The notes under the pieces: generated by a model
Told to the model about the DNA's origin: nothing
The model's database searches: none
Seen by the model: the letters and a program-made list of their open reading frames with translations, nothing else
Translations under genes and position numbers: made by a program
Assembly: GCA_016841955.1 (NCBI GenBank)
Contig: JAENYE010000004.1
Coordinates: 1-64,000, forward strand
Direction: 5' to 3'
Length of the DNA stretch: 64,000 nucleotides
Source: Methanobacteriota archaeon
Lineage (GTDB): Archaea; Halobacteriota; Methanomicrobia; Methanomicrobiales; Methanoculleaceae
Part shown: one piece after another, positions 1 through 64,000 of the stretch
How positions within the stretch are numbered: the stretch's first letter is position 1
Layout: each line of letters opens with the position of its first letter

Positions 1-88
1 GGGTATTCCCTTGCGGGAAGGGGGGAGACCCCCCTCCCCTGTCCCCACCCCCCCTGTGGCGATAGCCACCACGGTCCACTGCACCGGG
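1..88 (-). repeat. Dispersed G-rich hairpin repeat, copy 1
   Basis: On the minus strand this reads as a 27-nt conserved block (positions 60-86, beginning TGCAGTGGACCGTGG) followed by a G-rich tract (runs of 7, 4, 4 and 6 G) and a G/C hairpin with a T-C-T loop. The same block, 26 of 27 bases identical, followed by the same architecture lies on the plus strand at 51116-51183. It sits downstream of the pscS stop at the very edge of the window, so its full extent is unknown. No ORF is evident in it. Confidence 0.75.
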
Positions 89-193
89 CTTTTGATCGAT
101 AACAGTAGTTCTCACGAGTTCATCCTGTATCTTAACTGCGATAGCGCCCCGGCCCGCACACACCCGCTCTAAAAAAGAAGTCCGAGAATTCCC

Positions 194-1372
194 TCAGACA
201 ATATTCAGCCCATTCTCCCGCGCAATCTCGACAAACGACTCCCCGACGTGCCGGATCTGCTTTTCGGTCAGCCCGAAGGTGTTGAACTTCCAGACTTTGG
301 TGGAGCCGGGGATGACCCCGGTGATGCCCCGCTTCTTCAACTCGCCCGAGAGGAAGTAACCGCGCTTCTTGTGCTGCTGTGCCACCGTATCGAAGGATTC
401 GCGGGTATCGATCCGGGTCAGGGTGTGCTGCCGAGGGTAGTCGGAGAGCACCTTCGTCCCCTCGATGGAGAGGAGCGCGTCCACGACCGCCTGTGAGTGC
501 GCCACCTCGGTCTCCCAGTGCTGCACCCGCTCCCTGACGTGGGGGAACGAGGCCATCATGCCGACGACGGTGACGCCCATGAGGGTGCATCCCATCATCT
601 CCACCTCTTTGAGCCCGAACGTCCGTCCGGTCACGTCCCCCTTTGCCTGCGTCGTCCGGAAGACCCGCTCCGCGTGCTCTTTCGTCGTCGCGAGGAGGCC
701 CGAGGGGGCCGGGGCCGCCATGCTCTTGTGGCCCGACCCGACCACGAAGTCGGCACCGAGCGCTTTGCCGTCGACGGGCATGATCCCGACCGTGTAGGCC
801 CCGTTGACGAGGACCGGGATGTCGTACTGGTGGGCGACTTTTATAATGCCCGCGACGTCGTGAACGTTCCCGAACTGGTAGTCGACGTGGTCGACGAAGA
901 GCAGGGGTGGTGTCCGTGAGAACTCCCGGATCACCGCCTCGATCTTCTCCGCGGCGGCGTCGGGGGTGATGTGGTTCGCCGCGTCCTTCGGGATCTCCCG
1001 CGGAACCCCCCCCGCTTCCTCGACCGCCATGAACTCGGTGTAGTGGGCAAGCGCCGTCACGATGACCGGGTCGCCTTTCTCCACGTACGTGCTCGCGACC
1101 GCCTGGAACCCCCGGCGCGCTCCCGGCACCACCCGCACCGCATCCATATTCAGCCACGCGGCGAGGTCCGCGTGGAACTGCGCGATGGGGGGCTTCTGGA
1201 TGTAGTCGAGCCTGAAGGGGCTCCGGCAGTTGTCACAGACCGAGTAGCCGTCGCCGAAGGATATCGCCGCCTTCATGGCATCGGCGGTGAGCCGCCCGCC
1301 CGCCTGGATGGGGTCGATGTTGATGTACATCTCCTCGACGTCGCGGGATTCGATATCGACTGCGCACTTCAC
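194..1372 (-). CDS. pscS: O-phospho-L-seryl-tRNA:Cys-tRNA synthase (SepCysS)
   Basis: PLP enzyme that converts Sep-tRNA(Cys), made by SepRS, to Cys-tRNA(Cys) using a sulfur donor. It is the second step of tRNA-dependent cysteine synthesis in methanogens. The 392-residue length fits the family. A CDNC pair (Cys46, Cys49) and a later Cys (about 262, in MMGCT) match the three conserved cysteines that carry the persulfide in this family. The PLP lysine is Lys216 in GSGHKS. The ATG start overlaps the stop of the small upstream ORF by 4 nt, so the two are probably translationally coupled. SepRS is not in this window. The homocysteine operon at 32.9-35.5 kb is a related sulfur pathway. Confidence 0.95.
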   Translation of the reverse strand: MKCAVDIESRDVEEMYINIDPIQAGGRLTADAMKAAISFGDGYSVCDNCRSPFRLDYIQKPPIAQFHADLAAWLNMDAVRVVPGARRGFQAVASTYVEKGDPVIVTALAHYTEFMAVEEAGGVPREIPKDAANHITPDAAAEKIEAVIREFSRTPPLLFVDHVDYQFGNVHDVAGIIKVAHQYDIPVLVNGAYTVGIMPVDGKALGADFVVGSGHKSMAAPAPSGLLATTKEHAERVFRTTQAKGDVTGRTFGLKEVEMMGCTLMGVTVVGMMASFPHVRERVQHWETEVAHSQAVVDALLSIEGTKVLSDYPRQHTLTRIDTRESFDTVAQQHKKRGYFLSGELKKRGITGVIPGSTKVWKFNTFGLTEKQIRHVGESFVEIARENGLNIV

Positions 1373-1551
1373 CGTACCAGCTCCTCTTCGAGGATTGCAA
1401 TCTGCCGTTTCACCTTCGCGAGGGTGGTTGCGGCGCGCTCCCGCTGCGCCTCATCAAGGTCATGCTCCGGGGCTGTCTCCCGGAGCAGGAACCGGAGGTC
1501 GGAGAGGAGGAAGAGCGCCTGAAAAACTGCATCAACGGCTCTTTTTGACAC
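1369..1551 (-). CDS. Small helical protein coupled to pscS (unknown)
   Basis: About 60 residues, mostly charged and helical (for example LARVK- and ILEEE-type segments), with no signal or membrane segment. The stop overlaps the pscS start by 4 nt. I prefer the GTG at 1551 because a perfect anti-Shine-Dalgarno match (GGTGAT) lies just before it; an in-frame TTG at 1566 is the alternative. The position suggests an accessory to cysteinyl-tRNA formation, but I do not recognise a family and the link is by context only. Confidence 0.6.
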   Translation of the reverse strand: MSKRAVDAVFQALFLLSDLRFLLRETAPEHDLDEAQRERAATTLAKVKRQIAILEEELVR

Positions 1552-1647
1552 GAGATCACCATACAAATATCAGTGAGGATATATTAGTTTAAGCGTATTA
1601 TGGACACCGGCCCGGTGCCGGACACATTCGCACCACGCAGATCAGGC

Positions 1648-1656
1648 ATTTATACT
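1648..1656 (+). promoter_or_regulatory. TATA box for the mre11 operon
   Basis: ATTTATACT is centred about 26 nt upstream of about position 1678. Transcription would start within a few bases of the ATG at 1682, giving a nearly leaderless mRNA. The same intergenic region carries an A/T-rich stretch (1577-1600) that could serve the divergent pscS operon. Confidence 0.5.
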
Positions 1657-1681
1657 CAAGGGACATGGAGACTAATTGGGC

Positions 1682-2842
1682 ATGAAGATCGTTCATCTGG
1701 CAGACACGCATCTCGGATTATCGGCTTTTAACCGGGTCGATCCGGATACCGGGATGAACCTGCGCGAACAGCTCATCTACGACAACTTTCTTGCTGCCGT
1801 CGACCGGATCGTTGCCTTACGTCCCGATGCGCTCGTCCACGCGGGCGACCTCTTCCACCAGGTCAAGCCGAAGACCCGCGCCTACACGACGGCGCTCGAC
1901 GCCCTCTCCCGCCTGCAGGATGCGGGGATCCCGGTGCTCGTGGTCGCGGGCAACCACAGCATGGCCAAGACCCGGTACACGGCATCGCCGTTCGAGGTGC
2001 TCGAGCGGGGAGGCTACCGCGCAAACGACCTCTACGTCGCCCACCACAACCGTTACCGGCGGGTCGAACTGGGAGACGCCGTCTTTCACCTGATACCGAA
2101 TATGCTCGAAGCAGAAGGCTACCGGACGGCATTCGAGGGGATAGAGTTTTCCTCCGGAACAAACGTGCTCGTCACCCACGGCCTTGCGAGCATCCTGAAG
2201 GACAAGCGGCTGCACACCGTTGCCGAGCACGAACTGGACGCGACGATCCTCTCCGACCGGTTCGACTACATCGCGCTCGGCCACTTCCACGGCCAGGTGC
2301 AGGTCGCCGACAACGCCTGGTACAGCGGGTCGCTCGAACACTGCAACTACGGGGAGATCGCGGAGAAGAAGGGAGGCCTCGCCGTGGACCTGGAGTCCGG
2401 GGGGGTCGGGCATATCGACCTCCCGCACACCCCCATGTTCAGCCTCGGCCGGATCAACTGCGACGGGCTCTCGGCCAAGGAGGTCGTGGACGGCATCCTT
2501 GATGCGGCCGAGAACCACGGGAAAAGAATCTACCAGGCGATCTGCCAGATCACGCTCGACGGAATACGCCGCGAGACGCTCCGTACACTCGACCAGAGGG
2601 CGCTTCAGGATATCCGGGGCCGGGCGCTGGACCTCAAACTGCAGGTGCTGGCCGTCGACGATCCGTCCCGGATCTTTTACGAGGACTCGCTCGTCGGGGT
2701 GGATTACGTCGCCGAGTTCGAGCACTTCGTGGAGAGGGAGCACCTTGCCCCCGGCGAGGAGGAGTTCGTGAAGAGGACCGGGACCGCGGTCCTCCGGTCG
2801 GTCATCGCACGCCGTAAAGAGGGAGAAAGTGCTGCTGAATAA
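1682..2842 (+). CDS. mre11: DNA double-strand break repair nuclease Mre11
   Basis: Mn-dependent 3'-5' exonuclease/endonuclease that forms the MR complex with Rad50 and starts DNA end resection. Phosphoesterase motifs appear in order: ADTHLG near the start, HAGDLFH at about 60, GNHS at about 97, VTHG at about 165 and LGHFHG at about 202. The length is 386 residues. I chose the ATG at 1682 because the TATA box predicts transcription start there; an in-frame TTG at 1676 with GGAG before it is possible. The 3' end overlaps rad50 by 14 nt. It is the first gene of mre11-rad50-nurA-herA, the usual archaeal resection cluster. Confidence 0.95.
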   Translation: MKIVHLADTHLGLSAFNRVDPDTGMNLREQLIYDNFLAAVDRIVALRPDALVHAGDLFHQVKPKTRAYTTALDALSRLQDAGIPVLVVAGNHSMAKTRYTASPFEVLERGGYRANDLYVAHHNRYRRVELGDAVFHLIPNMLEAEGYRTAFEGIEFSSGTNVLVTHGLASILKDKRLHTVAEHELDATILSDRFDYIALGHFHGQVQVADNAWYSGSLEHCNYGEIAEKKGGLAVDLESGGVGHIDLPHTPMFSLGRINCDGLSAKEVVDGILDAAENHGKRIYQAICQITLDGIRRETLRTLDQRALQDIRGRALDLKLQVLAVDDPSRIFYEDSLVGVDYVAEFEHFVEREHLAPGEEEFVKRTGTAVLRSVIARRKEGESAAE

Positions 2843-5800
2843 CCTCCGGATGCGGAACTTCAAACGGTTCCGTGATCAGGAGATCGCTTTCCAGGACGGC
2901 ATCACGGGCATCGTCGGGAACAACGGGACCGGCAAGAGCAGCATCATGAGCGCCGTCCTCTTCGCCCTCTACGGGCTCCAGGGGACCGGGCTTGACGGGA
3001 ACTACATCGTCAGTTCCTTTGCGGGCCCGCAGGACGTCTGCGAGGTCCGCCTGGACTTCCTGGTCGGCAGCAACGAGTATGCCGTCGTCCGCAGGTTCAA
3101 GCGCCGCTCCTCCTCGACCCTCCACGAAGCAAACCTCTACCTGAACCAGAAACTCCTCGCAAGCAGCGTCCAGAAGGTAGGGCAGGAAGTGCAGCGGATC
3201 GTCGGCATGGGCCCGGGCGACTTCCGGAACACCATCTACGCCGGGCAGAAAGAACTCCTCGCCCTGCTCGAGAGCAGGGCCGGGTCCCGGAAGGACTGGT
3301 TCATGCAGGTGCTGGGCATCGATTACCTCAAGAAGGACAGCATGGAAGACCTCAAGTCGGCCATCGATGCCCGGGAAGGGGTCTTCCGGGAGCTCTCCGG
3401 CCGTCTCCAGGAACTGGATGCCGGCGGGATTCGCGACCGTCTCGCAACACTCCGCGCCGGGCTTGCCGGTGCAGAGGAAGCGTCGGAGAGGGCCGGGGCC
3501 GCCGAGAGGAGTGCCGGGGAGGTGCTCGAACATACCCGAAAGGAGCGCGACCGGCTGCTCTCCGTGCGCGACCGCTGCCTGCATCTCACACAGGAGGAGG
3601 AGGTGCTCGCGGGCGAGATCGCGCGGCTCCGCACCGAGTGCCGGGAGGGGGGGACGGAGATCGCACAGCGGCAGCTGCTGCAGGCCGAACTCGAAGAACT
3701 GGCCCTCCTCGCCGACCGCTACGAGCCCCTGAAAGCGGAAGTTGGTGCGATGGCGGAGGAAAAGGCGCTCGCCGACCACCTGGCCCTCGAAGCGAACGCC
3801 GCGGACGAGCAGGTCCGGGAGTACGGCGAACGCCGCGCGAAGGTTGAAGCCGAACTCACCGCACTTGCAGAGGACGAGGTGGCTGTTGCCGGCCTTGAAC
3901 GGGAGGTCGGGGAGTGGCAGGCCCTCCGCGACCGTATCACGGCAATGAAGGCGCTCCAGCCGGAATACGACGCCCTCCGCGAAGAACTCGCCCGCCTGGA
4001 AGAGCGGTTCGCCCAGACGGAGCGGCGCGTCCGGGAAAACCGGGCCGAGATCGAGGAGGTCGAGGAGAAGGCCCGGCGCCTCCGCGCGCTCGAAGAGGAG
4101 ACAGGCGACTACGACGCCCTCCGGGCCCGTGAAGAGGTGCTTCTTTCGGCTCAGGAACACGCCCGGCAGGAAGAGCGGTGCCTGCGGGAGGTCGACGCCG
4201 GTTCCGAAGAGATGAGCCTGCTCGAGAGCGAGATCGCCGGCCTTGCCCGGCAGCTCGCCGGGATGGACTCTATCGAGGATCAGATCGAGTCGGCGGAGAG
4301 CCGGAAGGATTACCTGACCTCCCGGATCAGCGCCTGCGCCGAACGGCAGGAGGCGATCCGCGAGGAGATCCGGAGGCTGGCCGAACACCGGGCCGAGATC
4401 CTCACCGCGGGCCCGGAAGGGTCCTGCCCGACGTGCCACCAGAGCCTCGGCGAACACTACGAGGAACTGGTCGGCGACCTTGCAGCCGCTACCGCGTCGA
4501 TGCAGAAGACGCTCGCCGGTCTCGAGCACGAGCATACGAGGGCGACCGCCGACCGCCAGAGCCTCGTCGCCGGGTTGCAGGACCTTCACCGGCAGCGCAC
4601 CGACTGCCAGCGCTTAAAGGAGCAGCATGCGCTTTATTCGTCCCGGTACGAGCAGAGCGCGGGTGTCGTGCAGCGGTGGCAGGCCGAGGCCGGGGAGCAC
4701 CGTGCCGCGATACGGGCGCTCGGCGTGGAGGAGTATGACCCGGCGGCGCACGCCGCTCTCAAGGAGCGGATCCGCTCTCTCGCGGAGATGCGCGCCGCGG
4801 CCGATACCCTCCGGGGCGAGTGCAGCCGCCTCCCCACACTCCAGGAGGAGCGGCAGCGGCTCATCGCTGATGTCGAGAACTACCTCGTCCGCAAAGAGGA
4901 GGTTGAAGCGAAGATCTCCCGGCTCGGGTTCGACCCGCAGGTCCGGCAGCGCCTGGAGACCGAAGCGCAGGCGCTTGAGGCGTCGTACCGCACGTACGCG
5001 GAAGCACAGGCCCGGCTCGCACGGCGGCCGGCACTGGAAGAGGAGTCGAAGACTGTTTTCGCCAGGGTCGACAGGCTCCGGGAGAAACTGCAGGCTGCCA
5101 GGGACGAGCTCGCCCGCCTCTCGTGGGACCCGGAACGGTTCGCGCGCCTCACCGAGGAATGCAGCCGAGCTGATGCGGCGCACCGGAAAGCGTTTGAACT
5201 CCGTGTCCGCCTCGAGGAAGTCCCGAGGCTGCTTGAGGCGCTCGAGGCAAAGCAGAACCTCCTCGCGAACCGGGAGGCCGAGCTGCTCCGGGCCAGGGCG
5301 GCCATCGAGGATCTCGGGTTTGACGAGCGGCAGGTCGCGGCGGCACAGGAGGCGCTCGCGGTTTGCGAGAGGGATCTCGCGGCGGCACGCGAGCAGAGGT
5401 ATGCCGTCGCCGCCCGGATAAGCAGCCTGAAGGCGGATATCGAGGAGGAGGCGGGGAGACTCTCCCGGTCGGAGGCCCTCCTCCGGCAGCAGGAGGCATT
5501 AACCGAGGAGATCGGGCGCCTGAAACTGACCCGGTCGCTCATCAAGGATTACACTGACTACCTCCTCCAGGTGGTCAGGGACCGGATCGAGGAGGAGGCA
5601 GGGAGGGTGCTTGCGGAGATCACCGACGGGCGGTACGGCACCGTGATGCTGGACGACGACTTCACCGTCCTCGTCCACGATATGGGAGACGACTACCCGG
5701 CCGACCGGTTCAGCGGCGGGGAACAGGACGATATCGCCATCGCTCTCCGGGTAGCCCTCTCCCGGTTCCTTGCCGAGGTGAACGAGGTGCACGACTCAAC

Positions 5801-6002
5801 GTTCCTGATCTTTGACGAGATCTTCGGGAGCCAGGATGAAGGGCGGCGCAACAACCTCCTGCGGGCGCTCCGGACCCAGGAGGCTCATTTCCCCCAGATC
5901 CTCCTCATATCCCACATCACCGAGGTTCAGGACGAGTTCTCGACGACACTCATGGTCGAGATGGGCGCAGACCAGGCAAGCAGGGTCCGGGAGTTTGAGT
6001 GA
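2829..6002 (+). CDS. rad50: DNA repair ATPase Rad50
   Basis: SMC-like ATPase partner of Mre11 that bridges DNA ends and controls the nuclease. The 1057 residues include a Walker A (NNGTGKSS) at 31-38 and a long coiled coil rich in E, R, L and A. The zinc hook CPTC lies at about 532-535, almost exactly central. The ABC signature FSGGEQ is at about 961, Walker B LIFDEIF at about 991, and a His switch (LLISHI) follows. The GTG start at 2829 has GGGAG upstream and lies inside the end of mre11. The stop overlaps the nurA start (TGATG), so the order is translationally coupled. Confidence 0.95.
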   Translation: MLLNNLRMRNFKRFRDQEIAFQDGITGIVGNNGTGKSSIMSAVLFALYGLQGTGLDGNYIVSSFAGPQDVCEVRLDFLVGSNEYAVVRRFKRRSSSTLHEANLYLNQKLLASSVQKVGQEVQRIVGMGPGDFRNTIYAGQKELLALLESRAGSRKDWFMQVLGIDYLKKDSMEDLKSAIDAREGVFRELSGRLQELDAGGIRDRLATLRAGLAGAEEASERAGAAERSAGEVLEHTRKERDRLLSVRDRCLHLTQEEEVLAGEIARLRTECREGGTEIAQRQLLQAELEELALLADRYEPLKAEVGAMAEEKALADHLALEANAADEQVREYGERRAKVEAELTALAEDEVAVAGLEREVGEWQALRDRITAMKALQPEYDALREELARLEERFAQTERRVRENRAEIEEVEEKARRLRALEEETGDYDALRAREEVLLSAQEHARQEERCLREVDAGSEEMSLLESEIAGLARQLAGMDSIEDQIESAESRKDYLTSRISACAERQEAIREEIRRLAEHRAEILTAGPEGSCPTCHQSLGEHYEELVGDLAAATASMQKTLAGLEHEHTRATADRQSLVAGLQDLHRQRTDCQRLKEQHALYSSRYEQSAGVVQRWQAEAGEHRAAIRALGVEEYDPAAHAALKERIRSLAEMRAAADTLRGECSRLPTLQEERQRLIADVENYLVRKEEVEAKISRLGFDPQVRQRLETEAQALEASYRTYAEAQARLARRPALEEESKTVFARVDRLREKLQAARDELARLSWDPERFARLTEECSRADAAHRKAFELRVRLEEVPRLLEALEAKQNLLANREAELLRARAAIEDLGFDERQVAAAQEALAVCERDLAAAREQRYAVAARISSLKADIEEEAGRLSRSEALLRQQEALTEEIGRLKLTRSLIKDYTDYLLQVVRDRIEEEAGRVLAEITDGRYGTVMLDDDFTVLVHDMGDDYPADRFSGGEQDDIAIALRVALSRFLAEVNEVHDSTFLIFDEIFGSQDEGRRNNLLRALRTQEAHFPQILLISHITEVQDEFSTTLMVEMGADQASRVREFE

Positions 6003-7039
6003 TGGACCAGAAAGCCATTTACCGGGACGCGATCCGGCGGGTCGCAGGGAGGATCCGGGAGTCCGCCCCAGAGGACCTTGCCGGGCGGTTCGCGGCATGC
6101 GGCGGGTTTGACGCGGCGTCGTATCGCCACTGTCGGCCCGGTTTCGGCGGGGCCGTCTGCGCGGTGGACGGGAGCAACACCATTGTCCTCGATGCAGGCA
6201 GTTTTGCCGTTGCCGCCATCCGGGCATCGGTCAGCGCGTATGCCGACGGTGCGCGCCTCTGCCGCCGGACGACACCCCTGCACATCGTCACGGTCAACCA
6301 GGGGGCCGGGAACGAGGATTTTGATTCACTCTTTTACGACTGCTTCCACTGCTCCCCGAAGGCGCGCCTCGACCACGACGACCCGGTCCGGAACACCGCC
6401 GTCATCCGGGATACCCTGGAGTTCTGGGCGGCGACGGAGATGGCTATGGAACTCGATACCGGCGACCTCATCGTCCTCGACGGCACGCTCCAGGTCCGCC
6501 ATGCAAGCCACGACGAGGTCGTCGAGAACCTCTTAAACCTCTGCAACCTCCGGGGCGTGCTCATCGCCGCGGTGACGAAACGGACGTCGCTCACCTGGGG
6601 CGGGGGGTACCCGATCGTCCCGGCGGCGGAAGGGCTCGCCCGTGACCTTGGCATCCCCGGGCCCTGGTACCTCTGCGTCTCCGCCGCCGAAGACCTGATC
6701 GACCGCCGGGAGACACGTCCCTGGAAGCAGCGGGGCGAGCAGTACGTCGCGCGGCTGCACCCGCGAGCGCAGCGGGCGTTCAAGGTGGAGATCCCCAAGT
6801 ACTACAGCCCGGAGATGGTCGAACAGGTCTTCTCTGCACTCGCCTTCTTTGCCGACGACGGGAGGGTCACGGGCTACCCGTACCCGCTCCTCGACGCCCA
6901 CAGCACCACCAAAATCGGGAGGGATGCGGTCGACCAGGTCCGCCAGGACATCATCCGGGACATGGACCTGCTCGGCATGAGCCTTGCCGATTATACCGGC
7001 ATCTTTGGAGACTACCATGACGAGTTTGATCGATATTGA
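6002..7039 (+). CDS. nurA: 5'-3' nuclease NurA
   Basis: Mn-dependent nuclease that works with the HerA translocase to make 3' overhangs during archaeal recombination. The N-terminal part has the conserved acidic patch AVDGSN at about 54, and a second acidic site LIVLDGT lies at about 157. The 345-residue length is usual. The ATG at 6002 overlaps the rad50 TGA, and the 3' end overlaps herA by 23 nt. Both its neighbours and its own motifs support the call. Confidence 0.9.
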   Translation: MDQKAIYRDAIRRVAGRIRESAPEDLAGRFAACGGFDAASYRHCRPGFGGAVCAVDGSNTIVLDAGSFAVAAIRASVSAYADGARLCRRTTPLHIVTVNQGAGNEDFDSLFYDCFHCSPKARLDHDDPVRNTAVIRDTLEFWAATEMAMELDTGDLIVLDGTLQVRHASHDEVVENLLNLCNLRGVLIAAVTKRTSLTWGGGYPIVPAAEGLARDLGIPGPWYLCVSAAEDLIDRRETRPWKQRGEQYVARLHPRAQRAFKVEIPKYYSPEMVEQVFSALAFFADDGRVTGYPYPLLDAHSTTKIGRDAVDQVRQDIIRDMDLLGMSLADYTGIFGDYHDEFDRY

Positions 7040-8615
7040 CGGCGACGACGCCTCGAAATACCGCCTGATCGGGGACCGGGTGCTCAGCTACCGGTTTGCC
7101 GTCCCCCACGACGAGGAGCTCTACCTCGGGGACGTCTTGAAGATCACCGACGACGTCAAAGGGCTGACGTTCTTTGCCAAGGTGAGCGACCTTCTCCACG
7201 ACTGCAACTTCTCCGACTCGAACTGGGATACCCGCCCCCACACCGAGCATTTCTACGGGATAGGAGAGGACGTCTTCATCCTCGTCGAGGCGATGCCGCT
7301 CGGGTACGTGACCGAAGACGGCGCCTTCCGGAAACCCCGGACGATCCCGGCGAAGTTCTCCCGCGTGGAGCGGCCGGAGTCCCGTGACTTTGCGTTCCTG
7401 CGGCAGGTGATGGGCGAGATCGAGGTCGGCGTGATGAAGACCGGCCAGGGCGTCTTAAAGGACGTGAAAGTGGCGCTTCATTCGGCGGTGATGCGGCAGC
7501 ACATGGGCGTCTTTGCAACGACAGGCATGGGGAAGAGCAACTTCATGAAGGTCTTCTGCGCGTCCTGCATGCGGGCCCGGCAGTTCGGGCTCCTCATCGT
7601 GGATCCGCACGGCGAGTACGTGGCGGGAGGGCGGTCGTCGAGCGGCCAGGCCACCCAGGGGCTCCTGCACTACCAGGCCGGCCGGGACGGGCTCTCCGTC
7701 TTTTCCACCCGGCCGGAACCGTTCAGGAAGAAGTACCGGTTAGACCAGCTCTATCTGGACTACGATGACTTCAGGGCGCCCGACCTCCTCCTGCTCTACG
7801 AGCACTCCCCGCCCCAGCGCGAGGTCGTGGAAATGCTCGAGAGCACGCCCGGTTCCGACGTGATCGACTTCTTCCAGAACACCGACTTCGCGACCTTCGA
7901 TGCCGAGACCTACAGCGGCCGGCACCCCCGGATTGCCCGGGACCTGAAAAACTTCTCGCCGAGCACGCTCTCGGTGATGCAGCGGCGCATCACGGGCATG
8001 ATGAACCGGAACCGGGGCTTCTTCCGGAGGCAGGGCTCCTCGATCCCCGACATCATGAGGACACTCCACGAGAACAAGGTCGTCCTGATCGATATCCCGG
8101 GGATGAGCGAGCAGAGCGAACTCTTCGTCCTCTCGATCATAACGCGCAAGATCATGCGCAGCCACCAGGGCGAGGAGGCCGGAGGCGGGGAGGAGCCCAA
8201 ACAGGTGCTGATCACCATCGAGGAGGCCCAGCGGGTGCTGGGGTCCGGGACGGGGAGCACCAGGACCTTCCGGGAAGCAGCGATGGAGGGAAGGAAGTTC
8301 GGCGTGGGGCTCTGCGTGGTCACCCAGCAGCCGAAGAACATCGATGCCCGGGTCCTTGCCCAGCTGAACACCTTCGTGGTGATGGGGCTCTCCGACCGGG
8401 GCGATCGCGATATTATCGCAAGCAGCGCAAAACAGGACCTCTCGCGCCTGGATACCGAGATTCAGACGCTTGAGGCGGGAGAAGCGGTCATCAGCACCAT
8501 CGGGATCCCGTTCCCGGTGAGCACCAGGATCCATCTCTTTGAGGACTACATCCAGGACCTCAACAAAAGACCGGGTGCGAGGCCGATAGACGACGGTCTC
8601 GATAAAGCGTTTTAG
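7017..8615 (+). CDS. herA: HerA hexameric DNA translocase/helicase
   Basis: FtsK-like bipolar ATPase that drives NurA during resection. There is an N-terminal beta-barrel (HAS) region, then Walker A TTGMGKSNF at about 165-173, a Walker B-like LITIEEAQ at about 398-405 and an arginine-finger region near GEAVIST. The length is 532 residues. I chose the ATG at 7017 because GGAG sits 6 nt before it; a longer in-frame start at 6984 lies within nurA and lacks this. It is the last gene of the operon. Confidence 0.93.
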   Translation: MTSLIDIDGDDASKYRLIGDRVLSYRFAVPHDEELYLGDVLKITDDVKGLTFFAKVSDLLHDCNFSDSNWDTRPHTEHFYGIGEDVFILVEAMPLGYVTEDGAFRKPRTIPAKFSRVERPESRDFAFLRQVMGEIEVGVMKTGQGVLKDVKVALHSAVMRQHMGVFATTGMGKSNFMKVFCASCMRARQFGLLIVDPHGEYVAGGRSSSGQATQGLLHYQAGRDGLSVFSTRPEPFRKKYRLDQLYLDYDDFRAPDLLLLYEHSPPQREVVEMLESTPGSDVIDFFQNTDFATFDAETYSGRHPRIARDLKNFSPSTLSVMQRRITGMMNRNRGFFRRQGSSIPDIMRTLHENKVVLIDIPGMSEQSELFVLSIITRKIMRSHQGEEAGGGEEPKQVLITIEEAQRVLGSGTGSTRTFREAAMEGRKFGVGLCVVTQQPKNIDARVLAQLNTFVVMGLSDRGDRDIIASSAKQDLSRLDTEIQTLEAGEAVISTIGIPFPVSTRIHLFEDYIQDLNKRPGARPIDDGLDKAF

Positions 8616-8699
8616 ATGCAAAGTACGAAGGTGATTCTGGCAGGAAACATCCCGTTTCCGCCGTCCCTTCACTGAATTGCATGAAGCCCCGGGGGGGCG

Positions 8700-9209
8700 T
8701 CAGGATTGCTGAACGTTCTCTACTTTATGGATGGAGACACAGTTGATGACCGCATCCCCGCTCAAAATGTAGCGTTTGACGACGGTTCCGAGCACCTCGA
8801 CCACGTCACCCTTCTGCACGTCTTCAGGGGGCGAAGTGAACATCTTGACCGATATCTCACCGGTCCGATCGGCGACGAGGTACTGCGGCCGGTTAAGGAA
8901 CTGGAAATGCGTCCGCTCGACGACGCCCTTTATGCGCACCGGCTCGCCGATCATGTTCAGGTTGATCGCCCGAATCCGGACGTTCTTTGCCTCCTGCTCG
9001 TACATCGGCACCAGTGATGCATACTGCTTCTGGCTCATGTAGTTGAGCGCTGCCGGGATGATCAGGAGCAGGGCAAGTATCGGGACTCCCCAGATAAGGA
9101 TCGACGTCTCTCCTGTGACAATAACCGTACCGAGTAAAATAATTGTGAAGATACCAAAAACGGCCAGAGATATGACCGATATCTTCACATTGATGTTTCC
9201 GATTTTCAT
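8700..9209 (-). CDS. Membrane-anchored OB-fold protein downstream of fdhC
   Basis: 169 residues: two N-terminal membrane helices (about 9-30 and 36-56) followed by a soluble half (about 75-169) that looks like an OB-fold or NfeD-like beta barrel, with alternating strands such as VRIKGVVE and GDVVEVLGTVV. The ATG at 9209 was chosen because the upstream extension is the shadow of fdhC. It begins 11 nt after the fdhC stop, so it is probably cotranscribed with the formate carrier. No catalytic motif is visible. A role near the membrane beside formate uptake is inferred only from position. Confidence 0.75.
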   Translation of the reverse strand: MKIGNINVKISVISLAVFGIFTIILLGTVIVTGETSILIWGVPILALLLIIPAALNYMSQKQYASLVPMYEQEAKNVRIRAINLNMIGEPVRIKGVVERTHFQFLNRPQYLVADRTGEISVKMFTSPPEDVQKGDVVEVLGTVVKRYILSGDAVINCVSIHKVENVQQS

Positions 9210-9220
9210 CTGATATCTCT

Positions 9221-10090
9221 TTACTTGAGTGCCGCAATTTCCTTCCTGAAGGCGACCCAGTAGAGTATACCAACGAAGACCATACCGCCGACGATGTTGC
9301 CGATGGTTGCCCCGATGACGTTGTTGGTCCACATCGTCACCCACGTCAGGCCTTCCAGCTTGGCGAGACCGATGGTGGCAATCTGGTCAGGGCTCAGGTA
9401 ACCGCTGGTCAGGAGACCGGCGGGGATGAAGTACATGTTCGCGACACAGTGCTCGAATCCGGTGGAAACGAAGGCCATGATCGGGAACCAGATTCCGAAG
9501 AACTTGCCGATCAGATCGTCTGCACAGATACCCAGCAGGATAGCCAGGTTGACGAGCCAGTTACAGGCGATTGCCTTCAGGAAGAGCGACCACTGTGCAA
9601 GTGCGCCGACGTAGGCGACTTTCCCGATCGCGATGTTCACGGCAGAGAGACCGAAAGCGTTGACGGTCGCTCCCGTTGCGCCGAAGGATGTCAGCGGGCC
9701 GTTGGCCATGATGTATGCAAACAAGATCGAACCGATCAGGTTGCCGATGTATACCCAGACCCACAGGTTGAGTACGTTAGCCCAGCTGATCTTGTGGATG
9801 AATGCTGCCATCGGGGCGAGCATCGCGTCGCCGGTGAAGAGCTCTGCACCGGTCAGCACGATGATAATAAGCCCCACAGGGAAAACGGCACCGAGAATCA
9901 GTTTTGCGAAACCCGCACCGAGGAATGCCGCCACACCGGTACTGCAGACCGTTGCAAGGGCACCACCCATGGCGATGTACGATCCCGCCATGACTCCACG
10001 GAGGACCATATTCCATGCTGGCAGACCGGTCTTGTACTTCCCGGCATCACCCGCTTTTGCCACAATAGCAACTGGAGGATGGAATACCAT
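9221..10090 (-). CDS. fdhC: Formate transporter FdhC (FNT family)
   Basis: Pentameric formate/nitrite-type channel that imports formate for F420-dependent oxidation. The 289 residues carry about six hydrophobic segments, with family patterns such as FTGDAMLAP (about 85), WVYIGNLIGS and GFEHCVANMYFIPAG (about 205-220), which includes the conserved pore His. AGAGGTGT lies 7-10 nt before the ATG as a strong ribosome site. The catalytic genes fdhA-fdhB are 3-6 kb away on the same strand, separated by the oppositely oriented clc gene, so uptake and oxidation are under separate promoters here. Confidence 0.92.
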   Translation of the reverse strand: MVFHPPVAIVAKAGDAGKYKTGLPAWNMVLRGVMAGSYIAMGGALATVCSTGVAAFLGAGFAKLILGAVFPVGLIIIVLTGAELFTGDAMLAPMAAFIHKISWANVLNLWVWVYIGNLIGSILFAYIMANGPLTSFGATGATVNAFGLSAVNIAIGKVAYVGALAQWSLFLKAIACNWLVNLAILLGICADDLIGKFFGIWFPIMAFVSTGFEHCVANMYFIPAGLLTSGYLSPDQIATIGLAKLEGLTWVTMWTNNVIGATIGNIVGGMVFVGILYWVAFRKEIAALK

Positions 10091-11040
10091 TTTTTTACAC
10101 CTCTCTAAACGTCCTACCTATACCTTCAGGTTATCAGAGTGTATAGGTCTAATTAATCAGTAATCTGAGAGTGCTATTAATAGGTTTCGAAATGATCGCT
10201 CTGCGCGGCGAGTACAGCCCAAACTCAGGCATTTATCACCGGCGTAAGTTAATTCCTGTCACTAAACCTCAATATTCAATATACGATGTTTTTGCCTTTG
10301 CTTTTGCGACCACGCGGAATACGGGTGGTTTCAGGGTGATACCCGGGCGGGTGTGCGGGAGCAGGCGCGCAGATCTCCCGATCTCCGTCCCCCGTTCATG
10401 CCGGGGCGGCGAGTGCCCGGTAAAATCATCGTAGAACCCTGCGCGCCGGGGGGTACCCCGGGAACGGGTGCCCGGACTGAATTGATGATACCTTTTTTTT
10501 AGGATAACTGCTCCTTTGCTTCGGTTTCCGGGCCATACCCCTATCCCGGCTCGGGCCCCTGTCCGAACGGTTTCAAGGGCGTGCCGTGGTACCCGCCTGC
10601 GGCCCCCCGCCGGGGTGCGCTCTGTCTCTCCGGGGGTCGGGTCCCGGCAGCCGTCCCCGGGGACGCCCCTCCCCGGGACAGGTGCCGCCATTATCGCAAG
10701 GTGTGCCTCCGATTATGGCTGTGCACCGCATTCGGTGCTGTGCTCCAGGTGAGACGGATATACCGGCCCTCTGGCGGTTGTGGATCCGTCCCTGCGGGTT
10801 TGCCCCATCCCCTCGGATACCGCGGGCTATAGGGGTATTGTCGCGCTTCTGGTGGTGACCGGTACCCGGGCACCATCCCGGGAGATCATTGAAGGAGCCG
10901 GGAACGATGGCAATGAGGAGGAGTAAAAGAGAAGGACGCACCGGGATGTCCGGCGGTGATGCGCAACCCTTTACTGGATACTGCCGCTGAAAGTCAACCA
11001 CTTTAAATATGGTGTTAAACAAATCTATTTCACAGATTCC
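10091..11040 (+). other. 950-nt intergenic region between fdhC and clc
   Basis: The left edge holds fdhC promoter candidates (minus-strand CCTATACAC at 10139-10147 and a palindromic CTATTAATAG at 10174-10183). The right edge holds the clc TATA box. In between, 10205-10500 could be a plus-strand transcript: the palindromic box could drive it, and a GGGGTACCCC palindrome at about 10450 followed by eight Ts (10493-10500) looks like a terminator. The remaining GC-rich stretch 10500-10980 has only weak overlapping ORFs on both strands and I recognise nothing in them. Confidence 0.5.
11001..11011 (+). promoter_or_regulatory. TATA box for clc
   Basis: CTTTAAATATG in an A/T-rich island inside GC-rich sequence. 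Its centre predicts initiation at about 11032, giving a leader of roughly ten bases before the ATG at 11041. Confidence 0.6.
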
Positions 11041-12933
11041 ATGCAGATCGAGGAAACCGTCACTCCTTACAGGAGGATCATACTTATCGCTATCATTGTC
11101 GGGCTCATCTCCGGCCTCGGCGCTCTGTTCTTTTTCGAAGGATTGAAACTGGGAACTGCATTTTTCATGGAAGGCATCGTCGGGTTCCACCTCCCGAAGG
11201 AAGGGCAGACTCTCCAGGATATCAGCCAATGGGCTCCTCCCGATCATCTCTGGATGATTCTTCCCGTCATCTGTTTCGGAGGGCTCCTCTCCGGCCTCCT
11301 GGTCTACACCCTTGCCCCGGAGGCGGAAGGCCACGGGACCGATGCTGCAATAAAGGCGTTTCATGGAGAGGGACGGGTACGCTGGCGCGTCCCCCTCGTC
11401 AAAGCGGTCACTGCCGTCCTGACCATCTCGACGGGGGGGAGCGCCGGGCGTGAAGGGCCGACTGCACAGATGTCAGCCGGTTTCGGTTCGATCGCCGCCG
11501 ATCTTCTAGGCCTCTCCGCCCGTGAGCGGAGGCTTGCCATCGCCACCGGTGTCGGCGCCGGAATCGGCACGATCTTTATGGCGCCTCTCGGGGGGGCAAT
11601 CCTCGCTGCGGAGATCCTCTACAAACAGGACTTCGAAGCCGAAGCGATCGTTCCCGCTTTCCTCGCCTCTGTCATCGGATATGCCATCTTCGGCCTCGTT
11701 GAAGGTTTCGAATCGGTATTCGGCCCCTGGGCAACCTCCTGGAACGTCAGCCAGATCCCCTTCTTCGTTCTCCTCGGCGTGGTCTCGACTGCAGTCGGCC
11801 TGATTTACATAAACACCTTCTATGGAGCAAACAGGGTTTTTAAGAAGATATTCAGCCGATTCAATCTTCCTAACCACTTCAGACCCCTTGCCGGGGCATT
11901 TCTCACCGGCACGTTCGTTCTTGCTCTTGCAGCCCTCTCTCCCGAAGCGGCAATCGTCGGCCTCGGGAGTCTCGGAACCGGGTACGGCTTCATGCAGCTC
12001 GCGCTGTATAACGTGCTCCCAATCGGGGTGCTGCTAGTCCTTCCGTTTGCGAAGATCCTGACGACGTCGCTCACCATCGGCTCCGGGGGGAGCGGCGGCG
12101 TCTTCGCGCCGGGATTGGTGATAGGCGGGGCCACGGGAGGCGCCTTCGGATCCCTGCTGCACCTCGCCCTCCCCGGAATCGTGCCTGCCGCATCGGTGCC
12201 GGTCTTCGTTGTCGTCGGGATGATCGCTCTCTTCGGTGCGATCTCCCACGCACCGATCGCGGTCATGATCATGGTCGTGGAGATGACCGGCGACTTCTCC
12301 CTGCTCGTCCCGGCGATGGGTGCCGTTTCGGTGGCGGTCCTCCTCATCGGCCAGTCCACAATCTTCCATGAACAGGTGCTGAACCGGTCCCGGTCGGCCG
12401 CTCACCGGGACGAGTATATGGTCGAAATACTTCAGGATATTCATGTGGGTGACATTATGGTGCCCCGCGACCGGATTGTCGCCGTATCCCCCGATGACAA
12501 CATAGGGCGCGTGTTCCATCTCATCGACGAGACACTGCACACCGGGTTTCCGGTGCTCGACGGTGAAGGGAAGCTCGTCGGCATGATCGCTCTCGATGAT
12601 GTCAGAGATAACCGGATGAATGGCGAGCACGACGTACCGGTGGAGAAGGTCATGAGTTCGCGGGTGTTCACCGTACATCATGCCTGTACGCTACGCGAGG
12701 CTCTGGATCTGATGACCGAACACGACATCCACCACCTGCCCGTTGTCCCGGCGGAGGACCCGAGGACGCTTTCGGGTTTTGTCACCCGAACGGACGTCAT
12801 GAAAGCTTATGTCAGGAGAGCGTCGCAGTCCGGGGGAAAACGCCGCCTTACCGGGAACAGCACCCTGATCGAATCTGGGATGGCGGTAGAAAATAGTCCT
12901 GATGGAAAAAAGGGATCGATGGTTGACGGTTGA
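11041..12933 (+). CDS. CLC-family chloride channel with C-terminal CBS pair
   Basis: 630 residues: a CLC membrane core (about 10-460) followed by two CBS domains (about 475-600). The gating-glutamate motif GSAGREGP is at about 133-140, and the GSGGSGGVFAPG anion-site motif is at about 345. The first selectivity motif, usually GSGIP, reads GHGTD here. At the position I align with the internal proton glutamate of E. coli ClC (second E of IIEEM) there is Ile (AAEIL). Both changes suggest a chloride channel rather than a proton antiporter, but this rests on my hand alignment. It converges on fdhB with an 8-nt gap. Confidence 0.9.
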   Translation: MQIEETVTPYRRIILIAIIVGLISGLGALFFFEGLKLGTAFFMEGIVGFHLPKEGQTLQDISQWAPPDHLWMILPVICFGGLLSGLLVYTLAPEAEGHGTDAAIKAFHGEGRVRWRVPLVKAVTAVLTISTGGSAGREGPTAQMSAGFGSIAADLLGLSARERRLAIATGVGAGIGTIFMAPLGGAILAAEILYKQDFEAEAIVPAFLASVIGYAIFGLVEGFESVFGPWATSWNVSQIPFFVLLGVVSTAVGLIYINTFYGANRVFKKIFSRFNLPNHFRPLAGAFLTGTFVLALAALSPEAAIVGLGSLGTGYGFMQLALYNVLPIGVLLVLPFAKILTTSLTIGSGGSGGVFAPGLVIGGATGGAFGSLLHLALPGIVPAASVPVFVVVGMIALFGAISHAPIAVMIMVVEMTGDFSLLVPAMGAVSVAVLLIGQSTIFHEQVLNRSRSAAHRDEYMVEILQDIHVGDIMVPRDRIVAVSPDDNIGRVFHLIDETLHTGFPVLDGEGKLVGMIALDDVRDNRMNGEHDVPVEKVMSSRVFTVHHACTLREALDLMTEHDIHHLPVVPAEDPRTLSGFVTRTDVMKAYVRRASQSGGKRRLTGNSTLIESGMAVENSPDGKKGSMVDG

Positions 12934-12940
12934 TCTCCGG

Positions 12941-14206
12941 TCATCTGAAGATATCGAAGATCTGGTCGGTCCCGGTGGCGATGAGCCGGTCGCGTTCCGA
13001 GCTCTCCTCGACAAGCGCGAGCACCGGGGGGGTCATATCCTCGCCCGGGTGGAACCCGAAGAGTCTCTCGAGATCGGTCTGGATCGCATGGAGGAAGACC
13101 GAGTTTGATATCTCCACCGGACAGAGTTCCTCACACTGGCCGCAGTTGACACAGGAATCGGAGATGTGCGCGAACCGGATCAGGTGGAACATGAAGGGCG
13201 GCGGGATCACGCCCGGTTCAACCAGATAATCCTTCTTTGCGCTGCAGTCGATGCAGTAGCAGACGGGGCAGTTCTCTATGCAGGAGTAACACTTGATGCA
13301 CCGGGAGGTCTGCTCCCGGATCTTGTTCAGGCGCTCCGTGCCCTCACCGAGCGCTCCGAAGTAGCGCGCCCGCCACCTGTCGCCGAGTTTCAGCATCGCG
13401 TTCTCGACCTTGCCGCGGATCTCGATGCCCTTCGGGTTCGCGGGTTCGGTGGCGACGGCCCCTGTCTGCATGGCGGCATTGAGGAGGTTCGCGCCCTTCT
13501 CGGAGCAGACCTCGACGAAGGTGGCGTTGCCGGCCTTATCGCCGATGACGCCCCAGTTCCCGCAGGCGAGGTCCGCCTGGCGCGGGATCTTGATCTTGCA
13601 CCGCCGGCAGTTGGACCGGCGGCCGAGGCCTTCGTTCCCGAGAAGATCCTCCGCCCCCTCTTCGAGTTCGTCGATCGAGACGGAGGAATGCTGGCCGTCC
13701 TTGGTGATGACGATGAACTTTCCTTTGTCGATCTCCTCTTTGACGACATCGTCGGGGTCAAGGCCGAGCTTCTCCCGGACGATGATCCGCGCCGTCTCCG
13801 GCCGGATGGTGCCGCCGCAGTTGAGGCCGATCACGATGATGTTGTCCAGGTTGACCTGGCCGCGCTTGGCCATCTCGTAGATCGCCTTGACGTCGCAGCC
13901 TTTGAGGACGGTGGCGATCCGCATGTTCGGTTCGGTGGCGAGGAGGCACCGCCGCATCTGCTTGGGGAGGAGCAGGGTGCCGCAGTGGAGCGACCCGGCA
14001 ATCCCCCCGATCTCGGCAGGGTCGGTGATCAGCGCCGGCACCGCGTCGTAGACGTCCGCGCCCTTCCTGACCGCAAAGACCGCACCGACCATACCGCTCT
14101 CGAGGGCGTGGCGCAGCAGCGCGGTGACCGCTCCGCCGGTCTCCGCCTTCTCCCGGAGTTCATCGTCCGTCGTCCACGCATAGAGTAAATCGCCTTTTCC
14201 TGCCAT
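12941..14206 (-). CDS. fdhB: F420-dependent formate dehydrogenase, beta subunit
   Basis: Flavin and iron-sulfur subunit that passes electrons from FdhA to coenzyme F420, or to heterodisulfide reductase in a complex. The 421 residues carry an FrhB/FdhB-type core (about 1-270), with GGAVTALLRHALE near the N-terminus. Two C-terminal [4Fe-4S] motifs follow (CIKCYSCIENCPVC at about 312 and CVNCGQCEELCP at about 354). It starts 3 nt after the fdhA stop, so the pair is cotranscribed. Confidence 0.95.
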   Translation of the reverse strand: MAGKGDLLYAWTTDDELREKAETGGAVTALLRHALESGMVGAVFAVRKGADVYDAVPALITDPAEIGGIAGSLHCGTLLLPKQMRRCLLATEPNMRIATVLKGCDVKAIYEMAKRGQVNLDNIIVIGLNCGGTIRPETARIIVREKLGLDPDDVVKEEIDKGKFIVITKDGQHSSVSIDELEEGAEDLLGNEGLGRRSNCRRCKIKIPRQADLACGNWGVIGDKAGNATFVEVCSEKGANLLNAAMQTGAVATEPANPKGIEIRGKVENAMLKLGDRWRARYFGALGEGTERLNKIREQTSRCIKCYSCIENCPVCYCIDCSAKKDYLVEPGVIPPPFMFHLIRFAHISDSCVNCGQCEELCPVEISNSVFLHAIQTDLERLFGFHPGEDMTPPVLALVEESSERDRLIATGTDQIFDIFR

Positions 14207-14209
14207 CTC

Positions 14210-16273
14210 TCACACCTCCGCGATCTTCTCGACCTTCACGGCACAGGCCTTGAACTCGGGGATCTTCGCTATGGGGTCGAGCGCATTGTTCGTCAGCCTG
14301 TTCGCCGGATGCTCCTTGTAGTGGAACGGGATGAACATGACACCCCTGATGATCTCCGGGGTAACCCGCGCGGGGATATCGACGGATCCGCGGCGGGTGC
14401 TCGCCCGGACGACCTCGTGGTCCTTGATCCCGAGTTGTTTCGCGTCCTCGGGGTTGATCTCGATCCAGCCGATGGGTGCCTCCTTCTCGAGGCTCCACGA
14501 CCGGCGGGTCATGGTGCCGGTGTGCCACTGCCAGATGACCCGCCCGGTGGTGAGGACGAAAGGATACTCGGCGTCCGGCACCTCGGCGGGCGGTTTCCAC
14601 TCGATGGCGCTGAAGACGCCCAGGCCGTCCGGCATGGCGAACTTCTCGCGGTGGAGGATCGGTGTTCCCGGGTGTTCCGCGGTCGGGCAGGGCCAGTGCA
14701 GGCCGTCCGGGTCGAGGCGGGCGTAGGATATGCCGTGGTAGGACGGCGTGACGGCGGCGACCTCATCAAAGACCGCTTCGGGGCTCTCGAACGCAAACTG
14801 CTTCTCGTAGCCCATTTTCGCCCCGAGCTCGCAGATGATCTGCCAGTCGGGCTTTGCCTCGCCCGGAGGGTCCTGGGCCTTCTTCCAGCGCTGGACCCGC
14901 CGCTCGGTGTTCGTCTGGGTGCCGTCCTTCTCGGCGTAGCAGGCGGCGGGGAGCACCACGTCGGCGAAATCGGCGGTCTCGGTCAGGAAGATGTCCTGCA
15001 CGACCAGGAACTCGAGGTTCTTGAGCCCTTCCTCGACGTGCTGGAGATCCGGGTCGGAGAGCATCGGGTTCTCGCCCATGATGTACATCGCCTTGAGCTT
15101 GCCGGGCTCGTCGGCGAGGATGTTGACCATCTCGGTGACGGCGTAGCCGACCCTGCCCTCGGCGATGTCGTCGACGCCCCAGGCGTCCATCATCTTCTTC
15201 CTGGCCGCCTCGTCGGTGACCTTCTGGTAGCCGGAGTAGACGTTCGGGAGGGCTCCCATGTCGCAGGCGCCCTGGACGTTGTTCTGGCCGCGGAGCGGGT
15301 TGACGCCGCCGCCGGGCTTGCCCAGGTTGCCGGTGAGCATCATCAGGTTCGCGGTCGATTTGACGTTGTCGACGCCGACGGTGTGCTGGGTGATGCCCAT
15401 CGAGTAGATGAGCGCGGCAACTTCGGCCTCCGCGATCCATTCTGCCGCGGTCCTGAGGCTCTCGACCGGAATACCGGAGGTCTCCGAGACGTTTTCAAGG
15501 CTGTAGGTCTCCTTCATGACGATTTCTTTGAGTTTCTCGAAGTCCTTGGTCCTTGCTGCGATGAACTCTTTATCCTCCCGGCCGGTTTTGATGATCTCCT
15601 GCATCAGGCCGTTCAAGATGGCGACGTCGGTGCCGGAGACGAACGGCATGTAGAGGTCGGCCTGCCGGGCGGTCGGGGTGTAGCGCGGGTCGGCCACGAT
15701 CACCTTCGCGCCGCTCTCTCTCGCACGGATGATGCTCCGCGCGATGAGCGGGTGCTGCTCGAAGGTGTTACTCCCGAGGACGAAGACGCACTTCGAATCG
15801 GCGATGTCCTTGATCGAGTTGGTCATCGCACCGGACCCGAAGACAGCCGCGAGGCCCGCGACGGTTGATGAGTGGCAGAGCCGGGCGCAGTGGTCGACGT
15901 GCGGGGTCTTGAGCGCCACCCGGGCGAATTTCTGCATCAGGTAGTTCTCCTCGTTCGATGTCCGGGCGGAGGAGAGGCAGGCTATCTCGTCGGGTTTGTA
16001 CGACCCGAACCTCTCCGCGATCAGGTCGTAGGCCTCGTCCCAGGTCGCCTCGACAAACCCGCCGTCCTTCCTGATCAGCGGTTTTGTGAGGCGGTCCGGG
16101 CTGTTGATGAATTCGTGGGCGTAGCGTCCTTTGGGGCAGAGTTTGCCCCCGTTGACGGGTGCACGCTGCCAGTGCGCCACGTCAAAGACCTTGCCGTCCC
16201 GGACGACAAGGTTGAACCCGCACCCGGTGCCGCAGTACGGGCATGTCGTCGATACATACTTGATTTCCATCAT
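14210..16273 (-). CDS. fdhA: Formate dehydrogenase, catalytic alpha subunit
   Basis: Molybdopterin (Mo or W) enzyme that oxidises formate to CO2. The N-terminal [4Fe-4S] ligands are Cys11, Cys14, Cys18 and Cys46 (CPYCGTGC and LCPKGR). The active-site residue aligned with selenocysteine of E. coli FdhF is Cys133 in ARLCHSST, encoded by TGC, so this is a cysteine form. The C-terminal molybdopterin-binding domain (about 570-687) is complete. The length is 687 residues. AGGGAG precedes the ATG. The first gene of fdhAB, it has its own promoter upstream. Confidence 0.96.
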   Translation of the reverse strand: MMEIKYVSTTCPYCGTGCGFNLVVRDGKVFDVAHWQRAPVNGGKLCPKGRYAHEFINSPDRLTKPLIRKDGGFVEATWDEAYDLIAERFGSYKPDEIACLSSARTSNEENYLMQKFARVALKTPHVDHCARLCHSSTVAGLAAVFGSGAMTNSIKDIADSKCVFVLGSNTFEQHPLIARSIIRARESGAKVIVADPRYTPTARQADLYMPFVSGTDVAILNGLMQEIIKTGREDKEFIAARTKDFEKLKEIVMKETYSLENVSETSGIPVESLRTAAEWIAEAEVAALIYSMGITQHTVGVDNVKSTANLMMLTGNLGKPGGGVNPLRGQNNVQGACDMGALPNVYSGYQKVTDEAARKKMMDAWGVDDIAEGRVGYAVTEMVNILADEPGKLKAMYIMGENPMLSDPDLQHVEEGLKNLEFLVVQDIFLTETADFADVVLPAACYAEKDGTQTNTERRVQRWKKAQDPPGEAKPDWQIICELGAKMGYEKQFAFESPEAVFDEVAAVTPSYHGISYARLDPDGLHWPCPTAEHPGTPILHREKFAMPDGLGVFSAIEWKPPAEVPDAEYPFVLTTGRVIWQWHTGTMTRRSWSLEKEAPIGWIEINPEDAKQLGIKDHEVVRASTRRGSVDIPARVTPEIIRGVMFIPFHYKEHPANRLTNNALDPIAKIPEFKACAVKVEKIAEV

Positions 16274-16305
16274 TCTCCCTCTGGCAGGGACTACATACCG
16301 CCCGT

Positions 16306-16316
16306 GTTATATAATA
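16306..16316 (-). promoter_or_regulatory. TATA box for fdhAB
   Basis: Minus-strand TATTATATAAC. It predicts initiation near 16285, about 12 nt before the fdhA ATG, leaving just enough room for the AGGGAG ribosome site. Confidence 0.6.
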
Positions 16317-16373
16317 GGCATGGTCGGGGCGAGTTTTTTGAGGAATACCGGTGGCCTGCGGCGGGAACCTGCG

Positions 16374-17618
16374 TCACAGACCGGCCTGGACCGCCAGCGC
16401 CGCCGCGAGCGTGACGAGGCCGGCCGCCGAGAGCGGCAGGGTGTAGTTCCGCACGACCCCGGAGAAGTCGTCGCCGGTCGCCCGTTTGAGCAGCCAGAAG
16501 AAGGGATCGCTCACGTAGGAGAACATGAACGCCCCTGCGGATATCATGAGCACCATGGCGAGCGGGTCGATCGCCATAGCGGCCGGGATCGTGGCGAGGA
16601 TGGTGGCGGTGACGGCCGCGGTGACGACCCTTGAGCCCTGTGCCGCCTGCACCAGTGCGGCGATGACGAACGGGAGGAGCGTTACGGGGAGAAAGCCCAG
16701 AACCAGCGCGGTCACGTCTGCAGGGAACGTGCTTGCGGCGATGACGCCGCCGAACGCCCCGGCACCGGCGAGGTCGAAGATGATGATCCCGGCGTTCTTT
16801 GTCCCCCGGGCAAGGGCCTTCTGCCGGACATCGCACGGAACGGTGACAAGAGCGGCGAAGAGTCCGGCGAGGAGCGCCAGGTTGATGTTTGCAAGGGCGT
16901 GGAGCGGGGGGACCAGGGACCCGACCGCGAGCGCGAGAACGATGACGAGGAACGGCAGCCAGGCGCGCAGGTGCCGCCCGTCAGCCGGCGTGATTGGGTC
17001 CTCCGGCAGCGCCAACGGGGGCGTGCGTGTCCGCAGGACGAGAAGGAGCCCGGCGAGGAGAAGGAGGGAGACCGGGAGGGCGACAAGGTCGATCTCCCAG
17101 GGCCGGCCGGAGAAGAGGCCGAGCGTCGTTACGGTGGAGTAGACGACGGGGGCGGGATACAGGAGCACGTAGGATATCATCCCGGCGACGCCGGCGCAGT
17201 AGAGGAGGATCTTCGATGCCTGGGGGTCGGGCCGCAGGTGCGTGAGGATGGGGGTAAGGATTACGAACGAGGTGATGCCGCACATCAGCGGGACGGAGAG
17301 GAGGTAGCCGGCCGCTCCCGCCGTGGTGAGGGGGCGGCGCACCAGGCCCCGGATGTCGGCGACGATCTCCGCTATCAGGCCGCTCTCCCGGAGGACCTGG
17401 GCGATGCCGACGCCGCAGAAGATGACGATCCCGAGGATGGAGAAGATCCTGCCGGCGCCGCCCGTGATCGCCGCAACAAGCGTCTCCGCCGGCATGCCTG
17501 CGAGGAGGCCGAAGAGAACGGAGGTCCCGACCAGGGTGAGGAACGGGGGGAGGTGATACCTGAGCGACGCGACGGTGATCACCACGAGGGCGACGGCGAA
17601 GGGGATGAGGGTCTCCAT
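16374..17618 (-). CDS. GntP/ion-transporter superfamily permease
   Basis: 414 residues with about ten to twelve hydrophobic helices. The family hallmark near the C-terminus (YVSDPFFWLLKR, about 366-377) resembles the gluconate permease group. The substrate is unknown: gluconate seems unlikely in a methanogen, and other carboxylates are possible. A minus-strand TATA box ends about 20 nt upstream and predicts a leaderless message. It is monocistronic by spacing. Confidence 0.75.
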   Translation of the reverse strand: METLIPFAVALVVITVASLRYHLPPFLTLVGTSVLFGLLAGMPAETLVAAITGGAGRIFSILGIVIFCGVGIAQVLRESGLIAEIVADIRGLVRRPLTTAGAAGYLLSVPLMCGITSFVILTPILTHLRPDPQASKILLYCAGVAGMISYVLLYPAPVVYSTVTTLGLFSGRPWEIDLVALPVSLLLLAGLLLVLRTRTPPLALPEDPITPADGRHLRAWLPFLVIVLALAVGSLVPPLHALANINLALLAGLFAALVTVPCDVRQKALARGTKNAGIIIFDLAGAGAFGGVIAASTFPADVTALVLGFLPVTLLPFVIAALVQAAQGSRVVTAAVTATILATIPAAMAIDPLAMVLMISAGAFMFSYVSDPFFWLLKRATGDDFSGVVRNYTLPLSAAGLVTLAAALAVQAGL

Positions 17619-17640
17619 CAGTCTCTCGTTTGGGGTTTTG

Positions 17641-17653
17641 GGATATAATACCC
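17641..17653 (-). promoter_or_regulatory. TATA box for the GntP-like permease
   Basis: Minus-strand GGGTATTATATCC. Its centre is 26-27 nt from the ATG at 17618, as expected for a leaderless transcript. Confidence 0.55.
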
Positions 17654-17654
17654 G

Positions 17655-18524
17655 TCAGTTTTCGTTCTGTTCTTTCTCGCGGCGCGCTTCGGCGATCCGG
17701 ATCTGTGCGATCTCCCGGTATTCCGGGTCGATCTCAAACCCGATGTAGTCCGTGCCGAGGGCGATCGCCGCAAGCGCCGTGCTCCCGATGCCCATGAAGG
17801 GGTCCAGAACGAGCGTCCCGGGCCGGCAGCCGTGGAGCCGGATGCACATCTCCGGGAGTTTCTCCGGGAAACTGGTCGGGTGGGGCCGGGAGGAGCGGAT
17901 GGTCCGGTAGGGGATGAACCAGGTGTTCCCCCGGTCGCGGAGATCGCGCTCCGCTGCTTTCCAACGGCCGATGTTGCTCTTGTCCTGGTAGGGCACGCCG
18001 ACGCCCAGTTTGTCGAGGGCCACGTCCCCCTTCTTCGTGAAGTGGAAGATGTGCTCGTGGCACTGGCTCAGGTAACGGGAGCTGTTCACCGGCTGGTAGT
18101 GGCCGACGGCGATGTCGCCTGCGATGTTCTCGTAACCGCCCACGTCCTCCTTTTCGATTGCGATCGACTTGACCCAGTGGATGACGTTCTGCAGTTCGAA
18201 GTGCGGGCGGAACCGCTGGACGACGTCGAAGGGGATCCAGGGGTCCCGGGGTTTGCCGCCGATGTTGAGGAAGAACGAGCCGTCTTCGGCGAGGACCCGC
18301 GCCGCTCCGGCGGCGACCTCCCCGATCCAGTCGAGGTAGTCCTCGCGGGGTTTCTGGTCGTCGTAGGAGTTGTAGTCCTTCCCGATGTTGTAGGGCGGCG
18401 ACGTGACGATGACGTCGACCGAGCCCGCCGTGAGGCGCTGCATGCCCTCTATGCAGTCCATGGTATGGATGGTGTTGACGGCAAGCCCGCCGGGTCCGGG
18501 TGTCTCTCTCTCCTCTTCTGCCAC
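17655..18524 (-). CDS. Orphan DNA methyltransferase, beta class (N4-C or N6-A)
   Basis: SAM-dependent amino-methyltransferase of about 289 residues. Catalytic motif IV (TSPPYN, about 40) comes before the SAM-binding motif I (DPFMGIGST, about 245), which is the beta-class order. TSPPY is most common in N4-cytosine enzymes, but N6-adenine members exist. The GTG at 18524 has GGTGAT 4 nt before it; an earlier GTG at 18533 is possible. No restriction endonuclease gene is next to it, so it is probably a solitary regulatory or protective methylase. The upstream neighbour is an unknown 115-residue protein. Confidence 0.88.
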
Positions 18525-18582
18525 TCCGATCACCTACAGGTTCGCGGTCCCGGGCAAAAAAGATGAACGGACCGGGAGGGTG

Positions 18583-18930
18583 TCAGGGCCTGTCGTCCTC
18601 GCCGAGCACCTTCTGCCGCGTCCGCTCGAGCGAGTCGATGAAGTCTTCGACCTCGTAGGGGTTGAGCCCCTCGCTCACGGCGCCTTCGCGCTCAAGGTGC
18701 ACGACCTGGAGGAGTGCGTCTTTGAGGAGCTCGAGGCGGCTCTCCGGGGGGAGGATGATCTCGAACCGGCGGAAGATGCGGTCGGAGATGCAGACGAAGT
18801 CGCCGTGAATGGAGGCGAACGTCAGGATCTCGTCTGCGGAAGGGACGGCTCCCTGGTCCACTTCGACCTCCAGGACCGCAGGCGTATCGGGGCTCTCTTC
18901 TGCAAAACAGCGGGCGACCCTGATCTTCGT
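18583..18930 (-). CDS. Unknown protein, possible ACG start
   Basis: About 115 residues with mixed strands then helices (RFEIILPPESRLELLKDALL; a C-terminal helical end). I do not recognise a family. A TATA box lies at 18981-18993 on this strand and a strong GGAGG site at 18938-18942. The codon at the ideal 7-nt spacing is ACG (18930), reading (M)KIRVARCF. No ATG, GTG or TTG is in frame between the promoter and that point. An in-frame GTG about 20 codons later also has a GGAGG 5 nt before it and would give a shorter protein. Confidence 0.6.
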   Translation of the reverse strand, partial: TKIRVARCFAEESPDTPAVLEVEVDQGAVPSADEILTFASIHGDFVCISDRIFRRFEIILPPESRLELLKDALLQVVHLEREGAVSEGLNPYEVEDFIDSLERTRQKVLGEDDRP

Positions 18931-18980
18931 GGCGACTCCTCCGTTCGAGTGGTGTTCCGGCCGGGATATTCTCCCGGGAG

Positions 18981-18993
18981 AATAATATAGTTT
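18981..18993 (-). promoter_or_regulatory. TATA box for the 115-residue gene
   Basis: Minus-strand A/T-rich element containing ACTATATTATT. It predicts a start near 18961 and a leader of about 30 nt that includes the GGAGG ribosome site. Confidence 0.5.
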
Positions 18994-19142
18994 TATGCCG
19001 TGACGGGGGTGCCCGGCGGGCAGTCTTGCAGGTATCGGGTTGGCCGGTAAGGAGTCCTTCCAGGGCAGCGATGTAATTATGGGATGCTGAAAGCAGCATG
19101 GGGCTTTAACGAAGCCCAAAGGGTTTGAACCAAAAAGCGAAA

Positions 19143-19215
19143 GCCCCAGCCGAGATTTGAACTCGGGGCCTGCTGATTACAAGTCAGCCGCTCTGCCAGC
19201 TAAGCCACTGGGGCA
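19143..19215 (-). tRNA. tRNA-Thr (anticodon TGT)
   Basis: A 73-nt cloverleaf on the minus strand: acceptor GCCCCAG paired with CTGGGGC plus discriminator U, a D-arm with GCAGAGC, the anticodon stem-loop CTGACTTGTAATCAG (loop CTTGTAA, anticodon UGU) and a T-arm with GTTCAAATC. CCA is not encoded. Possible promoter elements upstream are GATATAAGG (19219-19228) and a T-rich CTTTTTTACC (19241-19250); the second has the better spacing. Confidence 0.95.
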
Positions 19216-19256
19216 TACCTTATATCGTGGGCTGTCTGCGGTAAAAAAGATGGCGT

Positions 19257-19520
19257 TCATTCCGGGTTGCCGGCGGCCGTTCTGCTCCACAGGGTCTCGC
19301 CGCCGTAGCGGATCCGCAGGATACGGTGGTACGGGATGCAGGTAACGCCTCTCTCGGTACGGACCTCCATGTACTGGCTGTCCAGGCGGGCGATCTGCTC
19401 CCCCTGCGCGACAGAGGTGTCCTGCGGGGCCCCCCGGTCGACGTAGTCGACGCTCACCCGTAAGAAGTCGTACCCGGGATCGAAGAAGAGCCTCAGGAGA
19501 AGCTCATGGCTCGTTCTCAT
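19257..19520 (-). CDS. DUF504 / UPF0248 family protein
   Basis: 87 residues matching the small archaeal family typified by MJ1316: an N-terminal helix, RVSVDYVDRG, and the signature IPYHRILRIRYGGE-LW near the C-terminus. The domain also occurs in RNA-related proteins, and a role in RNA handling has been suggested for the family. It lies directly upstream of tRNA-Thr on the same strand. A TATA-like ATCCTATATG (about 19537-19546) predicts an almost leaderless message. Confidence 0.85.
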   Translation of the reverse strand: MRTSHELLLRLFFDPGYDFLRVSVDYVDRGAPQDTSVAQGEQIARLDSQYMEVRTERGVTCIPYHRILRIRYGGETLWSRTAAGNPE

Positions 19521-19680
19521 CTGCAGGTTCAGAGCGAATTCATATAGGATAAACCCCCCACAAACCTGTGCCGATTACTCCTGCACTCCTCCGCTGTGGG
19601 GGGAGGATTACGACGTGGACGTGTGCCGGGCCGAACAGGGGCCGGCAGGACAGGATGGGCTTTGTGAGTGTGAGGAGAGG

Positions 19681-20493
19681 GTGAATCTCATAAATACAAT
19701 CATCATTGCTGTGGCCGTTCTTCTCTCCCTCCTCCTGCTGGGGTGGGTGGGGTTGCAGACCGAACCCGCTCCCTTTCCACCGTTGGCGGAGCCAGCCGCC
19801 GCACTGGAGACGGTTCCGTTGCCGGAGGGACTGCCTCCACCCGTGGAGCGTTTCTACCGCACCCTCTACGGCAGCGATCTGCCCCGGATCGAGTCGGCGG
19901 TGATCAGCGGGCGCGGCACCATGCGCATCGGCGGGATCACCTTCCCGGTGCGGTTCCGGTTTACCCACGAGACCGGGCGGAACTACCGCCACTACATCGA
20001 GACCACGTTCTTCGGGCTGCCGGTAATGACGGTCAACGAGTACTACATCAACGGCACCGCTCGCCTTGAACTGCCGTTCGGCGTCGTTGAGGGGCCAAAA
20101 GTGGACCAGGGCGCCAATCTTGCCCTGTGGGCCGAGGACGTCTGGATGCCGGCCGTATGGACCACCGATCCGCGAGCGCGCTTTGAGCCCGTGGACGAGC
20201 ATACGGCGGAGCTGGTGGTTCCGTTCGGCGACGCAGAGGAGCGGATTATCCTGCACTTCGACCCGGAGACCGCCCTGCTGCAGACGATGCAGTCGATGCG
20301 CTACAAGGGCGAGGAGAGCGAGACCAGGACTCTGTGGCTGAACGAAGTCGGGGAATGGAGCTGGATAGACGGGCGGCTGGTCCCCGGGGCCGTTGCGATT
20401 GCCTGGGGGGACGAGGCTTCCCCCTGGGCGATGCTCACCACCGAAGAGGTCGCCTATAACGTGCAGGATTCTCTTCAAGCTCGTGAATTGTAA
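19681..20493 (+). CDS. DUF6544/DUF6920-like membrane-anchored protein
   Basis: About 270 residues. An N-terminal hydrophobic anchor (about 5-22) is followed by a soluble beta-rich domain resembling a widespread uncharacterised family: VERFYR near 50, then an RGRGTMRIGG strand, a QGANLALWAEDVWMP stretch at about 140 and a VVPFGDAEE region. I chose the GTG at 19681 because GAGGAG lies 4 nt before it and the hydrophobic anchor begins right after. Function unknown. It stands alone before mmp10, 217 nt away. Confidence 0.7.
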   Translation: MNLINTIIIAVAVLLSLLLLGWVGLQTEPAPFPPLAEPAAALETVPLPEGLPPPVERFYRTLYGSDLPRIESAVISGRGTMRIGGITFPVRFRFTHETGRNYRHYIETTFFGLPVMTVNEYYINGTARLELPFGVVEGPKVDQGANLALWAEDVWMPAVWTTDPRARFEPVDEHTAELVVPFGDAEERIILHFDPETALLQTMQSMRYKGEESETRTLWLNEVGEWSWIDGRLVPGAVAIAWGDEASPWAMLTTEEVAYNVQDSLQAREL

Positions 20494-20710
20494 CCGAGGG
20501 CATTCGGCGGACGTAGCGTGCGGACACGTACCCCCGCTCGCATCTCTCGGCAATCTTTGGTATGCAGCGGGCGGAGCCTGCAAGGTTGACCCGGCCGGCC
20601 GCTGTCCCGGCAACACTACGACCGCCACGGAAATGCCCGATCGGCCGTGAGACGACGACAGGGACGGGTCTGCAACGTTCATAACAAAGGAGCACAGAAG
20701 TACCAGCAGG

Positions 20711-21937
20711 ATGTCGCATCTCACCGTCGATCTCGGAGGCCGGCCCGGCCTCGACTGCCGGGGATTCTGTTCGTACTGCTACTTCAAACACGTCAAGGGG
20801 ACGACTTCGTTCGGCTGCAGGTACTGCCTCCCCTTTCAAATTGGCTGCGACTACTGCACCCGGGGCGTGCGTGAGGAGTACGCGGGGTTCAAGGACCTCC
20901 GAACCGTCGCCGACGAGACGCTGGCGAACCTCCAGATGACGGGCGACGACATCGACCGGATCACCATCAGCGGCGGCGGGGACCCGAGCTGCTACCCGGA
21001 GTTCCGCGACCTCGTCGAACTGCTCGGCAGCATGGAGGCGCCGCTCCACATCGGCTACACCAGCGGCAAGGGGTTCGATGACCCGGGCATAGCCGATCAC
21101 CTCATCGAGAACGGCCTCTCCGAGGTCTCCTATACCGTCTTCGCCGCCGACCCCGATCTGCGGCGGCAGTGGATGCACGACCCGACGCCGGAAGCCTCGC
21201 TCGCGGTCCTCGACCGGCTCTGCGGCGAAATCGACGTCTACGCCGCAGCAGTCGTTATTCCCGGCGTCAACGACGGCGAAACCCTGGAGCAGACCTGTGC
21301 GTGGCTGGAGGAGCGGGGCGCAAAAGGGCTGATCCTGATGCGGTTTGCGAACCGGACCGACCAGGGGCTCATCCTCGGCAACGCACCGCTCATCGAGGGG
21401 CAGCAGGTCCACACCGTCGACGAGTTCCGCGACATCGTCACCGATTTGAACGAGCGGTTCTCTATGAAGATCAGCGGGACCCCGCTCGGGGATCCCTCGA
21501 TCGGGTCGCCGTTCGCGATCCTCCACGAGCCCGACCTCTTGAAGAAACTCCCCCGGGTCCGGAAGCGTGCGACGGTGATCACCGGGAGCATAGCGGCCCC
21601 CTTCATCCAGCGGATCCTCTCGATCCGCGGCTCGACCTCAAGGGTTGTTGCGGTCAGAAAGGAGATCGCCTGCCTCATCACCGCCGATGACCTCGCCGGG
21701 GTGAACCTATCGAAACTCGAGGACGTCGTGGTCATCCCCGGTCGGGCGTTCGTCCACGACGCCGAGGCCGAAAAGATCCTCTCCGCCGACGGCGTCGACC
21801 GCGAGGTGGTGCGCGGCCCCGAGATGCTGACGGCCGATGCGGAGACAAGCATGGGGATGACCCGGACGGAAGTGCTCGAAAAAGAGATGGAAGGGTTCGC
21901 AGCCCTGATCAACACCATCAACCGCTACGGCCGGTGA
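20711..21937 (+). CDS. mmp10: Methanogenesis marker protein 10, MCR arginine C-methyltransferase
   Basis: Radical SAM/B12-type enzyme that makes 5-C-(S)-methylarginine in the alpha subunit of methyl-coenzyme M reductase. Its radical SAM cysteines are CRGFCSYC at about 17-24. More Cys residues follow (CRYC and CDYC, about 36-54), as in the Mmp10 family. A GGGDPS SAM-contact motif lies at about 96. The length is 408 residues. The stop overlaps the 3' end of the convergent kinase gene by 20 nt. mcr genes themselves are not in this window. Confidence 0.93.
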   Translation: MSHLTVDLGGRPGLDCRGFCSYCYFKHVKGTTSFGCRYCLPFQIGCDYCTRGVREEYAGFKDLRTVADETLANLQMTGDDIDRITISGGGDPSCYPEFRDLVELLGSMEAPLHIGYTSGKGFDDPGIADHLIENGLSEVSYTVFAADPDLRRQWMHDPTPEASLAVLDRLCGEIDVYAAAVVIPGVNDGETLEQTCAWLEERGAKGLILMRFANRTDQGLILGNAPLIEGQQVHTVDEFRDIVTDLNERFSMKISGTPLGDPSIGSPFAILHEPDLLKKLPRVRKRATVITGSIAAPFIQRILSIRGSTSRVVAVRKEIACLITADDLAGVNLSKLEDVVVIPGRAFVHDAEAEKILSADGVDREVVRGPEMLTADAETSMGMTRTEVLEKEMEGFAALINTINRYGR

Positions 21938-23816
21938 CGGGCGGGCATGCCGGGAGCGTGAACCGGAAAGCGGCGCCGGATTCCGGATGCCCCGGCACAC
22001 GGTCCTCGACCCATACCCGGCCGCCGTAGCGCTCGACCAGGGTGCGGGTGATGTAGAGGCCGAGTCCTTTCCCGCTCTTTCTTCCCCCTTTCCTGAACTT
22101 TTCAAAGACCTGGGGCTTCTCAGCGTCCGGTATCCCGGGACCGGTATCCTCGACTGAGACCAGAGCAGCCCCCCTTTCCTCCCGGAAGGTGATCCTGACC
22201 GAGACACCGGGGCCGCCGAACTTGACGGCGTTGCCGATGAGGTTTATGAAGACTGCCGACAGGAGGTCGTCGGCAGTGACCCACCGGTCCTGCGGGATGT
22301 AGCGGATATCGACATCAGGAAAGAAGTAAATGACGCTCTTCGCGACATGGTCGAGATTCACCGGTCCGAGCACCGGGACCTCTTCCGCTATCCGCCGGAT
22401 CGTCGAGACGTTGCCGATGATCTCGGCGCTCTGCCTGACGGCGGCCGCGAGCTTCCCGGCGAGGTCCTTCTCCGGCCCGGAGAGCGTCTCGGCAAGGAGC
22501 GTTGCGTAGCCGATGGCGACGGTGTTTGCGTTGTTGATGTCGTGCGTCATGAGGTCCAGGTAGAAGTTCGCATGCTCGTGGAGCCGCATCCGCTCTACAG
22601 CGCTCCCGATCTCCCGGCCGATGGAGGCGAGCAGCTCCCGCTCTTCGGGGGAGAAGACGTGCACGTCCCGGCTGACAAGGTTGACGGCGCCGGTGACCCG
22701 CTCCCCGGCGATGATGGGGATGCTTGCAAACGCCTGGATTCCTGCGCAGGCATCCTGCGGGTAGGCACGCAGGTAGTCTTCCACGAAGTGCGCCGTACCC
22801 CGCCCGAGGACCGCATCGTAAGGCGGGGCGTTCAGGTCGACGATCCGCCGCCGGAACGAGAACCCTTCCGGGAGCCCGAGTTCGGCGACCAGTTCGGCCC
22901 TGGACCGGCCGGGGTTGATCAGGTATACGCCGCCTCCTTCAAAATCGAGGAGTTCCAGGGTCTTCTCGAGCACGCCCGCCAGCAGTTCGTCGATGCTCGC
23001 CGACGACGTGGCGGTCCTGACCACCTGGCTGATTACGTAGAGCTGGGCGTTCCTGCGTCGGACCTTCTCCTCGGCGAGTCTCTGTGCGGTGACGTCCGCA
23101 ACACCGACGGCCACGCCCGGATACCCGGGGCTCACGCCGGTGACCGGGGAGGCGGCGAGTCTGGCGTCGATCCCCGCGCCATCTGAACGCCGGAGCCGGA
23201 GCCCGACCTCCGCCCGCCCCCTCCCGCCCTGCTCGATCAGCGCCTTAGCCCGCGGGACGTCGCCCTGATCGACGAAGGAGAGGAAAGGGGCGCCCTGCAT
23301 CCGGCCGACGGCGTAGCCGAGGATCTCCGCCATCCGGGCGCTGGCAAAGAGGATGGTGCCTCCCGGGTCGACCAACAGAACTCCCTCGTGCAGGCTCCTG
23401 CCGATCTCGCACCACAGGCGATCCACTCTGTCGAGTACCGTCTCAGCACGCTTCAGCGCGAGGGCGTGCCGGACGGTGCAGACCAGGAGTTCGGGGGTAA
23501 GCCGCTCGCGGACCAGGTAGTCGTCCGCACCGCGCCAGAGTGCCCTGACCGCCGCATCGAGGTCGTCGCGCGAAACCAGGAGGACGACCGGAATGCCGGG
23601 GGCTTCGTCGCTCACTCGCGCCGCTGCCCTGGGCTCCGGGCCGGGGTCGAGCAGGATGAGGTCGAACGGCTCGCGCCGGAGAGCGTCGAGGCATTCGGCA
23701 AACTGCCGGTGCGAGACCACTTCGGCCGGGAGCCCGGCCTTTCGAAGGCCCTCTCCGACCAGGGCGGCGTCGCCCGGGCTCCCGGTGATGACGAGCAGCC
23801 TGAGCGGGTCGGGCAC
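21918..23816 (-). CDS. Hybrid-type sensor histidine kinase (receiver-like, PAS, GAF, HisKA-HATPase)
   Basis: 632 residues, soluble. A receiver-like N-terminal domain (about 5-125) keeps the central Asp in LILLDPG but has lost the usual acidic pair near its start (LLVITGSPGDA). A PAS domain (about 150-265) and a GAF domain (about 280-420) follow. The kinase half has the H-box LDLMTHDINNAN (about 430), N-box LIGNAVKFGG and G-boxes DTGPGIPD and KGLGLYI. No response regulator is adjacent. The H-box and C-terminal half closely resemble the kinase at 25732-27606. Confidence 0.9.
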   Translation of the reverse strand: MPDPLRLLVITGSPGDAALVGEGLRKAGLPAEVVSHRQFAECLDALRREPFDLILLDPGPEPRAAARVSDEAPGIPVVLLVSRDDLDAAVRALWRGADDYLVRERLTPELLVCTVRHALALKRAETVLDRVDRLWCEIGRSLHEGVLLVDPGGTILFASARMAEILGYAVGRMQGAPFLSFVDQGDVPRAKALIEQGGRGRAEVGLRLRRSDGAGIDARLAASPVTGVSPGYPGVAVGVADVTAQRLAEEKVRRRNAQLYVISQVVRTATSSASIDELLAGVLEKTLELLDFEGGGVYLINPGRSRAELVAELGLPEGFSFRRRIVDLNAPPYDAVLGRGTAHFVEDYLRAYPQDACAGIQAFASIPIIAGERVTGAVNLVSRDVHVFSPEERELLASIGREIGSAVERMRLHEHANFYLDLMTHDINNANTVAIGYATLLAETLSGPEKDLAGKLAAAVRQSAEIIGNVSTIRRIAEEVPVLGPVNLDHVAKSVIYFFPDVDIRYIPQDRWVTADDLLSAVFINLIGNAVKFGGPGVSVRITFREERGAALVSVEDTGPGIPDAEKPQVFEKFRKGGRKSGKGLGLYITRTLVERYGGRVWVEDRVPGHPESGAAFRFTLPACPPVTGRSG

Positions 23817-23937
23817 CCCTTACACCCCCGCCGGCAGGGTCCGGGTACTGGGTAACTTGGGTTTCATCCCCGTGCGAGGTGCGCCGGGATACGCCCCGGC
23901 GCATCGCTACCCTTTACCCGGGGTCCGGGGATAAGTG

Positions 23938-24504
23938 TTACCGAACGGTCTTTACCAGCCCGAGGAACCGTTCGACGATCCACTCGTTCCTGGCCTCCGG
24001 GTGGAAGAGGAGGCCGTAGAGGGGGAGCGAGCGGTGCCGGATCGCCTGGACGCACCGGTCGGATGCGGCGAGGGGTATGAACGCATCCGGCACCTGCACG
24101 GCGCATTCGTGCAGTTCGTATGCGGGAAAACCTTCCCTCCCGGCAAAGAGGGGGTCGGGCGCGAGCACCCGGACGTCGGTCATGCCGATCTCGCAGCACG
24201 GTTCGGCTGCGGCACCGAAGGCCGCCGCAAGGGCCCGCATGCCGGAGGATATGCCGAGCACCGGGCGCTCGAATGCAAGAAGCCACCGGAACCGTTCGGG
24301 ATGCTCCGCAAACCCGGTGTCCCGGAGCGCCGTCCCGCAGAGGATCACCGCGTCCGCGGCCTCGACCTCCGGTGCGCCGACGGCGGTGTAGTGGCGGGTG
24401 CAAAACGGCGCTCCGGTCTTGCGGAGAAGCCGTTCGACCGGTCCGACGAACTCGTCCCGGGAGAGCGAGCCGTCCCGGTAGCAGAGGTCGACGACCAGGA
24501 TCAT
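23938..24504 (-). CDS. Class I glutamine amidotransferase-like protein lacking the nucleophile
   Basis: 188 residues with the class I amidotransferase fold pattern: VVDLCYRDGS at the start, an AVILCGT strand, an elbow motif VLGISSGMRAL (about 80-90) and a C-terminal LFHPEARN (about 167-174). In active enzymes the elbow is GxCxGxQ; here the Cys is Ser and the Gln is Arg, while His and Glu remain. It may be inactive as a glutaminase or use another chemistry. Its ATG overlaps the stop of the Dph6-like gene upstream (ATGA), so the two are coupled, suggesting a partner role. Confidence 0.8.
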   Translation of the reverse strand: MILVVDLCYRDGSLSRDEFVGPVERLLRKTGAPFCTRHYTAVGAPEVEAADAVILCGTALRDTGFAEHPERFRWLLAFERPVLGISSGMRALAAAFGAAAEPCCEIGMTDVRVLAPDPLFAGREGFPAYELHECAVQVPDAFIPLAASDRCVQAIRHRSLPLYGLLFHPEARNEWIVERFLGLVKTVR

Positions 24505-25181
24505 TTTGCCACCAGCCCCGCCCGCTCGATCCGGAGGACGCCGTTGTAGTTCCGGTAGGCCTTCGATGCCTCCTCGATCGCGATCCGCCGGGAGAAGAAG
24601 GGGGCGTCGACGACGAACGTCTCAAACTCCCCTCCTTCGCCGGTGAGGGTGATCCGGTATTTCCGGGCGATCTCCCGGAGTTCGTCGAGGGTGCGGCGGT
24701 CGATCTCCCTCCCGAGCCAGGATGCGTCGAAGGGGCTGGAGAAGACGCCTACGATGACGACCTTAAAGCCCGCGTCGATGAGTTCTTCCATGTAGGCCTC
24801 CTGGTCCGGGCTCCAGAGGGGGTTGAAGCACCAGAGGCCCAACTCAAGGCAGACCTGCTGGACCCTCGCTGCCTGGTAGATCGAGAGGATCGCCCCGGTG
24901 ACGACTCCTTCGATCCCGAACCGCTCCCGGGCGGCAAGAAGAGCCCGCTTCAGGTCCAGGAGTTCTTCCTCCTTCTCTCCTGCGGTCTCAACCTCCACGA
25001 GAGGGAGCCCCGCCGCCTCGGCCTGCAGTGCGGCGAGGCGGATGTTCGGGGTGTGGAACATGTAACTCTCGGGGTTCCGAGAGATGACCGTGATCAGGCA
25101 GACCACTTCTTCCTGCTGCATTGCTTTCCAGCAGGCGAACGTGGAGTCTTTCCCGCCGGAGAAGAGCACGCCGAGTTTCAT
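24501..25181 (-). CDS. Dph6-like ATP pyrophosphatase (diphthine-ammonia ligase family)
   Basis: 226 residues with the PP-loop SGGKDST at about 8-14 and the family stretch GEGGEFET at about 181. In eukaryotes Dph6 amidates diphthine on elongation factor 2, and archaeal members are assumed to do the same, with ammonia or glutamine as N donor. The ATG at 25181 gives the standard N-terminus (KLGVLFSGGKDS); the longer ORF before it is basic non-coding sequence. It is coupled to a degenerate amidotransferase gene. Confidence 0.85.
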   Translation of the reverse strand: MKLGVLFSGGKDSTFACWKAMQQEEVVCLITVISRNPESYMFHTPNIRLAALQAEAAGLPLVEVETAGEKEEELLDLKRALLAARERFGIEGVVTGAILSIYQAARVQQVCLELGLWCFNPLWSPDQEAYMEELIDAGFKVVIVGVFSSPFDASWLGREIDRRTLDELREIARKYRITLTGEGGEFETFVVDAPFFSRRIAIEEASKAYRNYNGVLRIERAGLVAK

Positions 25182-25388
25182 GATCGTTCCCGTATCTGTT
25201 CTCTCCGGGGCACGATAACACCTGCGTCGGCGCCGCCGGAAGCGGGCGGGCGGCAAGAAACGAGATACGGCGCCTCGTCTCGGGCAACCGCGAGATTACC
25301 GGGCGCCGCCGCCGGGGGAGGATCAGGATTATATGGTGTCGGATCTTCACCCGGTATGAGCACCCGGGGTGTATCAGGAGGGCTCACT

Positions 25389-25580
25389 ATGGCAGAAGAC
25401 AGCCAGCATCCGGAAGAAAAGATTGAAGTGGTGGTTGATTGCATCCTGGTAAACTACCGGGGAGATCCCGAGTCGCGGGGCCGGATAGTCCATGCAATCC
25501 TGGAGTGGGCACAAGAACACCCGGACGAGTGGGACGAACTGCAGGCACGCTGCCGGCAGCGTCACGAAGCCCTGGCGTAA
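25389..25580 (+). CDS. Small acidic protein, unknown
   Basis: 63 residues, acidic and helical, ending in a Trp-containing segment (ILEWAQEHPDEWDELQ). The start is well supported: AGGAGGG lies 5-8 nt before the ATG, and a TATA box (TTATATGG, 25329-25336) predicts a leader of about 30 nt. No family recognised. It precedes a large membrane kinase on the same strand but with a 150-nt gap, so it is probably its own unit. Confidence 0.75.
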   Translation: MAEDSQHPEEKIEVVVDCILVNYRGDPESRGRIVHAILEWAQEHPDEWDELQARCRQRHEALA

Positions 25581-25731
25581 GCCTCCCGGCCAGGATATAA
25601 CACCTCTTCTCTCCTCCCATCTCCGGGGATAAGACCGCGGGAAGTCTCCGGGTCCAGGGTGTCCGACGGTATGCTCTCAATACCCGGTGTTAATGTAGTA
25701 CGAAAAACAAGCCTATAATCGGGCAACTTGG

Positions 25732-27606
25732 ATGGCTTCAGCAGACAGCAGCACCGGACTCGTGAACCAGAGGCTCAACTGGCAGCTGCTTGCCGCCGCG
25801 CCCGTCCTTCTGCTGGCACTGGTCGTTGCGGCCCAGTTCTTCGTGAATATTCCGTTTGATTTCGTTGCTCCCTTCCAGGCGGCACTCAACGTCCTCCCGA
25901 ACATGGGTTCCGTGCTCCTGGCCGTTCTCGTGGCATGGGCCGCGATGAAGACCGGGCGGCTGCAGCTTGTCTGGATGGGGTCCGGCATTCTCGTGCTGAG
26001 CCTGGCCATTCTGCTTGCGAACCTGTTCGGGACCCCGATCAGCCTGAACAACGGGGTGCAGATCCAGAATCTCGGTGCCGTTCTCGCCGGTGCCCTGCAT
26101 CTTGCCGGCGCTCTGATCGCCGTCTTCTCAATCGGACTCGCCAGGCCCGATCCGCGACAACGGGCGGTTGCACTCGCAGCGGGCTACGGCGGCAGCATAG
26201 CGGCGGTCACCCTGATCGTCATCGCGAGCACGGCCGGGGTGATTCCCGTATTCTTCATCCCGGGAGAGGGAGGGACCGCGATCCGGCAGGTGGTCATCAC
26301 CCTCGCTGCGGGTCTCTTTGCCGCTGCTGCGCTGGTGGTATTTGTAAACTATATTCGTTCGCGTTCGTCGTTCCAGTATCTATACAGTCTGGCGCTGGCT
26401 CTTCTCGCCCTCGCCCAGATCGCGTACCTGCTCACCCTGTCCCGCGGCGACCTCATGGCCTGGGCAGGCAGGGCAGGGCAGTGGGGTGCCTCCCTGTACT
26501 TCCTGCTGGCTCTGCTCCTGACCCTCCGCCTTTCGGGCGGCCGCATAGCGGACGTCCATTACGTGCTGGACTACATCTTTCCTCCCTCCAGCAAAGGCTA
26601 CAGGTTTCTGATCGAGTCGTCCCCCGACGCAATCATCGGCCTGGATGCGGGAGGAAACGTGCTGGTATGGAATGCTGCCGCCGAGAGCATACTCGGCTAC
26701 AGCAGCAGGGAGGTCGTAGGGAGGCCTATCAGGGATCTGGAAAGCAACCCGGTTCCGGAAGGTTCCGGCACGCAGGAGCCGAGGGAGATATTTTTCCGGC
26801 GCCGGGACGGCAGAGAGATGTGGCTTGAGGTCTCGGTGGCGCACTGCACCGTCCGCGGGAGTCCGATCGCCACCGTCAATATCAGGGACATCACCGATCG
26901 GAAGCGGGCGGAAGAGGAGCGAAGACAACTTTACGAGAAACTTGAGGATGCGCACCGTGAGGCGAACCTGTATCTCGACATCATGACCCATGACATCAGG
27001 AACGCCAACACCGTCACGACGATGTACGCAGATCTCATGGTCGAGATGCTGGAGGGCGAGCCGGGTGCGTATGCAGAGAAACTGCGCGGCAGTGTCGAGA
27101 AGAGCAATGAAATTCTCCGGAATGTCGCCACCATCAGGCGGCTTCAGGAGGAGCCGTCCCTGCTTGTTCCGGTGAGCCTCGATACCGTCGTCCGAAAGGA
27201 GATCGACACCTTCCCCGGAGCATCGATCCGGTACGAGGACGCGCCGGTCGAGGTGAGGGCGGACGAACTCCTCCCCGATGTCTTTGCGAACCTCATCGGC
27301 AACGCCGTCAAGTTCGGTGGACGGGACGTCGAGGTAACCATCCGGGTCAGCGAGCTGGACGAGGAGGTCGAGGTCTCGGTCGAGGACACCGGCCCCGGTG
27401 TTCCGGACGACGTGAAGGAGAGACTCTTCCGCCGGCTGGAGCGCGGAAAAGCCAGAGGTCCGGGCGAGGGCCTCGGACTCTTCATCTCCCGGATGCTCAT
27501 CGAGCGCTACGGCGGCCGGATATGGGTCGAGGACCGGGTGCCCGGCCGTCCGGAGGAGGGAGCGGCATTTTTGTTCACGCTCCGGAAAAGCACGCAGGAG
27601 GGGTGA
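25732..27606 (+). CDS. Membrane sensor histidine kinase with PAS domain
   Basis: 624 residues. Seven or eight hydrophobic helices fill residues 15-275 as an integral sensor module. A PAS domain follows (about 290-400; SSPDAIIGLDAGGNVLVWN), with a PAC end at INIRDITDRK. The kinase core has H-box LDIMTHDIRNAN (about 416), N-box LIGNAVKFGG and G-boxes DTGPGVPD and EGLGLFI. The kinase half is a close relative of the soluble kinase at 21918-23816. No response regulator is nearby, which is common for methanogen kinases. Confidence 0.9.
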   Translation: MASADSSTGLVNQRLNWQLLAAAPVLLLALVVAAQFFVNIPFDFVAPFQAALNVLPNMGSVLLAVLVAWAAMKTGRLQLVWMGSGILVLSLAILLANLFGTPISLNNGVQIQNLGAVLAGALHLAGALIAVFSIGLARPDPRQRAVALAAGYGGSIAAVTLIVIASTAGVIPVFFIPGEGGTAIRQVVITLAAGLFAAAALVVFVNYIRSRSSFQYLYSLALALLALAQIAYLLTLSRGDLMAWAGRAGQWGASLYFLLALLLTLRLSGGRIADVHYVLDYIFPPSSKGYRFLIESSPDAIIGLDAGGNVLVWNAAAESILGYSSREVVGRPIRDLESNPVPEGSGTQEPREIFFRRRDGREMWLEVSVAHCTVRGSPIATVNIRDITDRKRAEEERRQLYEKLEDAHREANLYLDIMTHDIRNANTVTTMYADLMVEMLEGEPGAYAEKLRGSVEKSNEILRNVATIRRLQEEPSLLVPVSLDTVVRKEIDTFPGASIRYEDAPVEVRADELLPDVFANLIGNAVKFGGRDVEVTIRVSELDEEVEVSVEDTGPGVPDDVKERLFRRLERGKARGPGEGLGLFISRMLIERYGGRIWVEDRVPGRPEEGAAFLFTLRKSTQEG

Positions 27607-27715
27607 GCGATCTTCTGCGGGCGAGCCTGTGTAAACCCCCGGGGCATCCATCGCCCGAACGAGCAGTTATGCTTATGAGGCGACGGGGTTCAGGTGTCTC
27701 CAGGAGCAGGCGCAC

Positions 27716-28234
27716 ATGAACGTTATCGTTGTCTACACAAGCAGATACGGGTCTACAAGAGGCATCGCGGAGTTCATCGCCGAAAAACTGCGGGAGCACG
27801 GCGTGCAGGCGGAGGCCCGGAGCGTCGACGCGGCCCCGGACGTCGAAGGGTACGACGCCGTCGTGATCGGGAGTGCCGTGTATATGGAGCACTGGATGAA
27901 GGAGGCGGCGGAGTTCGTGCGGCGGAACCGGACGGTCCTCGCCGAACGGCCGGTATGGCTGTTCAGCAGCGGCCCGCTCCGACTCGAGCCGGGAACGAGC
28001 CCGGACGACCCGGAACTGGAGCCCAAAGAGATCGGCGAGTTCCGGGAGACCATCCACCCCCGGGGCCACCGGGTTTTTTCCGGTGCGCTGGACCCGGACA
28101 GGCTTGGACTCCAGCACCGGTTGATCCGGAAGCTGCCGGCCGGCCGTGCGCTCCTTCCCGAGGGTGACTTGCGCAACTGGGATGAGATCGAGGCCTGGGC
28201 CGGCGGCATCGCCCGGGCGTTGGGAACTCTTTGA
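27716..28234 (+). CDS. Flavodoxin-domain protein
   Basis: 172 residues with the FMN phosphate loop YTSRYGSTRGIA at about 7-18 and the second FMN-binding region VIGSAVYMEHW at about 50-60. It resembles the HemG/flavodoxin_5 group more than classical flavodoxins because of its length and C-terminal extension. It probably carries electrons or reduces a small substrate in the cytoplasm. An AGGAG-type site is 8-10 nt before the ATG. It follows the kinase gene by 109 nt. Confidence 0.85.
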   Translation: MNVIVVYTSRYGSTRGIAEFIAEKLREHGVQAEARSVDAAPDVEGYDAVVIGSAVYMEHWMKEAAEFVRRNRTVLAERPVWLFSSGPLRLEPGTSPDDPELEPKEIGEFRETIHPRGHRVFSGALDPDRLGLQHRLIRKLPAGRALLPEGDLRNWDEIEAWAGGIARALGTL

Positions 28235-28345
28235 CTCAGTCGATGACGGTTATGACAGTGGCCGTGAAACGGCGGGCATGCCCGGAATCCAGGCCGATAT
28301 CGGCCGCGTATGGGACGGAATCAACACAGGATACCTGAAAATGAG

Positions 28346-28430
28346 TGCGAGGGGTGAGATTCGAACTCACGAACTCCTACGAGACTAGGCCCTCAACCTA
28401 GCGCCTTTGACCTGGCTTGGCAACCCTCGC
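28346..28430 (-). tRNA. tRNA-Leu (anticodon GAG)
   Basis: An 85-nt class II tRNA: acceptor GCGAGGG paired with CCCTCGC, discriminator A, anticodon stem-loop CTAGGTTGAGGGCCTAG with loop TTGAGGG (GAG), a long variable arm, and T-arm GAGTTCGAATCTC. CCA is not encoded. An A/T-rich TGTATATAG lies just upstream (28440-28449), with CATATTTC further out at better promoter spacing. Confidence 0.95.
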
Positions 28431-28580
28431 TCTGTTCCTCTATATACAATACGCTGCGACCTGAAATATGTTGCTCTGCGGGAGCCCGGGCGTTCGCGGA
28501 GAGAGGTCCGGCAGCCGTCCGCCGGAAGTATCCCTCTGAACATGCCCGTGCTTCAGCGCCCCGGGACCGTCTTCGATGCG

Positions 28581-28589
28581 TATTTATGC
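28581..28589 (+). promoter_or_regulatory. TATA box for the ACT regulator
   Basis: TATTTATGC, centred 26 nt before the ATG at 28611, predicting a leaderless mRNA. No ribosome site is visible upstream of the ATG, which agrees. Confidence 0.6.
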
Positions 28590-28610
28590 GCCCGGTTCCA
28601 ACGATCCCGC

Positions 28611-29114
28611 ATGTGGGCTGACATCTCACGTGAGTTCGCCGATTCGCCGTCCCAGAGCCGCGTCGTCCGGTTCCTGCTGGAGAACGGATTCGGCATCAAC
28701 GAAGAGGGGCGCATCGTCTGCAACGGCATCGAGATCCCGGCCACGCACATCGGCAGGGCGATCGAGACCGACCGCAGGGTCGTCGACGCCACAGCCCGCC
28801 GCATCCTCGAGAACCCGGAGCTGCGGGAGGTCTTTATCCGGATGCGCGCCGCGCCCGACCTCTCCCGGGTCGCCGAGGCCCTTGGCCTCTCGGTCATCAC
28901 GCTCTTTCCCAAGGACGCACACCAGAAGGGGATCGTCGGCGCGGCGGTCGAAGTTCTCGTCGATCACGACCTCTCCATCCGCCAGATCTTCGTCACCGAT
29001 CCCTACCTTGCAGAGGAGCCCAAACTCGTAATGATCGTGGACGAGCCGCGGGTCCCGGCATCGGTCTACGAACGCCTGCGTGCGCTCCCGCAGGTAAAAC
29101 AGTTGATCATCTGA
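28611..29114 (+). CDS. ACT-domain amino-acid metabolism regulator (COG2150 type)
   Basis: 167 residues. An N-terminal helical DNA-binding-like part (MWADISREFADSPSQ, then FLLENGFGI) is followed by a C-terminal ACT domain (about 95-167, with GIVGAAVEVLVDHDLSIRQI). This matches a small archaeal family predicted to sense amino acids. The ATG at 28611 was chosen over the longer ORF because the TATA box fits it exactly. The 3' end overlaps the convergent HD gene by 8 nt. Confidence 0.82.
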   Translation: MWADISREFADSPSQSRVVRFLLENGFGINEEGRIVCNGIEIPATHIGRAIETDRRVVDATARRILENPELREVFIRMRAAPDLSRVAEALGLSVITLFPKDAHQKGIVGAAVEVLVDHDLSIRQIFVTDPYLAEEPKLVMIVDEPRVPASVYERLRALPQVKQLII

Positions 29115-29592
29115 AGAGTTCCACTTCGAGCGCGAGCCGGCGGATCCGCTCCCTCTGCCTTCTTTGGAGAGCGATTGCGTGCTCAAGGCGCTCCTCGAGC
29201 GTGATGACGCGGGTCCCCTTCACCAGGTTGTCCGCGTGGGCGACGATCTTCTCTTCAAGCGTCCTTGGGACGCAGTCGCGCGGCACGAGGTTTAAGAGCG
29301 CACACTCGTCGGCCGTCAGCCCGGCGCCGATGTGCCGCTCGACGATGGCGACGATCGCCTCGTCAAGACCGAACGACCGGCATATTGCGCCGCCCGCTTC
29401 GGCGTGGCATAGATCGTGCGTCACCCCCCGGCCGATATCGTGGAGGAGGGCCCCGGCCTCGACCAGGTCGCGGTCGGCCAGGGGATCGGACGCGTAGGTG
29501 AGTGCAAGGTCACGCACCGCCCGGCAGTGCGCGATGACCCCCTCGGAGCACCCGGCGCGCCTGAGGAGACCGATGCAGTCCGGCTCACGCAC
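29107..29592 (-). CDS. HD-domain hydrolase
   Basis: About 161 residues with the metal-binding HD pattern: HCRAVRDLA (about 20), LLHDIGRG (about 50), HAEAGG (about 63) and ERHIGAG then HADNLV near 90-130. Such archaeal proteins are predicted metal-dependent phosphohydrolases; the substrate is unknown. The GTG at 29592 lies inside the end of tfe (8-nt overlap), so it is probably read with the transcription factor gene. Confidence 0.82.
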
Positions 29593-30112
29593 TCCCGAGG
29601 CTCTCCTTGATCTTGTCGACCCTTCTCCTGAGGGCGTTGGCGATGAGTTCGTTGTCGAAGTGCTCGAGCATCTCCTCGCAGTTCGGACACTCGAAGTTCC
29701 AGTTCGCCGCATCCGTGAAGGTGTAGACGACGCTGCAGTTTTTGCACATATAGAAGTCGTTCTTCTCTTCGTAGGTGAGCCGGGCATTGAGGTGCTCGAG
29801 CACGTCACGGACCTCCTCCTCAAGCACGTCGTGGACGCGGTCCAGGCGGAGGTGCCAGAGGTAGGTGAGCCAGCCGGTCTCGGTGTTCTTCAGCCGCCGG
29901 TACTCGGCGAGGCGTTTCTCGTAGAGTGTATAGAGGGTATGGCGGACGGTGTTGAGGTTGACCCCGGTCATCTCGGCAAGTTCCTCGTCACTGTGCTCTC
30001 CTCCTTCGGGGAACCGCCTGAGAAGTTCGATTCCCTCCTCCCCGATCATGCGCAGGATATAGGCGTTGATTGCCGGATCGTTTAACAGTTCAGTGACGGA
30101 TACCATACTCAA
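29585..30112 (-). CDS. tfe: Transcription initiation factor E, alpha subunit
   Basis: General transcription factor that stabilises promoter opening with TBP, TFB and RNA polymerase. It has an N-terminal winged helix (about 10-90, with [16 protein letters not shown]) and a zinc ribbon (CKNC at about 122 and CPNC at about 142). The length is 173-175 residues depending on start: TTG at 30112 has GGGAG 5 nt before it, and ATG at 30106 is two codons later. A/T-rich boxes at 30134-30150 are the likely promoter. It is followed by the overlapping HD gene. Confidence 0.93.
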
Positions 30113-30256
30113 ATCTCTCCCATAATGGATAATCGTATAATAGTATATGTTCCAGCATCGATGTTCACCATACTCTGCTCTCGATCTTTAATTCCCTTTT
30201 CCCGTGTCCGGGGGGCGGACAGCCCCTCACGAAAGAGAAGAGGCCGTGCCAGGGGC

Positions 30257-31333
30257 TCATTCCCCGATAAGCCTCCGGACGGCCGCGGTGTTCCTCTCGA
30301 GGTCCGCATACGCCTCCACTTCCGTCTTTCCGCACCCGAAGACGCTCACGATGGCGTGGCCCTCCTCGAACTCGGTTCCGGGCCAGGGGATGTCGGCGAT
30401 CCGGGGCGCAAGAGCCGAGAGGTCCGCGTCAAGCCGCATATCCCGCTCCGCGAAGAGGATCCGCCGGACCGCGACCTGCCGTGCCGCAGGCATCGCCGCC
30501 GGGATCACCCCGCGGCAGGCGTCCATGTGCAGGGCAAAGACACTCTTTTGGGTCGCCATCTCGACCGTATCCAGGGTGGCCTGGAACCGGGGGTTGATCT
30601 CGATCGCCCAGGGCTTCTCCCCCGCCACAAAATCGATCCCGACCGAGCCCACGCACCCGCTCGCAGCAGCAATCCGCTCCGCCGCCGCGACCATCTCCCC
30701 GGCGAGGGGATGGGAGAACGGGGTGACCGACCCGGCAAACCCGTGTGCGCTCTCCCCCTCGCCCCGCAGGATCTGCCGGTTGACCGCGACGGCCCGCGCA
30801 CGCCGCCCGTCCGCAACGCAGGAGACGCTTGACGGGACTCCGTCGACGAGGTGCTGGGCGATGTAGGGCACGTCAGGCCAGGTCTCCTCCCACCGGCGAA
30901 GTTCCTCTTCGGTCCTCGCGACCGCGTTCCTCCAGCCTCCCGCTCCCCGGCGCGGCTTGACCATCACCGGGTAATGGTCGTCCCCGGCGAGCGGCGGGAC
31001 CGGCACGTCCAGCCCCTCGAAGAACCGCTGGATCTCCAGTTTGTCGAGGAACCGCTCCACTTTCGAAGGCGGCGTGCCGTAGAGCGGGATCGCCGTCCCG
31101 ACAGCCTCGGCGCCCGAGGCGACGACCAGCGCATCGACCGGGTGGCGGGCGGCGAGTTCGACGATCTTCTCCGGGAGCTCGGCGAGTTCCTGAAACGAGA
31201 GGCAGTCCTCCGCGTACCAGCCGAGATCCTGGTCGCAGAAGTGGTCGACGGCGTAGACCGTGTAGCCGGCCCGGCGGGCCGACTGCGCCACGTGCCGCGT
31301 GGCGAATCCCGCAACCAGAACCCGGCCCGTCAC
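30257..31333 (-). CDS. ATP-grasp carboligase-like enzyme (COG2232 type)
   Basis: 358 residues. An N-terminal domain opens with [15 protein letters not shown] and [12 protein letters not shown], seen in an archaeal family of predicted ATP-dependent carboligases. The ATP-grasp core has [11 protein letters not shown] (about 126-136), GSVGIDFV and a metal-binding [11 protein letters not shown] (about 249). The substrate is unknown. The GTG at 31333 overlaps the trm56 stop (GTGA), so translation is coupled to a tRNA methylase, but whether the roles are linked is unclear. Confidence 0.8.
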
Positions 31334-31854
31334 CGCTCCACCGTCTTCTTCCCTACCTTCGTCGGCTCGATCCGGATCTTCGCGTCCGGGTACTCCCGGT
31401 TGAGCTCCTTCCCCTCGAAGAGGTGGTCGAGGAAGAGGGCGAGGCTCGAGATCTCGGAGTGGGGCTGGGTGGTCACCGAGACGTTGTAGTCGGCAAGGCC
31501 GTAGATGTCGCCCGGCACCTTTTCCGCCCCCACCACGACGAGCACCCGCTCCTGGTCGCGGATCTCGTCGATGACATCGGTCATCCGGAGCCCGTACATC
31601 GTGAGGTGGGCGACCCTGCCGCCGCCGGCCTTCCAGTCCTGGATGCACCGCCGCCACTTCACGTCGTTCTCCACGAAGAATTCCCCTCCCCATCGGGAGG
31701 CGACGTCCGTTATGCTCGCGATCACGCCGGGATCGTCTGAGGCGAGGTACATCCCCCGGGCACCGAGCGCCCGCGCCGCGAGCCCGACGTGTGTCGTCAC
31801 CCGCTGGTCGCGTTCGGGCCGGTGGCCTATCCGGAGCACGGCTACTTCGGGCAT
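31330..31854 (-). CDS. trm56: tRNA (cytidine(56)-2'-O)-methyltransferase
   Basis: SPOUT-class SAM methylase that adds the 2'-O-methyl at C56 in the T-loop of archaeal tRNAs. The start [20 protein letters not shown] and the region [13 protein letters not shown] (about 110) with a C-terminal knot ([12 protein letters not shown]) are characteristic. The length of 174 residues is usual. GGAGAGGAG lies 6-10 nt before the ATG at 31854; the 12 extra upstream codons are unlikely. It follows a small winged-helix gene by 4 nt. Confidence 0.92.
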
Positions 31855-31858
31855 AGCC

Positions 31859-32140
31859 TTACTCCTCTCCCCTCTTCGCCCTGACGACACCGTTCTCGAT
31901 GACGAACGGCAGGTCGTCCCTGGTGTGCCGGCAATGGCACTCGATCAGCGACTCCTGGATGGAGAGGAGGCGCACCGTCTCCCCGGCTTGCCGGACCAGG
32001 AGATTGCGCTCGAGACGCTCGAGCGACGCCGTGACCGCACCGGGTTCGAACCCGGTGGCTGCTGCCAGGTCTTCGACTGTAATGCCGCCGGTTTCGGGAA
32101 TCCTGTGGTATACGGCCCAATCCAGATCTTCCTCACGCAC
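31859..32140 (-). CDS. Small winged-helix protein upstream of trm56
   Basis: 93 residues. The first 60 form a helix-turn-helix pattern ([27 protein letters not shown]). The last 35 hold [22 protein letters not shown], where two Cys and two His could bind a metal, although the spacing is not a standard zinc finger. First gene of the trm56-ATP-grasp unit. A minus-strand ATAACTATATC box (32166-32176) places transcription start within about 5 nt of the GTG start, so the message is almost leaderless. Confidence 0.7.
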
Positions 32141-32165
32141 ACCTATTCTTTTTTCCGGGCGGACC

Positions 32166-32176
32166 GATATAGTTAT
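32166..32176 (-). promoter_or_regulatory. TATA box for the trm56 operon
   Basis: Minus-strand ATAACTATATC, about 26 nt upstream of the predicted start near 32144. Confidence 0.5.
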
Positions 32177-32254
32177 TCATGCACCGCCTGCACCGTTCCG
32201 GCTCTGCGGGCCGAAATTCGGGCAGGGCGGCATAAGGTATGGTGGGAACCGAGT

Positions 32255-32647
32255 ATGGCCGATTATATGGAACTGGCGGAACTTGCCGACAGGCTCTTTG
32301 AGGCGAGCGACGACGACGACGAACTTCTTGCCCGGATGCTGGATACGCTTGACGAAGAGACCCGGGGAGCGCTGCTCTCTTCCGATCTCCTCAACGCCTA
32401 CCAGGTCTTCTACTATCATTTCCGGGAGACGCCGGACGAGCTGACGAAGGAGCGGCTGCAGCTCCATGCGGCATCGGACCTCGCCAGGGGGGTCGTCATC
32501 GACGAGGTCGATATCTACGAGGTGATCTTTTCGCTGGAAGACGGGGAGCCCGTTGTAATCATCACCGACGGTGAGAATACGCTCGCACGGTTTGAAGGAA
32601 ATCAGGCATACGGGGAAACGCTCCGGTACCTGGACGAGTGCCTCTGA
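32255..32647 (+). CDS. Acidic unknown protein
   Basis: 130 residues, strongly acidic, helical in the first two thirds (ELADRLFEASDDDDELLARML) with a beta-like C-terminal part (EVDIYEVIFSLEDGEPVVIITDG). No membrane segment, signal or known motif. The ATG at 32255 has GGTGGG about 8 nt before it. It sits alone between the trm56 operon promoter and a hairpin-forming repeat region. I do not recognise it. Confidence 0.68.
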   Translation: MADYMELAELADRLFEASDDDDELLARMLDTLDEETRGALLSSDLLNAYQVFYYHFRETPDELTKERLQLHAASDLARGVVIDEVDIYEVIFSLEDGEPVVIITDGENTLARFEGNQAYGETLRYLDECL

Positions 32648-32715
32648 TGCATCGGGCCGCCTTCGTTTGAGGGCATAGTCTCTTGGAGGTTTGAGGGTCG
32701 TCAATAGCCCACATA

Positions 32716-32877
32716 CTTCGCGTCTTCGTGTGAATTGACGGCATAGGGATGATGATGCGGTCTCACGCGAAGACGCGAAGAACGCGAAGGGAAGGTAGGG
32801 GTGCAATCAACAATCTTCGCGGCTTCGCGTCTTCGCGTGAGCTAACGGTATATAGAGATGGATGCGGCCTCACGCAA
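32716..32877. repeat. Two imperfect direct repeats with interchangeable hairpin arms
   Basis: Two copies of a roughly 55-nt unit (32716-32770 and 32823-32877), each starting CTTCGCGTCTTCG and containing a GGATG-ATGCGG-CTCACGC core. Inside, the arm at 32763-32779 is complementary to 32717-32733 (16 of 17, the odd pair being G-U) and also to 32824-32840 (17 of 17). Only one of the two pairings can form at a time. It lies between two convergent genes and contains no ORF. Confidence 0.75.
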
Positions 32878-32893
32878 ATTGAAGCCAGTAGCA

Positions 32894-33610
32894 CTAGACC
32901 GGCGGTCTACCGGCAGTGATCAACCGCTCGTCCACCCTCGCCCGCACGACCGGGGGGAGGTCTCCCCAGCGGATCACCGCATCGCCGATGACGGCGAGCA
33001 CGCCCCGGACGCCGGTCCCCGTGAGGGTGTCGAGGACGGACGTGTCGTCTGCCGTGATCCGGTTGCAGATCGACGTCGCCCAGGCGTCCGCGGCGGCGAC
33101 GTCGGGGGAGAAGACCGTCACGGCGTCGGCGGTGCCGAAACTGATGGACGGGCCCACCGTCGCCGACGAGGTGCAGATACCGAGGGTCTCTTCTGTAGGC
33201 GGGAGCAGAAAGGCGATACGCCCGCTCAGAGGTGACGCTCCCGCATAGATGCCAATCTTCACCTCGCGGTCGCTCACAAGAGCGATATCCCCCCCGTTGT
33301 CGATGAGGGCAAACGCCGCCCCGGCCTCGACCATCGCCTCTACGCCGCCCCAGGCTATCGCACCCGCCACCGCCGCCATCGGCCCTACCCCGGCCTCTGC
33401 CGCGGCCCGGGCCATGCGGCCGACGGTCTTCTCTGGGGCCTTTGGGGTATACGGCTCGAGTGTTGCCGCAAAATAGGGATCCCGGGCGATCTGCCGCTCG
33501 ACTTCCTGCCGGGCGGCCATCATACCCGATTTTGCCGCCGCGATCGCTCCGGGGTCCAGAGCGAGGATCGTCGCGATCGTCTGCCGGAACTCGAAGTGCT
33601 CCCGGATCAT
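32894..33610 (-). CDS. UPF0280 (COG2122) protein of the homocysteine operon
   Basis: 238 residues of the UPF0280 family, related to ApbE-like FMN transferases: MAAVAGAIAWGGVE (about 80), ALIDNGGDIAL (about 100) and SISFGTADAVTVFS with a late Ala/Asp-rich turn. In Methanosarcina a COG2122 protein has been linked to sulfide-dependent homocysteine formation together with COG1900 and NIL-ferredoxin proteins; here all three genes form one operon. The ATG at 33610 overlaps the preceding stop by 4 nt. Confidence 0.87.
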   Translation of the reverse strand: MIREHFEFRQTIATILALDPGAIAAAKSGMMAARQEVERQIARDPYFAATLEPYTPKAPEKTVGRMARAAAEAGVGPMAAVAGAIAWGGVEAMVEAGAAFALIDNGGDIALVSDREVKIGIYAGASPLSGRIAFLLPPTEETLGICTSSATVGPSISFGTADAVTVFSPDVAAADAWATSICNRITADDTSVLDTLTGTGVRGVLAVIGDAVIRWGDLPPVVRARVDERLITAGRPPV

Positions 33611-34005
33611 CCCTGTTGCGAGAGGGCGCCGTGAGGGCACGCCTGGATGCACTTGCCGCAGAGGACGCACCGTTCAGAGCTCACCCGGAGGCGCCAGTCT
33701 TCGTCGAAGGAGAAGACCTCCTGGGGGCAGACGCTGATGCAGGCCCCGCAGTCGACGCACTCCGCCTCGTCGAGGGCGATGGCGTTCTCCATCACGCGGA
33801 CCGCGACCCCCATCTCCTCGAGGCGCCGCCGGACCTGGTCCGCGTCCGCATCAGGGATGTCTATCAGCATCTCGCCGGCCATCGAGTCGATGTTGGCCTT
33901 CTCGACGTTGACGAGGACGCCGGTCTCCTTCACCACCCGGGCGATCACCGGTTCCCTCCCCGGGTCGTGCTGCCCTCTCCGGGAGAACGCCAGCAGGAGT
34001 TTCAT
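33607..34005 (-). CDS. NIL-domain 2x[4Fe-4S] ferredoxin, homocysteine synthesis
   Basis: 132 residues: an N-terminal NIL domain (about 1-75) followed by two [4Fe-4S] motifs (CVDCGACISVCP at about 82 and CVLCGKCIQACP at about 112). In methanogens this protein is the redox/sulfur partner of the COG1900 enzyme that turns aspartate semialdehyde into homocysteine. The ATG at 34005 overlaps the stop of the DUF39-CBS gene by 4 nt (ATGA). Middle gene of the operon. Confidence 0.92.
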   Translation of the reverse strand: MKLLLAFSRRGQHDPGREPVIARVVKETGVLVNVEKANIDSMAGEMLIDIPDADADQVRRRLEEMGVAVRVMENAIALDEAECVDCGACISVCPQEVFSFDEDWRLRVSSERCVLCGKCIQACPHGALSQQG

Positions 34006-35510
34006 CGCCGCCGCCTCCCGCCGAAGAGCTTCCCGAGATCGATCGCCGAGAGGATGCCGACCACCCGGTTCGTCGCGTCCACCACCGGGAGCGCGCTGAT
34101 GTTGTTCCTCTCCAATTTCTGGGCGGCGATATCCACCGGCTCGTCGGGGGTCGTCTTGATCACCTTCCGGGTCATGATGTCTTTCACCTGCCGCAGCCTC
34201 CCGTCCGTCACCACCGCCTTTGAGACGTCGTAGGTGGTGATGATCCCCACAAGCGTGCCGTTGCCGTCGAGGACCGGGAGGTGGTTCGTCTCGTCCCGCA
34301 GAAGCCGCTTTGCCGCCACCCGGATCTCCTCGTCCTCCGTGATGCTGATCACCTGCCGGTTCATGATATCGCGGACGCGGGGGGTGACGGCCGTCTCCCG
34401 CATGGGCTTTGAGCGTTTTGCCGGGTCGATCCGCCGGGTGGGGAGCGCGAGTTCCATCTTCCCCGCCTCGATCCAGCCCTTCAGCTCCTGCGCCACCGCC
34501 CGTGCCCGCCGGTAGCTGGAGAGCGACGACGTCCGGACCGATTCCCCGCCGATCTCGACGGATCCGCTCCTGAGGTCGGCGTAGCTGACCTTTGCAAGCG
34601 ACGGCCGGTCCCGCCGGGGCGTGCCGTAGTCGATGATGTCGGTCAGGATATCCTCGTCCCGCACCGCGGTGCTCCGGACGATTCCGGTATCGAGCACCGG
34701 TATCGGGATGCCGACACCGACGTAAAGCGTCACCCCGTAACTGTTCATCACCGCCGCACGCAGGAACTCCTGCCGCATCCCTTTCATGTCCCCGGTCACC
34801 ATCAGGGTCCCGAACCCGCCGCCCGCCGAGTGCTGGGTGCCCTCGCCGACCACCATGCCCTCGCCACCGGCAAGGAAGATCGGGACGCCGCTCCCGATGA
34901 CCCGGAAGTCGGGGTCGTTTACGAGCGGCGAGAGGGTCCCTGCGCCGGAGTAGGAGACGTTGCCGCACCGCGGGAGGAGGGTCCCCATGTAGGTGTGGAG
35001 CGTCCGGTCGGTGGCGTTCGCCGCCGCGTTGTAGCGCTGGTAGGAGTTCCTCGGGTTCACCATGATCGCCTGGTTCATGTCCTCGAGCAGCAGCTCCGTG
35101 ACGATACTCCGGCGCGGGTAGCAGTCGGTCCCGCGGGAGGTTGCCCGCAGTTCGACGGTGCCCCCTGCCACGAGTTCTTCGAGTACGTGGGCGCCTCCGT
35201 AGAGCTGGTCTTTGGATTCGGCCTCCTGGGTTGCTCCCAGGTAGGCGTCGACCGCCGCGATTCCTGCGTATGCTTCCACGTCGTTGAGCCAGACGCGCTC
35301 CATCCGGATGGGAGGGTCGGCGTGCCCGAAGTTGAAAAAGGCACCGGAGGAGCACATTGCCCCGAACGTCCCGGTCGTGACGACGTCGACCTCCGCCAGT
35401 GCCCCTTCCTCCCCCAGCTCGTCGACGATGCCCGGCATCTCTTCGGCGGTAACGATTCGTGCGGTACCGTCGCGTATCCGGGCATTGATGAGGTCGAGGG
35501 ACTTTTCCAT
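34002..35510 (-). CDS. DUF39 (COG1900) homocysteine-forming enzyme with CBS pair
   Basis: 502 residues. The DUF39/COG1900 domain (about 1-365) is the predicted sulfurtransferase that makes homocysteine from aspartate semialdehyde. Two CBS domains follow (about 385-500) and may sense a nucleotide such as SAM or AMP. Cys53 (GAMCSSGAF) and Cys130 (RGTDCYPRR) are likely catalytic, as two cysteines at about these positions are conserved in the family. First gene of the operon; it starts directly at the predicted transcription start. Together with pscS, this window covers both routes by which such methanogens build sulfur amino acids. Confidence 0.92.
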   Translation of the reverse strand: MEKSLDLINARIRDGTARIVTAEEMPGIVDELGEEGALAEVDVVTTGTFGAMCSSGAFFNFGHADPPIRMERVWLNDVEAYAGIAAVDAYLGATQEAESKDQLYGGAHVLEELVAGGTVELRATSRGTDCYPRRSIVTELLLEDMNQAIMVNPRNSYQRYNAAANATDRTLHTYMGTLLPRCGNVSYSGAGTLSPLVNDPDFRVIGSGVPIFLAGGEGMVVGEGTQHSAGGGFGTLMVTGDMKGMRQEFLRAAVMNSYGVTLYVGVGIPIPVLDTGIVRSTAVRDEDILTDIIDYGTPRRDRPSLAKVSYADLRSGSVEIGGESVRTSSLSSYRRARAVAQELKGWIEAGKMELALPTRRIDPAKRSKPMRETAVTPRVRDIMNRQVISITEDEEIRVAAKRLLRDETNHLPVLDGNGTLVGIITTYDVSKAVVTDGRLRQVKDIMTRKVIKTTPDEPVDIAAQKLERNNISALPVVDATNRVVGILSAIDLGKLFGGRRRR

Positions 35511-35529
35511 GAACGTATATTCATTTTGG

Positions 35530-35541
35530 AATATTTATAGG
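35530..35541 (-). promoter_or_regulatory. TATA box for the homocysteine operon
   Basis: Minus-strand CCTATAAATATT, centred 26 nt before the DUF39-CBS ATG, so the message is predicted to be leaderless. It is a near-consensus archaeal box with C-rich bases just before it. Confidence 0.65.
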
Positions 35542-35678
35542 TGTTGATTATTACTTTAGGTAATATTGCGCGGGGATATGCGGGCATCCCGGCAAGGTCG
35601 ATCCGGTGTAACCTTCAAAAGATGCGCATCCGGCGTTTCTTCCCATTCGGGCCGAAAAAAGGATGGAGTTCTTTGCGT

Positions 35679-36977
35679 TCAGTCCCGCCTGTGCAGGGCA
35701 ACGAGGAGCCCGAGGATGCCGAGCGCCCCTACCACGGCAAAGGGCGCCATGCCCGTGTGGGGTGCCTGGGTCGGCACGGGCGAGAGCGAGGCCGAGGCCG
35801 AGGCGGTGCTTCCGGCACCGACCTGAACGCTGGTCGACCAGTCGCTGTAGCCCGCAAGCGCCACCCTGACCGCATGGGTGCCGGCGGCAATGCCGTCGAC
35901 GGTCAGCGGGGTGATTCCTCTATACGCGTTGTCGATGTAGACCTCGGCCCCCGACGGGGAGGAGGTGACCGCGATGGAACCGGTCGAGGTTGGCTGCCCG
36001 GGCTGGAGCGTCGCGGTGACGTGGCTTGTGGTTGCCCCGCTGACATCAACCCCCGTCGTGTAGTCCTGGTAGCCGGAGAGAGCTACCCTGACGGTATGGG
36101 AGCCGACCAGGACGTTCGAGATCGTGAACACTCCTGCCGAGGGCGTCTTCCCCTGGTACTTGTCGTCAAGGAAGATATCCGCGCCTGCCGGGTAGGAGAC
36201 CACGTCGATAGCCCCGGTGGTCTCGGAGGGAATGACCGCCAGCTGGGCGTTGACGTAACGGGTCACGCCGGAAGTCACGGCTACGGTCGTCTTCCAGTCG
36301 TAGTAGCCGGTAAGATCGAGTTCGATGATGTGGTTCTTAGCCGAGACGCTGGTGAGCGTCAGGGGCGTCTGGCCCTTGTAGACCCCGTCCATGTAGACGT
36401 ACGCACCGGAGGGGACGGAAGTGACCTTGATCGACCCGTACTGCTCGATCGGCGTCAGGGTGAACTTGATATTCGACTGTTGCCCCGCCTTGACCGTGAC
36501 GGTGGCCTCGTCGGACTGGTAGCCCGAGTAGTCGGCCTCAAGGGAGTAGGTGCCGGGGGAGACGTCCTTGATCGTGAGCGGCGTCACGCCCCGGTAGTTC
36601 CCGTTCAGGTAGATCGCCGAGCCTGAGGGGCTCGACGTGACGTAGATCGAGCCGGAGGTCTCGACCGGCTGCAGCGTTGCGTAGACGTCCACGGTCTGGC
36701 CCGCAGCGGGGGTCGAGGGCAGGCTGGCGGAGTATGTCCGGTAGCCGCTCTTCTCGACCCGTACGGTGCTGTAGGGCGACCCGGTGGAGTAGACCGGGAC
36801 ATCGAGCGATCCTCCGTATGTGGTACCCTTGTACTGCCCGTCAAAGTAAACATCGGCACCGTCGATGTTGCAGTGGATGCGGTACCATCCTTCATCTCCT
36901 CCGATCTGTGCGGATACGGCAGGGATGCCGGCGCAGAGGACGAGGAGCGTCATTCCGATGATGAGAGTTCTCAGCAT
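35679..36977 (-). CDS. PEGA-domain cell-surface protein
   Basis: 432 residues: signal peptide (about 1-24, ending VSA), then five PEGA-like repeats of about 70 residues. Each has the form GSI-VTSSPSGA-IY-G-YRG-TPLT (the fourth is TGAIDVVSYPAGADIF). A Pro/Thr linker and a C-terminal membrane helix (GMAPFAVVGALGILGLLVAL) end in a basic tail. The layout suggests a surface protein anchored by its C-terminus, perhaps in the S-layer. GGAGATGG lies 4 nt before the ATG. Partners unknown. Confidence 0.9.
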   Translation of the reverse strand: MLRTLIIGMTLLVLCAGIPAVSAQIGGDEGWYRIHCNIDGADVYFDGQYKGTTYGGSLDVPVYSTGSPYSTVRVEKSGYRTYSASLPSTPAAGQTVDVYATLQPVETSGSIYVTSSPSGSAIYLNGNYRGVTPLTIKDVSPGTYSLEADYSGYQSDEATVTVKAGQQSNIKFTLTPIEQYGSIKVTSVPSGAYVYMDGVYKGQTPLTLTSVSAKNHIIELDLTGYYDWKTTVAVTSGVTRYVNAQLAVIPSETTGAIDVVSYPAGADIFLDDKYQGKTPSAGVFTISNVLVGSHTVRVALSGYQDYTTGVDVSGATTSHVTATLQPGQPTSTGSIAVTSSPSGAEVYIDNAYRGITPLTVDGIAAGTHAVRVALAGYSDWSTSVQVGAGSTASASASLSPVPTQAPHTGMAPFAVVGALGILGLLVALHRRD

Positions 36978-37160
36978 GATCCATCTCCGATAGATGATAA
37001 ACGAATTTCGGTTCTTCCAGGGATAACTATTTCTATTTTATCTGTCCCGTCTCTTCGGCCTTTCGACGATACTGGCCCTTTTGCTTCGGTTAGAGAGCAA
37101 AATATCCCGGAACACGAACGTTCGCCCGGCCCGAACGGTTGGGGGCGACCTCGTTCACCC

Positions 37161-37170
37161 TTTTTATCCG
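37161..37170 (+). promoter_or_regulatory. TATA box for the Nif3-like gene
   Basis: TTTTTATCCG, centred 26-28 nt before the ATG at 37194. It predicts a leaderless or 3-nt leader transcript. Confidence 0.45.
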
Positions 37171-37193
37171 GTGAGGTCTATACGGGGTACTGT

Positions 37194-37904
37194 ATGGATA
37201 TCCAGAGGTTCGTCACCGCACTGGAGCGGATCGCTCCGCCCGAACTGGCCGAAGAATATGATGCCGGGAGGATCGGCCTCGTCGTCGAGGGGAAGGATGA
37301 GATCGGGACCGTCTGCTGTGCGCTCGATGCCACGCAGCGGGTGGTGGATGCTGCCGCTCTTGCCGGCGCGGATATGCTGGTCGTCCACCATACGCCCCTC
37401 TGGAGCCCGGTCACGGCGGTCAGGGGCCCGACGTCGCACCTGCTCCGGGCACTCCTCTCCGCCGACATGAACCTCTATGTCATGCACACGAACTTCGACC
37501 ATGCCGAGGGCGGCGTCAACGACGTCCTGGCGTCACGACTCGATCTTTCACGGACAGAACGGATGGCCGCCGGCCTCGTCGGCGACTGCTCCCTCGACCC
37601 CGAAGAGATCGCCCGCCGCCTCCCCGGCGGAGGGATCCGGGTCTACGGCGAAGCCGGAACGATCCGGCGGCTGGCGGTCGTGGGGGGGAGCGGGTTCGAT
37701 CCCGGCCTGATCCGGGAGGCCGTCGACCTCGGGGCGGAGGCCTTCCTCTCGGCGGAACTGAAGCACAGCGTGGCCCGTGCATCGCCCATACCGTGCCTCG
37801 AGGCCACTCACTACGCGCTCGAGGCCCCGGCCATGGAGGCTCTCGCGTCCCGCATGGGGTGGCATTATATCCCTGATCCGCCACACGTAGTGGTAGTTCC
37901 ATGA
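37194..37904 (+). CDS. Nif3-like dinuclear metal protein
   Basis: 236 residues of the NIF3/YbgI family, toroidal hexamers with a two-metal site. Metal ligands are visible in VVHHTPLW (about 63-70), NFDHAEGGVND (about 101-111) and the late AELKHS (about 185) plus EATHYALE. The biochemical role is not settled. The stop overlaps the SWIM-protein ATG by 4 nt, and alaS follows after another 61 nt, so this may be a short operon. Confidence 0.9.
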   Translation: MDIQRFVTALERIAPPELAEEYDAGRIGLVVEGKDEIGTVCCALDATQRVVDAAALAGADMLVVHHTPLWSPVTAVRGPTSHLLRALLSADMNLYVMHTNFDHAEGGVNDVLASRLDLSRTERMAAGLVGDCSLDPEEIARRLPGGGIRVYGEAGTIRRLAVVGGSGFDPGLIREAVDLGAEAFLSAELKHSVARASPIPCLEATHYALEAPAMEALASRMGWHYIPDPPHVVVVP

Positions 37905-38218
37905 GGGGCATCTGGCAGAAGATTGAGCAGGACCGGGCGCTGACGCCGGAGTTCCGCACCTGCATCGAGCGCGTCTACGGGGAGCGGGGAAGAAAAGCGC
38001 TCGCGGCCGTCGATGAAGGGCAGGTAAAACGTTACCGGGACTTTTTCATCGTGGTCGGGCGCAGCAACGAGTATATCGTTGAAGGTGACTTCTGCACCTG
38101 CAGCGACTTTCTCTTCCGGGGACGCGAGTGCTGGCACATCCTTGCGGTACGGATCGCCGAGCGGACGGGGTTATATGAATCCTATGATCTCTGGTATCAA
38201 GATACATGGAAACCTTGA
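37901..38218 (+). CDS. SWIM zinc-finger protein
   Basis: 105 residues with one SWIM motif: CTC at about 64-66, then CWH at about 77-79 (C-x-C-x(10)-C-x-H). SWIM fingers bind DNA or protein partners; in archaea short SWIM proteins appear near recombination genes, and other roles are possible. It overlaps the Nif3-like gene (ATGA). Confidence 0.85.
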   Translation: MRGIWQKIEQDRALTPEFRTCIERVYGERGRKALAAVDEGQVKRYRDFFIVVGRSNEYIVEGDFCTCSDFLFRGRECWHILAVRIAERTGLYESYDLWYQDTWKP

Positions 38219-38279
38219 ACAGGCCGCACAAACAACTATATCGGTCACAATCATACCAATTTATGCTGCGTGATTTTCA

Positions 38280-41024
38280 ATGCTCGAGGATGAATATACG
38301 CTCGATTATTTCAGGTCCGAAGGGTTTGAGCGGAAGGTCTGCAAGAGTTGCGGGGCGGCCTTCTGGACCCGGGACCCCGAACAGGAGTTCTGCGGCGACG
38401 CTCCGTGCGTGACGTATAACTTCATCGGCAACCCGGTCTTCAAACCCCATACCGTCAGCGAGATGCGGGAGGCGTTCCTCTCGTTCTTTGAGCGGCACGG
38501 TCATACACGCCTCGAACGATATCCCGTAGCCGCCCGGTGGAGAGACGATATATACCTCACCATCGCGTCCATCGCCGATTTCCAGCCGTTCGTCACGAGC
38601 GGGGTCGTCCCCCCGCCGGCCAACCCACTGACGATCTCCCAGCCCTGCATCCGCTTAAACGACCTCGACTCGGTAGGGAGATCCGGGCGCCATCTGACGC
38701 TCTTCGAGATGATGGCGCATCACGCTTTCAACACCCCGGAGGAGCAGGTCTACTGGAAGGACCAGACGGTCGCCCTCTGCGACGAGTTCATCACGTCCAT
38801 CGGGGGCGATCGCGACCGGGTCAGCTATAAGGAGCACCCCTGGTTCGGCGGCGGGAACGCCGGACCCTCCGTCGAGGTGCTCATCGGCGGCCTTGAGGTC
38901 GCGACGCTGGTCTTCATGAACCTCGGGCGGCAGAAGACCGATCAGCCGCCCGTCGACGTGAACGGGGAGCCCTACTACCCGATGCGGCTGAAGATCGTGG
39001 ATACCGGTTATGGCCTCGAGAGGTTTGTCTGGGCCTCGAAGGGTTCGCCGACGATCTACGATGCGGTCTTCCCGGAGATGGTGAGTCGCCTGATGCGTTC
39101 GTCCCACCTCGAGAACCTCCTCGACAACCCCGAGTTCACGAAGATCATGGGACTCAGCGCCCGGTTCGCCGGGGTTATGGACATCTCCGGGACGAACCTC
39201 TACAACCTCCGGAAAAAGGTTGCCGAGGCTATCGACGTACCCGTCGAACGGCTCGAGCGGATCGTCGTCCCGATCGAGAAGGTCTACTCCGTCGCAGACC
39301 ACACCCGCTGCCTCGCCTACATGCTCGGCGACTGCATCGTCCCCTCGAATGTCCGCGAGGGGTACCTTGCCCGGCTCGTACTTCGCCGGACGCTCCGGAT
39401 GATGAACGACCTCTCGATGGACGAGGACCTGGCCGACCTGATCGAGGCGCAGATGCAGGTCGCGGGGACCGAGAACTTCGGGCAGGACGTGGACGTGGTC
39501 AGGGAGATCGTGGAGAACGAGGAGGCGAGGTACGCAAGCACTCTCGAGCGCGGAACCCGGATCGTCCAGAAGATCGCACGGAACTACAAGGCAAAGAGTT
39601 CCCGGGTTCCCCTCGCGGAGGTCATCACCCTCTACGATTCGCACGGCATCCCGCCCGAGATGATAAAGGATGTCGCTGCCGCCGAGGGCGCTGTCGTGGA
39701 GATCCCCGACAACTTCTACTCGCTGATCGCCGAGACCCACTCGGAGGCGCAGAAGGAGGCGAAGGGGGAGGACCCGCTTGCCCCTTACCGCGAGCGGGCG
39801 AAATCCCTGCCCCCGACGAAGAAACTCTACTACGAGCTCCCGAACGAGGTCGAGTTCGAGGCGATGGTGCTGGACTACTTCGACGGGATGGTGGTGCTGG
39901 ACCAGACGCTCTTCTACCCCGAGGGGGGCGGCCAGCCGTCCGATACCGGCACCCTGGTGACATCCGAGAGCATGGTGCGGGTGGAGGAAGCCGTGAAACT
40001 CGGGGAGGTGATCCTCCACCGGGTCACGGGGGGTCCCCTGATGCGTGGCGACCGGGTGAAGGGCATGGTGGACGAGGAACGCCGGTGGTCGCTGATGCGC
40101 CACCACACGGCGACCCACGTCCTCCTGCACGCAGCAAAGCAGGTGCTCGGCGTCCACGTGCACCAGGCAGGCGCCCAGAAGGGGAGCGAGGCTTCCCGCC
40201 TGGACATCCGGCATTACAAGCATATCACGCCCGAAGAGCTCAGGAGGATCGAGCTTGAGGCGAACCGCATGGTCATGGCCGATACGCCGGTCTACGTCCA
40301 TGTCGAGGAGCGGACGAGGGCCGAGCAGAAGTACGGGTTCGGCCTCTACCAGGGCGGCGTCCCGCCTGGCCGGGATATCAGGACGGTGCAGGTCGGCGCC
40401 GACGTGCAGGCGTGTGCGGGAACGCATGTCCGGACAACCGGCGAGATCGGGCCGATCAGGGTCCTCGCCGTCGAGCACATCCAGGACGGTGTCGAACGGC
40501 TGGTCTTTGCGGCCGGTATCGCCGCCGTGCATGCCGTGCAGCGCCTGGAGGAACTCCTCCAGGCGTCCGCCGACGTTGTGAGCGTCCAGCCCGAGAACCT
40601 GCCGGCGACGGTAGCCCGCTTCTTTGGGGAATGGAAGGAGCAGAAGAAGGAGATCGAGCGTCTCCAGAAGAAAATGGTGGACCTCGAGATGCAGAACCTC
40701 GACGGCGAGATGGTGGACGGGGTCAGGGTCGTCGTCAGGCAGCTGGATGCGACCCAGAAGGAACTCGTCGCACTCGCCAACACCGTCGCCGATGAGGGCG
40801 GCGTGGCGCTCTTTGCGTCGGGGGACGGAAAGGTGAAGGTGGTGGCGACCTCGGGCGCACCGGCGGTGAACGCCGTCGATATCGTGCGGGAGGTCTGCAA
40901 CATCCTCGGCGGGAAGGGCGGCGGCAAGCCGAACCTTGCGCAGGGCGCAGGCTCGGACGTCTCCCGTCTCGACGAAGCGCTCGAGCACGGGCGCAACCGG
41001 ATTATTGAAGCACTCCATGGTTGA
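38280..41024 (+). CDS. alaS: Alanyl-tRNA synthetase (archaeal type)
   Basis: Charges tRNA(Ala) and edits mischarged Ser/Gly. The 914 residues include an archaeal-specific N-terminal zinc-like segment (CKSCGAAFW and CGDAPC), the class II catalytic core, an editing domain with HHTATHVLLH (about 604) and CAGTHV (about 712-717), and a C-terminal domain with a Gly-rich GGKGGGKPNLAQG region (about 879) and coiled coil before it. A TATA-like ACTATATCG lies at 38236-38243. The 3' end overlaps the next gene by 8 nt. Confidence 0.97.
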   Translation: MLEDEYTLDYFRSEGFERKVCKSCGAAFWTRDPEQEFCGDAPCVTYNFIGNPVFKPHTVSEMREAFLSFFERHGHTRLERYPVAARWRDDIYLTIASIADFQPFVTSGVVPPPANPLTISQPCIRLNDLDSVGRSGRHLTLFEMMAHHAFNTPEEQVYWKDQTVALCDEFITSIGGDRDRVSYKEHPWFGGGNAGPSVEVLIGGLEVATLVFMNLGRQKTDQPPVDVNGEPYYPMRLKIVDTGYGLERFVWASKGSPTIYDAVFPEMVSRLMRSSHLENLLDNPEFTKIMGLSARFAGVMDISGTNLYNLRKKVAEAIDVPVERLERIVVPIEKVYSVADHTRCLAYMLGDCIVPSNVREGYLARLVLRRTLRMMNDLSMDEDLADLIEAQMQVAGTENFGQDVDVVREIVENEEARYASTLERGTRIVQKIARNYKAKSSRVPLAEVITLYDSHGIPPEMIKDVAAAEGAVVEIPDNFYSLIAETHSEAQKEAKGEDPLAPYRERAKSLPPTKKLYYELPNEVEFEAMVLDYFDGMVVLDQTLFYPEGGGQPSDTGTLVTSESMVRVEEAVKLGEVILHRVTGGPLMRGDRVKGMVDEERRWSLMRHHTATHVLLHAAKQVLGVHVHQAGAQKGSEASRLDIRHYKHITPEELRRIELEANRMVMADTPVYVHVEERTRAEQKYGFGLYQGGVPPGRDIRTVQVGADVQACAGTHVRTTGEIGPIRVLAVEHIQDGVERLVFAAGIAAVHAVQRLEELLQASADVVSVQPENLPATVARFFGEWKEQKKEIERLQKKMVDLEMQNLDGEMVDGVRVVVRQLDATQKELVALANTVADEGGVALFASGDGKVKVVATSGAPAVNAVDIVREVCNILGGKGGGKPNLAQGAGSDVSRLDEALEHGRNRIIEALHG

Positions 41025-41631
41025 CGATGTGGTAGTTATCCAGCCGGGCGATGAGCGGGGACAGAAGATCGCCCGGGCAATGGCGAGCCAGACGGCGAAC
41101 GCGATCATCCAGGCCTTCGGCGGCGGGCCGCTGACGTCGTCGGAGGTCGCCCGGCAGATGAAGATCCCCATCACCACCGCTTCCTACCACATCGAGAACC
41201 TCCTCGCCGCCGGGCTCCTTGAGGTTATGGAGACCCGCTGGAGCGAGAAAGGGCGCGAGGTGAAGGTTTACGGCCTTGCGAACCAGGTCCTCATCATCGC
41301 TCCGCCGGCAAGCGATCTGCGGTCGGTGCTGCAGAAGTACGCGACGCTTTTCGGGATCGTCGTCCTCGCGAGCCTCGGGCTCTGGGCAATCCTTCCGGCG
41401 GTGCTGCCGCCATCCTGGGACGTGCCGCCCGTTCCGAGGGCCGCCTCCGGGAACAAGGAAGATTTCTCGACGCTCCAGAGCCCCACCTTCGATGCCGCCG
41501 GGGTGCCGCCGGTCCACGACCTGGTGATGGGCTTCTTCTTCGGTGCCTGCGCGGTTCTGCTGGCGCTGCTGGTCTACGAGGTCTACTACTGGTGGCGCAC
41601 CTCCCCGCGCCGGGTGGAAAAAGAGCAGTAA
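41017..41631 (+). CDS. ArsR-like winged-helix protein with two membrane helices
   Basis: 204 residues. The winged helix (about 15-90) has a clear recognition pattern (TSSEVARQMKIPITTASYHIENLLAAGL). Two C-terminal hydrophobic helices follow (about 108-128 and 168-190), separated by a Pro-rich loop. Such membrane-tethered regulators are frequent in methanogens. The ATG at 41017 lies 8 nt inside the end of alaS, so translation is coupled. A T-run after the stop probably ends transcription. Confidence 0.83.
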   Translation: MVDDVVVIQPGDERGQKIARAMASQTANAIIQAFGGGPLTSSEVARQMKIPITTASYHIENLLAAGLLEVMETRWSEKGREVKVYGLANQVLIIAPPASDLRSVLQKYATLFGIVVLASLGLWAILPAVLPPSWDVPPVPRAASGNKEDFSTLQSPTFDAAGVPPVHDLVMGFFFGACAVLLALLVYEVYYWWRTSPRRVEKEQ

Positions 41632-41659
41632 CAGATGAAAAAGGTCCGGTGAGAGGTTT

Positions 41660-41671
41660 TCGGGTTTTTTT
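41660..41671 (+). terminator. T-run terminator after the alaS operon
   Basis: A GGTTTTCGGGTTTTTTT stretch about 30-40 nt downstream of the membrane-regulator stop. Archaeal termination commonly uses such T-runs. It overlaps the end of the convergent zinc-ribbon gene. Confidence 0.5.
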
Positions 41672-41798
41672 ACCGTCGCCCCCCTGCAACTCCGGCTTCC
41701 GGCTGTTTCCCGGTCCCTGCTTCAACTTTTGCCCCGCATTTGGGGCATCGCGTCTTCTTCGGGTTGATCTCTGCACCGCAACTGTAGCACTTCGGCAT
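41670..41798 (-). CDS. 42-residue zinc-ribbon protein
   Basis: A very short gene: 42 residues beginning MPKCYSCGAEI, with CYSCG at 4-8 and CPKCG at 18-22, a textbook zinc ribbon, then a Gly/Ala tail ending in two Arg. GGTGAGAT lies 6 nt before the ATG, a strong match to the 16S tail. The stop is inside the T-run that ends the convergent operon. The partner or target is unknown. Small zinc ribbons of this kind are common in euryarchaea. Confidence 0.82.
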   Translation of the reverse strand: MPKCYSCGAEINPKKTRCPKCGAKVEAGTGKQPEAGVAGGRR

Positions 41799-42165
41799 GG
41801 TATCTCACCACACTATGCCTGATCCTGCTCCGATATCATAAGGCTATCCTATGGACGTTCCGGTCATAATTCCTGTCACAGGCTGAAATTACCGGAGACC
41901 GGGGACGACATGCGCCGTGCGATGGTTTTGCGGCGTTTACCGGGCCTGTATGTATGGGGGGGCGGTCTCCGTCCTCTCCCGGAGGGGACGGGAAACGATC
42001 GAAATCCGAACGTCGCATTCACCCGCATGTTCTGCGCATCTTTTTCAACCCTCTTCCCGCGTATTTCGTGCAATATCCTCGAATAGTGGTTCTCAGGAAT
42101 TTTTTTTGCCCGGCATATATTTGAATACGGATAAAAATATAACACCTGCTCATCAACCATGATCC
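41799..42165. other. Intergenic region between zinc-ribbon and DUF2179 genes
   Basis: The right end (42090-42165) is A/T-rich and holds an eight-T run and the promoter of the DUF2179 gene. The left part carries the promoter of the zinc-ribbon gene (minus-strand CTTATGATATC at about 41833-41843). ORFs on the minus strand look random, and I see nothing else. Confidence 0.5.
42133..42143 (+). promoter_or_regulatory. TATA box for the DUF2179 gene
   Basis: AAAAATATAAC, centred 26-27 nt before the ATG at 42166, predicting a leaderless message. Confidence 0.6.
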
Positions 42166-42765
42166 ATGCTCGGCATCGTCCCGGAGATCGACCCTGAGGT
42201 CTTCTCGCTGGTCGTAATCCCGGTGTTCATCTTTCTCGCGCGTATCTGCGACGTCACCATCGGGACGATGCGGATCATCTTCGTCTCCCGGGGGATGAAG
42301 ATGGTCGCCCCGGTCCTCGGGTTTGTCGAGGTCTTCATCTGGATCATCGCCGTCGGCCAGATCTTCCAGAACCTCACGAACCCGCTCAACTACTTCGCCT
42401 ACGCGGCCGGGTTCGCCACCGGGAACTACATCGGGATGCTCGTCGAGGAACGGCTGGCGATGGGGCTTGCGCTCATCCGGATCATCACCCAGCGGGACGC
42501 GACCAACCTCATCGACTACCTCCGCGCCGCCGGCTACGGGGTGACGGTCCTCGACGCCCACGGGAAACAGGGTCCCGGCAAGGTCCTCTTCTCGGTGGTC
42601 AAGAGGAAGAACATCCGCGACGTGGAGGACGCCATCCACGAGTTCAACCCGAAGGCGTTCTACTCGATCGAGGATGTCCGGCGGGCGGCGGAGGGGACGT
42701 TCCCGGCCGTCGCGCCGGGCCCGACCCCGTTCCATCTGGGGAGAGTCATCCGGAAGGGGAAGTGA
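42166..42765 (+). CDS. UPF0316/DUF2179 membrane protein
   Basis: 199 residues: three N-terminal membrane helices (about 13-30, 45-65 and 72-95) with the family stretch [19 protein letters not shown], then a soluble C-terminal DUF2179 domain (about 100-170) with [14 protein letters not shown]. The function of the family is unknown. The 3' end overlaps the convergent gene by 20 nt. Confidence 0.88.
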
Positions 42766-43900
42766 CCCCCGGATAGGTTATCCGGTAGACGGCGTCCGCC
42801 CGGTCGTCCGAGACCAGGAGCGAGCCGTCGTTCGCCACCTGCACGTCCACGGGCCGTCCCCACGCATCGCGTCCCTGGAGCCAGCCCTCCGCGAAGACCT
42901 CGTAGGAGACGGGCGTGCCGTTCTCGAGCTCGACCATCGTCACCCGGTAGCCGATCGGCTCCACCCGGTTCCAGGAGCCGTGCTCGGCGATGAAGATCCT
43001 GTTGTTGTACTCCTCCGGGAACTGATCGCCGGTGTAGAACCGCATGCCGAGCGCGGCCACGTGCGGCCCGAGTTCCTGCTCCGGCGGCGTGAAGTTCTCG
43101 CACGACTGTCCCGACCCGAACTCCGGGTCGGGGATCGACGAGCCGTGGCAGTAGGGGAACCCGAAGTGCATCCCAGCCTCCGGCGCCCGGTTCAGTTCGT
43201 CCGGCGGTATGTCTTCGCCGAGCCAGTCCCGGCCGTTATCCGTGAACCAGAGGTCGCCGGTCTCGGGGTGCCAGTCGAACCCCACCGAGTTCCGGATGCC
43301 CCTGGCGTAGATCTCGAGATCGGTCCCGTCCGGGTTCATCCGGAGGATCGTGCCGAACCGCTCGTCGGCGGGGTCGCAGACGTTGCAGGGCACGCCCACC
43401 GGGATGTAGAGCTTCCCGTCGGGCCCGAACGCGATGAACTTCCACCCGTGCACCGCTTCAGTGGGGAAGGCGTCGCTCACCACCGCCGCATCAGGCGGGT
43501 CGGAGAGGTTCGCCTCGATATCGTCGTAGCGCAGGACGCGGCCGATCTCGGCGACGTAGAGGGAGCCGTTCCGGAACGCGACGCCGTTCGGGGAGTCGAG
43601 ACCGCTTGCGACGGTGATCACCGCATCACCCCTCCCGTCGCCGTCGCGGTCGGGTATGGCGTAGACGTTCCCGGGGCCGCGGCTCCCGACAAAGAGCGTC
43701 CCGTTCGGGGAGAGTGTCATGGACCGCGCTCCGGTGACGTTCCCGGCGTAGAGGTCGATCGCAAACCCCGGCGGAAGGGTGATCGTATCGAGCGGCAGGG
43801 TGCCGGGGGTGCCGCCCTGCGGCATCACGACGGCCACGGCGATGCCGAGGAGGGCTATCACCGCAACAGCGGCAAGGATGATAACAGTCCGGCGTGTCAT
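42746..43900 (-). CDS. Exported sorbosone/glucose dehydrogenase-like beta-propeller
   Basis: 384 residues. The N-terminal signal anchor (about 5-25) is followed by a six-bladed propeller: [11 protein letters not shown] at 43, [13 protein letters not shown] at 100, [18 protein letters not shown] at 150, [16 protein letters not shown] at 208 and AEHGSWNR at 310. The fold and motifs match PQQ-type sugar dehydrogenases. A PQQ-dependent activity is not expected in a strict anaerobe, so the substrate and cofactor are open. A CNVC pair (about 173) may form a disulfide outside the cell. Confidence 0.85.
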
Positions 43901-43982
43901 GGAGGGTCAGCTCCGGGACTCCGGATGGCGGGAGGGTATATAGGGATTACTCATACGGGTGCCGGCTTTCGCCACCCGGCCC

Positions 43983-44306
43983 CTATGCTCGGTGTTTGAA
44001 ACGGTCTCCGGTATTCATGTACACGACGCCTCCGATAACGACCGCCAGAAACACGAACCATGATATGCCGACCACGGAATCCGGTGCGCCTGCAATGACA
44101 GGCAACAGTCCGCCGGCGAGAAGAACAACGGACGAGACGATCAGCATAGCGCCTACGAACCTGGTCAACGCTGTTTCGTCATACTTCGCCCGTTCCGCTG
44201 CAGGCGCGGTGTTGTAGCCTGCAATGAGACCGCTTATGTTGAAGACCCGGATGACGATCCCGAGGATGAGTAGAACCGTTCCGCCGAGGATGTTTGCGAT
44301 CCACAC
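43983..44306 (-). CDS. DUF3784-like small membrane protein
   Basis: 107 residues with three hydrophobic helices (about 3-22, 50-70 and 80-97). Between the first two is the family loop ISGLIAGYNTAPAAERAKYDE. Function unknown. I chose the GTG at 44306 because a minus-strand ACGATATAGC box is centred about 29 nt before it; longer ORF codons would lie in the promoter. Probably leaderless and monocistronic. Confidence 0.8.
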   Translation of the reverse strand: MWIANILGGTVLLILGIVIRVFNISGLIAGYNTAPAAERAKYDETALTRFVGAMLIVSSVVLLAGGLLPVIAGAPDSVVGISWFVFLAVVIGGVVYMNTGDRFKHRA

Positions 44307-44330
44307 GATATACCGGTTAGGTTTCCCAAC

Positions 44331-44340
44331 GCTATATCGT
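44331..44340 (-). promoter_or_regulatory. TATA box for the DUF3784-like gene
   Basis: Minus-strand ACGATATAGC. It lies about 30 nt past the stop of the phosphoesterase gene and supports the GTG start at 44306. Confidence 0.5.
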
Positions 44341-44370
44341 TCCGGTATTCCCCGGGATTGCGCACCGTTC

Positions 44371-45087
44371 TTACGCGAACCGCCGGATGCCCGCGAGCGG
44401 CGGGAGAACCACCGCCTCGCCGTCCACCTCCACCACCGGCTGCAGGCTGCCCGCATCCACGCGGCGGAGGATGGGCGAGAGAAAGTCCCGGCTCCTCGCG
44501 TAGTTGATCATGACGCCGGGCGAGAGCGGGTTGAAGGCCGGCATCACGACGAGGTCTCTCCCGCGTGCCGCGCCCTCCCCGTAGAGGAAGCAGGGGAACC
44601 GGGCGAGATCGATCTCGATTGCCGGGTGGTCGTGACCGATGATCAGCGTCCCATGATCGTCGACCGCCTGGTCGCCGTGGACCACCGTGTAGCCGCCGCG
44701 GTCGTAGCGGTCGACCGTTCCCCCCGCGACTGAGGGAAGCATGGCGTCGTGCGATCCCCGAACAAGGACGACCTCGCACCCGGCCCGCAGGGTCGCAAGG
44801 ATCGCCGAGAACGTCTCCTTCACACCCCGGCTCACCCGGTCGAAGGCGTGGAAGATGTCCCCGTCGAGGACGAAGACCGCCGGTTCGAACCTCTCGAGGA
44901 TGGCCTCGAACCGTTCGAGCAGGGTCTCCTCCTCGTGGAGCGGGAAGTGGAGCCCCTGCCGGTAGAGCGTCTCGGCAAGCCCGATATGAACGTCGGAGAC
45001 GACGCAGAGGGAGAGGTCCCGGACGTAGAGCGCTCCCTTGTAGAAGCCGAACCGGCGAAGGAGGTCGGCCTCCGGGACCGCGTTCAT
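44371..45087 (-). CDS. Lhr-linked metallophosphoesterase (COG1407 type)
   Basis: 238 residues. Calcineurin-like motifs: VVSDVHIG (about 29-36), VLDGDIFHAF (about 72-81), VRGSHD (about 107-112), VVHGD and IIGHDHPAIE (about 150). The third motif is normally GNHD; here the Asn is Ser. Proteins of this group are found next to Lhr-type helicases or DNA ligases and are thought to act in DNA or RNA end processing. The ATG overlaps the lhr stop by 4 nt. Confidence 0.86.
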   Translation of the reverse strand: MNAVPEADLLRRFGFYKGALYVRDLSLCVVSDVHIGLAETLYRQGLHFPLHEEETLLERFEAILERFEPAVFVLDGDIFHAFDRVSRGVKETFSAILATLRAGCEVVLVRGSHDAMLPSVAGGTVDRYDRGGYTVVHGDQAVDDHGTLIIGHDHPAIEIDLARFPCFLYGEGAARGRDLVVMPAFNPLSPGVMINYARSRDFLSPILRRVDAGSLQPVVEVDGEAVVLPPLAGIRRFA

Positions 45088-47702
45088 GCCGCCGCCCCGC
45101 TCTCGATGCTGCTCATCACCCGGCGCTGGAACTCGCGGAGCATCGAGAGCCGGTCCTGCGCGTAGACCGCGTCGGAGACGCCAAGCGTCGCGATCCCGAA
45201 CGCTAGCGGGCTCGGGGACGCGGCGCGGGTCATGACGACCTCGATATTCCCGGCGCTGATCCCGTCGACGATCCGCCGGATGTTCTCGACCTCGAACCGG
45301 TCCTCGATCACCTCGCGGTAGGTCTCACGCATCACGGCGAACCCGTCGAGTCGTTTGGCGAACGCAATCAGCATATCGGCGCTCACCTGCTGGCGGCGTG
45401 CGCTCCTCCTCCGGCCCATGTAGTTTCGGAGGATCATGAACGACCGGGCCGCGTTGATCCGGAAGACCCGCTTTAAGAGCTGGGTATCCCCGACGGCCTC
45501 TTGCAGGACCTCCCGGCACTCGTCGGCCCGGATGCCCCGGAGGATGCGCACGAGGTCGGCTTTTTTCTCCAGCGGAATCGAGACCAGGAAGCCGGTATCG
45601 CTGATCCCGACCGAGACGTTCGTCGTCACGTCCCGGGCAATCATGAAGGCGACGATCCGGGAGAACCCGTCGTTGAACCGCAGCCCGTAGTTGGTCATGA
45701 AGTAGTAGAGCCGGCGGTGGTTCTCCCGGTCGACCTGCTCCTCGACGACGATCCGGTCGGGCGTGGGGACGGCCTCGTCACCCAGGTAACGCACCTGCTG
45801 CTCGAAGATCGCGCAGATGCTCCGGGCGCTGTTCTCGTCGATAGGGTACCCGGCAAGGAGCGCGTCGACGAGGTCCTCCGTCCCCGCCGTCCGCATCGCC
45901 CCGAGCATCATCTCCTTGAACCGGAGGACGTGGAGCCCGAGGTCGAACGAGAGCGGGAGTTTCTCCGAGAACCAGCTCGGTATCGTCGGGCGGTCGGTCG
46001 TCGGGTCGACGTAGAGTTTCCCGCCCCGGCGGTAGGCGAACTTGTAGCGCCGCCCCCCGAGGACGAAGACGTCGCCCTTGTTCATTCGCTCCAGGTACTT
46101 CTCGTCCAGGTTGCCGGCAAAGGTCCCGTCCCGGGTGAGGACGTCGCAGGAAAACTCGTCCGGGATGGTCCCGGAGTTTAAGAAGTAGATCATCCGGGCG
46201 TTCCTCCCCCGCTTCCCGATCGTCCCGGTATCCCGGTCATGCCAGATCTTCGCGTAGATCCGCCGCTCCTCGAGCCCCGCGTACTCCCCGGCAAGATAGC
46301 GGACGACGCTCATGAGGTCTTCCTCCTCGAGGTTCCGGTAGCAGTGGGACCGGCGGACGACCTCGAGCATCTTATCGATCTGCGTCCTCCCCTCGAGCGC
46401 CATCCCGAATACGTGCTGCGCAAGGACGTCGAGGCAGTTCTCCGGTATGTGGATCCGGTCCACGAACCCGCTCTGCCCCTCGCGGAGCATCACCGCGCAC
46501 TCCACGAGCTCGTCGCGGTCGAGGACGACGATCCTGCCTTTCACCACCTCGCCGAGGCGGTGCCCGGCACGCCCGATCCGCTGGAGGAGCGCCGCCACGG
46601 ACTTCGGCGACCCGACCTGGAGGACGAGGTCGACGTGGGGCATGTCGACCCCGAGTTCGAGCGACGTCGAGGTCGTTACCACCTTCACCCTCCCGGTTTT
46701 GAGTTTCTCCTCGACGGCAAGCCTCCCCTCCGTCCCCATCGAGCCGTGGTGGCACCCCGTGTTCTCTTCCGTGTAGCACTCGGGGTAGCGGACCCGGAGG
46801 TTGTGGAGGATCCGCTCGGCGCCGTTCCGGGTGTTCGTGAAGACGAGCGTGTTGCTGTGCTCCTCTACGAGGTGGTGGATGGTCGCGTAGAGGTGCCGCG
46901 AGAGGTCTTCGGGGGTGGTGTCGATCAGGTCGGGGACCGGGCAGAGGAGCTCTAAGTCGAACTCCCGGGCGAACCGGGTATCGACGATCGAGACCTCGCG
47001 CCCGGCGCCGATGAGGAACCGGCCGACCTCCGCGAGAGGCTCGATCGTCGCCGAGCACCCGATCCGCGTAAAGCCGCCGCCGGACTCCTTCACCAGTTCC
47101 TCGAGGCGTTCGAGGCTCACCGAGAGGTGGACGCCGCGTTTCGAGCCCGCAAGGGAGTGGATCTCGTCGACGACGACCCACCGGACCGTCCGGAGGCTCC
47201 GGCGGAACTTCGGGGAGTTCAAGAGGATCGCGAGGGTCTCGGGGGTGATGTTGAGAATGTGCGGGGGTTTCCGCGCCATTTTCGCCTTCTCGGCCCGTGA
47301 GACGTCCCCGTGGCGGATGGCGTGCCGGATCGGCGTGTGCCCGATCCCCCGCCCGCGAGCGATCTCCCCAATTCCGTCGAGCGGCAGGCTGAGGTTCTTG
47401 TGGATGTCGTTTGCGAGCGACTTGAGCGGCGATATATAGAGGCAGTAGACGCTGTCTTCGAGCCCTTCGGTCCGGGCCCGGACAAACAGGTTGTCGATGA
47501 TTGCAAGGAACGCCGAGAGGGTCTTTCCCGACCCGGTCGGCGAGCAGATGAGGACGTTTTTTCTATCGTGGATGAGCGGGACCGCCATCCGCTGCGGCGG
47601 CGTGAAACGCCCCTCCAGTCGTCGTATGCACCATTCCCGTACGTTCTCGTCGAGGAGACCGAGGATCTCCTCATCAGAATGCCCTGCCGGCCGTTTCTCC
47701 AT
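45084..47702 (-). CDS. lhr: Lhr-type large helicase
   Basis: 872 residues. 3'-5' DNA translocase of superfamily 2, involved in repair or replication-coupled recombination in archaea. Walker A SPTGSGKT (about 54-61), motif II VVDEIHSL (about 176), motif III SATIE, motif VI LLQRIGRAGHR (about 365), then winged-helix and Lhr-core C-terminal domains (about 420-850). GGTGA lies about 6 nt before the ATG. It forms a two-gene operon with the phosphoesterase. Confidence 0.92.
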   Translation of the reverse strand: MEKRPAGHSDEEILGLLDENVREWCIRRLEGRFTPPQRMAVPLIHDRKNVLICSPTGSGKTLSAFLAIIDNLFVRARTEGLEDSVYCLYISPLKSLANDIHKNLSLPLDGIGEIARGRGIGHTPIRHAIRHGDVSRAEKAKMARKPPHILNITPETLAILLNSPKFRRSLRTVRWVVVDEIHSLAGSKRGVHLSVSLERLEELVKESGGGFTRIGCSATIEPLAEVGRFLIGAGREVSIVDTRFAREFDLELLCPVPDLIDTTPEDLSRHLYATIHHLVEEHSNTLVFTNTRNGAERILHNLRVRYPECYTEENTGCHHGSMGTEGRLAVEEKLKTGRVKVVTTSTSLELGVDMPHVDLVLQVGSPKSVAALLQRIGRAGHRLGEVVKGRIVVLDRDELVECAVMLREGQSGFVDRIHIPENCLDVLAQHVFGMALEGRTQIDKMLEVVRRSHCYRNLEEEDLMSVVRYLAGEYAGLEERRIYAKIWHDRDTGTIGKRGRNARMIYFLNSGTIPDEFSCDVLTRDGTFAGNLDEKYLERMNKGDVFVLGGRRYKFAYRRGGKLYVDPTTDRPTIPSWFSEKLPLSFDLGLHVLRFKEMMLGAMRTAGTEDLVDALLAGYPIDENSARSICAIFEQQVRYLGDEAVPTPDRIVVEEQVDRENHRRLYYFMTNYGLRFNDGFSRIVAFMIARDVTTNVSVGISDTGFLVSIPLEKKADLVRILRGIRADECREVLQEAVGDTQLLKRVFRINAARSFMILRNYMGRRRSARRQQVSADMLIAFAKRLDGFAVMRETYREVIEDRFEVENIRRIVDGISAGNIEVVMTRAASPSPLAFGIATLGVSDAVYAQDRLSMLREFQRRVMSSIESGAAA

Positions 47703-48235
47703 CCCTTCACCTGCTGTTGTCCTCCGGGTTCTGCCGTGCGCCCTCCCGCATAGCGGTGCGGGGAACGGCAGGCCCGCGTAATTCCTGATCTGCCCCTCGT
47801 GCAGGAGAATTTACCCACATCGGCGCGATGAGGCGGTGCAAGGGAAAAATACTGCTCCAGAATTGGATTCAAGCAGCAGTCACTCCCTTTTTGCGGCCGG
47901 AACGCCGCGCCGAATTTTGTATGTATTTTGCGATCATCGAAAATAGCCTTTTGCGTATCCGGGAGTGATCGAGCGAGGCGGTTGGACGCTATTTGCCGGA
48001 ATTATGCGGTCTGTTTGGGATTTAGGGCATAACTGTGACGAATTCCGATCCCGGTGGCCGCCGGCCGCGACCGCTCTCCCCGGAAGAATTTATTCTATCG
48101 GCTTTTTCGGCAATTGCCGCCCCCCTCCGACGCCGGATTCCGGCGGGTCCGGATGGGCGGGGCAATCACTCCCCGTACCGGCGCATCTGAGATATTCTAA
48201 TGTATGATCTCGTGAAACCTAACAGCGGAACTACG
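47703..48235. other. Intergenic region between lhr and the hexuloisomerase operon
   Basis: About 530 nt, more A/T-rich than the surroundings. A short stem ACTGCT/AGCAGT around 47851-47880 followed by CCCTTTTTGCGG could be a terminator on the plus strand. An AATTTATTC box (about 48090) and GATATTC (48191) are possible promoters for the next gene. No ORF here looks real. Confidence 0.4.
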
Positions 48236-48835
48236 ATGACAAATCACCCGGTTAAGAACATGATGCGGTTGATGGCAACCAAGATCCGGACCATCGCGGA
48301 CGTGATGTCCGACGACCAGATCGATGCGCTCTTAGGTGAGATCCTGAACGCGAATCGCATCTACACCATGGGCGCCGGGCGTTCCGGGCTCGTAGCGAAA
48401 TCGTTTGCCATGCGCCTGATGCACCTCGGGCTCGCCGCGTTCGTCGTCGGGGAGACCGTGACCCCGGCCATGAAGCCGGGAGACGTCATTATCGTCTTCT
48501 CCGGGTCCGGCGCGACGAAGACGGTTGCGGATATCTCCGAGACCGCAAAGGAGATTGGTGGAAGGGTCTGCCTTATCACCTCAAAGGAAGAATCAAGGAT
48601 CGGTCGCATCGCCGACTGTATCGTCATCATCGAGAGCCAGCGGGACAGGGTGGCCGACGAGTCGGCGGAGTTCGAGATCCGGCAGATGATGGGCGAGCAC
48701 AAGTCGTTCGCACCGCTCGGCACCATCTTCGAGACGACCGCCATGGTCTTTGCGGACGCGATCATATCCCGGCTGATGGAGATCACCCAGTGCAGGCCCG
48801 AAGACCTCCAGTGCCGGCATGCGAACATCGAGTGA
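48236..48835 (+). CDS. 6-phospho-3-hexuloisomerase
   Basis: 199 residues, SIS fold. Interconverts 3-hexulose-6-phosphate and fructose-6-phosphate in the reverse ribulose monophosphate path that archaea use to make pentoses. Visible: IYTMGAGRSGLVAKSFAMRL (about 41-60) and IVFSGSGATKTV (about 84-95), then a C-terminal MGEHKSFAPLGTIFE. I prefer the ATG at 48236; an in-frame ATG at 48200 would add 12 residues but lies too close to the likely TATA box. The aminotransferase gene follows after 7 nt. Confidence 0.9.
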   Translation: MTNHPVKNMMRLMATKIRTIADVMSDDQIDALLGEILNANRIYTMGAGRSGLVAKSFAMRLMHLGLAAFVVGETVTPAMKPGDVIIVFSGSGATKTVADISETAKEIGGRVCLITSKEESRIGRIADCIVIIESQRDRVADESAEFEIRQMMGEHKSFAPLGTIFETTAMVFADAIISRLMEITQCRPEDLQCRHANIE

Positions 48836-48842
48836 GGTTACC

Positions 48843-49949
48843 ATGAACGAACACAGGTATGCCGGCCGGGTCCGGTCGGTAGAGATGTCGGGCATCCGGA
48901 AGCTCTTCGAAGCAGGAGGGCCGGATGCGATCAACCTCGGCATCGGGCAGCCGGACTTCGATACGCCCGACCACATCAAGATGGCCGCGATCGCCGCCAT
49001 CAGGGAGGGTAAGACCGGCTACACCCCGAACGCCGGGATACCGGAGCTCCGTGAGGCGATCTGCGAAAAGTTTGCGCGGGAGAACGATCTCGCCTACCAG
49101 CCGGAGCAGATCCTGGTCACGGCAGGGGGGAGCGAGGCGCTCCACCTCGTCATGGAGGCGCTCGTGGATCCGGGCGACCGCGTCCTCTTCACCGACCCGG
49201 GATTCGTCTCTTATGCCGCCCTTGCGGCCTTTGCCGGCGGAAAGCCCGAGGGCGTACCGCTTGATGCGACCCTGCACATCGACGTCGAGCGGGCGAAGGA
49301 GCAGATGGACGGGGCACGGGTCTTCATCCTGAACACCCCCTCAAACCCGACGGGCGCCGTCGAGAGCGAAGAGTCTATCCGTGCCCTCGTGGAGTACGCG
49401 GGCGACCGGGGGGTCACCGTCGTCACCGACGAGGTCTACGAGCACTTCATCTACGAGAAGAAACACGTCAGTGCGGCCCGGTTCGGCGAGGACGTCATCA
49501 CCATCAACGCCGCGAGCAAGACCTACGCCATGACCGGCTGGCGGGTCGGCTACCTCGCCGCGCCGGAGGACTACATCCCGGAGTGCCTCAAGGTGCACCA
49601 GTATGCCCAGGCATGCGCGACGTCCATATCGCAGTATGCTGCGCTCGCCGCGTACACCGGCGACCAGAGCGCGGTCGCGCGGATGCGGGAGGAGTACCGT
49701 GCACGGCGTGACCTCCTCTACGACGGGCTCTCCGGTCTCGGGTTCGATTTCCCCCGGCCGGAGGGTGCGTTCTATGCCTTCGTCCCGATGGGGCGACCCC
49801 TTATCGAGAAGGCCGTCGAGAACGGCATCATCATCGTACCGGGCGAGGCGTTCGGCTCGCGGGCACCCGAATATGCACGCTTCAGCTACGCGACGTCCCG
49901 GGAGAACCTCTCCCGGGCGGTAGGGAGGCTCGAGGCGCTGATGGAGTGA
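48843..49949 (+). CDS. Class I/II aminotransferase (aspartate-like)
   Basis: 368 residues, PLP fold type I. The PLP Lys is in NAASKTYAMTGWRVGY (about 227), with an NTPSNPTG motif at about 166 and a C-terminal carboxylate-binding RFSYA Arg. Probable aspartate or aromatic amino-acid aminotransferase; the substrate cannot be told from sequence. GAGG lies 5-7 nt before the ATG. Middle gene of an operon with the hexuloisomerase and an M42 peptidase. Confidence 0.9.
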   Translation: MNEHRYAGRVRSVEMSGIRKLFEAGGPDAINLGIGQPDFDTPDHIKMAAIAAIREGKTGYTPNAGIPELREAICEKFARENDLAYQPEQILVTAGGSEALHLVMEALVDPGDRVLFTDPGFVSYAALAAFAGGKPEGVPLDATLHIDVERAKEQMDGARVFILNTPSNPTGAVESEESIRALVEYAGDRGVTVVTDEVYEHFIYEKKHVSAARFGEDVITINAASKTYAMTGWRVGYLAAPEDYIPECLKVHQYAQACATSISQYAALAAYTGDQSAVARMREEYRARRDLLYDGLSGLGFDFPRPEGAFYAFVPMGRPLIEKAVENGIIIVPGEAFGSRAPEYARFSYATSRENLSRAVGRLEALME

Positions 49950-49956
49950 GAGAAGA

Positions 49957-50994
49957 ATGGTGAAAGAGTTACTCAGGAAGTTATCGGACGCCCACGGCGT
50001 CAGCAGCAGCGAAGGAAGCATCAGGGAGATCGTCAGGGCGGAACTTACCGGGTCGGTCGATGAGTTTCGCGAGGACGCGATGGGCAACCTGATTGCCGTA
50101 AAGCGCGGCGACGACTTCTCCATCATGCTCGCCGCCCACATGGACGAGATCGGCCTGATGGTCCAGTTCATCGACGAGAAGGGGTTCGTCCGGGTCGTCC
50201 CCATCGGGGGATGGTTCGGGCCGGTGCTCTACTGCCAGCGGGTGGTCCTGCACGGGAAGAATGGGCCGGTCCCGGGGGTCATCGGCGCAAAACCCCCGCA
50301 CGTGATGAAGGAAGACGAGCGCAAGAAGGAGATCAAGATCGAGAATATGTACATCGACGTGGGTGCGGCGAGCGAGGAGGAGGTGAAGAACCTCGGGATC
50401 GAGATCGGCACCCCGATCACCATCGACCGCAAATACACGGAACTTGCCGGCAACCGCGTCACCGGGAAGGCGCTCGATAACCGTGTCGGCGTCGCGATGC
50501 TCATCCGGGCCCTGCAGCAGGCAAAGTCGCCCCACACGCTCTACGGGGTCTTCACGGTCCAGGAGGAGCTGGGGCTGAAGGGGGCGAAGGTGAGCGCCTA
50601 CTCCCTAAACCCCGACTGCGCGATCGCGACCGACGTCACCATCCCCGGCGACCACCCCGGGATCGAGAAGAAGGACGCGAGCGTCGAGATGGGCAAGGGT
50701 CCCGTCCTCGTCCTCGTCAGCGCGAGCGGGCGCGGGCTCATGGCCGACCCGAGGATGACCGCGTGGCTCCGGGAGACCGCGGAGAAGAACGGCATCCCCT
50801 GCCAGCTCGAGGTCGGGACCGGCGGCAACACCGACGCGACGATCATCCACCTCGAGCGGGGCGGTATTCCGAGCATCCCGTTCTCGATCGCCACCCGCTA
50901 CATCCACTCCCCGGTCGAGGTGGTCGATACCGGCGACATCGAGGCAGGGGTCAGGCTCCTCGTCGAGGCGCTGAAGGGCAAGCCCGCGCTCTAA
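49957..50994 (+). CDS. M42-family aminopeptidase (TET type)
   Basis: 345 residues. Two-metal peptidase that trims short peptides and forms tetrahedral dodecamers in archaea. Metal and catalytic residues are in AAHMDEIGL (about 49-57), KALDNRVGVA (about 171), QEELGLKGA (about 204), IATDVT and GTGGNTDATIIH (about 288-299). The length is usual. It follows the aminotransferase by 7 nt and ends at a T-run. Confidence 0.93.
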   Translation: MVKELLRKLSDAHGVSSSEGSIREIVRAELTGSVDEFREDAMGNLIAVKRGDDFSIMLAAHMDEIGLMVQFIDEKGFVRVVPIGGWFGPVLYCQRVVLHGKNGPVPGVIGAKPPHVMKEDERKKEIKIENMYIDVGAASEEEVKNLGIEIGTPITIDRKYTELAGNRVTGKALDNRVGVAMLIRALQQAKSPHTLYGVFTVQEELGLKGAKVSAYSLNPDCAIATDVTIPGDHPGIEKKDASVEMGKGPVLVLVSASGRGLMADPRMTAWLRETAEKNGIPCQLEVGTGGNTDATIIHLERGGIPSIPFSIATRYIHSPVEVVDTGDIEAGVRLLVEALKGKPAL

Positions 50995-51112
50995 ATAATC
51001 CTCTTTTTTGGAATCTGTTGAAAATCTGTTCCTATCTTCATCCCAACCCTGACGACGTTGGTGCTGGGCCGGCTTGCCCATGGGATCGGCCTTTTTCCTC
51101 GGACATGTCCCC
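50995..51112 (+). terminator. T-run terminator after the M42 peptidase gene
   Basis: AATAATCCTCTTTTTTGG right after the stop (about 50995-51012) is a probable archaeal terminator. The rest up to 51112 shows no ORF. Confidence 0.5.
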
Positions 51113-51290
51113 ATGCAGTGGACCGTGGTGACTATCGCCATTGGGGGTGGGGCTGACGGGGAGGGGGGCGTGCCCCCCTCCCCTGTCTCCATCTTGTACC
51201 TACTTTTCGTCCCCCACCTCGCCCGGCCTTCGGCCTCCTCCCCCGCCCTTGGGGCGGGGGCAGTCATGGCGATATGCAATGGACGGGACG
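51113..51290 (+). repeat. Dispersed G-rich hairpin repeat, copy 2, with inverted partner
   Basis: The unit at 51116-51183 matches copy 1 at the window start. It has the conserved 27-nt block, then G runs of 5, 4, 4 and 6 (51144-51168), ending in a perfect 11-bp hairpin (51158-51168 with 51173-51183, loop CGTG). A second hairpin follows at 51240-51260 (CCCCCGCCC/GGGCGGGGG), and a degraded reverse-oriented block (TGGCGATATGCAATGGACGG, 51266-51285). The arrangement is therefore roughly palindromic. No transposase is visible. Confidence 0.72.
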
Positions 51291-51505
51291 TCTGGAGCAT
51301 GAGCACCGCCAGGTGCGCAGTAGGATGTTCCTCAGGGAGCGTCCTTCGAGCATCGTCAGATGCGCAGCCGGTAGAAAGCCATGTCCCCAGAGTGCCCTTG
51401 GATTGCGACCATCTGGAGCAAATAGGTGGAGTTTCAACAAAGCCTTTTTTGACATTTCCCTGCACAGAAAGGATTAAAGTATCCTCCATGCAGAGCGGCC
51501 CCGGT
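51291..51505. other. Gene-free stretch before DUF421
   Basis: Contains two related segments (GAGCAT followed by a GCGCAG-ending block at about 51296-51325 and 51349-51370). These may be the remaining part of the repeat element. The right end has the probable promoter GGATTAAAGT (51471-51480) of the DUF421 gene. No convincing ORF. Confidence 0.45.
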
Positions 51506-52054
51506 ATGACCGACGGCGTGTCCGGATTCCTGCAGGAGATCTTTCTTGGAAACTCTGCCTACCTGGTGCGGGTCCTGATCATCGGCATCTTCGCGTACGT
51601 GGCCCTCGTGATCATCCTCCGCCTCTCGGGGAAGCGGACGCTCTCGGCGATGAACGCCTTCGACTTCATCGTGACCGTGGCTCTTGGCTCGACCCTTGCG
51701 TCGGTGATCACCTCGAGGGACGTCTCGCTTGCGGAGGGGGTTCTCGCCCTCGGCATCCTGGTCGGGCTGCAGTACATCGTCTCCTGGTTCTCCGTCCGGT
51801 CGGAGCGGGTGCAGAAGGCGGTGAAGTCGGAGCCCCGCCTCCTCTTCCACGCGGGAGAGTTCCTGCACGACGCAATGCGGCGGGAACGCATCGCCGAAAG
51901 CGAGATCCGGCAGGCACCGCGGTCGGAGGGGATCGGCTCCCTCGAGAGCGTGCGCTCAATCGTCCTCGAGACGAACGGAAACCTCTCGGTGATTACGAAG
52001 AGCAAGAGCGACGGCACGGGATCGCTCGTCGATGTGGCAGGGGCCCGCCGGTAA
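51506..52054 (+). CDS. DUF421 (YetF-like) membrane protein
   Basis: 182 residues: three N-terminal helices (about 18-40, 48-65 and 70-90) with the family block ILRLSGKRTLSAMNAFDFIVTVALGS, then a soluble domain with EPRLLFHAGEF and the truncated end typical of short archaeal forms. Function unknown. I chose the ATG at 51506 because the TATA-like box places transcription start at about 51502; an ATG at 51488 would add six residues. Confidence 0.87.
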   Translation: MTDGVSGFLQEIFLGNSAYLVRVLIIGIFAYVALVIILRLSGKRTLSAMNAFDFIVTVALGSTLASVITSRDVSLAEGVLALGILVGLQYIVSWFSVRSERVQKAVKSEPRLLFHAGEFLHDAMRRERIAESEIRQAPRSEGIGSLESVRSIVLETNGNLSVITKSKSDGTGSLVDVAGARR

Positions 52055-52061
52055 CGGATCG

Positions 52062-52219
52062 GTGAAAAACGGGGTGCCCGAGAGATAAGGCCTTACGCCC
52101 GGGCACATTTCGGTTCATGGTGCAGTGTTTTTTTGTGTTCGCAGGCTGTAACCGTCCTGGCCTGTGAACCCGCTGCATCATGTGATGATGTGCCTTCTGG
52201 TTGACCCCACTCTCAGGCA
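52062..52219 (-). ncRNA. Candidate small RNA between DUF421 and ferredoxin
   Basis: On the minus strand a TATA box (AATTATATAC, 52241-52250) predicts initiation near 52219. A hairpin (GTGCCCG/CGGGCAC at 52074-52080 and 52100-52106, enclosing a TAAGGCCTTA palindrome) followed by five Ts ends it. The roughly 155-nt product has no convincing ORF; a 75-codon frame starting with TTG runs into the DUF421 gene antisense. Evidence is structural only. Confidence 0.4.
52065..52106 (-). terminator. Hairpin plus T-run terminator
   Basis: A 7-bp outer stem (52074-52080 with 52100-52106) around the palindrome TAAGGCCTTA, then CCCGTTTTTC on the minus strand. It could end the candidate small RNA. On the plus strand the same hairpin lies just after the DUF421 stop but lacks a T-run. 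Confidence 0.5.
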
Positions 52220-52324
52220 AGATCCCCCATAGCGCCGAAAGTATATAATTTTATCTCAACGCACGAATAATAATCGTCCTGTGTTTTATGGCCCAGGCCG
52301 GCTTTATCCTCCCTCCAGATGATC

Positions 52325-52552
52325 TCAGTCTTCCACAATGATGACCGCTACCGGGCACGAGTCGGCAGCCTCCAGGGCGCAGTCGGCAAGGTCGTCGGGC
52401 ACCTCGCCCTCCGCGGGGTTGCCGTTGACCCGGTACTGTTCCTTGATCGAGCTTAAGTCGTCGTTTGGGTCCTGTTCGAAGATGTCCGGGCAGAGCGTCC
52501 AGCAGGACTCGCAGCTGGTGCATCCCGGCCTGTCGATGGTAACCTTCACCAC
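52325..52552 (-). CDS. Single-cluster [4Fe-4S] ferredoxin
   Basis: 75 residues with CTSCESC at about 11-17, Cys at 21 (LCP) and a final CPVA at about 66. This gives four ligands for one [4Fe-4S] cluster plus one extra Cys (CALEA, about 58), as in the thermophile-type single-cluster ferredoxins. The middle contains an acidic Asp-Asp-rich insert. Two consecutive GTG codons begin the frame (52552 and 52549), and GGAG precedes them. Probably a cytoplasmic electron carrier; no partner nearby. Confidence 0.88.
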   Translation of the reverse strand: MVKVTIDRPGCTSCESCWTLCPDIFEQDPNDDLSSIKEQYRVNGNPAEGEVPDDLADCALEAADSCPVAVIIVED

Positions 52553-52737
52553 TCTCCATACCTCCGTTCCGGTGTCCGGAAGGATCGTTCTTCATGTTAA
52601 ACGTGACGGAAGCGGGCGGTCCCCGGGATTCCGGCAGAGCTGCCGGTTGCCAGACAAAGGAGTGTACGGGACGCCGGGCACAACGCTGCCTGCAACCTGC
52701 CGGGAGCATGGGCGGGGGGCGGGACCGAAAAAACAAC

Positions 52738-52881
52738 TCACAGGCCACGGAACAGGAGTCGGGAGACGGCAAGAGCGATCCCGCAAAGGAGAAGGGCCGT
52801 CAGCAGAGCGAGAACGGCAGGAAGCAGATCAGGAGCGGGACCCCCAGCAATATGCCGTGCAGATAGATTGTATACCCTCAC
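52738..52881 (-). CDS. 47-residue membrane protein coupled to the blue-copper gene
   Basis: A short gene: GTG start at 52881 overlapping the cupredoxin TGA (GTGA), then a 47-residue frame with one long hydrophobic helix (LLPAVLALLTALLLCGIALAV, about 19-39 written in part) and a basic tail ending RLLFRGL. A T-run on this strand follows (GTTGTTTTTTCGG). The stop-start overlap, one clear helix and terminator support a real gene; no ribosome site of its own is visible. Function unknown, perhaps an anchor or partner of the copper lipoprotein. Confidence 0.5.
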   Translation of the reverse strand: MRVYNLSARHIAGGPAPDLLPAVLALLTALLLCGIALAVSRLLFRGL

Positions 52882-53438
52882 TGGATGATGAACTGCCCGT
52901 TCATCTGGGTCGGGTGGACGTCACACCGGAAGTAGTAGGTGCCGGGCTGGCTCGGTGCGGTGAAGGTGTAGGTCGTCGTCGCGGGGCCGGTGATGATATC
53001 ACCTTTAAAGATGGCGTTCTGGGCGGATGAACTCTGGTAGACCGCGAAGTTGTGCGGAATGCCGATGTCCTTGTTGTCGAAGTTCACCGTCACCTGCGCA
53101 CCGGCAGGCACCGTGATCGTGCTCTTGTCATATGCGATGTTCTGGGCCGTCAGGTCGACGGTGACACTCTGGCCTCCGGTAGGAGCAGCGGAGGAGGTCG
53201 TCGCCGTCGAGGCTGCGGTTGTGGTTGTTGTGGCCGTGGTCGCGGCTGATGTCGCCCCTGTTGTCGGGGCTGCCGATGTGGTTTCCGTGGCTACGGTTGA
53301 CGTCGGCGTACCTGTCATCGTCTCGGTCGGCGGAGTCGTTGGCTGGGTAACGTTCCCGCTGGGCGATGTGCATCCTGCGATAAGAACGCATGCACTTACC
53401 ACAAGAAGCGCCATGAGAAGAACTCCTATAGGCTTCAT
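52878..53438 (-). CDS. Blue-copper (plastocyanin-like) lipoprotein
   Basis: 186 residues. A lipoprotein signal ends at IAGC (Cys23), then a Thr/Ala-rich linker (about 30-85) that is probably glycosylated, then a cupredoxin domain. Type 1 copper ligands are His in GIPHNFAVY (about 131) and Cys, His and Met in FRCDVHPTQM (about 171-179). The protein sits outside the membrane and may carry electrons or bind copper. Its ATG is at the predicted transcription start (leaderless). A small membrane gene overlaps its stop. Confidence 0.9.
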   Translation of the reverse strand: MKPIGVLLMALLVVSACVLIAGCTSPSGNVTQPTTPPTETMTGTPTSTVATETTSAAPTTGATSAATTATTTTTAASTATTSSAAPTGGQSVTVDLTAQNIAYDKSTITVPAGAQVTVNFDNKDIGIPHNFAVYQSSSAQNAIFKGDIITGPATTTYTFTAPSQPGTYYFRCDVHPTQMNGQFIIQ

Positions 53439-53456
53439 GGTGAGACCCGTGCCGTA

Positions 53457-53467
53457 CGCCTATATAC
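53457..53467 (-). promoter_or_regulatory. TATA box for the blue-copper gene
   Basis: Minus-strand GTATATAGGC, centred 26 nt before the ATG at 53438, the exact spacing for a leaderless message. Confidence 0.6.
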
Positions 53468-53903
53468 GCATTGTGCTGACATCTCTTCCGTGCTCTATTC
53501 CAGATTCGGCGACTGAACTTAGCATGCTCGTCGCCCGCTAGTTCGTCCTGCGGCAGTATGTCGGAACGATCAGGTACTGCAATTTGCTATAGAGTTCCTG
53601 CAGTTCCCACGCCCGGCGATCGCCTTCGCTCGCCGGTTGCCTATCCTCACCGTGCCCTCGATCCGCCAGCTGTCAAGGACGGAGAACATTACGACGCCGT
53701 TGAGAGCCGCTTTAATCCCGCGAATGCCCGATCGTGCGGTGCGGCATCCCGATCGCCAGCCGTTCACCCGGACATACCGGATCCGGCGAAGGGGGGGACG
53801 CCGATGTCCGTTGCGGTTGCCTGCCCGAAGGCGGCGGCAGTGCATCCCCGGATTACCGGCATGGTTATATTCGATGGTTCGAAGAGAGAGCCGCGGAAGC
53901 ATC
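53468..53903. other. Gene-free region between the copper protein and the proton ATPase
   Basis: About 430 nt. The right end has the TATA box GGTTATATTCG (53863-53873) and the GGAAG ribosome site of the ATPase gene. A minus-strand frame of 111 codons (53570-53905) ends in an Arg-rich stretch but I recognise no family; I treat it as chance. No repeat was found. Confidence 0.4.
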
Positions 53904-56348
53904 ATGGTGGGTCAGATCATCACTACGGAAGAGGCCAGGGGCAAACCCGTCTCCGATCTGTTCCAGGCCCTCGCGTCCCGGCGGGAAGGGCTGACCCAAT
54001 CCGAGGCACAAAACCGCGTTCAGACATACGGTTACAACGAGATTCCGGAGAAGAAAGAGAACCCGATCATCAAGTTCCTGAATTACTTCTGGGGCCCTAT
54101 CCCGTGGATGATCGAAGCTGCGGTCGTCATCTCGGCCGTCATTCAGCGCTGGGAGGACTTCGCGATCATCTCCTCACTGCTCCTCATCAACGCGATCGTC
54201 GGTTTCTGGCAGGAACGCCAGGCGGGAAACGCCATCGAGATGCTCAGGGAACGGCTTGCGCTCGAGGCACGGGTATTGCGCGACGGCAAATGGCAGAAAC
54301 TGCAGGCACGCGAGCTCGTCCCGGGCGACATCGTCCGTATCCGACTCGGGGATGTCGTCCCCGCGGACATCATGTTCATTGAAGGGGATTACCTCTCGGC
54401 AGACGAATCCGCACTGACCGGGGAGTCGATGCCGGTCGAGAAACAGGTCTCTGACGTCGGGTATTCAGGTTCCATCGTGAAGCAGGGCGAAATGACCGGG
54501 CTGGTCGTATCCACGGGACAGAACACCCTCTTCGGCAAGACCGCCCGGCTCGCCGAAGAGGCGGTGACAGTCAGCCACTTCCAGAAAGCCGTCATTAAAA
54601 TCGGGGATTATCTCATCATCCTCGCGATCGCCCTGGTCTCCATAACATTAATCGTCTCGATTTTTCGGCAGGAAAACCTGCTTGACACGCTCCAGTTCGC
54701 ACTCGTCCTGATCGTGGCGGCGATTCCCGCGGCAATGCCGGCCGTCCTGTCCATCACCATGGCCGTCGGGGCGGTGGCGCTCGCCAGGAAAGAAGCCATC
54801 GTCAGCAGACTCGTTGCCATCGAAGAGATGGCCGGGGTCGACATCCTCTGTTCCGATAAAACAGGAACGATAACGGAGAACAGCCTCACCCTCTCCGATA
54901 TCGTGCCGTTCGAAGCGGCCACGAAGGAGGAGGTACTGCTGGACGCCGTCCTCGCATCCAGAGAGGAGGATCAGGACCCCATCGACATGGCGATCATCAC
55001 GTCGGAGCAGGGCAAAGATCTGCAGGAGAGACTCGCCGCATATAACGTTCTGAATTTTCAGCCCTTCGATCCCGTCAATAAGCGGACGGAGGCCGCCATA
55101 GAGGATAAGGAGGGCAACCACTTCAAAGTGGCGAAGGGTGCACCTCAGGTGATCCTGCAGCTCACGGGCGGGAGCGGGGATCTCAAAGAGCGCATCGACG
55201 AGCTCTCGAATGCCTTTGCAAAAGAAGGGTTCCGGATGCTCGGCGTGGCACGGAGCAGCGAAAGCGGCACCTGGGTCTATACCGGGGTGCTCGGTCTCCA
55301 TGATCCGCCCCGTGCCGATTCGGCGGCAACCATCAAAACGGCCCAGGGGATGGGGCTTGAGATCAAGATGGTCACCGGCGATCATGTGGCAATCGCCAGG
55401 GAGATTGCACGGGAAGTGAACTTAAAGCCCGATATCGTCACCGCCGACGCCTTCTTGAATGAGCACGACGCCGAGGCGGGAGAGATCGTGGAAAAGGCGG
55501 ACGGTTTTGCCGAAGTGTTTCCCGAACACAAGTACCGTATCGTCTCGCTCCTGGAGGGCCGGGGGCATATCGTCGGCATGACCGGCGACGGCGTGAATGA
55601 TGCGCCCGCCCTCAAAAAGGCGGATGTCGGTATCGCAGTCGCCGGCGCCACGGATGCGGCAAAATCGGCGGCATCGATCGTGTTCACGAAGCCGGGGCTC
55701 TCGGTTATCATCGACGCGATACAGGAGAGCCGGAAGATCTTCCAGCGCATGAATCACTACGTGGTCTACCGTATCACCGAGACAATCCGCGTGCTCTTCT
55801 TCGTCACCCTCTCTATTCTGCTCTTCAACTTCTTCCCAATCACCGCTCTTATGATCGTGCTGCTGGCACTCCTGAACGATATTCCGATCATGACCATCGC
55901 CTACGACAACGTCATCTACTCAAAATCCCCTGAAAAGTGGCAGATGCGGGAGATCCTCACCCTCTCCACGATCTTCGGCTTTGTGGGAGTCGTCTTTTCA
56001 TTCACGCTCCTCTACATCGCACAGGGACCGCTGCACCTGAGCCTTCCGGTCATTCAGTCGCTCATCTTCCTGAAGCTGGCGGTGGCGGGGCATCTCACCA
56101 TCTTCGTTACACGCACCAGAGGTCCCTTCTGGTCGATCAGGCCGGGATCGGCTCTGCTCTGGTCGGCGATCGTCACCAAGGTCATTGCAACCCTTATCGT
56201 GGTATATGGGATCTTCGTCACACCGATCGGCTGGTACCTGGCAGGGTTTGTCTGGCTCTATGCGCTCGTCGGATTCCTGGCCCTGGATTTCATCAAGGTC
56301 GAGGCGTACAACATCATCGACCATAGCGGGATACGGTTCTCCCGGTAG
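53904..56348 (+). CDS. P-type proton ATPase (P3A-like)
   Basis: 814 residues. Plasma-membrane proton pump of the type known from plants, fungi and some archaea. Phosphatase motif LTGESMPVEK at about 170-180, phosphorylated Asp318 in SDKTGTITEN, MTGDGVNDAPAL at about 558, a hinge TGDHVAIA and ten predicted helices. The N-terminal part (EGLTQSEAQNRVQTYGYNEI) is the usual cation ATPase leader. There is no long autoinhibitory C-terminal tail. The ATG at 53904 was taken because a TATA box and GGAAG lie before it. It would use ATP to move protons out, the reverse of the methanogen ATP synthase. Confidence 0.92.
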   Translation: MVGQIITTEEARGKPVSDLFQALASRREGLTQSEAQNRVQTYGYNEIPEKKENPIIKFLNYFWGPIPWMIEAAVVISAVIQRWEDFAIISSLLLINAIVGFWQERQAGNAIEMLRERLALEARVLRDGKWQKLQARELVPGDIVRIRLGDVVPADIMFIEGDYLSADESALTGESMPVEKQVSDVGYSGSIVKQGEMTGLVVSTGQNTLFGKTARLAEEAVTVSHFQKAVIKIGDYLIILAIALVSITLIVSIFRQENLLDTLQFALVLIVAAIPAAMPAVLSITMAVGAVALARKEAIVSRLVAIEEMAGVDILCSDKTGTITENSLTLSDIVPFEAATKEEVLLDAVLASREEDQDPIDMAIITSEQGKDLQERLAAYNVLNFQPFDPVNKRTEAAIEDKEGNHFKVAKGAPQVILQLTGGSGDLKERIDELSNAFAKEGFRMLGVARSSESGTWVYTGVLGLHDPPRADSAATIKTAQGMGLEIKMVTGDHVAIAREIAREVNLKPDIVTADAFLNEHDAEAGEIVEKADGFAEVFPEHKYRIVSLLEGRGHIVGMTGDGVNDAPALKKADVGIAVAGATDAAKSAASIVFTKPGLSVIIDAIQESRKIFQRMNHYVVYRITETIRVLFFVTLSILLFNFFPITALMIVLLALLNDIPIMTIAYDNVIYSKSPEKWQMREILTLSTIFGFVGVVFSFTLLYIAQGPLHLSLPVIQSLIFLKLAVAGHLTIFVTRTRGPFWSIRPGSALLWSAIVTKVIATLIVVYGIFVTPIGWYLAGFVWLYALVGFLALDFIKVEAYNIIDHSGIRFSR

Positions 56349-56358
56349 GCGTGTATCT

Positions 56359-58803
56359 CTACCGGGGTACCGGTGCGGCCTTCTTCTTCCCTTCCGTTTT
56401 CATCCTCTCCTCCATCTCCACCACCCGGAGCGTGATCTTCAGCAGCGCATCCGGGTTGACCGATATGGAGTTGATGCCCTGCTCTACCAGGAAATCGGCG
56501 AACTCCGGGAAGTCGCTCGGCGCCTGACCGCACAGCCCGCTGTGCCGACCGTTCCGCCGGCACCCTTCGACGGCCATGGCAACCATCTTCTCGACGCCCG
56601 GATCGCGCTCGTCGAACTCCTGCGTAACGATCGCGGAATCACGATCGACGCCGAGCGTGAGCTGGGTCAGGTCGTTCGACCCGATCGAAAATCCGTCGAA
56701 GAATTCGCTGAACTCGTCGATTAAAACGACATTATTTGGTATCTCGCACATCTGGTAGATCTGAAGGTCGTTCTCGCCGCGCCGAAGACCGTTCTTCTCC
56801 AGTTCCCCGAGGACTCGCTTCGCCTCCTCGACGCGGCGGCAGAAGGGGATCATGACGATCAGGTTCGTAAGCCCCATCTCGTCCCGGACACGTTTCAGCG
56901 CCCGGCACTCAAGCGCAAAACCCTCCCGGTACCGCTCGTCATAGTACCGGACAGCGCCGCGGAAACCGAGCATCGGGTTGGCTTCTTCCGGCTCGAAGTA
57001 CTTTCCGCCGAGCAGGTTCGCATATTCGTTGGTCTTGAAATCGCTCGTGCGGACGACGACGGGGTTCGGGTAGAACGCCGCTGCGATAGTTCCGACGCCC
57101 TGTGCAAGTTTCTCGACGAAATAGTCGCTTTTATCCGCATATCCGTAGGCGAGATCGTCGATCTCTTCCCGGACAGCCGCATCCTCGACCTTTTCCGGGT
57201 GAATGAGCGCCATCGGATGGACTTTGATATAACTCCCGATGATGAACTCCATCCTGGCAAGCCCGATTCCGTCGCTTGGGATCATCGCAAGCCCGAACGC
57301 CTCGTCCGGGTTCCCGAGGTTCATCATCATCTCGGTCCTCGGCCGTTTGAGGCCCTTCAGGCTGGTTTTTTCGACATGGAACTTCAGGATCCCGCTGTAG
57401 ACAAAGCCCTCCTCGCCTTCGGCGCAGCTGACCGTCACATCCGTACCCGTCGGGACCTTCTCGGTTGCATCATCCGTGCCGACGACCGCAGGAATGCCGA
57501 GTTCGCGGCTGACGATGGCGGCATGAGAGGTTCTCCCTCCGCGATTGGTCACGATAGCGGCGGCCGTCTTCATCACAGGCTCCCAGTCCGGCGTGGTCGT
57601 GTCCGATACCAGGATCTCGCCCGGTTTGAAAGTCGAGAGTTTGGAAACATCGGTGATGACGCGAGCCTTTCCCGCAGCGATCGCATCACCGATGCTCTTC
57701 CCCGTCACCAGGACCGTTCCTCGCTCGTCCATATGGAACGTCTCGAGGATATCCCCGGTCTTCTGTGACTGCACTGTTTCGGGACGGGCCTGCACAATAA
57801 ACAGTTCTCCGGTTTCGCCGTCTTTCGCCCATTCGATATCCATCGGGACCGGTTTGCCGGCTTTCTGCGAGTAGTGATCCTCGATGGTGAGCGCGTATCC
57901 GGCGAGCGTCAGGACGTCGTCATCGCTGACACAGAACTTCTTCCGATCGGCCTCCGGCACCTCGACGTTCCGGGTCACCTCCTTGGCACCGCCGTGGCCG
58001 TAGATCAGTTTCATCTTTTTATCGCCGAGATTCTTCCCGACAAGCGCCCGGAAACCTTCCCGGAAGGTCGGTTTGAAGACATAGAACTCGTCCGGGTTGA
58101 CGGCACCCTGGACGATATTCTCACCAAGTCCGTATGACCCGGTGACGAGCACCACATCACGGAATCCGGTGTCGGTGTCGAGCGTGAAGATGACCCCGCT
58201 CGAAGAGAGGTCCGAACGCACCATCTTCATAATCCCGACCGAGAGGGCGACCCTGAAATGGTCAAAATGGTTGTCCATCCGGTATGCGATCGCCCGGTCG
58301 GTGAAGAGGGAGGCAAGGCATTTGCTCACTGCTTCCCGTAATGCCAGGTGGCCACGGATGTTCAGGTAGGTCTCCTGCTGGCCGGCGAACGATACCGTAG
58401 GCAGGTCTTCAGCCGTGGCGGAGCTCCTGACCGCAACATCGGCATCCGGGCCGTACTCATCGCAGAGCATATCGTACGCGGCCTTTGCCTCGGCCCAGAG
58501 ATCATCCGGAATGCCTGCCCCGAGGATCAGGTCGCGTGCACGTTTCCCCCGGGTCGCAAGATCGGCGACATTGTTCCGATCCAGCCCTTTCATGGCGGAC
58601 TTCATCTCGTCGAGGATTCCCCCGGATGTCAGCACATGCCGGTATCCGTCGGCGGTGATAGCGAACCCGTCGGGAACCTTCACGCCTTTCGCAGTCAGTT
58701 CACTGTACATCTCGCCAAGTGAGGCGTTTTTCCCGCCGACCCGAGGAACATCCTCGTTTCTGATGTCCTCGAACCAGCGGATATACTTCGCGTCCTGTTT
58801 CAT
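56359..58803 (-). CDS. ppsA: Phosphoenolpyruvate synthase
   Basis: 814 residues. Converts pyruvate and ATP to PEP, AMP and phosphate in gluconeogenesis. N-terminal ATP-binding domain with VGGKNASLGEM (about 23) and RSSATAEDLP (about 131); central phospho-His in GGRTSHAAIVSRELG (about 437); C-terminal PEP domain with SIGSNDLTQL (about 710) and GLCGQAPSD (about 764). The ATG at 58803 is preceded by GGGGGAT. A 13-nt gap follows the dehydrogenase gene upstream, so they are probably one operon. Confidence 0.94.
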   Translation of the reverse strand: MKQDAKYIRWFEDIRNEDVPRVGGKNASLGEMYSELTAKGVKVPDGFAITADGYRHVLTSGGILDEMKSAMKGLDRNNVADLATRGKRARDLILGAGIPDDLWAEAKAAYDMLCDEYGPDADVAVRSSATAEDLPTVSFAGQQETYLNIRGHLALREAVSKCLASLFTDRAIAYRMDNHFDHFRVALSVGIMKMVRSDLSSSGVIFTLDTDTGFRDVVLVTGSYGLGENIVQGAVNPDEFYVFKPTFREGFRALVGKNLGDKKMKLIYGHGGAKEVTRNVEVPEADRKKFCVSDDDVLTLAGYALTIEDHYSQKAGKPVPMDIEWAKDGETGELFIVQARPETVQSQKTGDILETFHMDERGTVLVTGKSIGDAIAAGKARVITDVSKLSTFKPGEILVSDTTTPDWEPVMKTAAAIVTNRGGRTSHAAIVSRELGIPAVVGTDDATEKVPTGTDVTVSCAEGEEGFVYSGILKFHVEKTSLKGLKRPRTEMMMNLGNPDEAFGLAMIPSDGIGLARMEFIIGSYIKVHPMALIHPEKVEDAAVREEIDDLAYGYADKSDYFVEKLAQGVGTIAAAFYPNPVVVRTSDFKTNEYANLLGGKYFEPEEANPMLGFRGAVRYYDERYREGFALECRALKRVRDEMGLTNLIVMIPFCRRVEEAKRVLGELEKNGLRRGENDLQIYQMCEIPNNVVLIDEFSEFFDGFSIGSNDLTQLTLGVDRDSAIVTQEFDERDPGVEKMVAMAVEGCRRNGRHSGLCGQAPSDFPEFADFLVEQGINSISVNPDALLKITLRVVEMEERMKTEGKKKAAPVPR

Positions 58804-58816
58804 GCTCGTATCCCCC

Positions 58817-59872
58817 CTACCGTGCCGCCGGTGCGGCTCGCGTCGCCGGCTTTTGGTATGTTTCGGCAACCACGTTCTGCGGGTTGCCGGCAAAGAAGGC
58901 CATGATATTGTCGGTACTGGTGGTCAGTATCCGCTCCAGGGCCTCCGCCGTGTTGTAGGCGTTGTGCGGCGTGAGTATTGCGCGGTCGGAGTGCAGAATG
59001 GAGAAGCTCTCCATCGCCTCTCTCAGCACGATCGCGGCGACATCATCCCTTTTCAAGAATTCTTCTTCGATCCAGACCTGTTCCCCTTCGAAGGTATCGA
59101 GTGCGACGCCTCCGAGGCGCCCGTCCCGCAGGGCATCGGAGACGGCTATTGTGTCCACCACTTTTCCCCGGGAGGTGTTGATGAGAAACGCAGTATGCTT
59201 GAGCAGCCCCAGCCGTTCGGCATCGATCAGGTGGTGCGTGGATTTCGTGTAGGGGACGTGCAGGCTGACGACATCCGACTGCCTGAGGACCTCCTCGAGG
59301 CTCAGGTAGTTCACCCCGTACTGCTCGGCAAGATCAGGTTTCGGATGCGGGTCGTAGGCGATCACCGTCATTCCGGCTGCCCATGCAAGGCGTGCAAGGT
59401 GCGACCCGATACGGCCTGTTCCGATCAGGCCGAGGGTCTTTCCCTTCAGGTCCGCTCCCCGCAGACCCTCACGGCTGAACTCGCCCTGCTCGACACGCCG
59501 GAATGTCGGCCTGAACTTCCGGGTGAGCGCCAGCATAAGCCCGAATGCATACTCCGCCACCGTGTTGTCGCCATACGACGGCACATTGCAGACGGCGATG
59601 TTGTGCGTCCTGCAGGCTTCCAGATCGATGTTGTCAAAGCCGGTGGACATAGCGGCGATCATCCGGAGATTCGGTAGCGTGTCCAGGATCTCACGGGTGA
59701 TGCGCGATTGAACGAATACCCCTATCCCGTCTGCATCCCGGGCAAGCGGTGCGCTCCGGGTCGTGAGCGGTTCACCGTGCACGGCAACATCGTATCCGCT
59801 CTCGCCTGCGAACGCATCCCGGATGACGGACTGCTCCTGCTCATCCAGATCGAAAAAGACCAGTTTCACCAT
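58817..59872 (-). CDS. D-2-hydroxyacid dehydrogenase (D-lactate dehydrogenase-like)
   Basis: 351 residues. Rossmann motif LIGTGRIGSHLARLA at about 149-163 with a following acidic residue (YDPHP, about 176), so NAD is likely. Catalytic Arg (NTSRGKVVD, about 234), Glu and His (LTPHNAYNT, about 297). The D-lactate dehydrogenase group shares the C-terminal layout. It may reduce pyruvate to D-lactate or act on another 2-keto acid. It is read before ppsA, so both may use pyruvate. Confidence 0.88.
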   Translation of the reverse strand: MVKLVFFDLDEQEQSVIRDAFAGESGYDVAVHGEPLTTRSAPLARDADGIGVFVQSRITREILDTLPNLRMIAAMSTGFDNIDLEACRTHNIAVCNVPSYGDNTVAEYAFGLMLALTRKFRPTFRRVEQGEFSREGLRGADLKGKTLGLIGTGRIGSHLARLAWAAGMTVIAYDPHPKPDLAEQYGVNYLSLEEVLRQSDVVSLHVPYTKSTHHLIDAERLGLLKHTAFLINTSRGKVVDTIAVSDALRDGRLGGVALDTFEGEQVWIEEEFLKRDDVAAIVLREAMESFSILHSDRAILTPHNAYNTAEALERILTTSTDNIMAFFAGNPQNVVAETYQKPATRAAPAAR

Positions 59873-59915
59873 GATGTCTCCCCCGTATCAGCGATCCGAT
59901 CGTGCGGCCGGGACA

Positions 59916-60929
59916 TCATCCCTCCTCACGGGACGCCATGTAGGAGGCGAGGTCGACCATGCGCCGGGCATACCCGAATTCGTTGTCGTACCAGACCATG
60001 ACCCGCGCCATCCGCCCGTCGACGACGCTCGTGGATCGCCCGTCGACCACACCGGAATGGGGATCGTCGATGATATCCGCCGATACCAGGTATTCCTCCG
60101 TATACGCGAGGATTCCCTGCATGTGCCCCTCAGCAGCCGTTTTCATGGCCGCATTCACCTCATCCGCCGTCACCTTCCGTTTCAGCTGGGCGACGAGATC
60201 GACGATTGACCCGTCCGGGATGGGTGCCCGCACCGCGATCGCATCCATCCTGCCGGTGAGTTCCGGCAGAACGTGCGTGGTGGCGATGGCGGCGCCGGTC
60301 GTCGTCGGGATCAGCGATACCGCCGCAGCGCGTCCACGGCGCACTTTCTTTGCGGCCCGATCGACCAGCGCCTGGGTGGCGGTATAGGCATGGATCGCCG
60401 TCGCCATCAGGTGGTCGACACCGAAGGCATCGTTGAGCACTTTCGCTGCCGGCGCCAGAGCGTTGGTCGTGCAGGATGCGTTCGATACGATGGTATGCCT
60501 GGCCGGATCGTAGGCCTGTTCGTTGACACCCAGCACAACCGTCAGATCGGGATTGTGCGACGGTGCGCTGATGATGACCCGGGATGCCCCTGCATCCAGA
60601 TGTTTTGCAGCGTCGTTCCTGTCGGTAAACCGCCCTGTGCATTCGAGCACCAGATCGACGCCGAGATCGTTCCACGGAAGGGCGGCAGGGTTCCTCTCGC
60701 CGAGCACGGTCACCTCCCGCGACCCGAGCCGAAGGTGATCCGACCCCGCCTCGACCGGGAAGGGCGCTCTCCCGTGCACCGAATCGTACTTCATCAGGTA
60801 GGCGAGTTCATCCGCCGGTTTCGGATCGTTGACCGCAACGATCTCGATGTTGCCCGGCGGGTTGATCAGGTAATTGGAGAGAATCATCCGCCCGATACGC
60901 CCGAATCCATTGATTGCAACTTTTTTCAT
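59916..60929 (-). CDS. gap: Type I (bacterial) glyceraldehyde-3-phosphate dehydrogenase
   Basis: 337 residues. Phosphorylating GAPDH of the bacterial/eukaryotic class: NGFGRIGR at 7-14, NDPKPADELAYLMKYDS at 34-50, catalytic Cys153 in SNASCTTN and the partner His179 (TAIHAY). Acid at 33-35 without the NADP-type Arg/Ser pair suggests NAD preference. Most archaea use the unrelated-in-sequence type II enzyme, so this gene is probably acquired from bacteria. It has its own promoter (AGATTATACA, 60971-60980) and a strong AGGAGGGGG ribosome site. Confidence 0.96.
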   Translation of the reverse strand: MKKVAINGFGRIGRMILSNYLINPPGNIEIVAVNDPKPADELAYLMKYDSVHGRAPFPVEAGSDHLRLGSREVTVLGERNPAALPWNDLGVDLVLECTGRFTDRNDAAKHLDAGASRVIISAPSHNPDLTVVLGVNEQAYDPARHTIVSNASCTTNALAPAAKVLNDAFGVDHLMATAIHAYTATQALVDRAAKKVRRGRAAAVSLIPTTTGAAIATTHVLPELTGRMDAIAVRAPIPDGSIVDLVAQLKRKVTADEVNAAMKTAAEGHMQGILAYTEEYLVSADIIDDPHSGVVDGRSTSVVDGRMARVMVWYDNEFGYARRMVDLASYMASREEG

Positions 60930-61270
60930 GGCAATTCCCCCTCCTGGGCGGGAGGCCTATGCCATGCCGGTGTATAATCTTTGTCCCCGATCCGCACCCT
61001 GGCGAACCCGCTCTTGCGGACGATACCGACATACGCAGTTCTCCCCGTTCTCCCCTGACCCCGGTTCCCGACGTGATGCGGTCGATCGCCACGGCGATGC
61101 CATTCATGCATCGGTGACGGCACCTGTCCGGTTTGATTTGATCGACATCGAATGTGCGACACGATCTTCCCCCGGCCGTGCAGAGATGCTTCCGGCCAGC
61201 TCGGTCATCCTCCGTAAGACTTTCTTCGATCGAAATGACGAGAGATCTCGATCATCCCCTCGGGGCACCA
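60930..61270. other. Gene-free region between gap and the phosphomutase gene
   Basis: About 340 nt. The lower part has the gap promoter (minus-strand AGATTATACA at 60971-60980, initiation about 60949). Further on I see short overlapping ORFs only. A GAGATCTC palindrome lies at 61243-61250. Confidence 0.5.
60971..60980 (-). promoter_or_regulatory. TATA box for gap
   Basis: Minus-strand AGATTATACA predicts initiation near 60949, giving a leader of about 20 nt with the AGGAGGGGG site. Confidence 0.6.
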
Positions 61271-62638
61271 TTAGTCCCTGATGCGCATATCCGGGTCGGT
61301 TTTCGACACGATTGCCAGTATTTCCCGCTTCTTCGTCTCCATGGCCTCCTTATCCCGTGCCTCCAGGTTGAGCCTGAGGACGGGTTCGGTGTGAGAGGGG
61401 CGGATGTTGAACCACCACGACGGATACTCGACCGTCAGGCCGTCGAGGCGATCGATCTTCGCATCGCCGTAGTGATCCCCGAGAGCGGCAAGGACGGCGT
61501 CCTTTTCCTTCACCAGAATGTTGATCTCGCCCGACGGTGCGTACTTCTTCAGCGGCGCGATAAGGCGGGAGAGCGGTTCCTGTTTCATGGAGAGGAGGTC
61601 GAGCATCCGGATCATCGTCATCACGGCGTTGTCGGTGTAGCCGGTATCGCGGTAATAGTAGTGCCCGGAGAGCTCTCCGGCGAACAAAGCCTCTTCCTCG
61701 CGCATCTGCGCCTTGATAAACGCATGGCCCACCCTGCATCGCACAGCCTTCCCTCCGAGTCTCCCGATCGTCTCCGGGACGACGCGGCTCGAACGGAGAT
61801 CGTAGAGGATAGTCCCCCCGGGATGGCGCTGTAAAAAGATCTCGGCGATAAGCGCCGTCACCAGGTATTCCGGGACCCGATTCCCCTCTTCGTCGATGAA
61901 CCCGCACCGGTCGGCGTCCCCGTCGAATGCGACGCCGATATCGGCCTGCTCGTCAAGTACCGCAGCCTGCAGTGCGCGGGTCGTCGAGGGGATCAGGGGA
62001 TTTGCGATATGGTCGGGGAACCTGCCGTCGGGTTCCACGTCCCTGAAGGAAAACGTCCACTCCGGAACCCTCGCCGCGATGCGGGGGACCTCAGGTCCGG
62101 CCATGCCGCTGCCGGCATCGACGACGACGTTGAGCGGCCGTCCCGGCCGGACGAACGAAAGAAGCATCTCGATATAGCCTTCCATCGCTGAGAGCCGGCG
62201 ATAACTGCCGGTTATCGGCCGTGGCGGGACCGGTGGCGATTCCCCGACCAGACGTTCCAGTGCGGGCAGCCCTCGATCCCCGCCGAGCGGGATCGCGTTC
62301 TCGCGGCAGAGTTTGAACCCGTTCATCCGACCGGGCAGATGCGATGCCGTTACCATGGCACCTCCGTCGAACCCGCCGTCGATGATGGAGTAATAGAGGA
62401 GCGGCGTGCTCACCATCCCGATATCGGTCACCGACGCTCCGGCGGCAAGTGCCCCCTCGATGAAGGCTTCGGTCAGAGACGGCGAGGAGAGCCGCATGTC
62501 CCGCCCGACGACGATCGCCTCTGCGTGCAGGAGCCTGACGAAACCGGCACCGATCAGGCGGGCTGTATCCTCATCAAGTTCGTCCGGGTATGCTCCCCGG
62601 ATATCATATGCCCGAAAGATCGTTCCCATACCTATCAT
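61271..62638 (-). CDS. Phosphomannomutase/phosphoglucomutase
   Basis: 455 residues of the alpha-D-phosphohexomutase family. Phosphoserine loop [12 protein letters not shown] (Ser about 99; the usual residue after Ala-Ser-His is Asn, here Leu), metal loop [12 protein letters not shown] (about 244) and phosphate-binding [13 protein letters not shown] (about 418-430, RPSHTEP). It interconverts glucose- or mannose-6- and -1-phosphate, feeding sugar nucleotides. The ATG at 62638 overlaps the dPGM stop (ATGA), so they are translationally coupled. Confidence 0.92.
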
Positions 62639-63396
62639 CCCTGTGGGGGAGTCCCCGGTGCGGCCTGCTCCGCCACTGCCCGTGTAGCCTGTGCAATCTC
62701 ACCCGGGTCTCCGAGGTAGTAATGGCGGACGGCATGCAGGCCGTCGTCCAGTTCGTAGATCAGCGGGTAGCCCGTGGGAATGTTGAGGTCTGCTATCGTT
62801 TCGTCCGGGATGTTGTCGAGATATTTTACCAGCGCACGGAGGCTGTTCCCGTGCGCCGCGATAAGGGTGCTCTTCCCATCACGCAGGCTTGCCTGGATGT
62901 TTTCGTGCCAGTACGGCAACGTCCGGTTGAGCGTATCGTGCAGCGATTCCGTCGCCGGGAGGTCGTCGGGTTTCAGGTCTGCGTAGCGGGGATCGAACCG
63001 CGGGTGCCGCGGATCGTCCCACGGGAGCGGCGGGGGGCGGACGTCAAAGCCGCGTCGCCAGAGGTGGACCTGCCCTGCACCATACTTTTCGGCGGTTTCG
63101 TGCTTGTCGAGACCCTGCAGGCCGCCGTAACTCTTCTCGTTCAGCCGCCATGACCGGTGCACGGGAACATACATGAGATCCATATCGTCCATCACTATCC
63201 AGAGCGTCCTGATCGCACGCTTGAGCACGGACGTATAGGCGACATCAAACGTATACCCGCCATCCCGCAGAAGATCCGCAGCACGGTGGGCTTCCTCGAT
63301 GCCGTTCTCCGAGAGATCCACATCGGTCCAGCCCGTGAACCTGCCCTCCAGATTCCAGAGGCTTTCGCCATGCCGCAGTAGGATCAGCAATACCAT
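62635..63396 (-). CDS. gpmA: 2,3-bisphosphoglycerate-dependent phosphoglycerate mutase (bacterial type)
   Basis: 253 residues. Converts 3- to 2-phosphoglycerate through a phospho-His. [18 protein letters not shown] at 6-23 gives the active His, then KRAIRTLW (about 64), the Glu/Lys region [10 protein letters not shown] (about 90) and [14 protein letters not shown] (about 186-199). dPGM is rare in archaea, which normally use the unrelated cofactor-independent type. I chose the ATG at 63396; the longer frame adds six basic residues. First gene of the operon with the phosphomutase. Confidence 0.93.
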
Positions 63397-63742
63397 CGCA
63401 TTTCTCCTCCGCACGGAGAGGTGAGGGCATCATGCGATCCCGCCACGGAACAACTGCAGTTCCCGGGTCTTTCTTCTCCGGAGCATTATCTGCCCTGATG
63501 CCTGCTGCACCCCCGGCGGCTGTGATCGTCCTCAGCTCTTTAATAGCTACCGTGCAGGTGTCGCGTGTTCCGCTGCACCTGCATATTCGCTCGACGAGGA
63601 AGGGCAAAGGGAGCAGGGGCAATCGAACAGGCAGAGCCGGAGGGAGCGGTTCTCCCGAGGTGCGAGGGACCCCCGGGCCGCGAAAACAACCCTTGAGGTA
63701 AAAATCGCGATGCCAGTGGCATTTGCATGGGGTCTGTCGGTT
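63397..63742. other. Region between gpmA and the glycosyltransferase gene
   Basis: Holds the possible gpmA promoter (minus-strand GCTATTAAAGAGC at about 63537-63549, a leader of about 120 nt). At 63695-63722 there is a short palindrome (ATGCCA/TGGCAT) followed on the minus strand by CGCGATTTTTACC, a plausible terminator of the glycosyltransferase gene. I see no real ORF. Confidence 0.5.
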
Positions 63743-64000
63743 TCACATATACTCTTCCACTGCGTCCGAAAGCCGGAACTCGGGTATAAATGCACTGATA
63801 AGGTCGAGATCCTGCTCGATGCTTCGGGTAAGCAGGAAATTGCGACGCACCGATTCCTGTGCCTCCTGTCCCAGCCGATAGCGGAGGTCAGGATCTTTGA
63901 CGACCTGCACAATCCGATCCGCCGCTTCTTCCACGGACGAGACCAGGAATCCATTCACGCCGTCACGGATCTGGTAGCGGATGCCCCCCACATTCCCTCC
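63743..64000 (-). CDS. GT4 glycosyltransferase, C-terminal end (trehalose synthase-like)
   Basis: Only the last 85 residues lie in the window; the gene continues past the right edge. The end reads VGGIRYQIRDGVNGFLVSS, then helices with EAQESVRRNFLLTRSIEQDL, the typical closing part of family 4 glycosyltransferases. The NFLLTR segment is typical of the trehalose glycosyltransferring synthase (TreT) group. If so, it would make trehalose from a nucleotide sugar and glucose, linking to the phosphomutase nearby. Confidence 0.72.
   Translation of the reverse strand, partial: GGNVGGIRYQIRDGVNGFLVSSVEEAADRIVQVVKDPDLRYRLGQEAQESVRRNFLLTRSIEQDLDLISAFIPEFRLSDAVEEYM

Follow-up and report, generated by a model that had tools for sequence, protein, structure and literature searches.

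A genus-wide, hairpin-rich repeat family of Methanoculleus, part of which is probably inserted as MITEs by an IS5-family transposase

Repeat copies in the analyzed region

The window analyzed here (the whole stretch of 64,000 nucleotides) opens contig 5 (G000:C5:1) of a Methanoculleus genome of 2.43 Mb in 9 contigs, its base 1 being a contig end, and it contains two copies of one repeat. Copy 1 lies behind the 3′ end of the gene for Sep-tRNA:Cys-tRNA synthase (194-1372, minus strand; TIGR02539, NF006810), in the same orientation as this adjoining gene. Copy 2 follows an M42-type aminopeptidase gene; it is located in an oligo-T tract at a distance of 8 bases from the stop codon (50994), shortly after which lies the left target-site duplication (TSD) CTTTTTTG. 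The features of both copies are the following:

15 to 83, minus strand: copy 1, with the 5′ end block at 57-83, the G-tract at 29-54, the hairpin loop at 26-28 and the C arm at 15-25
51003 to 51010: left TSD of copy 2, CTTTTTTG, of the 8 bp that fit the class and found on both sides (8/8) at the orthologous site of G012 (L044)
51011 to 51444, plus strand: copy 2 as a whole, a TIR-bounded MITE of 434 bp (from the sequence, L204 and L044)
51011 to 51026, plus strand: left TIR, degenerate (GAATCTGTTGAAAATC against the consensus GGCTCTGTTGAAACCC)
51114 to 51140, plus strand: conserved 27-nt block TGCAGTGGACCGTGG...TATCGCCA, whose last 8 bases (51133-51140) form the 5′ arm of the outer core stem
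51143 to 51168, plus strand: G-run tract 5-4-4-6, which serves both the GGGGGTGGGG stem and the GGGGAGGGGGG hairpin as 5′ arm
51173 to 51187, plus strand: C-rich 3′ arm of the main hairpin, CCCCCCTCCCCTGTC
51211 to 51218, plus strand: CCCCCACC, proposed 3′ partner of the GGTGGGG stem (centroid structure and fold of the other strand)
51225 to 51235, plus strand: GGCC-TTC-GGCC hairpin, which is GCGC-TTC-GCGC in other copies (double compensatory change)
51237 to 51263, plus strand: CTCCCCCGCCC ... GGGCGGGGGCAG hairpin
51267 to 51274, plus strand: TGGCGATA, 3′ arm of the outer core stem and partner of TATCGCCA at 51133-51140
51275 to 51369, plus strand: nested short hairpin modules of a second repeat family, between the core and the 3′ end
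51370 to 51383, plus strand: conserved 3′ end block GGTAGAAAGCCATG (consensus GGTGGAAAGCCGTG)
51430 to 51444, plus strand: right TIR, AGTTTCAACAAAGCC
51445 to 51451: right TSD, (C)TTTTTTG, in which one C is either absent or common to the duplication and the TIR

Direct reading of the sequence showed that the 27-nt block is identical at 26/27 bases between the two copies. In copy 1 (minus strand) TGCAGTGGACCGTGGTGGCTATCGCCA is followed by G7-T-G4-ACA-G4-A-G6 at plus-strand positions 54 to 29, and in copy 2 (plus strand) TGCAGTGGACCGTGGTGACTATCGCCA is followed by G5-T-G4-CTGAC-G4-A-G6 (51143-51168), the loop CGTG and C6-T-C4 (51173-51183). These run and loop lengths agree with the initial annotation, which had reported the block together with G-runs of 7-4-4-6 and 5-4-4-6; its description of the repeat as standing at both ends of the window is true of copy 1 alone, since copy 2 lies at 51.1 of 64 kb. 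The core of copy 1 is in the inverted orientation, with the signature GACAGGGGAGG, whereas that of copy 2 carries the CTGACGGGGAGG signature, and the difference between the loops (ACA in copy 1, CTGAC in copy 2) is the one predicted by inversion of the core.

Copy 1 is cut by the contig end at base 1. Approximately 7 of the 18 contig ends of this assembly are in or near a repeat copy according to BLASTN, and the truncated copy at position 1 is explained by the assembly having broken there. The position of copy 1 and the several contigs that end in copies would also suit an assembly artefact or contamination, yet the repeat is internal in many independent assemblies, including the single-contig genomes G003, G020 and G024, and the chance of such an origin is negligible.

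Copy number and host range

A 25-nt pattern (up to 3 mismatches) matched 13 places in the window's own genome versus 0 for the reversed-pattern control, and BLASTN with the longer copy (196 bp) led to at least about 40 separate places, the best paralogue having an E-value of 1e-45; chance does not account for the repeat. Adding three places found by the pattern search alone, the repeat occurs at no fewer than 43 places in this genome. All 24 other genomes of the genus that were tested have it, as against none of 16 that represent other genera within the order. Concerning the pattern scan of one genome per species, the hosts among the matches listed are Methanoculleus or MAGs assigned to Methanomicrobiales/Euryarchaeota. 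One exact match, also among those listed, belongs to a MAG labelled Alphaproteobacteria (L095, CALMYM010000361.1) and is probably a mis-binned contig. The count of genomic copies and the search of relatives, which had been proposed along with the first two copies, have been carried out, and they revealed many copies across the genus and not two alone. Copies of the core element were also seen in head-to-tail tandem in some species (L075, L099, L101, L113, L089). A literature search with limited search terms found no description of the repeat in Methanoculleus.

Core structure and the G-run tract

The long form of the core consists of CAGTGGACCGTGG-n-TATCGCCA followed by GGGGGTGGGG-CTGAC-GGGGAGGGGG-loop-CCCCCTCCCC-TGTC and, onward, by a variable stretch, CCCCACCCC, GGCCTTCGGCC, CTCCCCCGCCCC-loop-GGGGCGGGGGCAG, TGGCGATA and GGTGGAAAGCCGTG; the short form is devoid of the last two hairpins. 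RNAalifold recovered the stems of the long form. Among 36 copies the named stems were paired in 96.4% of cells, with a few G-U pairs and a covariation of 0.105 versus 0.057 in shuffled alignments (0/500), and 21 cells were changed on both sides versus 5.9 in the shuffles. Most of these double changes come from the hairpin that alternates between GGCC/GGCC and GCGC/GCGC, in which both sides are changed in 9/36 sequences at two pairs. Additionally, run lengths agree between the two arms of the main hairpin in 83/112 copies (43 expected). A ninth pair of the outer core stem was considered and rejected, the outermost pair varying independently.

A canonical four-run motif is present on at least one strand in 61/86 copies, both window copies included, which is what would be expected if a DNA or RNA G-quadruplex of four G-runs were the selected feature, pausing polymerase or binding a protein. 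However, 25/86 copies lack the motif on both strands, and nearly all of these 25 keep a perfect hairpin arm of at least 7 bp, in most of them 7-13 bp long. Perfect hairpin arms of at least 6 bp were found in 83/86 copies and of at least 8 bp in 76/86, while the arm in shuffled cores is typically 5 bp and mostly 4-6. Across the 86 copies, then, four G-runs are not kept independently of a complementary partner; the G and C arms co-vary in length, and elsewhere in the core there are C-rich/G-rich pairs with compensatory changes for which a G-quadruplex has no need. The thing conserved is the pairing: within GC-rich hairpins the G-run tract makes up the 5′ arm, opposite co-varying C-rich partners. 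The initial claim of a preserved G-quadruplex, against which the loss of the four runs in other copies had been set beforehand as counter-evidence, is thus left unsupported, because 25/86 copies lose the motif while nearly all of these keep a long hairpin, and we consider a selected G-quadruplex very unlikely. The G-run tract probably persists instead as one strand of palindromic hairpins that is copied with the element. Where a complementary C-tract adjoins them, four conserved G-runs in a repeat do not necessarily indicate a G-quadruplex.

Between the same asymmetric ends the core was found in direct orientation in 47 and in inverted orientation in 15 of the 86 parsed copies, with 24 unclassified. 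Inversion may come about when the inverted repeats TATCGCCA and TGGCGATA recombine, and an inversion by recombination between terminal inverted repeats has been documented for Wolbachia insertion sequences (PMC3004938).

Placement relative to genes

Genes were called with a simple home-made caller, and intergenic gaps of at least 250 bp, element-bearing gaps included, served as background. Of 115 copies, 62 are flanked by convergent, 44 by codirectional and 9 by divergent genes, and 4 overlap coding sequence. Convergent sites are enriched (62/115 copies versus 64/235 gaps, p = 2e-6) and divergent ones depleted (9/115 versus 59/235, p = 8e-5). The copies would collect behind gene 3′ ends through AT/oligo-T targeting combined with selection against disruption of promoters and genes.

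The same location (62/115 convergent) could also indicate that the core is a structured RNA, a 3′-UTR element or transcription terminator kept for a post-transcriptional function. In agreement with this, the plus strand folds strongly (-90.7 kcal/mol, z = -2.65) and codirectional sites have a weak orientation bias (28 to 16, p = 0.10). The other strand, however, has a fold at least as significant (DNA z = -3.86), the outermost stem pair varies independently, the core occurs in both orientations, and G-U does not consistently exceed A-C (in the main hairpin, the A-T pair has 4 of each). Nothing in Rfam matched the repeat at gathering score, and the Rfam search by E-value returned chance miRNA/snoRNA-like matches alone. 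A retained RNA function is accordingly improbable, if less so than the G-quadruplex.

TIR-bearing copies and a probable IS5-family partner

Some copies are bounded by the TIR GGCTCTGTTGAAACC and its complement. This TIR is enriched over a reversed-pattern control in most genomes of the genus, for example with 53 versus 0 in G045, and in the window's own genome the pattern gave 17 versus 1. For 53 TIR pairs, the identity of the 8-bp flanks is 0.785 versus 0.365 when permuted (maximum 0.458); the duplications are perfect in 23/53 pairs at 8 bp, in 1 at 7 bp and in 0 at 9 bp, and they average 67% AT. The class consequently has the TIRs of a MITE and, by the permutation control, a fixed TSD of 8 bp, the TIRs of copy 2 being degenerate and its right duplication one base short. 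Full TIR-bearing copies measure 329-348 bp without inserts, and the 434-bp copy 2 has nested hairpin modules inside and no visible transposase coding. In G012 the orthologue of copy 2 (L044) is flanked by CTTTTTTG on both sides (8/8), and this shared insertion indicates that copy 2 predates the split of the two species.

Two kinds of small element share these TIRs, one with the G-rich core and one of about 207 bp without it. The coreless MITE has perfect 8-bp duplications at L169, L221, L231, L232, L183, L245 and other loci, and L169, the only copy of about 207 bp that was read, contains a long internal inverted repeat.

A 1010-bp insertion sequence in G046 (L282) has the same TIR ends and the TSD CAAGCATC, perfect on both sides. 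Its protein matches the IS5 transposase model NF033579 with 211 bits (cut-off 140) and also PF01609, and homologues of the element were identified in G022 and G012. The repeat MITE and this autonomous IS5-family element consequently have TIR and TSD length in common. The ISH1 group of IS5 is mostly archaeal and makes 8-bp duplications, and the 1010-bp partner is like the IS5 family in its two protein matches and in its 8-bp duplication; unlike insertion sequences of that family, the Methanoculleus repeat lacks a transposase gene of its own. In G006 no fewer than 5 identical ends of the IS5-type element lie at five contig ends (L255, L257, L259, L264, L266), a sign of recent multi-copy activity in that species. 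A search of the window's own genome revealed no IS5-type partner, which makes present mobility there doubtful. Other sources of the transposase had been considered. IS6, the first guess from the TIR and the 8-bp duplication, is absent from the own genome and present in 1/35 genus genomes; a transposase related to IS1595 occurs in 1/35, and ISL3 in 0/35.

Taking the sequence comparisons together, we favor, with a probability of about 0.75, a genus-wide non-autonomous hairpin-rich family whose TIR-bearing subset would represent MITEs inserted by an IS5-family transposase acting in trans. The unit would be a GC-rich multi-hairpin core between two short conserved ends, GTGGACCGTGG... on one side and ...GGTGGAAAGCCGTG on the other; for some copies, copy 2 among them, this unit would lie inside a MITE with GGCTCTGTTGAAACC TIRs, and the transposase would insert it with an 8-bp duplication into AT-rich, often oligo-T DNA.

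Copies without TIRs

A TIR or TSD is not recognizable in most copies, which in the own genome number at least 30 and include copy 1. In the own genome they have other flanks, of about GAACAGTTGAAACGAGGAAAAAGCCCGGTGCA, and the ends of 39 such copies revealed nothing clear above noise as a shared duplication, the reason why TIR-less copies are not classed as MITEs. Several copies occupy the same place in different species, which shows that several of those without TIRs are old. Empty sites were compared at L130/L059 and three more loci; core-free regions exist there, too diverged for the junction to be recovered. The L022 site in G022 retains a degenerate 3′ end. The TIR-less majority may descend from older insertions. 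The proposal that a structured element is actively spreading consequently holds in part: the element is structured and genus-wide, and some copies have TIRs and 8-bp TSDs, but most copies look old.

The BOX, ERIC and REP/BIME repeats of bacteria are modular imperfect intergenic palindromes with conserved ends and a variable middle, limited to a genus. The Methanoculleus repeat is like them a modular imperfect palindrome located between genes, with conserved ends around a variable middle, and genus-limited; they differ in having no TIR or TSD of this type, and their sequences are unrelated as far as we know. The family could be a domesticated palindrome of this type, bound by a host protein and unlinked to IS5. 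Its intergenic imperfect palindrome, the conserved unpaired end blocks GTGGACCGTGG and GGTGGAAAGCCGTG, the TIR-less majority and the copies that species have in common at the same place would fit such an origin, but many core-bearing copies have a TIR together with an 8-bp TSD, and we hold it to be a tentative alternative, clearly less likely than insertion by the IS5-family transposase.

Nested hairpin modules and possible mobility of the core

Short hairpin modules of the GAGCACC...GGTGCGA type make up a second family. They are inserted at recurrent positions of the core, often in both arms of one hairpin (L083, L009), and with them the MITE grows from about 340 bp to 817 bp. The site filled at 51275-51369 is also filled in L267, L268 and L235 and empty in L243 and L154, and at L180 a TIR element has a hairpin module alone in place of the core. 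The modules have constant linkers and very varied stems, with GAG/CTC flanks in several cases; they were located at window positions 51275-51369, at L083 879-1060, and at L009, L007, L152, L235, L263, L268 and L270. An apparent tandem amplification of modules beside a GGCTTTGTTGAAACC end at L250 (G020:C1:222254-223228) produces long spurious open frames.

The GC-rich invertible core might itself be a separately mobile module, propagated by a hairpin-based process independent of the IS5 transposase. It would then move among host elements (the GGCTCTGTTGAAACC MITE, variant backbones such as those of L073 and L206, and the TIR-less ends), enter them in either orientation, and itself receive small hairpin modules at corresponding sites of its two arms. 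We regard this as possible, with the odds against it.

Relationship to known elements

A MITE of Haloquadratum walsbyi shares just its ends and duplication length with its transposase donor, and a functional donor can be missing (PMC3119063). The TIR-bearing Methanoculleus copies are like these MITEs in being short and non-coding, in sharing TIRs and TSD length with a transposase element, in the sometimes absent partner transposase and in the nesting of mobile elements in each other (PMC3119063); unlike them, they have a large GC-rich multi-hairpin core in both orientations, and most copies of that core are TIR-less. Like the PATEs and SMRs of Haloquadratum, the family is palindromic and present in many copies, and it includes small inverted-repeat modules inserted into the palindromes of other elements (PMC3119063). 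PATEs are linked to IS605 and lack terminal repeats, and SMRs make no target duplication (PMC3119063), whereas part of the Methanoculleus family has TIRs. By analogy, the hairpin modules recall the SMRs that attack Haloquadratum palindromes. Overall, the repeats would make up an unusual, nested and hairpin-rich family of non-autonomous mobile elements.

Methanoculleus species are widespread biogas methanogens, and this class of repeat is apparently undescribed in the literature searched. Apart from explaining where the assembly breaks, the repeat offers palindromic elements that are nested, can be dated and mostly follow the 3′ ends of genes, and the two core orientations together with the module insertions in matching arms make questions of hairpin-driven DNA movement testable.

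Follow-up and report, generated by a model that had tools for sequence, protein, structure and literature searches.

What could an amidotransferase bearing a serine in place of its nucleophilic cysteine contribute to diphthamide synthesis, and why should its gene overlap the gene of a Dph6-like ligase? The question is raised by two genes of the window, i.e. the whole stretch of 64,000 nucleotides that was analysed. A sequence-only reading had described a Dph6-like ligase and an amidotransferase tied by an ATGA overlap, with Ser in the nucleophile elbow (GISSG) and a retained HPE motif. Both open reading frames, their overlap and these residues were confirmed as follows:

24501-25181, minus strand: dph6 (diphthine--ammonia ligase, 226 aa), upstream member of the pair; TIGR03679, 284.5 bits; PF01902, 2e-73
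23938-24504, minus strand: class I glutamine amidotransferase (GATase), 188 aa, with Ser for the nucleophile Cys, downstream member of the pair; PF00117, 5.7e-12
24501-24504, minus strand: ATGA overlap, start ATG of the GATase gene on stop TGA of dph6 (read from the sequence)
24241-24255, minus strand: nucleophile elbow (residues 84-88), GISSG here where most orthologues read GICAG (sequence and alignment)
24249-24247, minus strand: codon 86, TCC, encoding Ser (sequence)
24235-24237, minus strand: residue 90, Arg, at nucleophile +4; 51 of the 57 loci from outside Methanoculleus have Gln (alignment)
23995-24003, minus strand: His-Pro-Glu (HPE) of the class I triad, residues 168-170, kept (sequence and alignment)

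The 4-base overlap was found at 114 of the 137 loci with distinct GATase sequences. A promoter and terminator scan 5' of dph6, made with a sigma-70 model unsuited to archaea, found none. The gene for Mmp10, the radical SAM arginine methyltransferase of methyl-coenzyme M reductase (TIGR03278), lies close to the pair (20711-21937, plus strand), so that two core-protein modification enzymes share one neighbourhood, perhaps by chance association. The pair is flanked by two sensor histidine kinases whose C-terminal parts are alike (21918-23816, minus strand; 25732-27606, plus strand).

The window Dph6 is predicted to be a diphthamide synthetase from its equivalog score, its motifs and the accompanying pathway genes, which all agreed with this function. 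It exceeded the TIGR03679 equivalog cut-off (284.5 vs 197.3 bits), matched the Pyrococcus structures 2d13 and 3rjz, and displayed the PP-loop SGGKDS together with GEGGEFET, in line with the GEGGEF/YET/S motif quoted for Dph6 in one part of PMC3541065. PF01902 was the sole family over its cut-off in this protein, and apart from the window gene nothing in the genome (G000; 2.43 Mb, 9 contigs) matched PF01902. Because of this single match and of the score above the equivalog cut-off, a paralogue with another job is less likely. The rest of the pathway was represented by one Dph2 and one Dph5, and the archaeal EF-2 of this genome carries LHEDAIHRGPAQ (HEDAIHRGPAQ), a loop which we take to be the site of the modified His. 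A partial repeat of EF-2 (last ~45 codons) was also observed ~0.9 kb downstream of the EF-2 gene (contig 3, 815243-815377; L236), with similar sequence after the gene and after the partial copy, as after tandem duplication.

The amidotransferase scored above the PF00117 cut-off (46.1 vs 22.8 bits) and below the cut-offs of all NCBIfam equivalog models. Against GMP synthetase subunit A (NF001975) it reached 54.2 bits for a cut-off of 198, which places it outside this family, and a separate true subunit A (239.7 bits) is encoded elsewhere in the genome. Its structural model (mean pLDDT 94.4) displayed the GATase fold, the best Foldseek matches being GMP synthetase subunit A structures, and CPS1 structures were among the fold matches; no further domain was found with Pfam. 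As regards the features of an active class I glutaminase, the catalytic His and Glu (HPE) are present and the Cys of GxCxG is replaced by Ser86.

The association of the two genes within the order was evaluated by hand count from listings of 150 genomes, with thresholds of E <= 1e-20 for Dph6 and E <= 1e-18 for the GATase. Dph6 was present in 139 of the 150, and a wide gap in its scores separated 85 genomes at E <= 1e-79 (type A) from 54 with no value better than ~1e-48, which comprise type B and paralogues. The GATase was found in 84 of the 85 type A genomes, the exception (G050) having its dph6 cut by a contig end, in none of the 54 with the other Dph6 type and in none of the 11 without Dph6. 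When 84 loci were extracted, both genes were present, adjacent and on the same strand in 83, the last one (L081) stopping at a contig edge. No GATase was found at 20 loci surrounding Dph6 copies other than type A (18 of type B, 2 paralogues). Two genomes of the genus to which the window belongs (G088 and G096; 93 and 95% complete) had neither dph6 nor the GATase gene, through either an assembly gap or joint loss. At the 18 type B loci (L239-L256), the gene directly after dph6 was a large, conserved ORF resembling a membrane protein (~580-650 aa, named by eye), and a similar ORF followed dph6 in L266, L267 and L268; this is a possible further partner of Dph6.

The pairing extended beyond the order. 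A scan of named genomes, from which the best 80 of 239 relatives were taken as loci, recovered many Methanoculleus loci, further Methanomicrobiales, Methanothrix and metagenome bins labelled Aenigmatarchaeota, Nanohaloarchaea and Bathyarchaeota, although such bin names may be wrong. At 79 of these best 80 of 239, a dph6 gene preceded the GATase gene in the same orientation, in most cases directly; L170 had no flank. Throughout the phylum, the GATase family exceeded 94 bits in 72 of 392 sampled genomes (hand count), of which the order accounts for 47 and other lineages for 25. For the latter, a same-strand Dph6 was found in 20/20 fetched and in 2/2 more, and in three others (G192, G208 and G239) the pair was adjacent by coordinates. 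Single-frame Dph6-GATase fusions occurred in one clade (L111, L112 and L115) and in a Methanothrix bin (L198), both domains being recognized by Pfam in L111 and L198; a single protein thus unites the two in at least two other archaeal lineages. The frame of L176 is likewise continuous, but it crosses unknown bases; this locus was not considered a fusion, though it is among the 5 'fused' entries of the 137-sequence tally. The model of the natural fusion L198 had good domains (mean pLDDT 88.5), its Dph6 domain aligning with 3rk1 (Z 33.6, rmsd 1.1, 218 aligned) and its GATase domain with 2a9v (Z 25.5, rmsd 1.9, 179 aligned); owing to a pTM of 0.55, the domain arrangement is unreliable and no interface was defined. 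At L211, a TnpB-like ORF (1666-2826, minus strand; recognized by eye as a transposon-type protein with the zinc-finger motif CPEC...CKC) splits dph6 from the GATase gene. Dph6 can do without this GATase, since L259 and L260 displayed a type-A-like Dph6 without it, as did all 18 type B loci with theirs. The Dph6-GATase pairing is real and old.

Class I GATases contact their substrate through a Gln located four residues after the nucleophile. Both positions were followed in an alignment of 84 GATases of the order, 27 from the genus of the window, Methanoculleus, and 57 others. Column 86 held Ser in 27/27 loci of the genus, and Cys (55/57) or Gly (2/57) elsewhere; Cys was also found in L141 and L155, records named Methanoculleus and placed in other genera of the sample. 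Residue 90 was never Gln in the genus (0/27), being replaced by Arg, Leu or Met. Among the 137 distinct GATase sequences, 102 had Cys, 33 Ser and 2 Gly. The tree needs five nucleophile changes, three to Ser and two to Gly, in the lineages Methanoculleus, L226+L227, L180, L083/L167 and L112 (the fused rows L261, L262 and L265 were disregarded in the Dph6 tree). Because the trees were quick and had many open forks, five is a minimum-change count, of which at least four are forced by starred branches, and the changes in L180, L083/L167 and L112 each rest on a single genome, L083 and L167 being, to judge from its length, the same contig. The second Ser lineage (L226 and L227) has also lost the triad His (NPE or SPE). 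After the nucleophile losses, the GATase gene stays beside dph6.

These distributions bear on several points of the sequence-only reading. An error at the Ser codon, which it had named as a possible refutation, is ruled out for the genus by 27 concordant loci; such an error may lie behind the single-genome losses of L180, L112 and L083/L167. Conservation of the pair, which it had proposed to check, was borne out by adjacency in all 83 loci of the order holding both genes, and since Ser was also invariant in the genus, neither the pairing nor the Ser is due to chance. Orthologues with a normal Cys and a separate location had been expected to speak against the link: those with Cys do exist (55/57), but at the same place beside dph6. 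The description of an amidotransferase without its cysteine holds for the genus and a few other lineages and not in general, most orthologues keeping Cys. The broader proposal of a partner in diphthamide synthesis is well supported, for its functional link and, in this genome, for an ammonia-related role without catalysis, by the pairing, the fusions and the conserved nucleophile loss.

Constraints on the protein were estimated from 39 positions conserved at >=90% in 53 loci outside the genus (the 57 less L081, L083, L112 and L115). Of these 39, 32 persist in Methanoculleus; C86, A87 and Q90 are kept in 0/27, and four other positions (26, 54, 98 and 131) are relaxed. In the 53 Cys-bearing loci, A87 was found in 53 and Q90 in 48. 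HPE was nearly universal across the GATases compared, the triad His being changed in 2/27 and the Glu in 1/27 members of the genus (L015 and L029). The GATase of the genus is under purifying selection: median pairwise dN/dS (NG86) over its 27 loci was 0.335 for the GATase and 0.188 for Dph6, and no in-frame stop was found in its GATase matches. Outside the genus (50 loci, among them L083 with its Gly), the corresponding values, near saturation, were 0.375 and 0.231. Pairwise distances of Dph6 and the GATase were correlated (r 0.85, 79 loci), which mostly mirrors common descent.

Altogether, three findings make it very likely that the two proteins would form a two-subunit diphthamide synthetase, with parts mirroring those of archaeal GMP synthetase: the genes are paired, the GATase accompanies a single Dph6 type within the order, and the two are fused at some loci. 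Most orthologues, which keep Cys, are probably working glutaminases, and for this reason the pairing is most simply read as a glutamine-dependent synthetase from which the Ser form was derived. Loss of the nucleophile and of Gln90 makes glutaminase activity in Methanoculleus appear very unlikely, so that the retained GATase should have another role. The reading that we favour, and consider distinctly probable, is that of a synthetase that would have been glutamine-dependent ancestrally and would have become ammonia-dependent in Methanoculleus, with a retained pseudo-glutaminase. Dph6, an ATP pyrophosphatase, would adenylate the diphthine carboxylate on EF-2, and the dedicated class I GATase subunit would ancestrally have hydrolysed glutamine and given NH3, as in archaeal GMP synthetase. 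In the genus, the change of Cys86 to Ser and the loss of Gln90 should prevent glutamine hydrolysis; Dph6 would draw on free ammonia, and the dead GATase would have been retained for a structural or conducting role, in which it stabilises Dph6 or guides ammonia. What we infer here is that the two proteins form a physical complex, that the Cys forms split glutamine, and that the Ser form goes with ammonia use and a structural role. Methanoculleus is known from ammonia-rich digesters, according to a part of PMC5062929; as all 27 loci of the genus are without Cys, such a habitat as cause of the change is speculation.

Another possible explanation, which we regard as unlikely, is that in all lineages the GATase serves primarily without catalysis, as a scaffold, for EF-2 docking or as an ammonia gate, its glutaminase activity being incidental. 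About five nucleophile losses with the gene kept beside dph6, and dN/dS values that are alike in and outside the genus, would suit such a role, but Cys in 102 of the 137 distinct sequences and a nearly universal HPE would be needless for a pure scaffold, and the constancy of A87 and Q90 among Cys loci (53/53 and 48/53) also argues against it. The decay of the gene, carried along as a pseudogene by its overlap with dph6, could be suspected from the catalytic loss and from a dN/dS above that of dph6 (0.335 vs 0.188); however, the uninterrupted frames in the genus, the 32 of 39 positions kept and a dN/dS near that of the outside orthologues make this the least probable of the readings considered.

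Roles based on the Ser form itself can also be considered. It may be a glutamine sensor, which binds glutamine or another amide without splitting it and adjusts Dph6 to nitrogen status. The Ser form retains HPE and most of the conserved positions, and an elbow Ser can presumably leave the binding pocket in place, but the loss of Q90 in all 27 loci should weaken glutamine binding and Pfam revealed no further domain, so that this role is quite improbable. A somewhat lower probability still is given to Ser86 acting as nucleophile of an altered reaction (a hydrolase, or use of another amide donor): the genus shows no drift at this position, where Ser is invariant, yet the second Ser lineage is without the triad His, others have Gly, and human CPS1, with Ser at this position, does not use glutamine, as stated in a section of PMC4655335.

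The favoured reading, an ancestral glutamine-dependent synthetase turned to ammonia in Methanoculleus, can be compared with known systems. Archaeal two-subunit GMP synthetase also combines a class I GATase subunit, the closest in family and fold, with an ATP-pyrophosphatase partner, which adenylates the substrate ahead of amidation (PMC9312489, in part). It differs in that the partner here is Dph6, the GATase scores far under the subunit A cut-off and the nucleophile is Ser. Human CPS1, in the part of PMC4655335 concerned, has Ser294 for Cys and uses free ammonia; it likewise keeps a class I GATase domain with a Cys to Ser change, whereas synthetase and substrate are different, so that the likeness, known here from sequence, lies in the possible working and not in membership.

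A link between glutamine amidotransferases and Dph6 is, as a kind, already known. An AsnB/GAT-II domain fused to Dph6 in some archaea was proposed as NH3 source in a portion of PMC3541065, and Dph6 fused with a class II GATase and an Asn synthase domain was found in L261 and L262 (Pfam). In those fusions the amidotransferase is class II, has an extra PP-loop domain and is N-terminal, whereas the amidotransferase of the present pairing belongs to the unrelated class I and is mostly encoded by a separate, overlapping downstream gene; the window Dph6, 226 aa with PF01902 alone, is not such a fusion. Fungal and plant Dph6 carry C-terminal RidA-like domains proposed to supply ammonia (PMC3541065 and PMC3585130, in part), instead of a glutamine amidotransferase. 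No description of a class I GATase with Dph6 was found in the titles, openings of abstracts and text passages covered by the literature search; within that scope, the class I pairing appears unreported.

We give even chances to a wider proposal, in which the pair would be an unrecognised two-subunit GMP-synthetase-like enzyme that has switched from glutamine to free ammonia in several independent events, one of them in the Methanoculleus ancestor, with the dead subunit still needed for channelling or docking. If true, archaeal Dph6 and its GATase would offer a series of natural replicates of the CPS1 conversion. As noted in part of the yeast paper (PMC3585130), archaeal Dph6 orthologues are without RidA-like domains and the function may be divided among polypeptides. 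The dedicated GATase would be a direct, testable candidate for the amide-donor partner of Dph6 in a large archaeal group, and the repeated loss of Cys with the protein kept may serve as a natural experiment on the roles of glutaminase subunits besides the making of ammonia.
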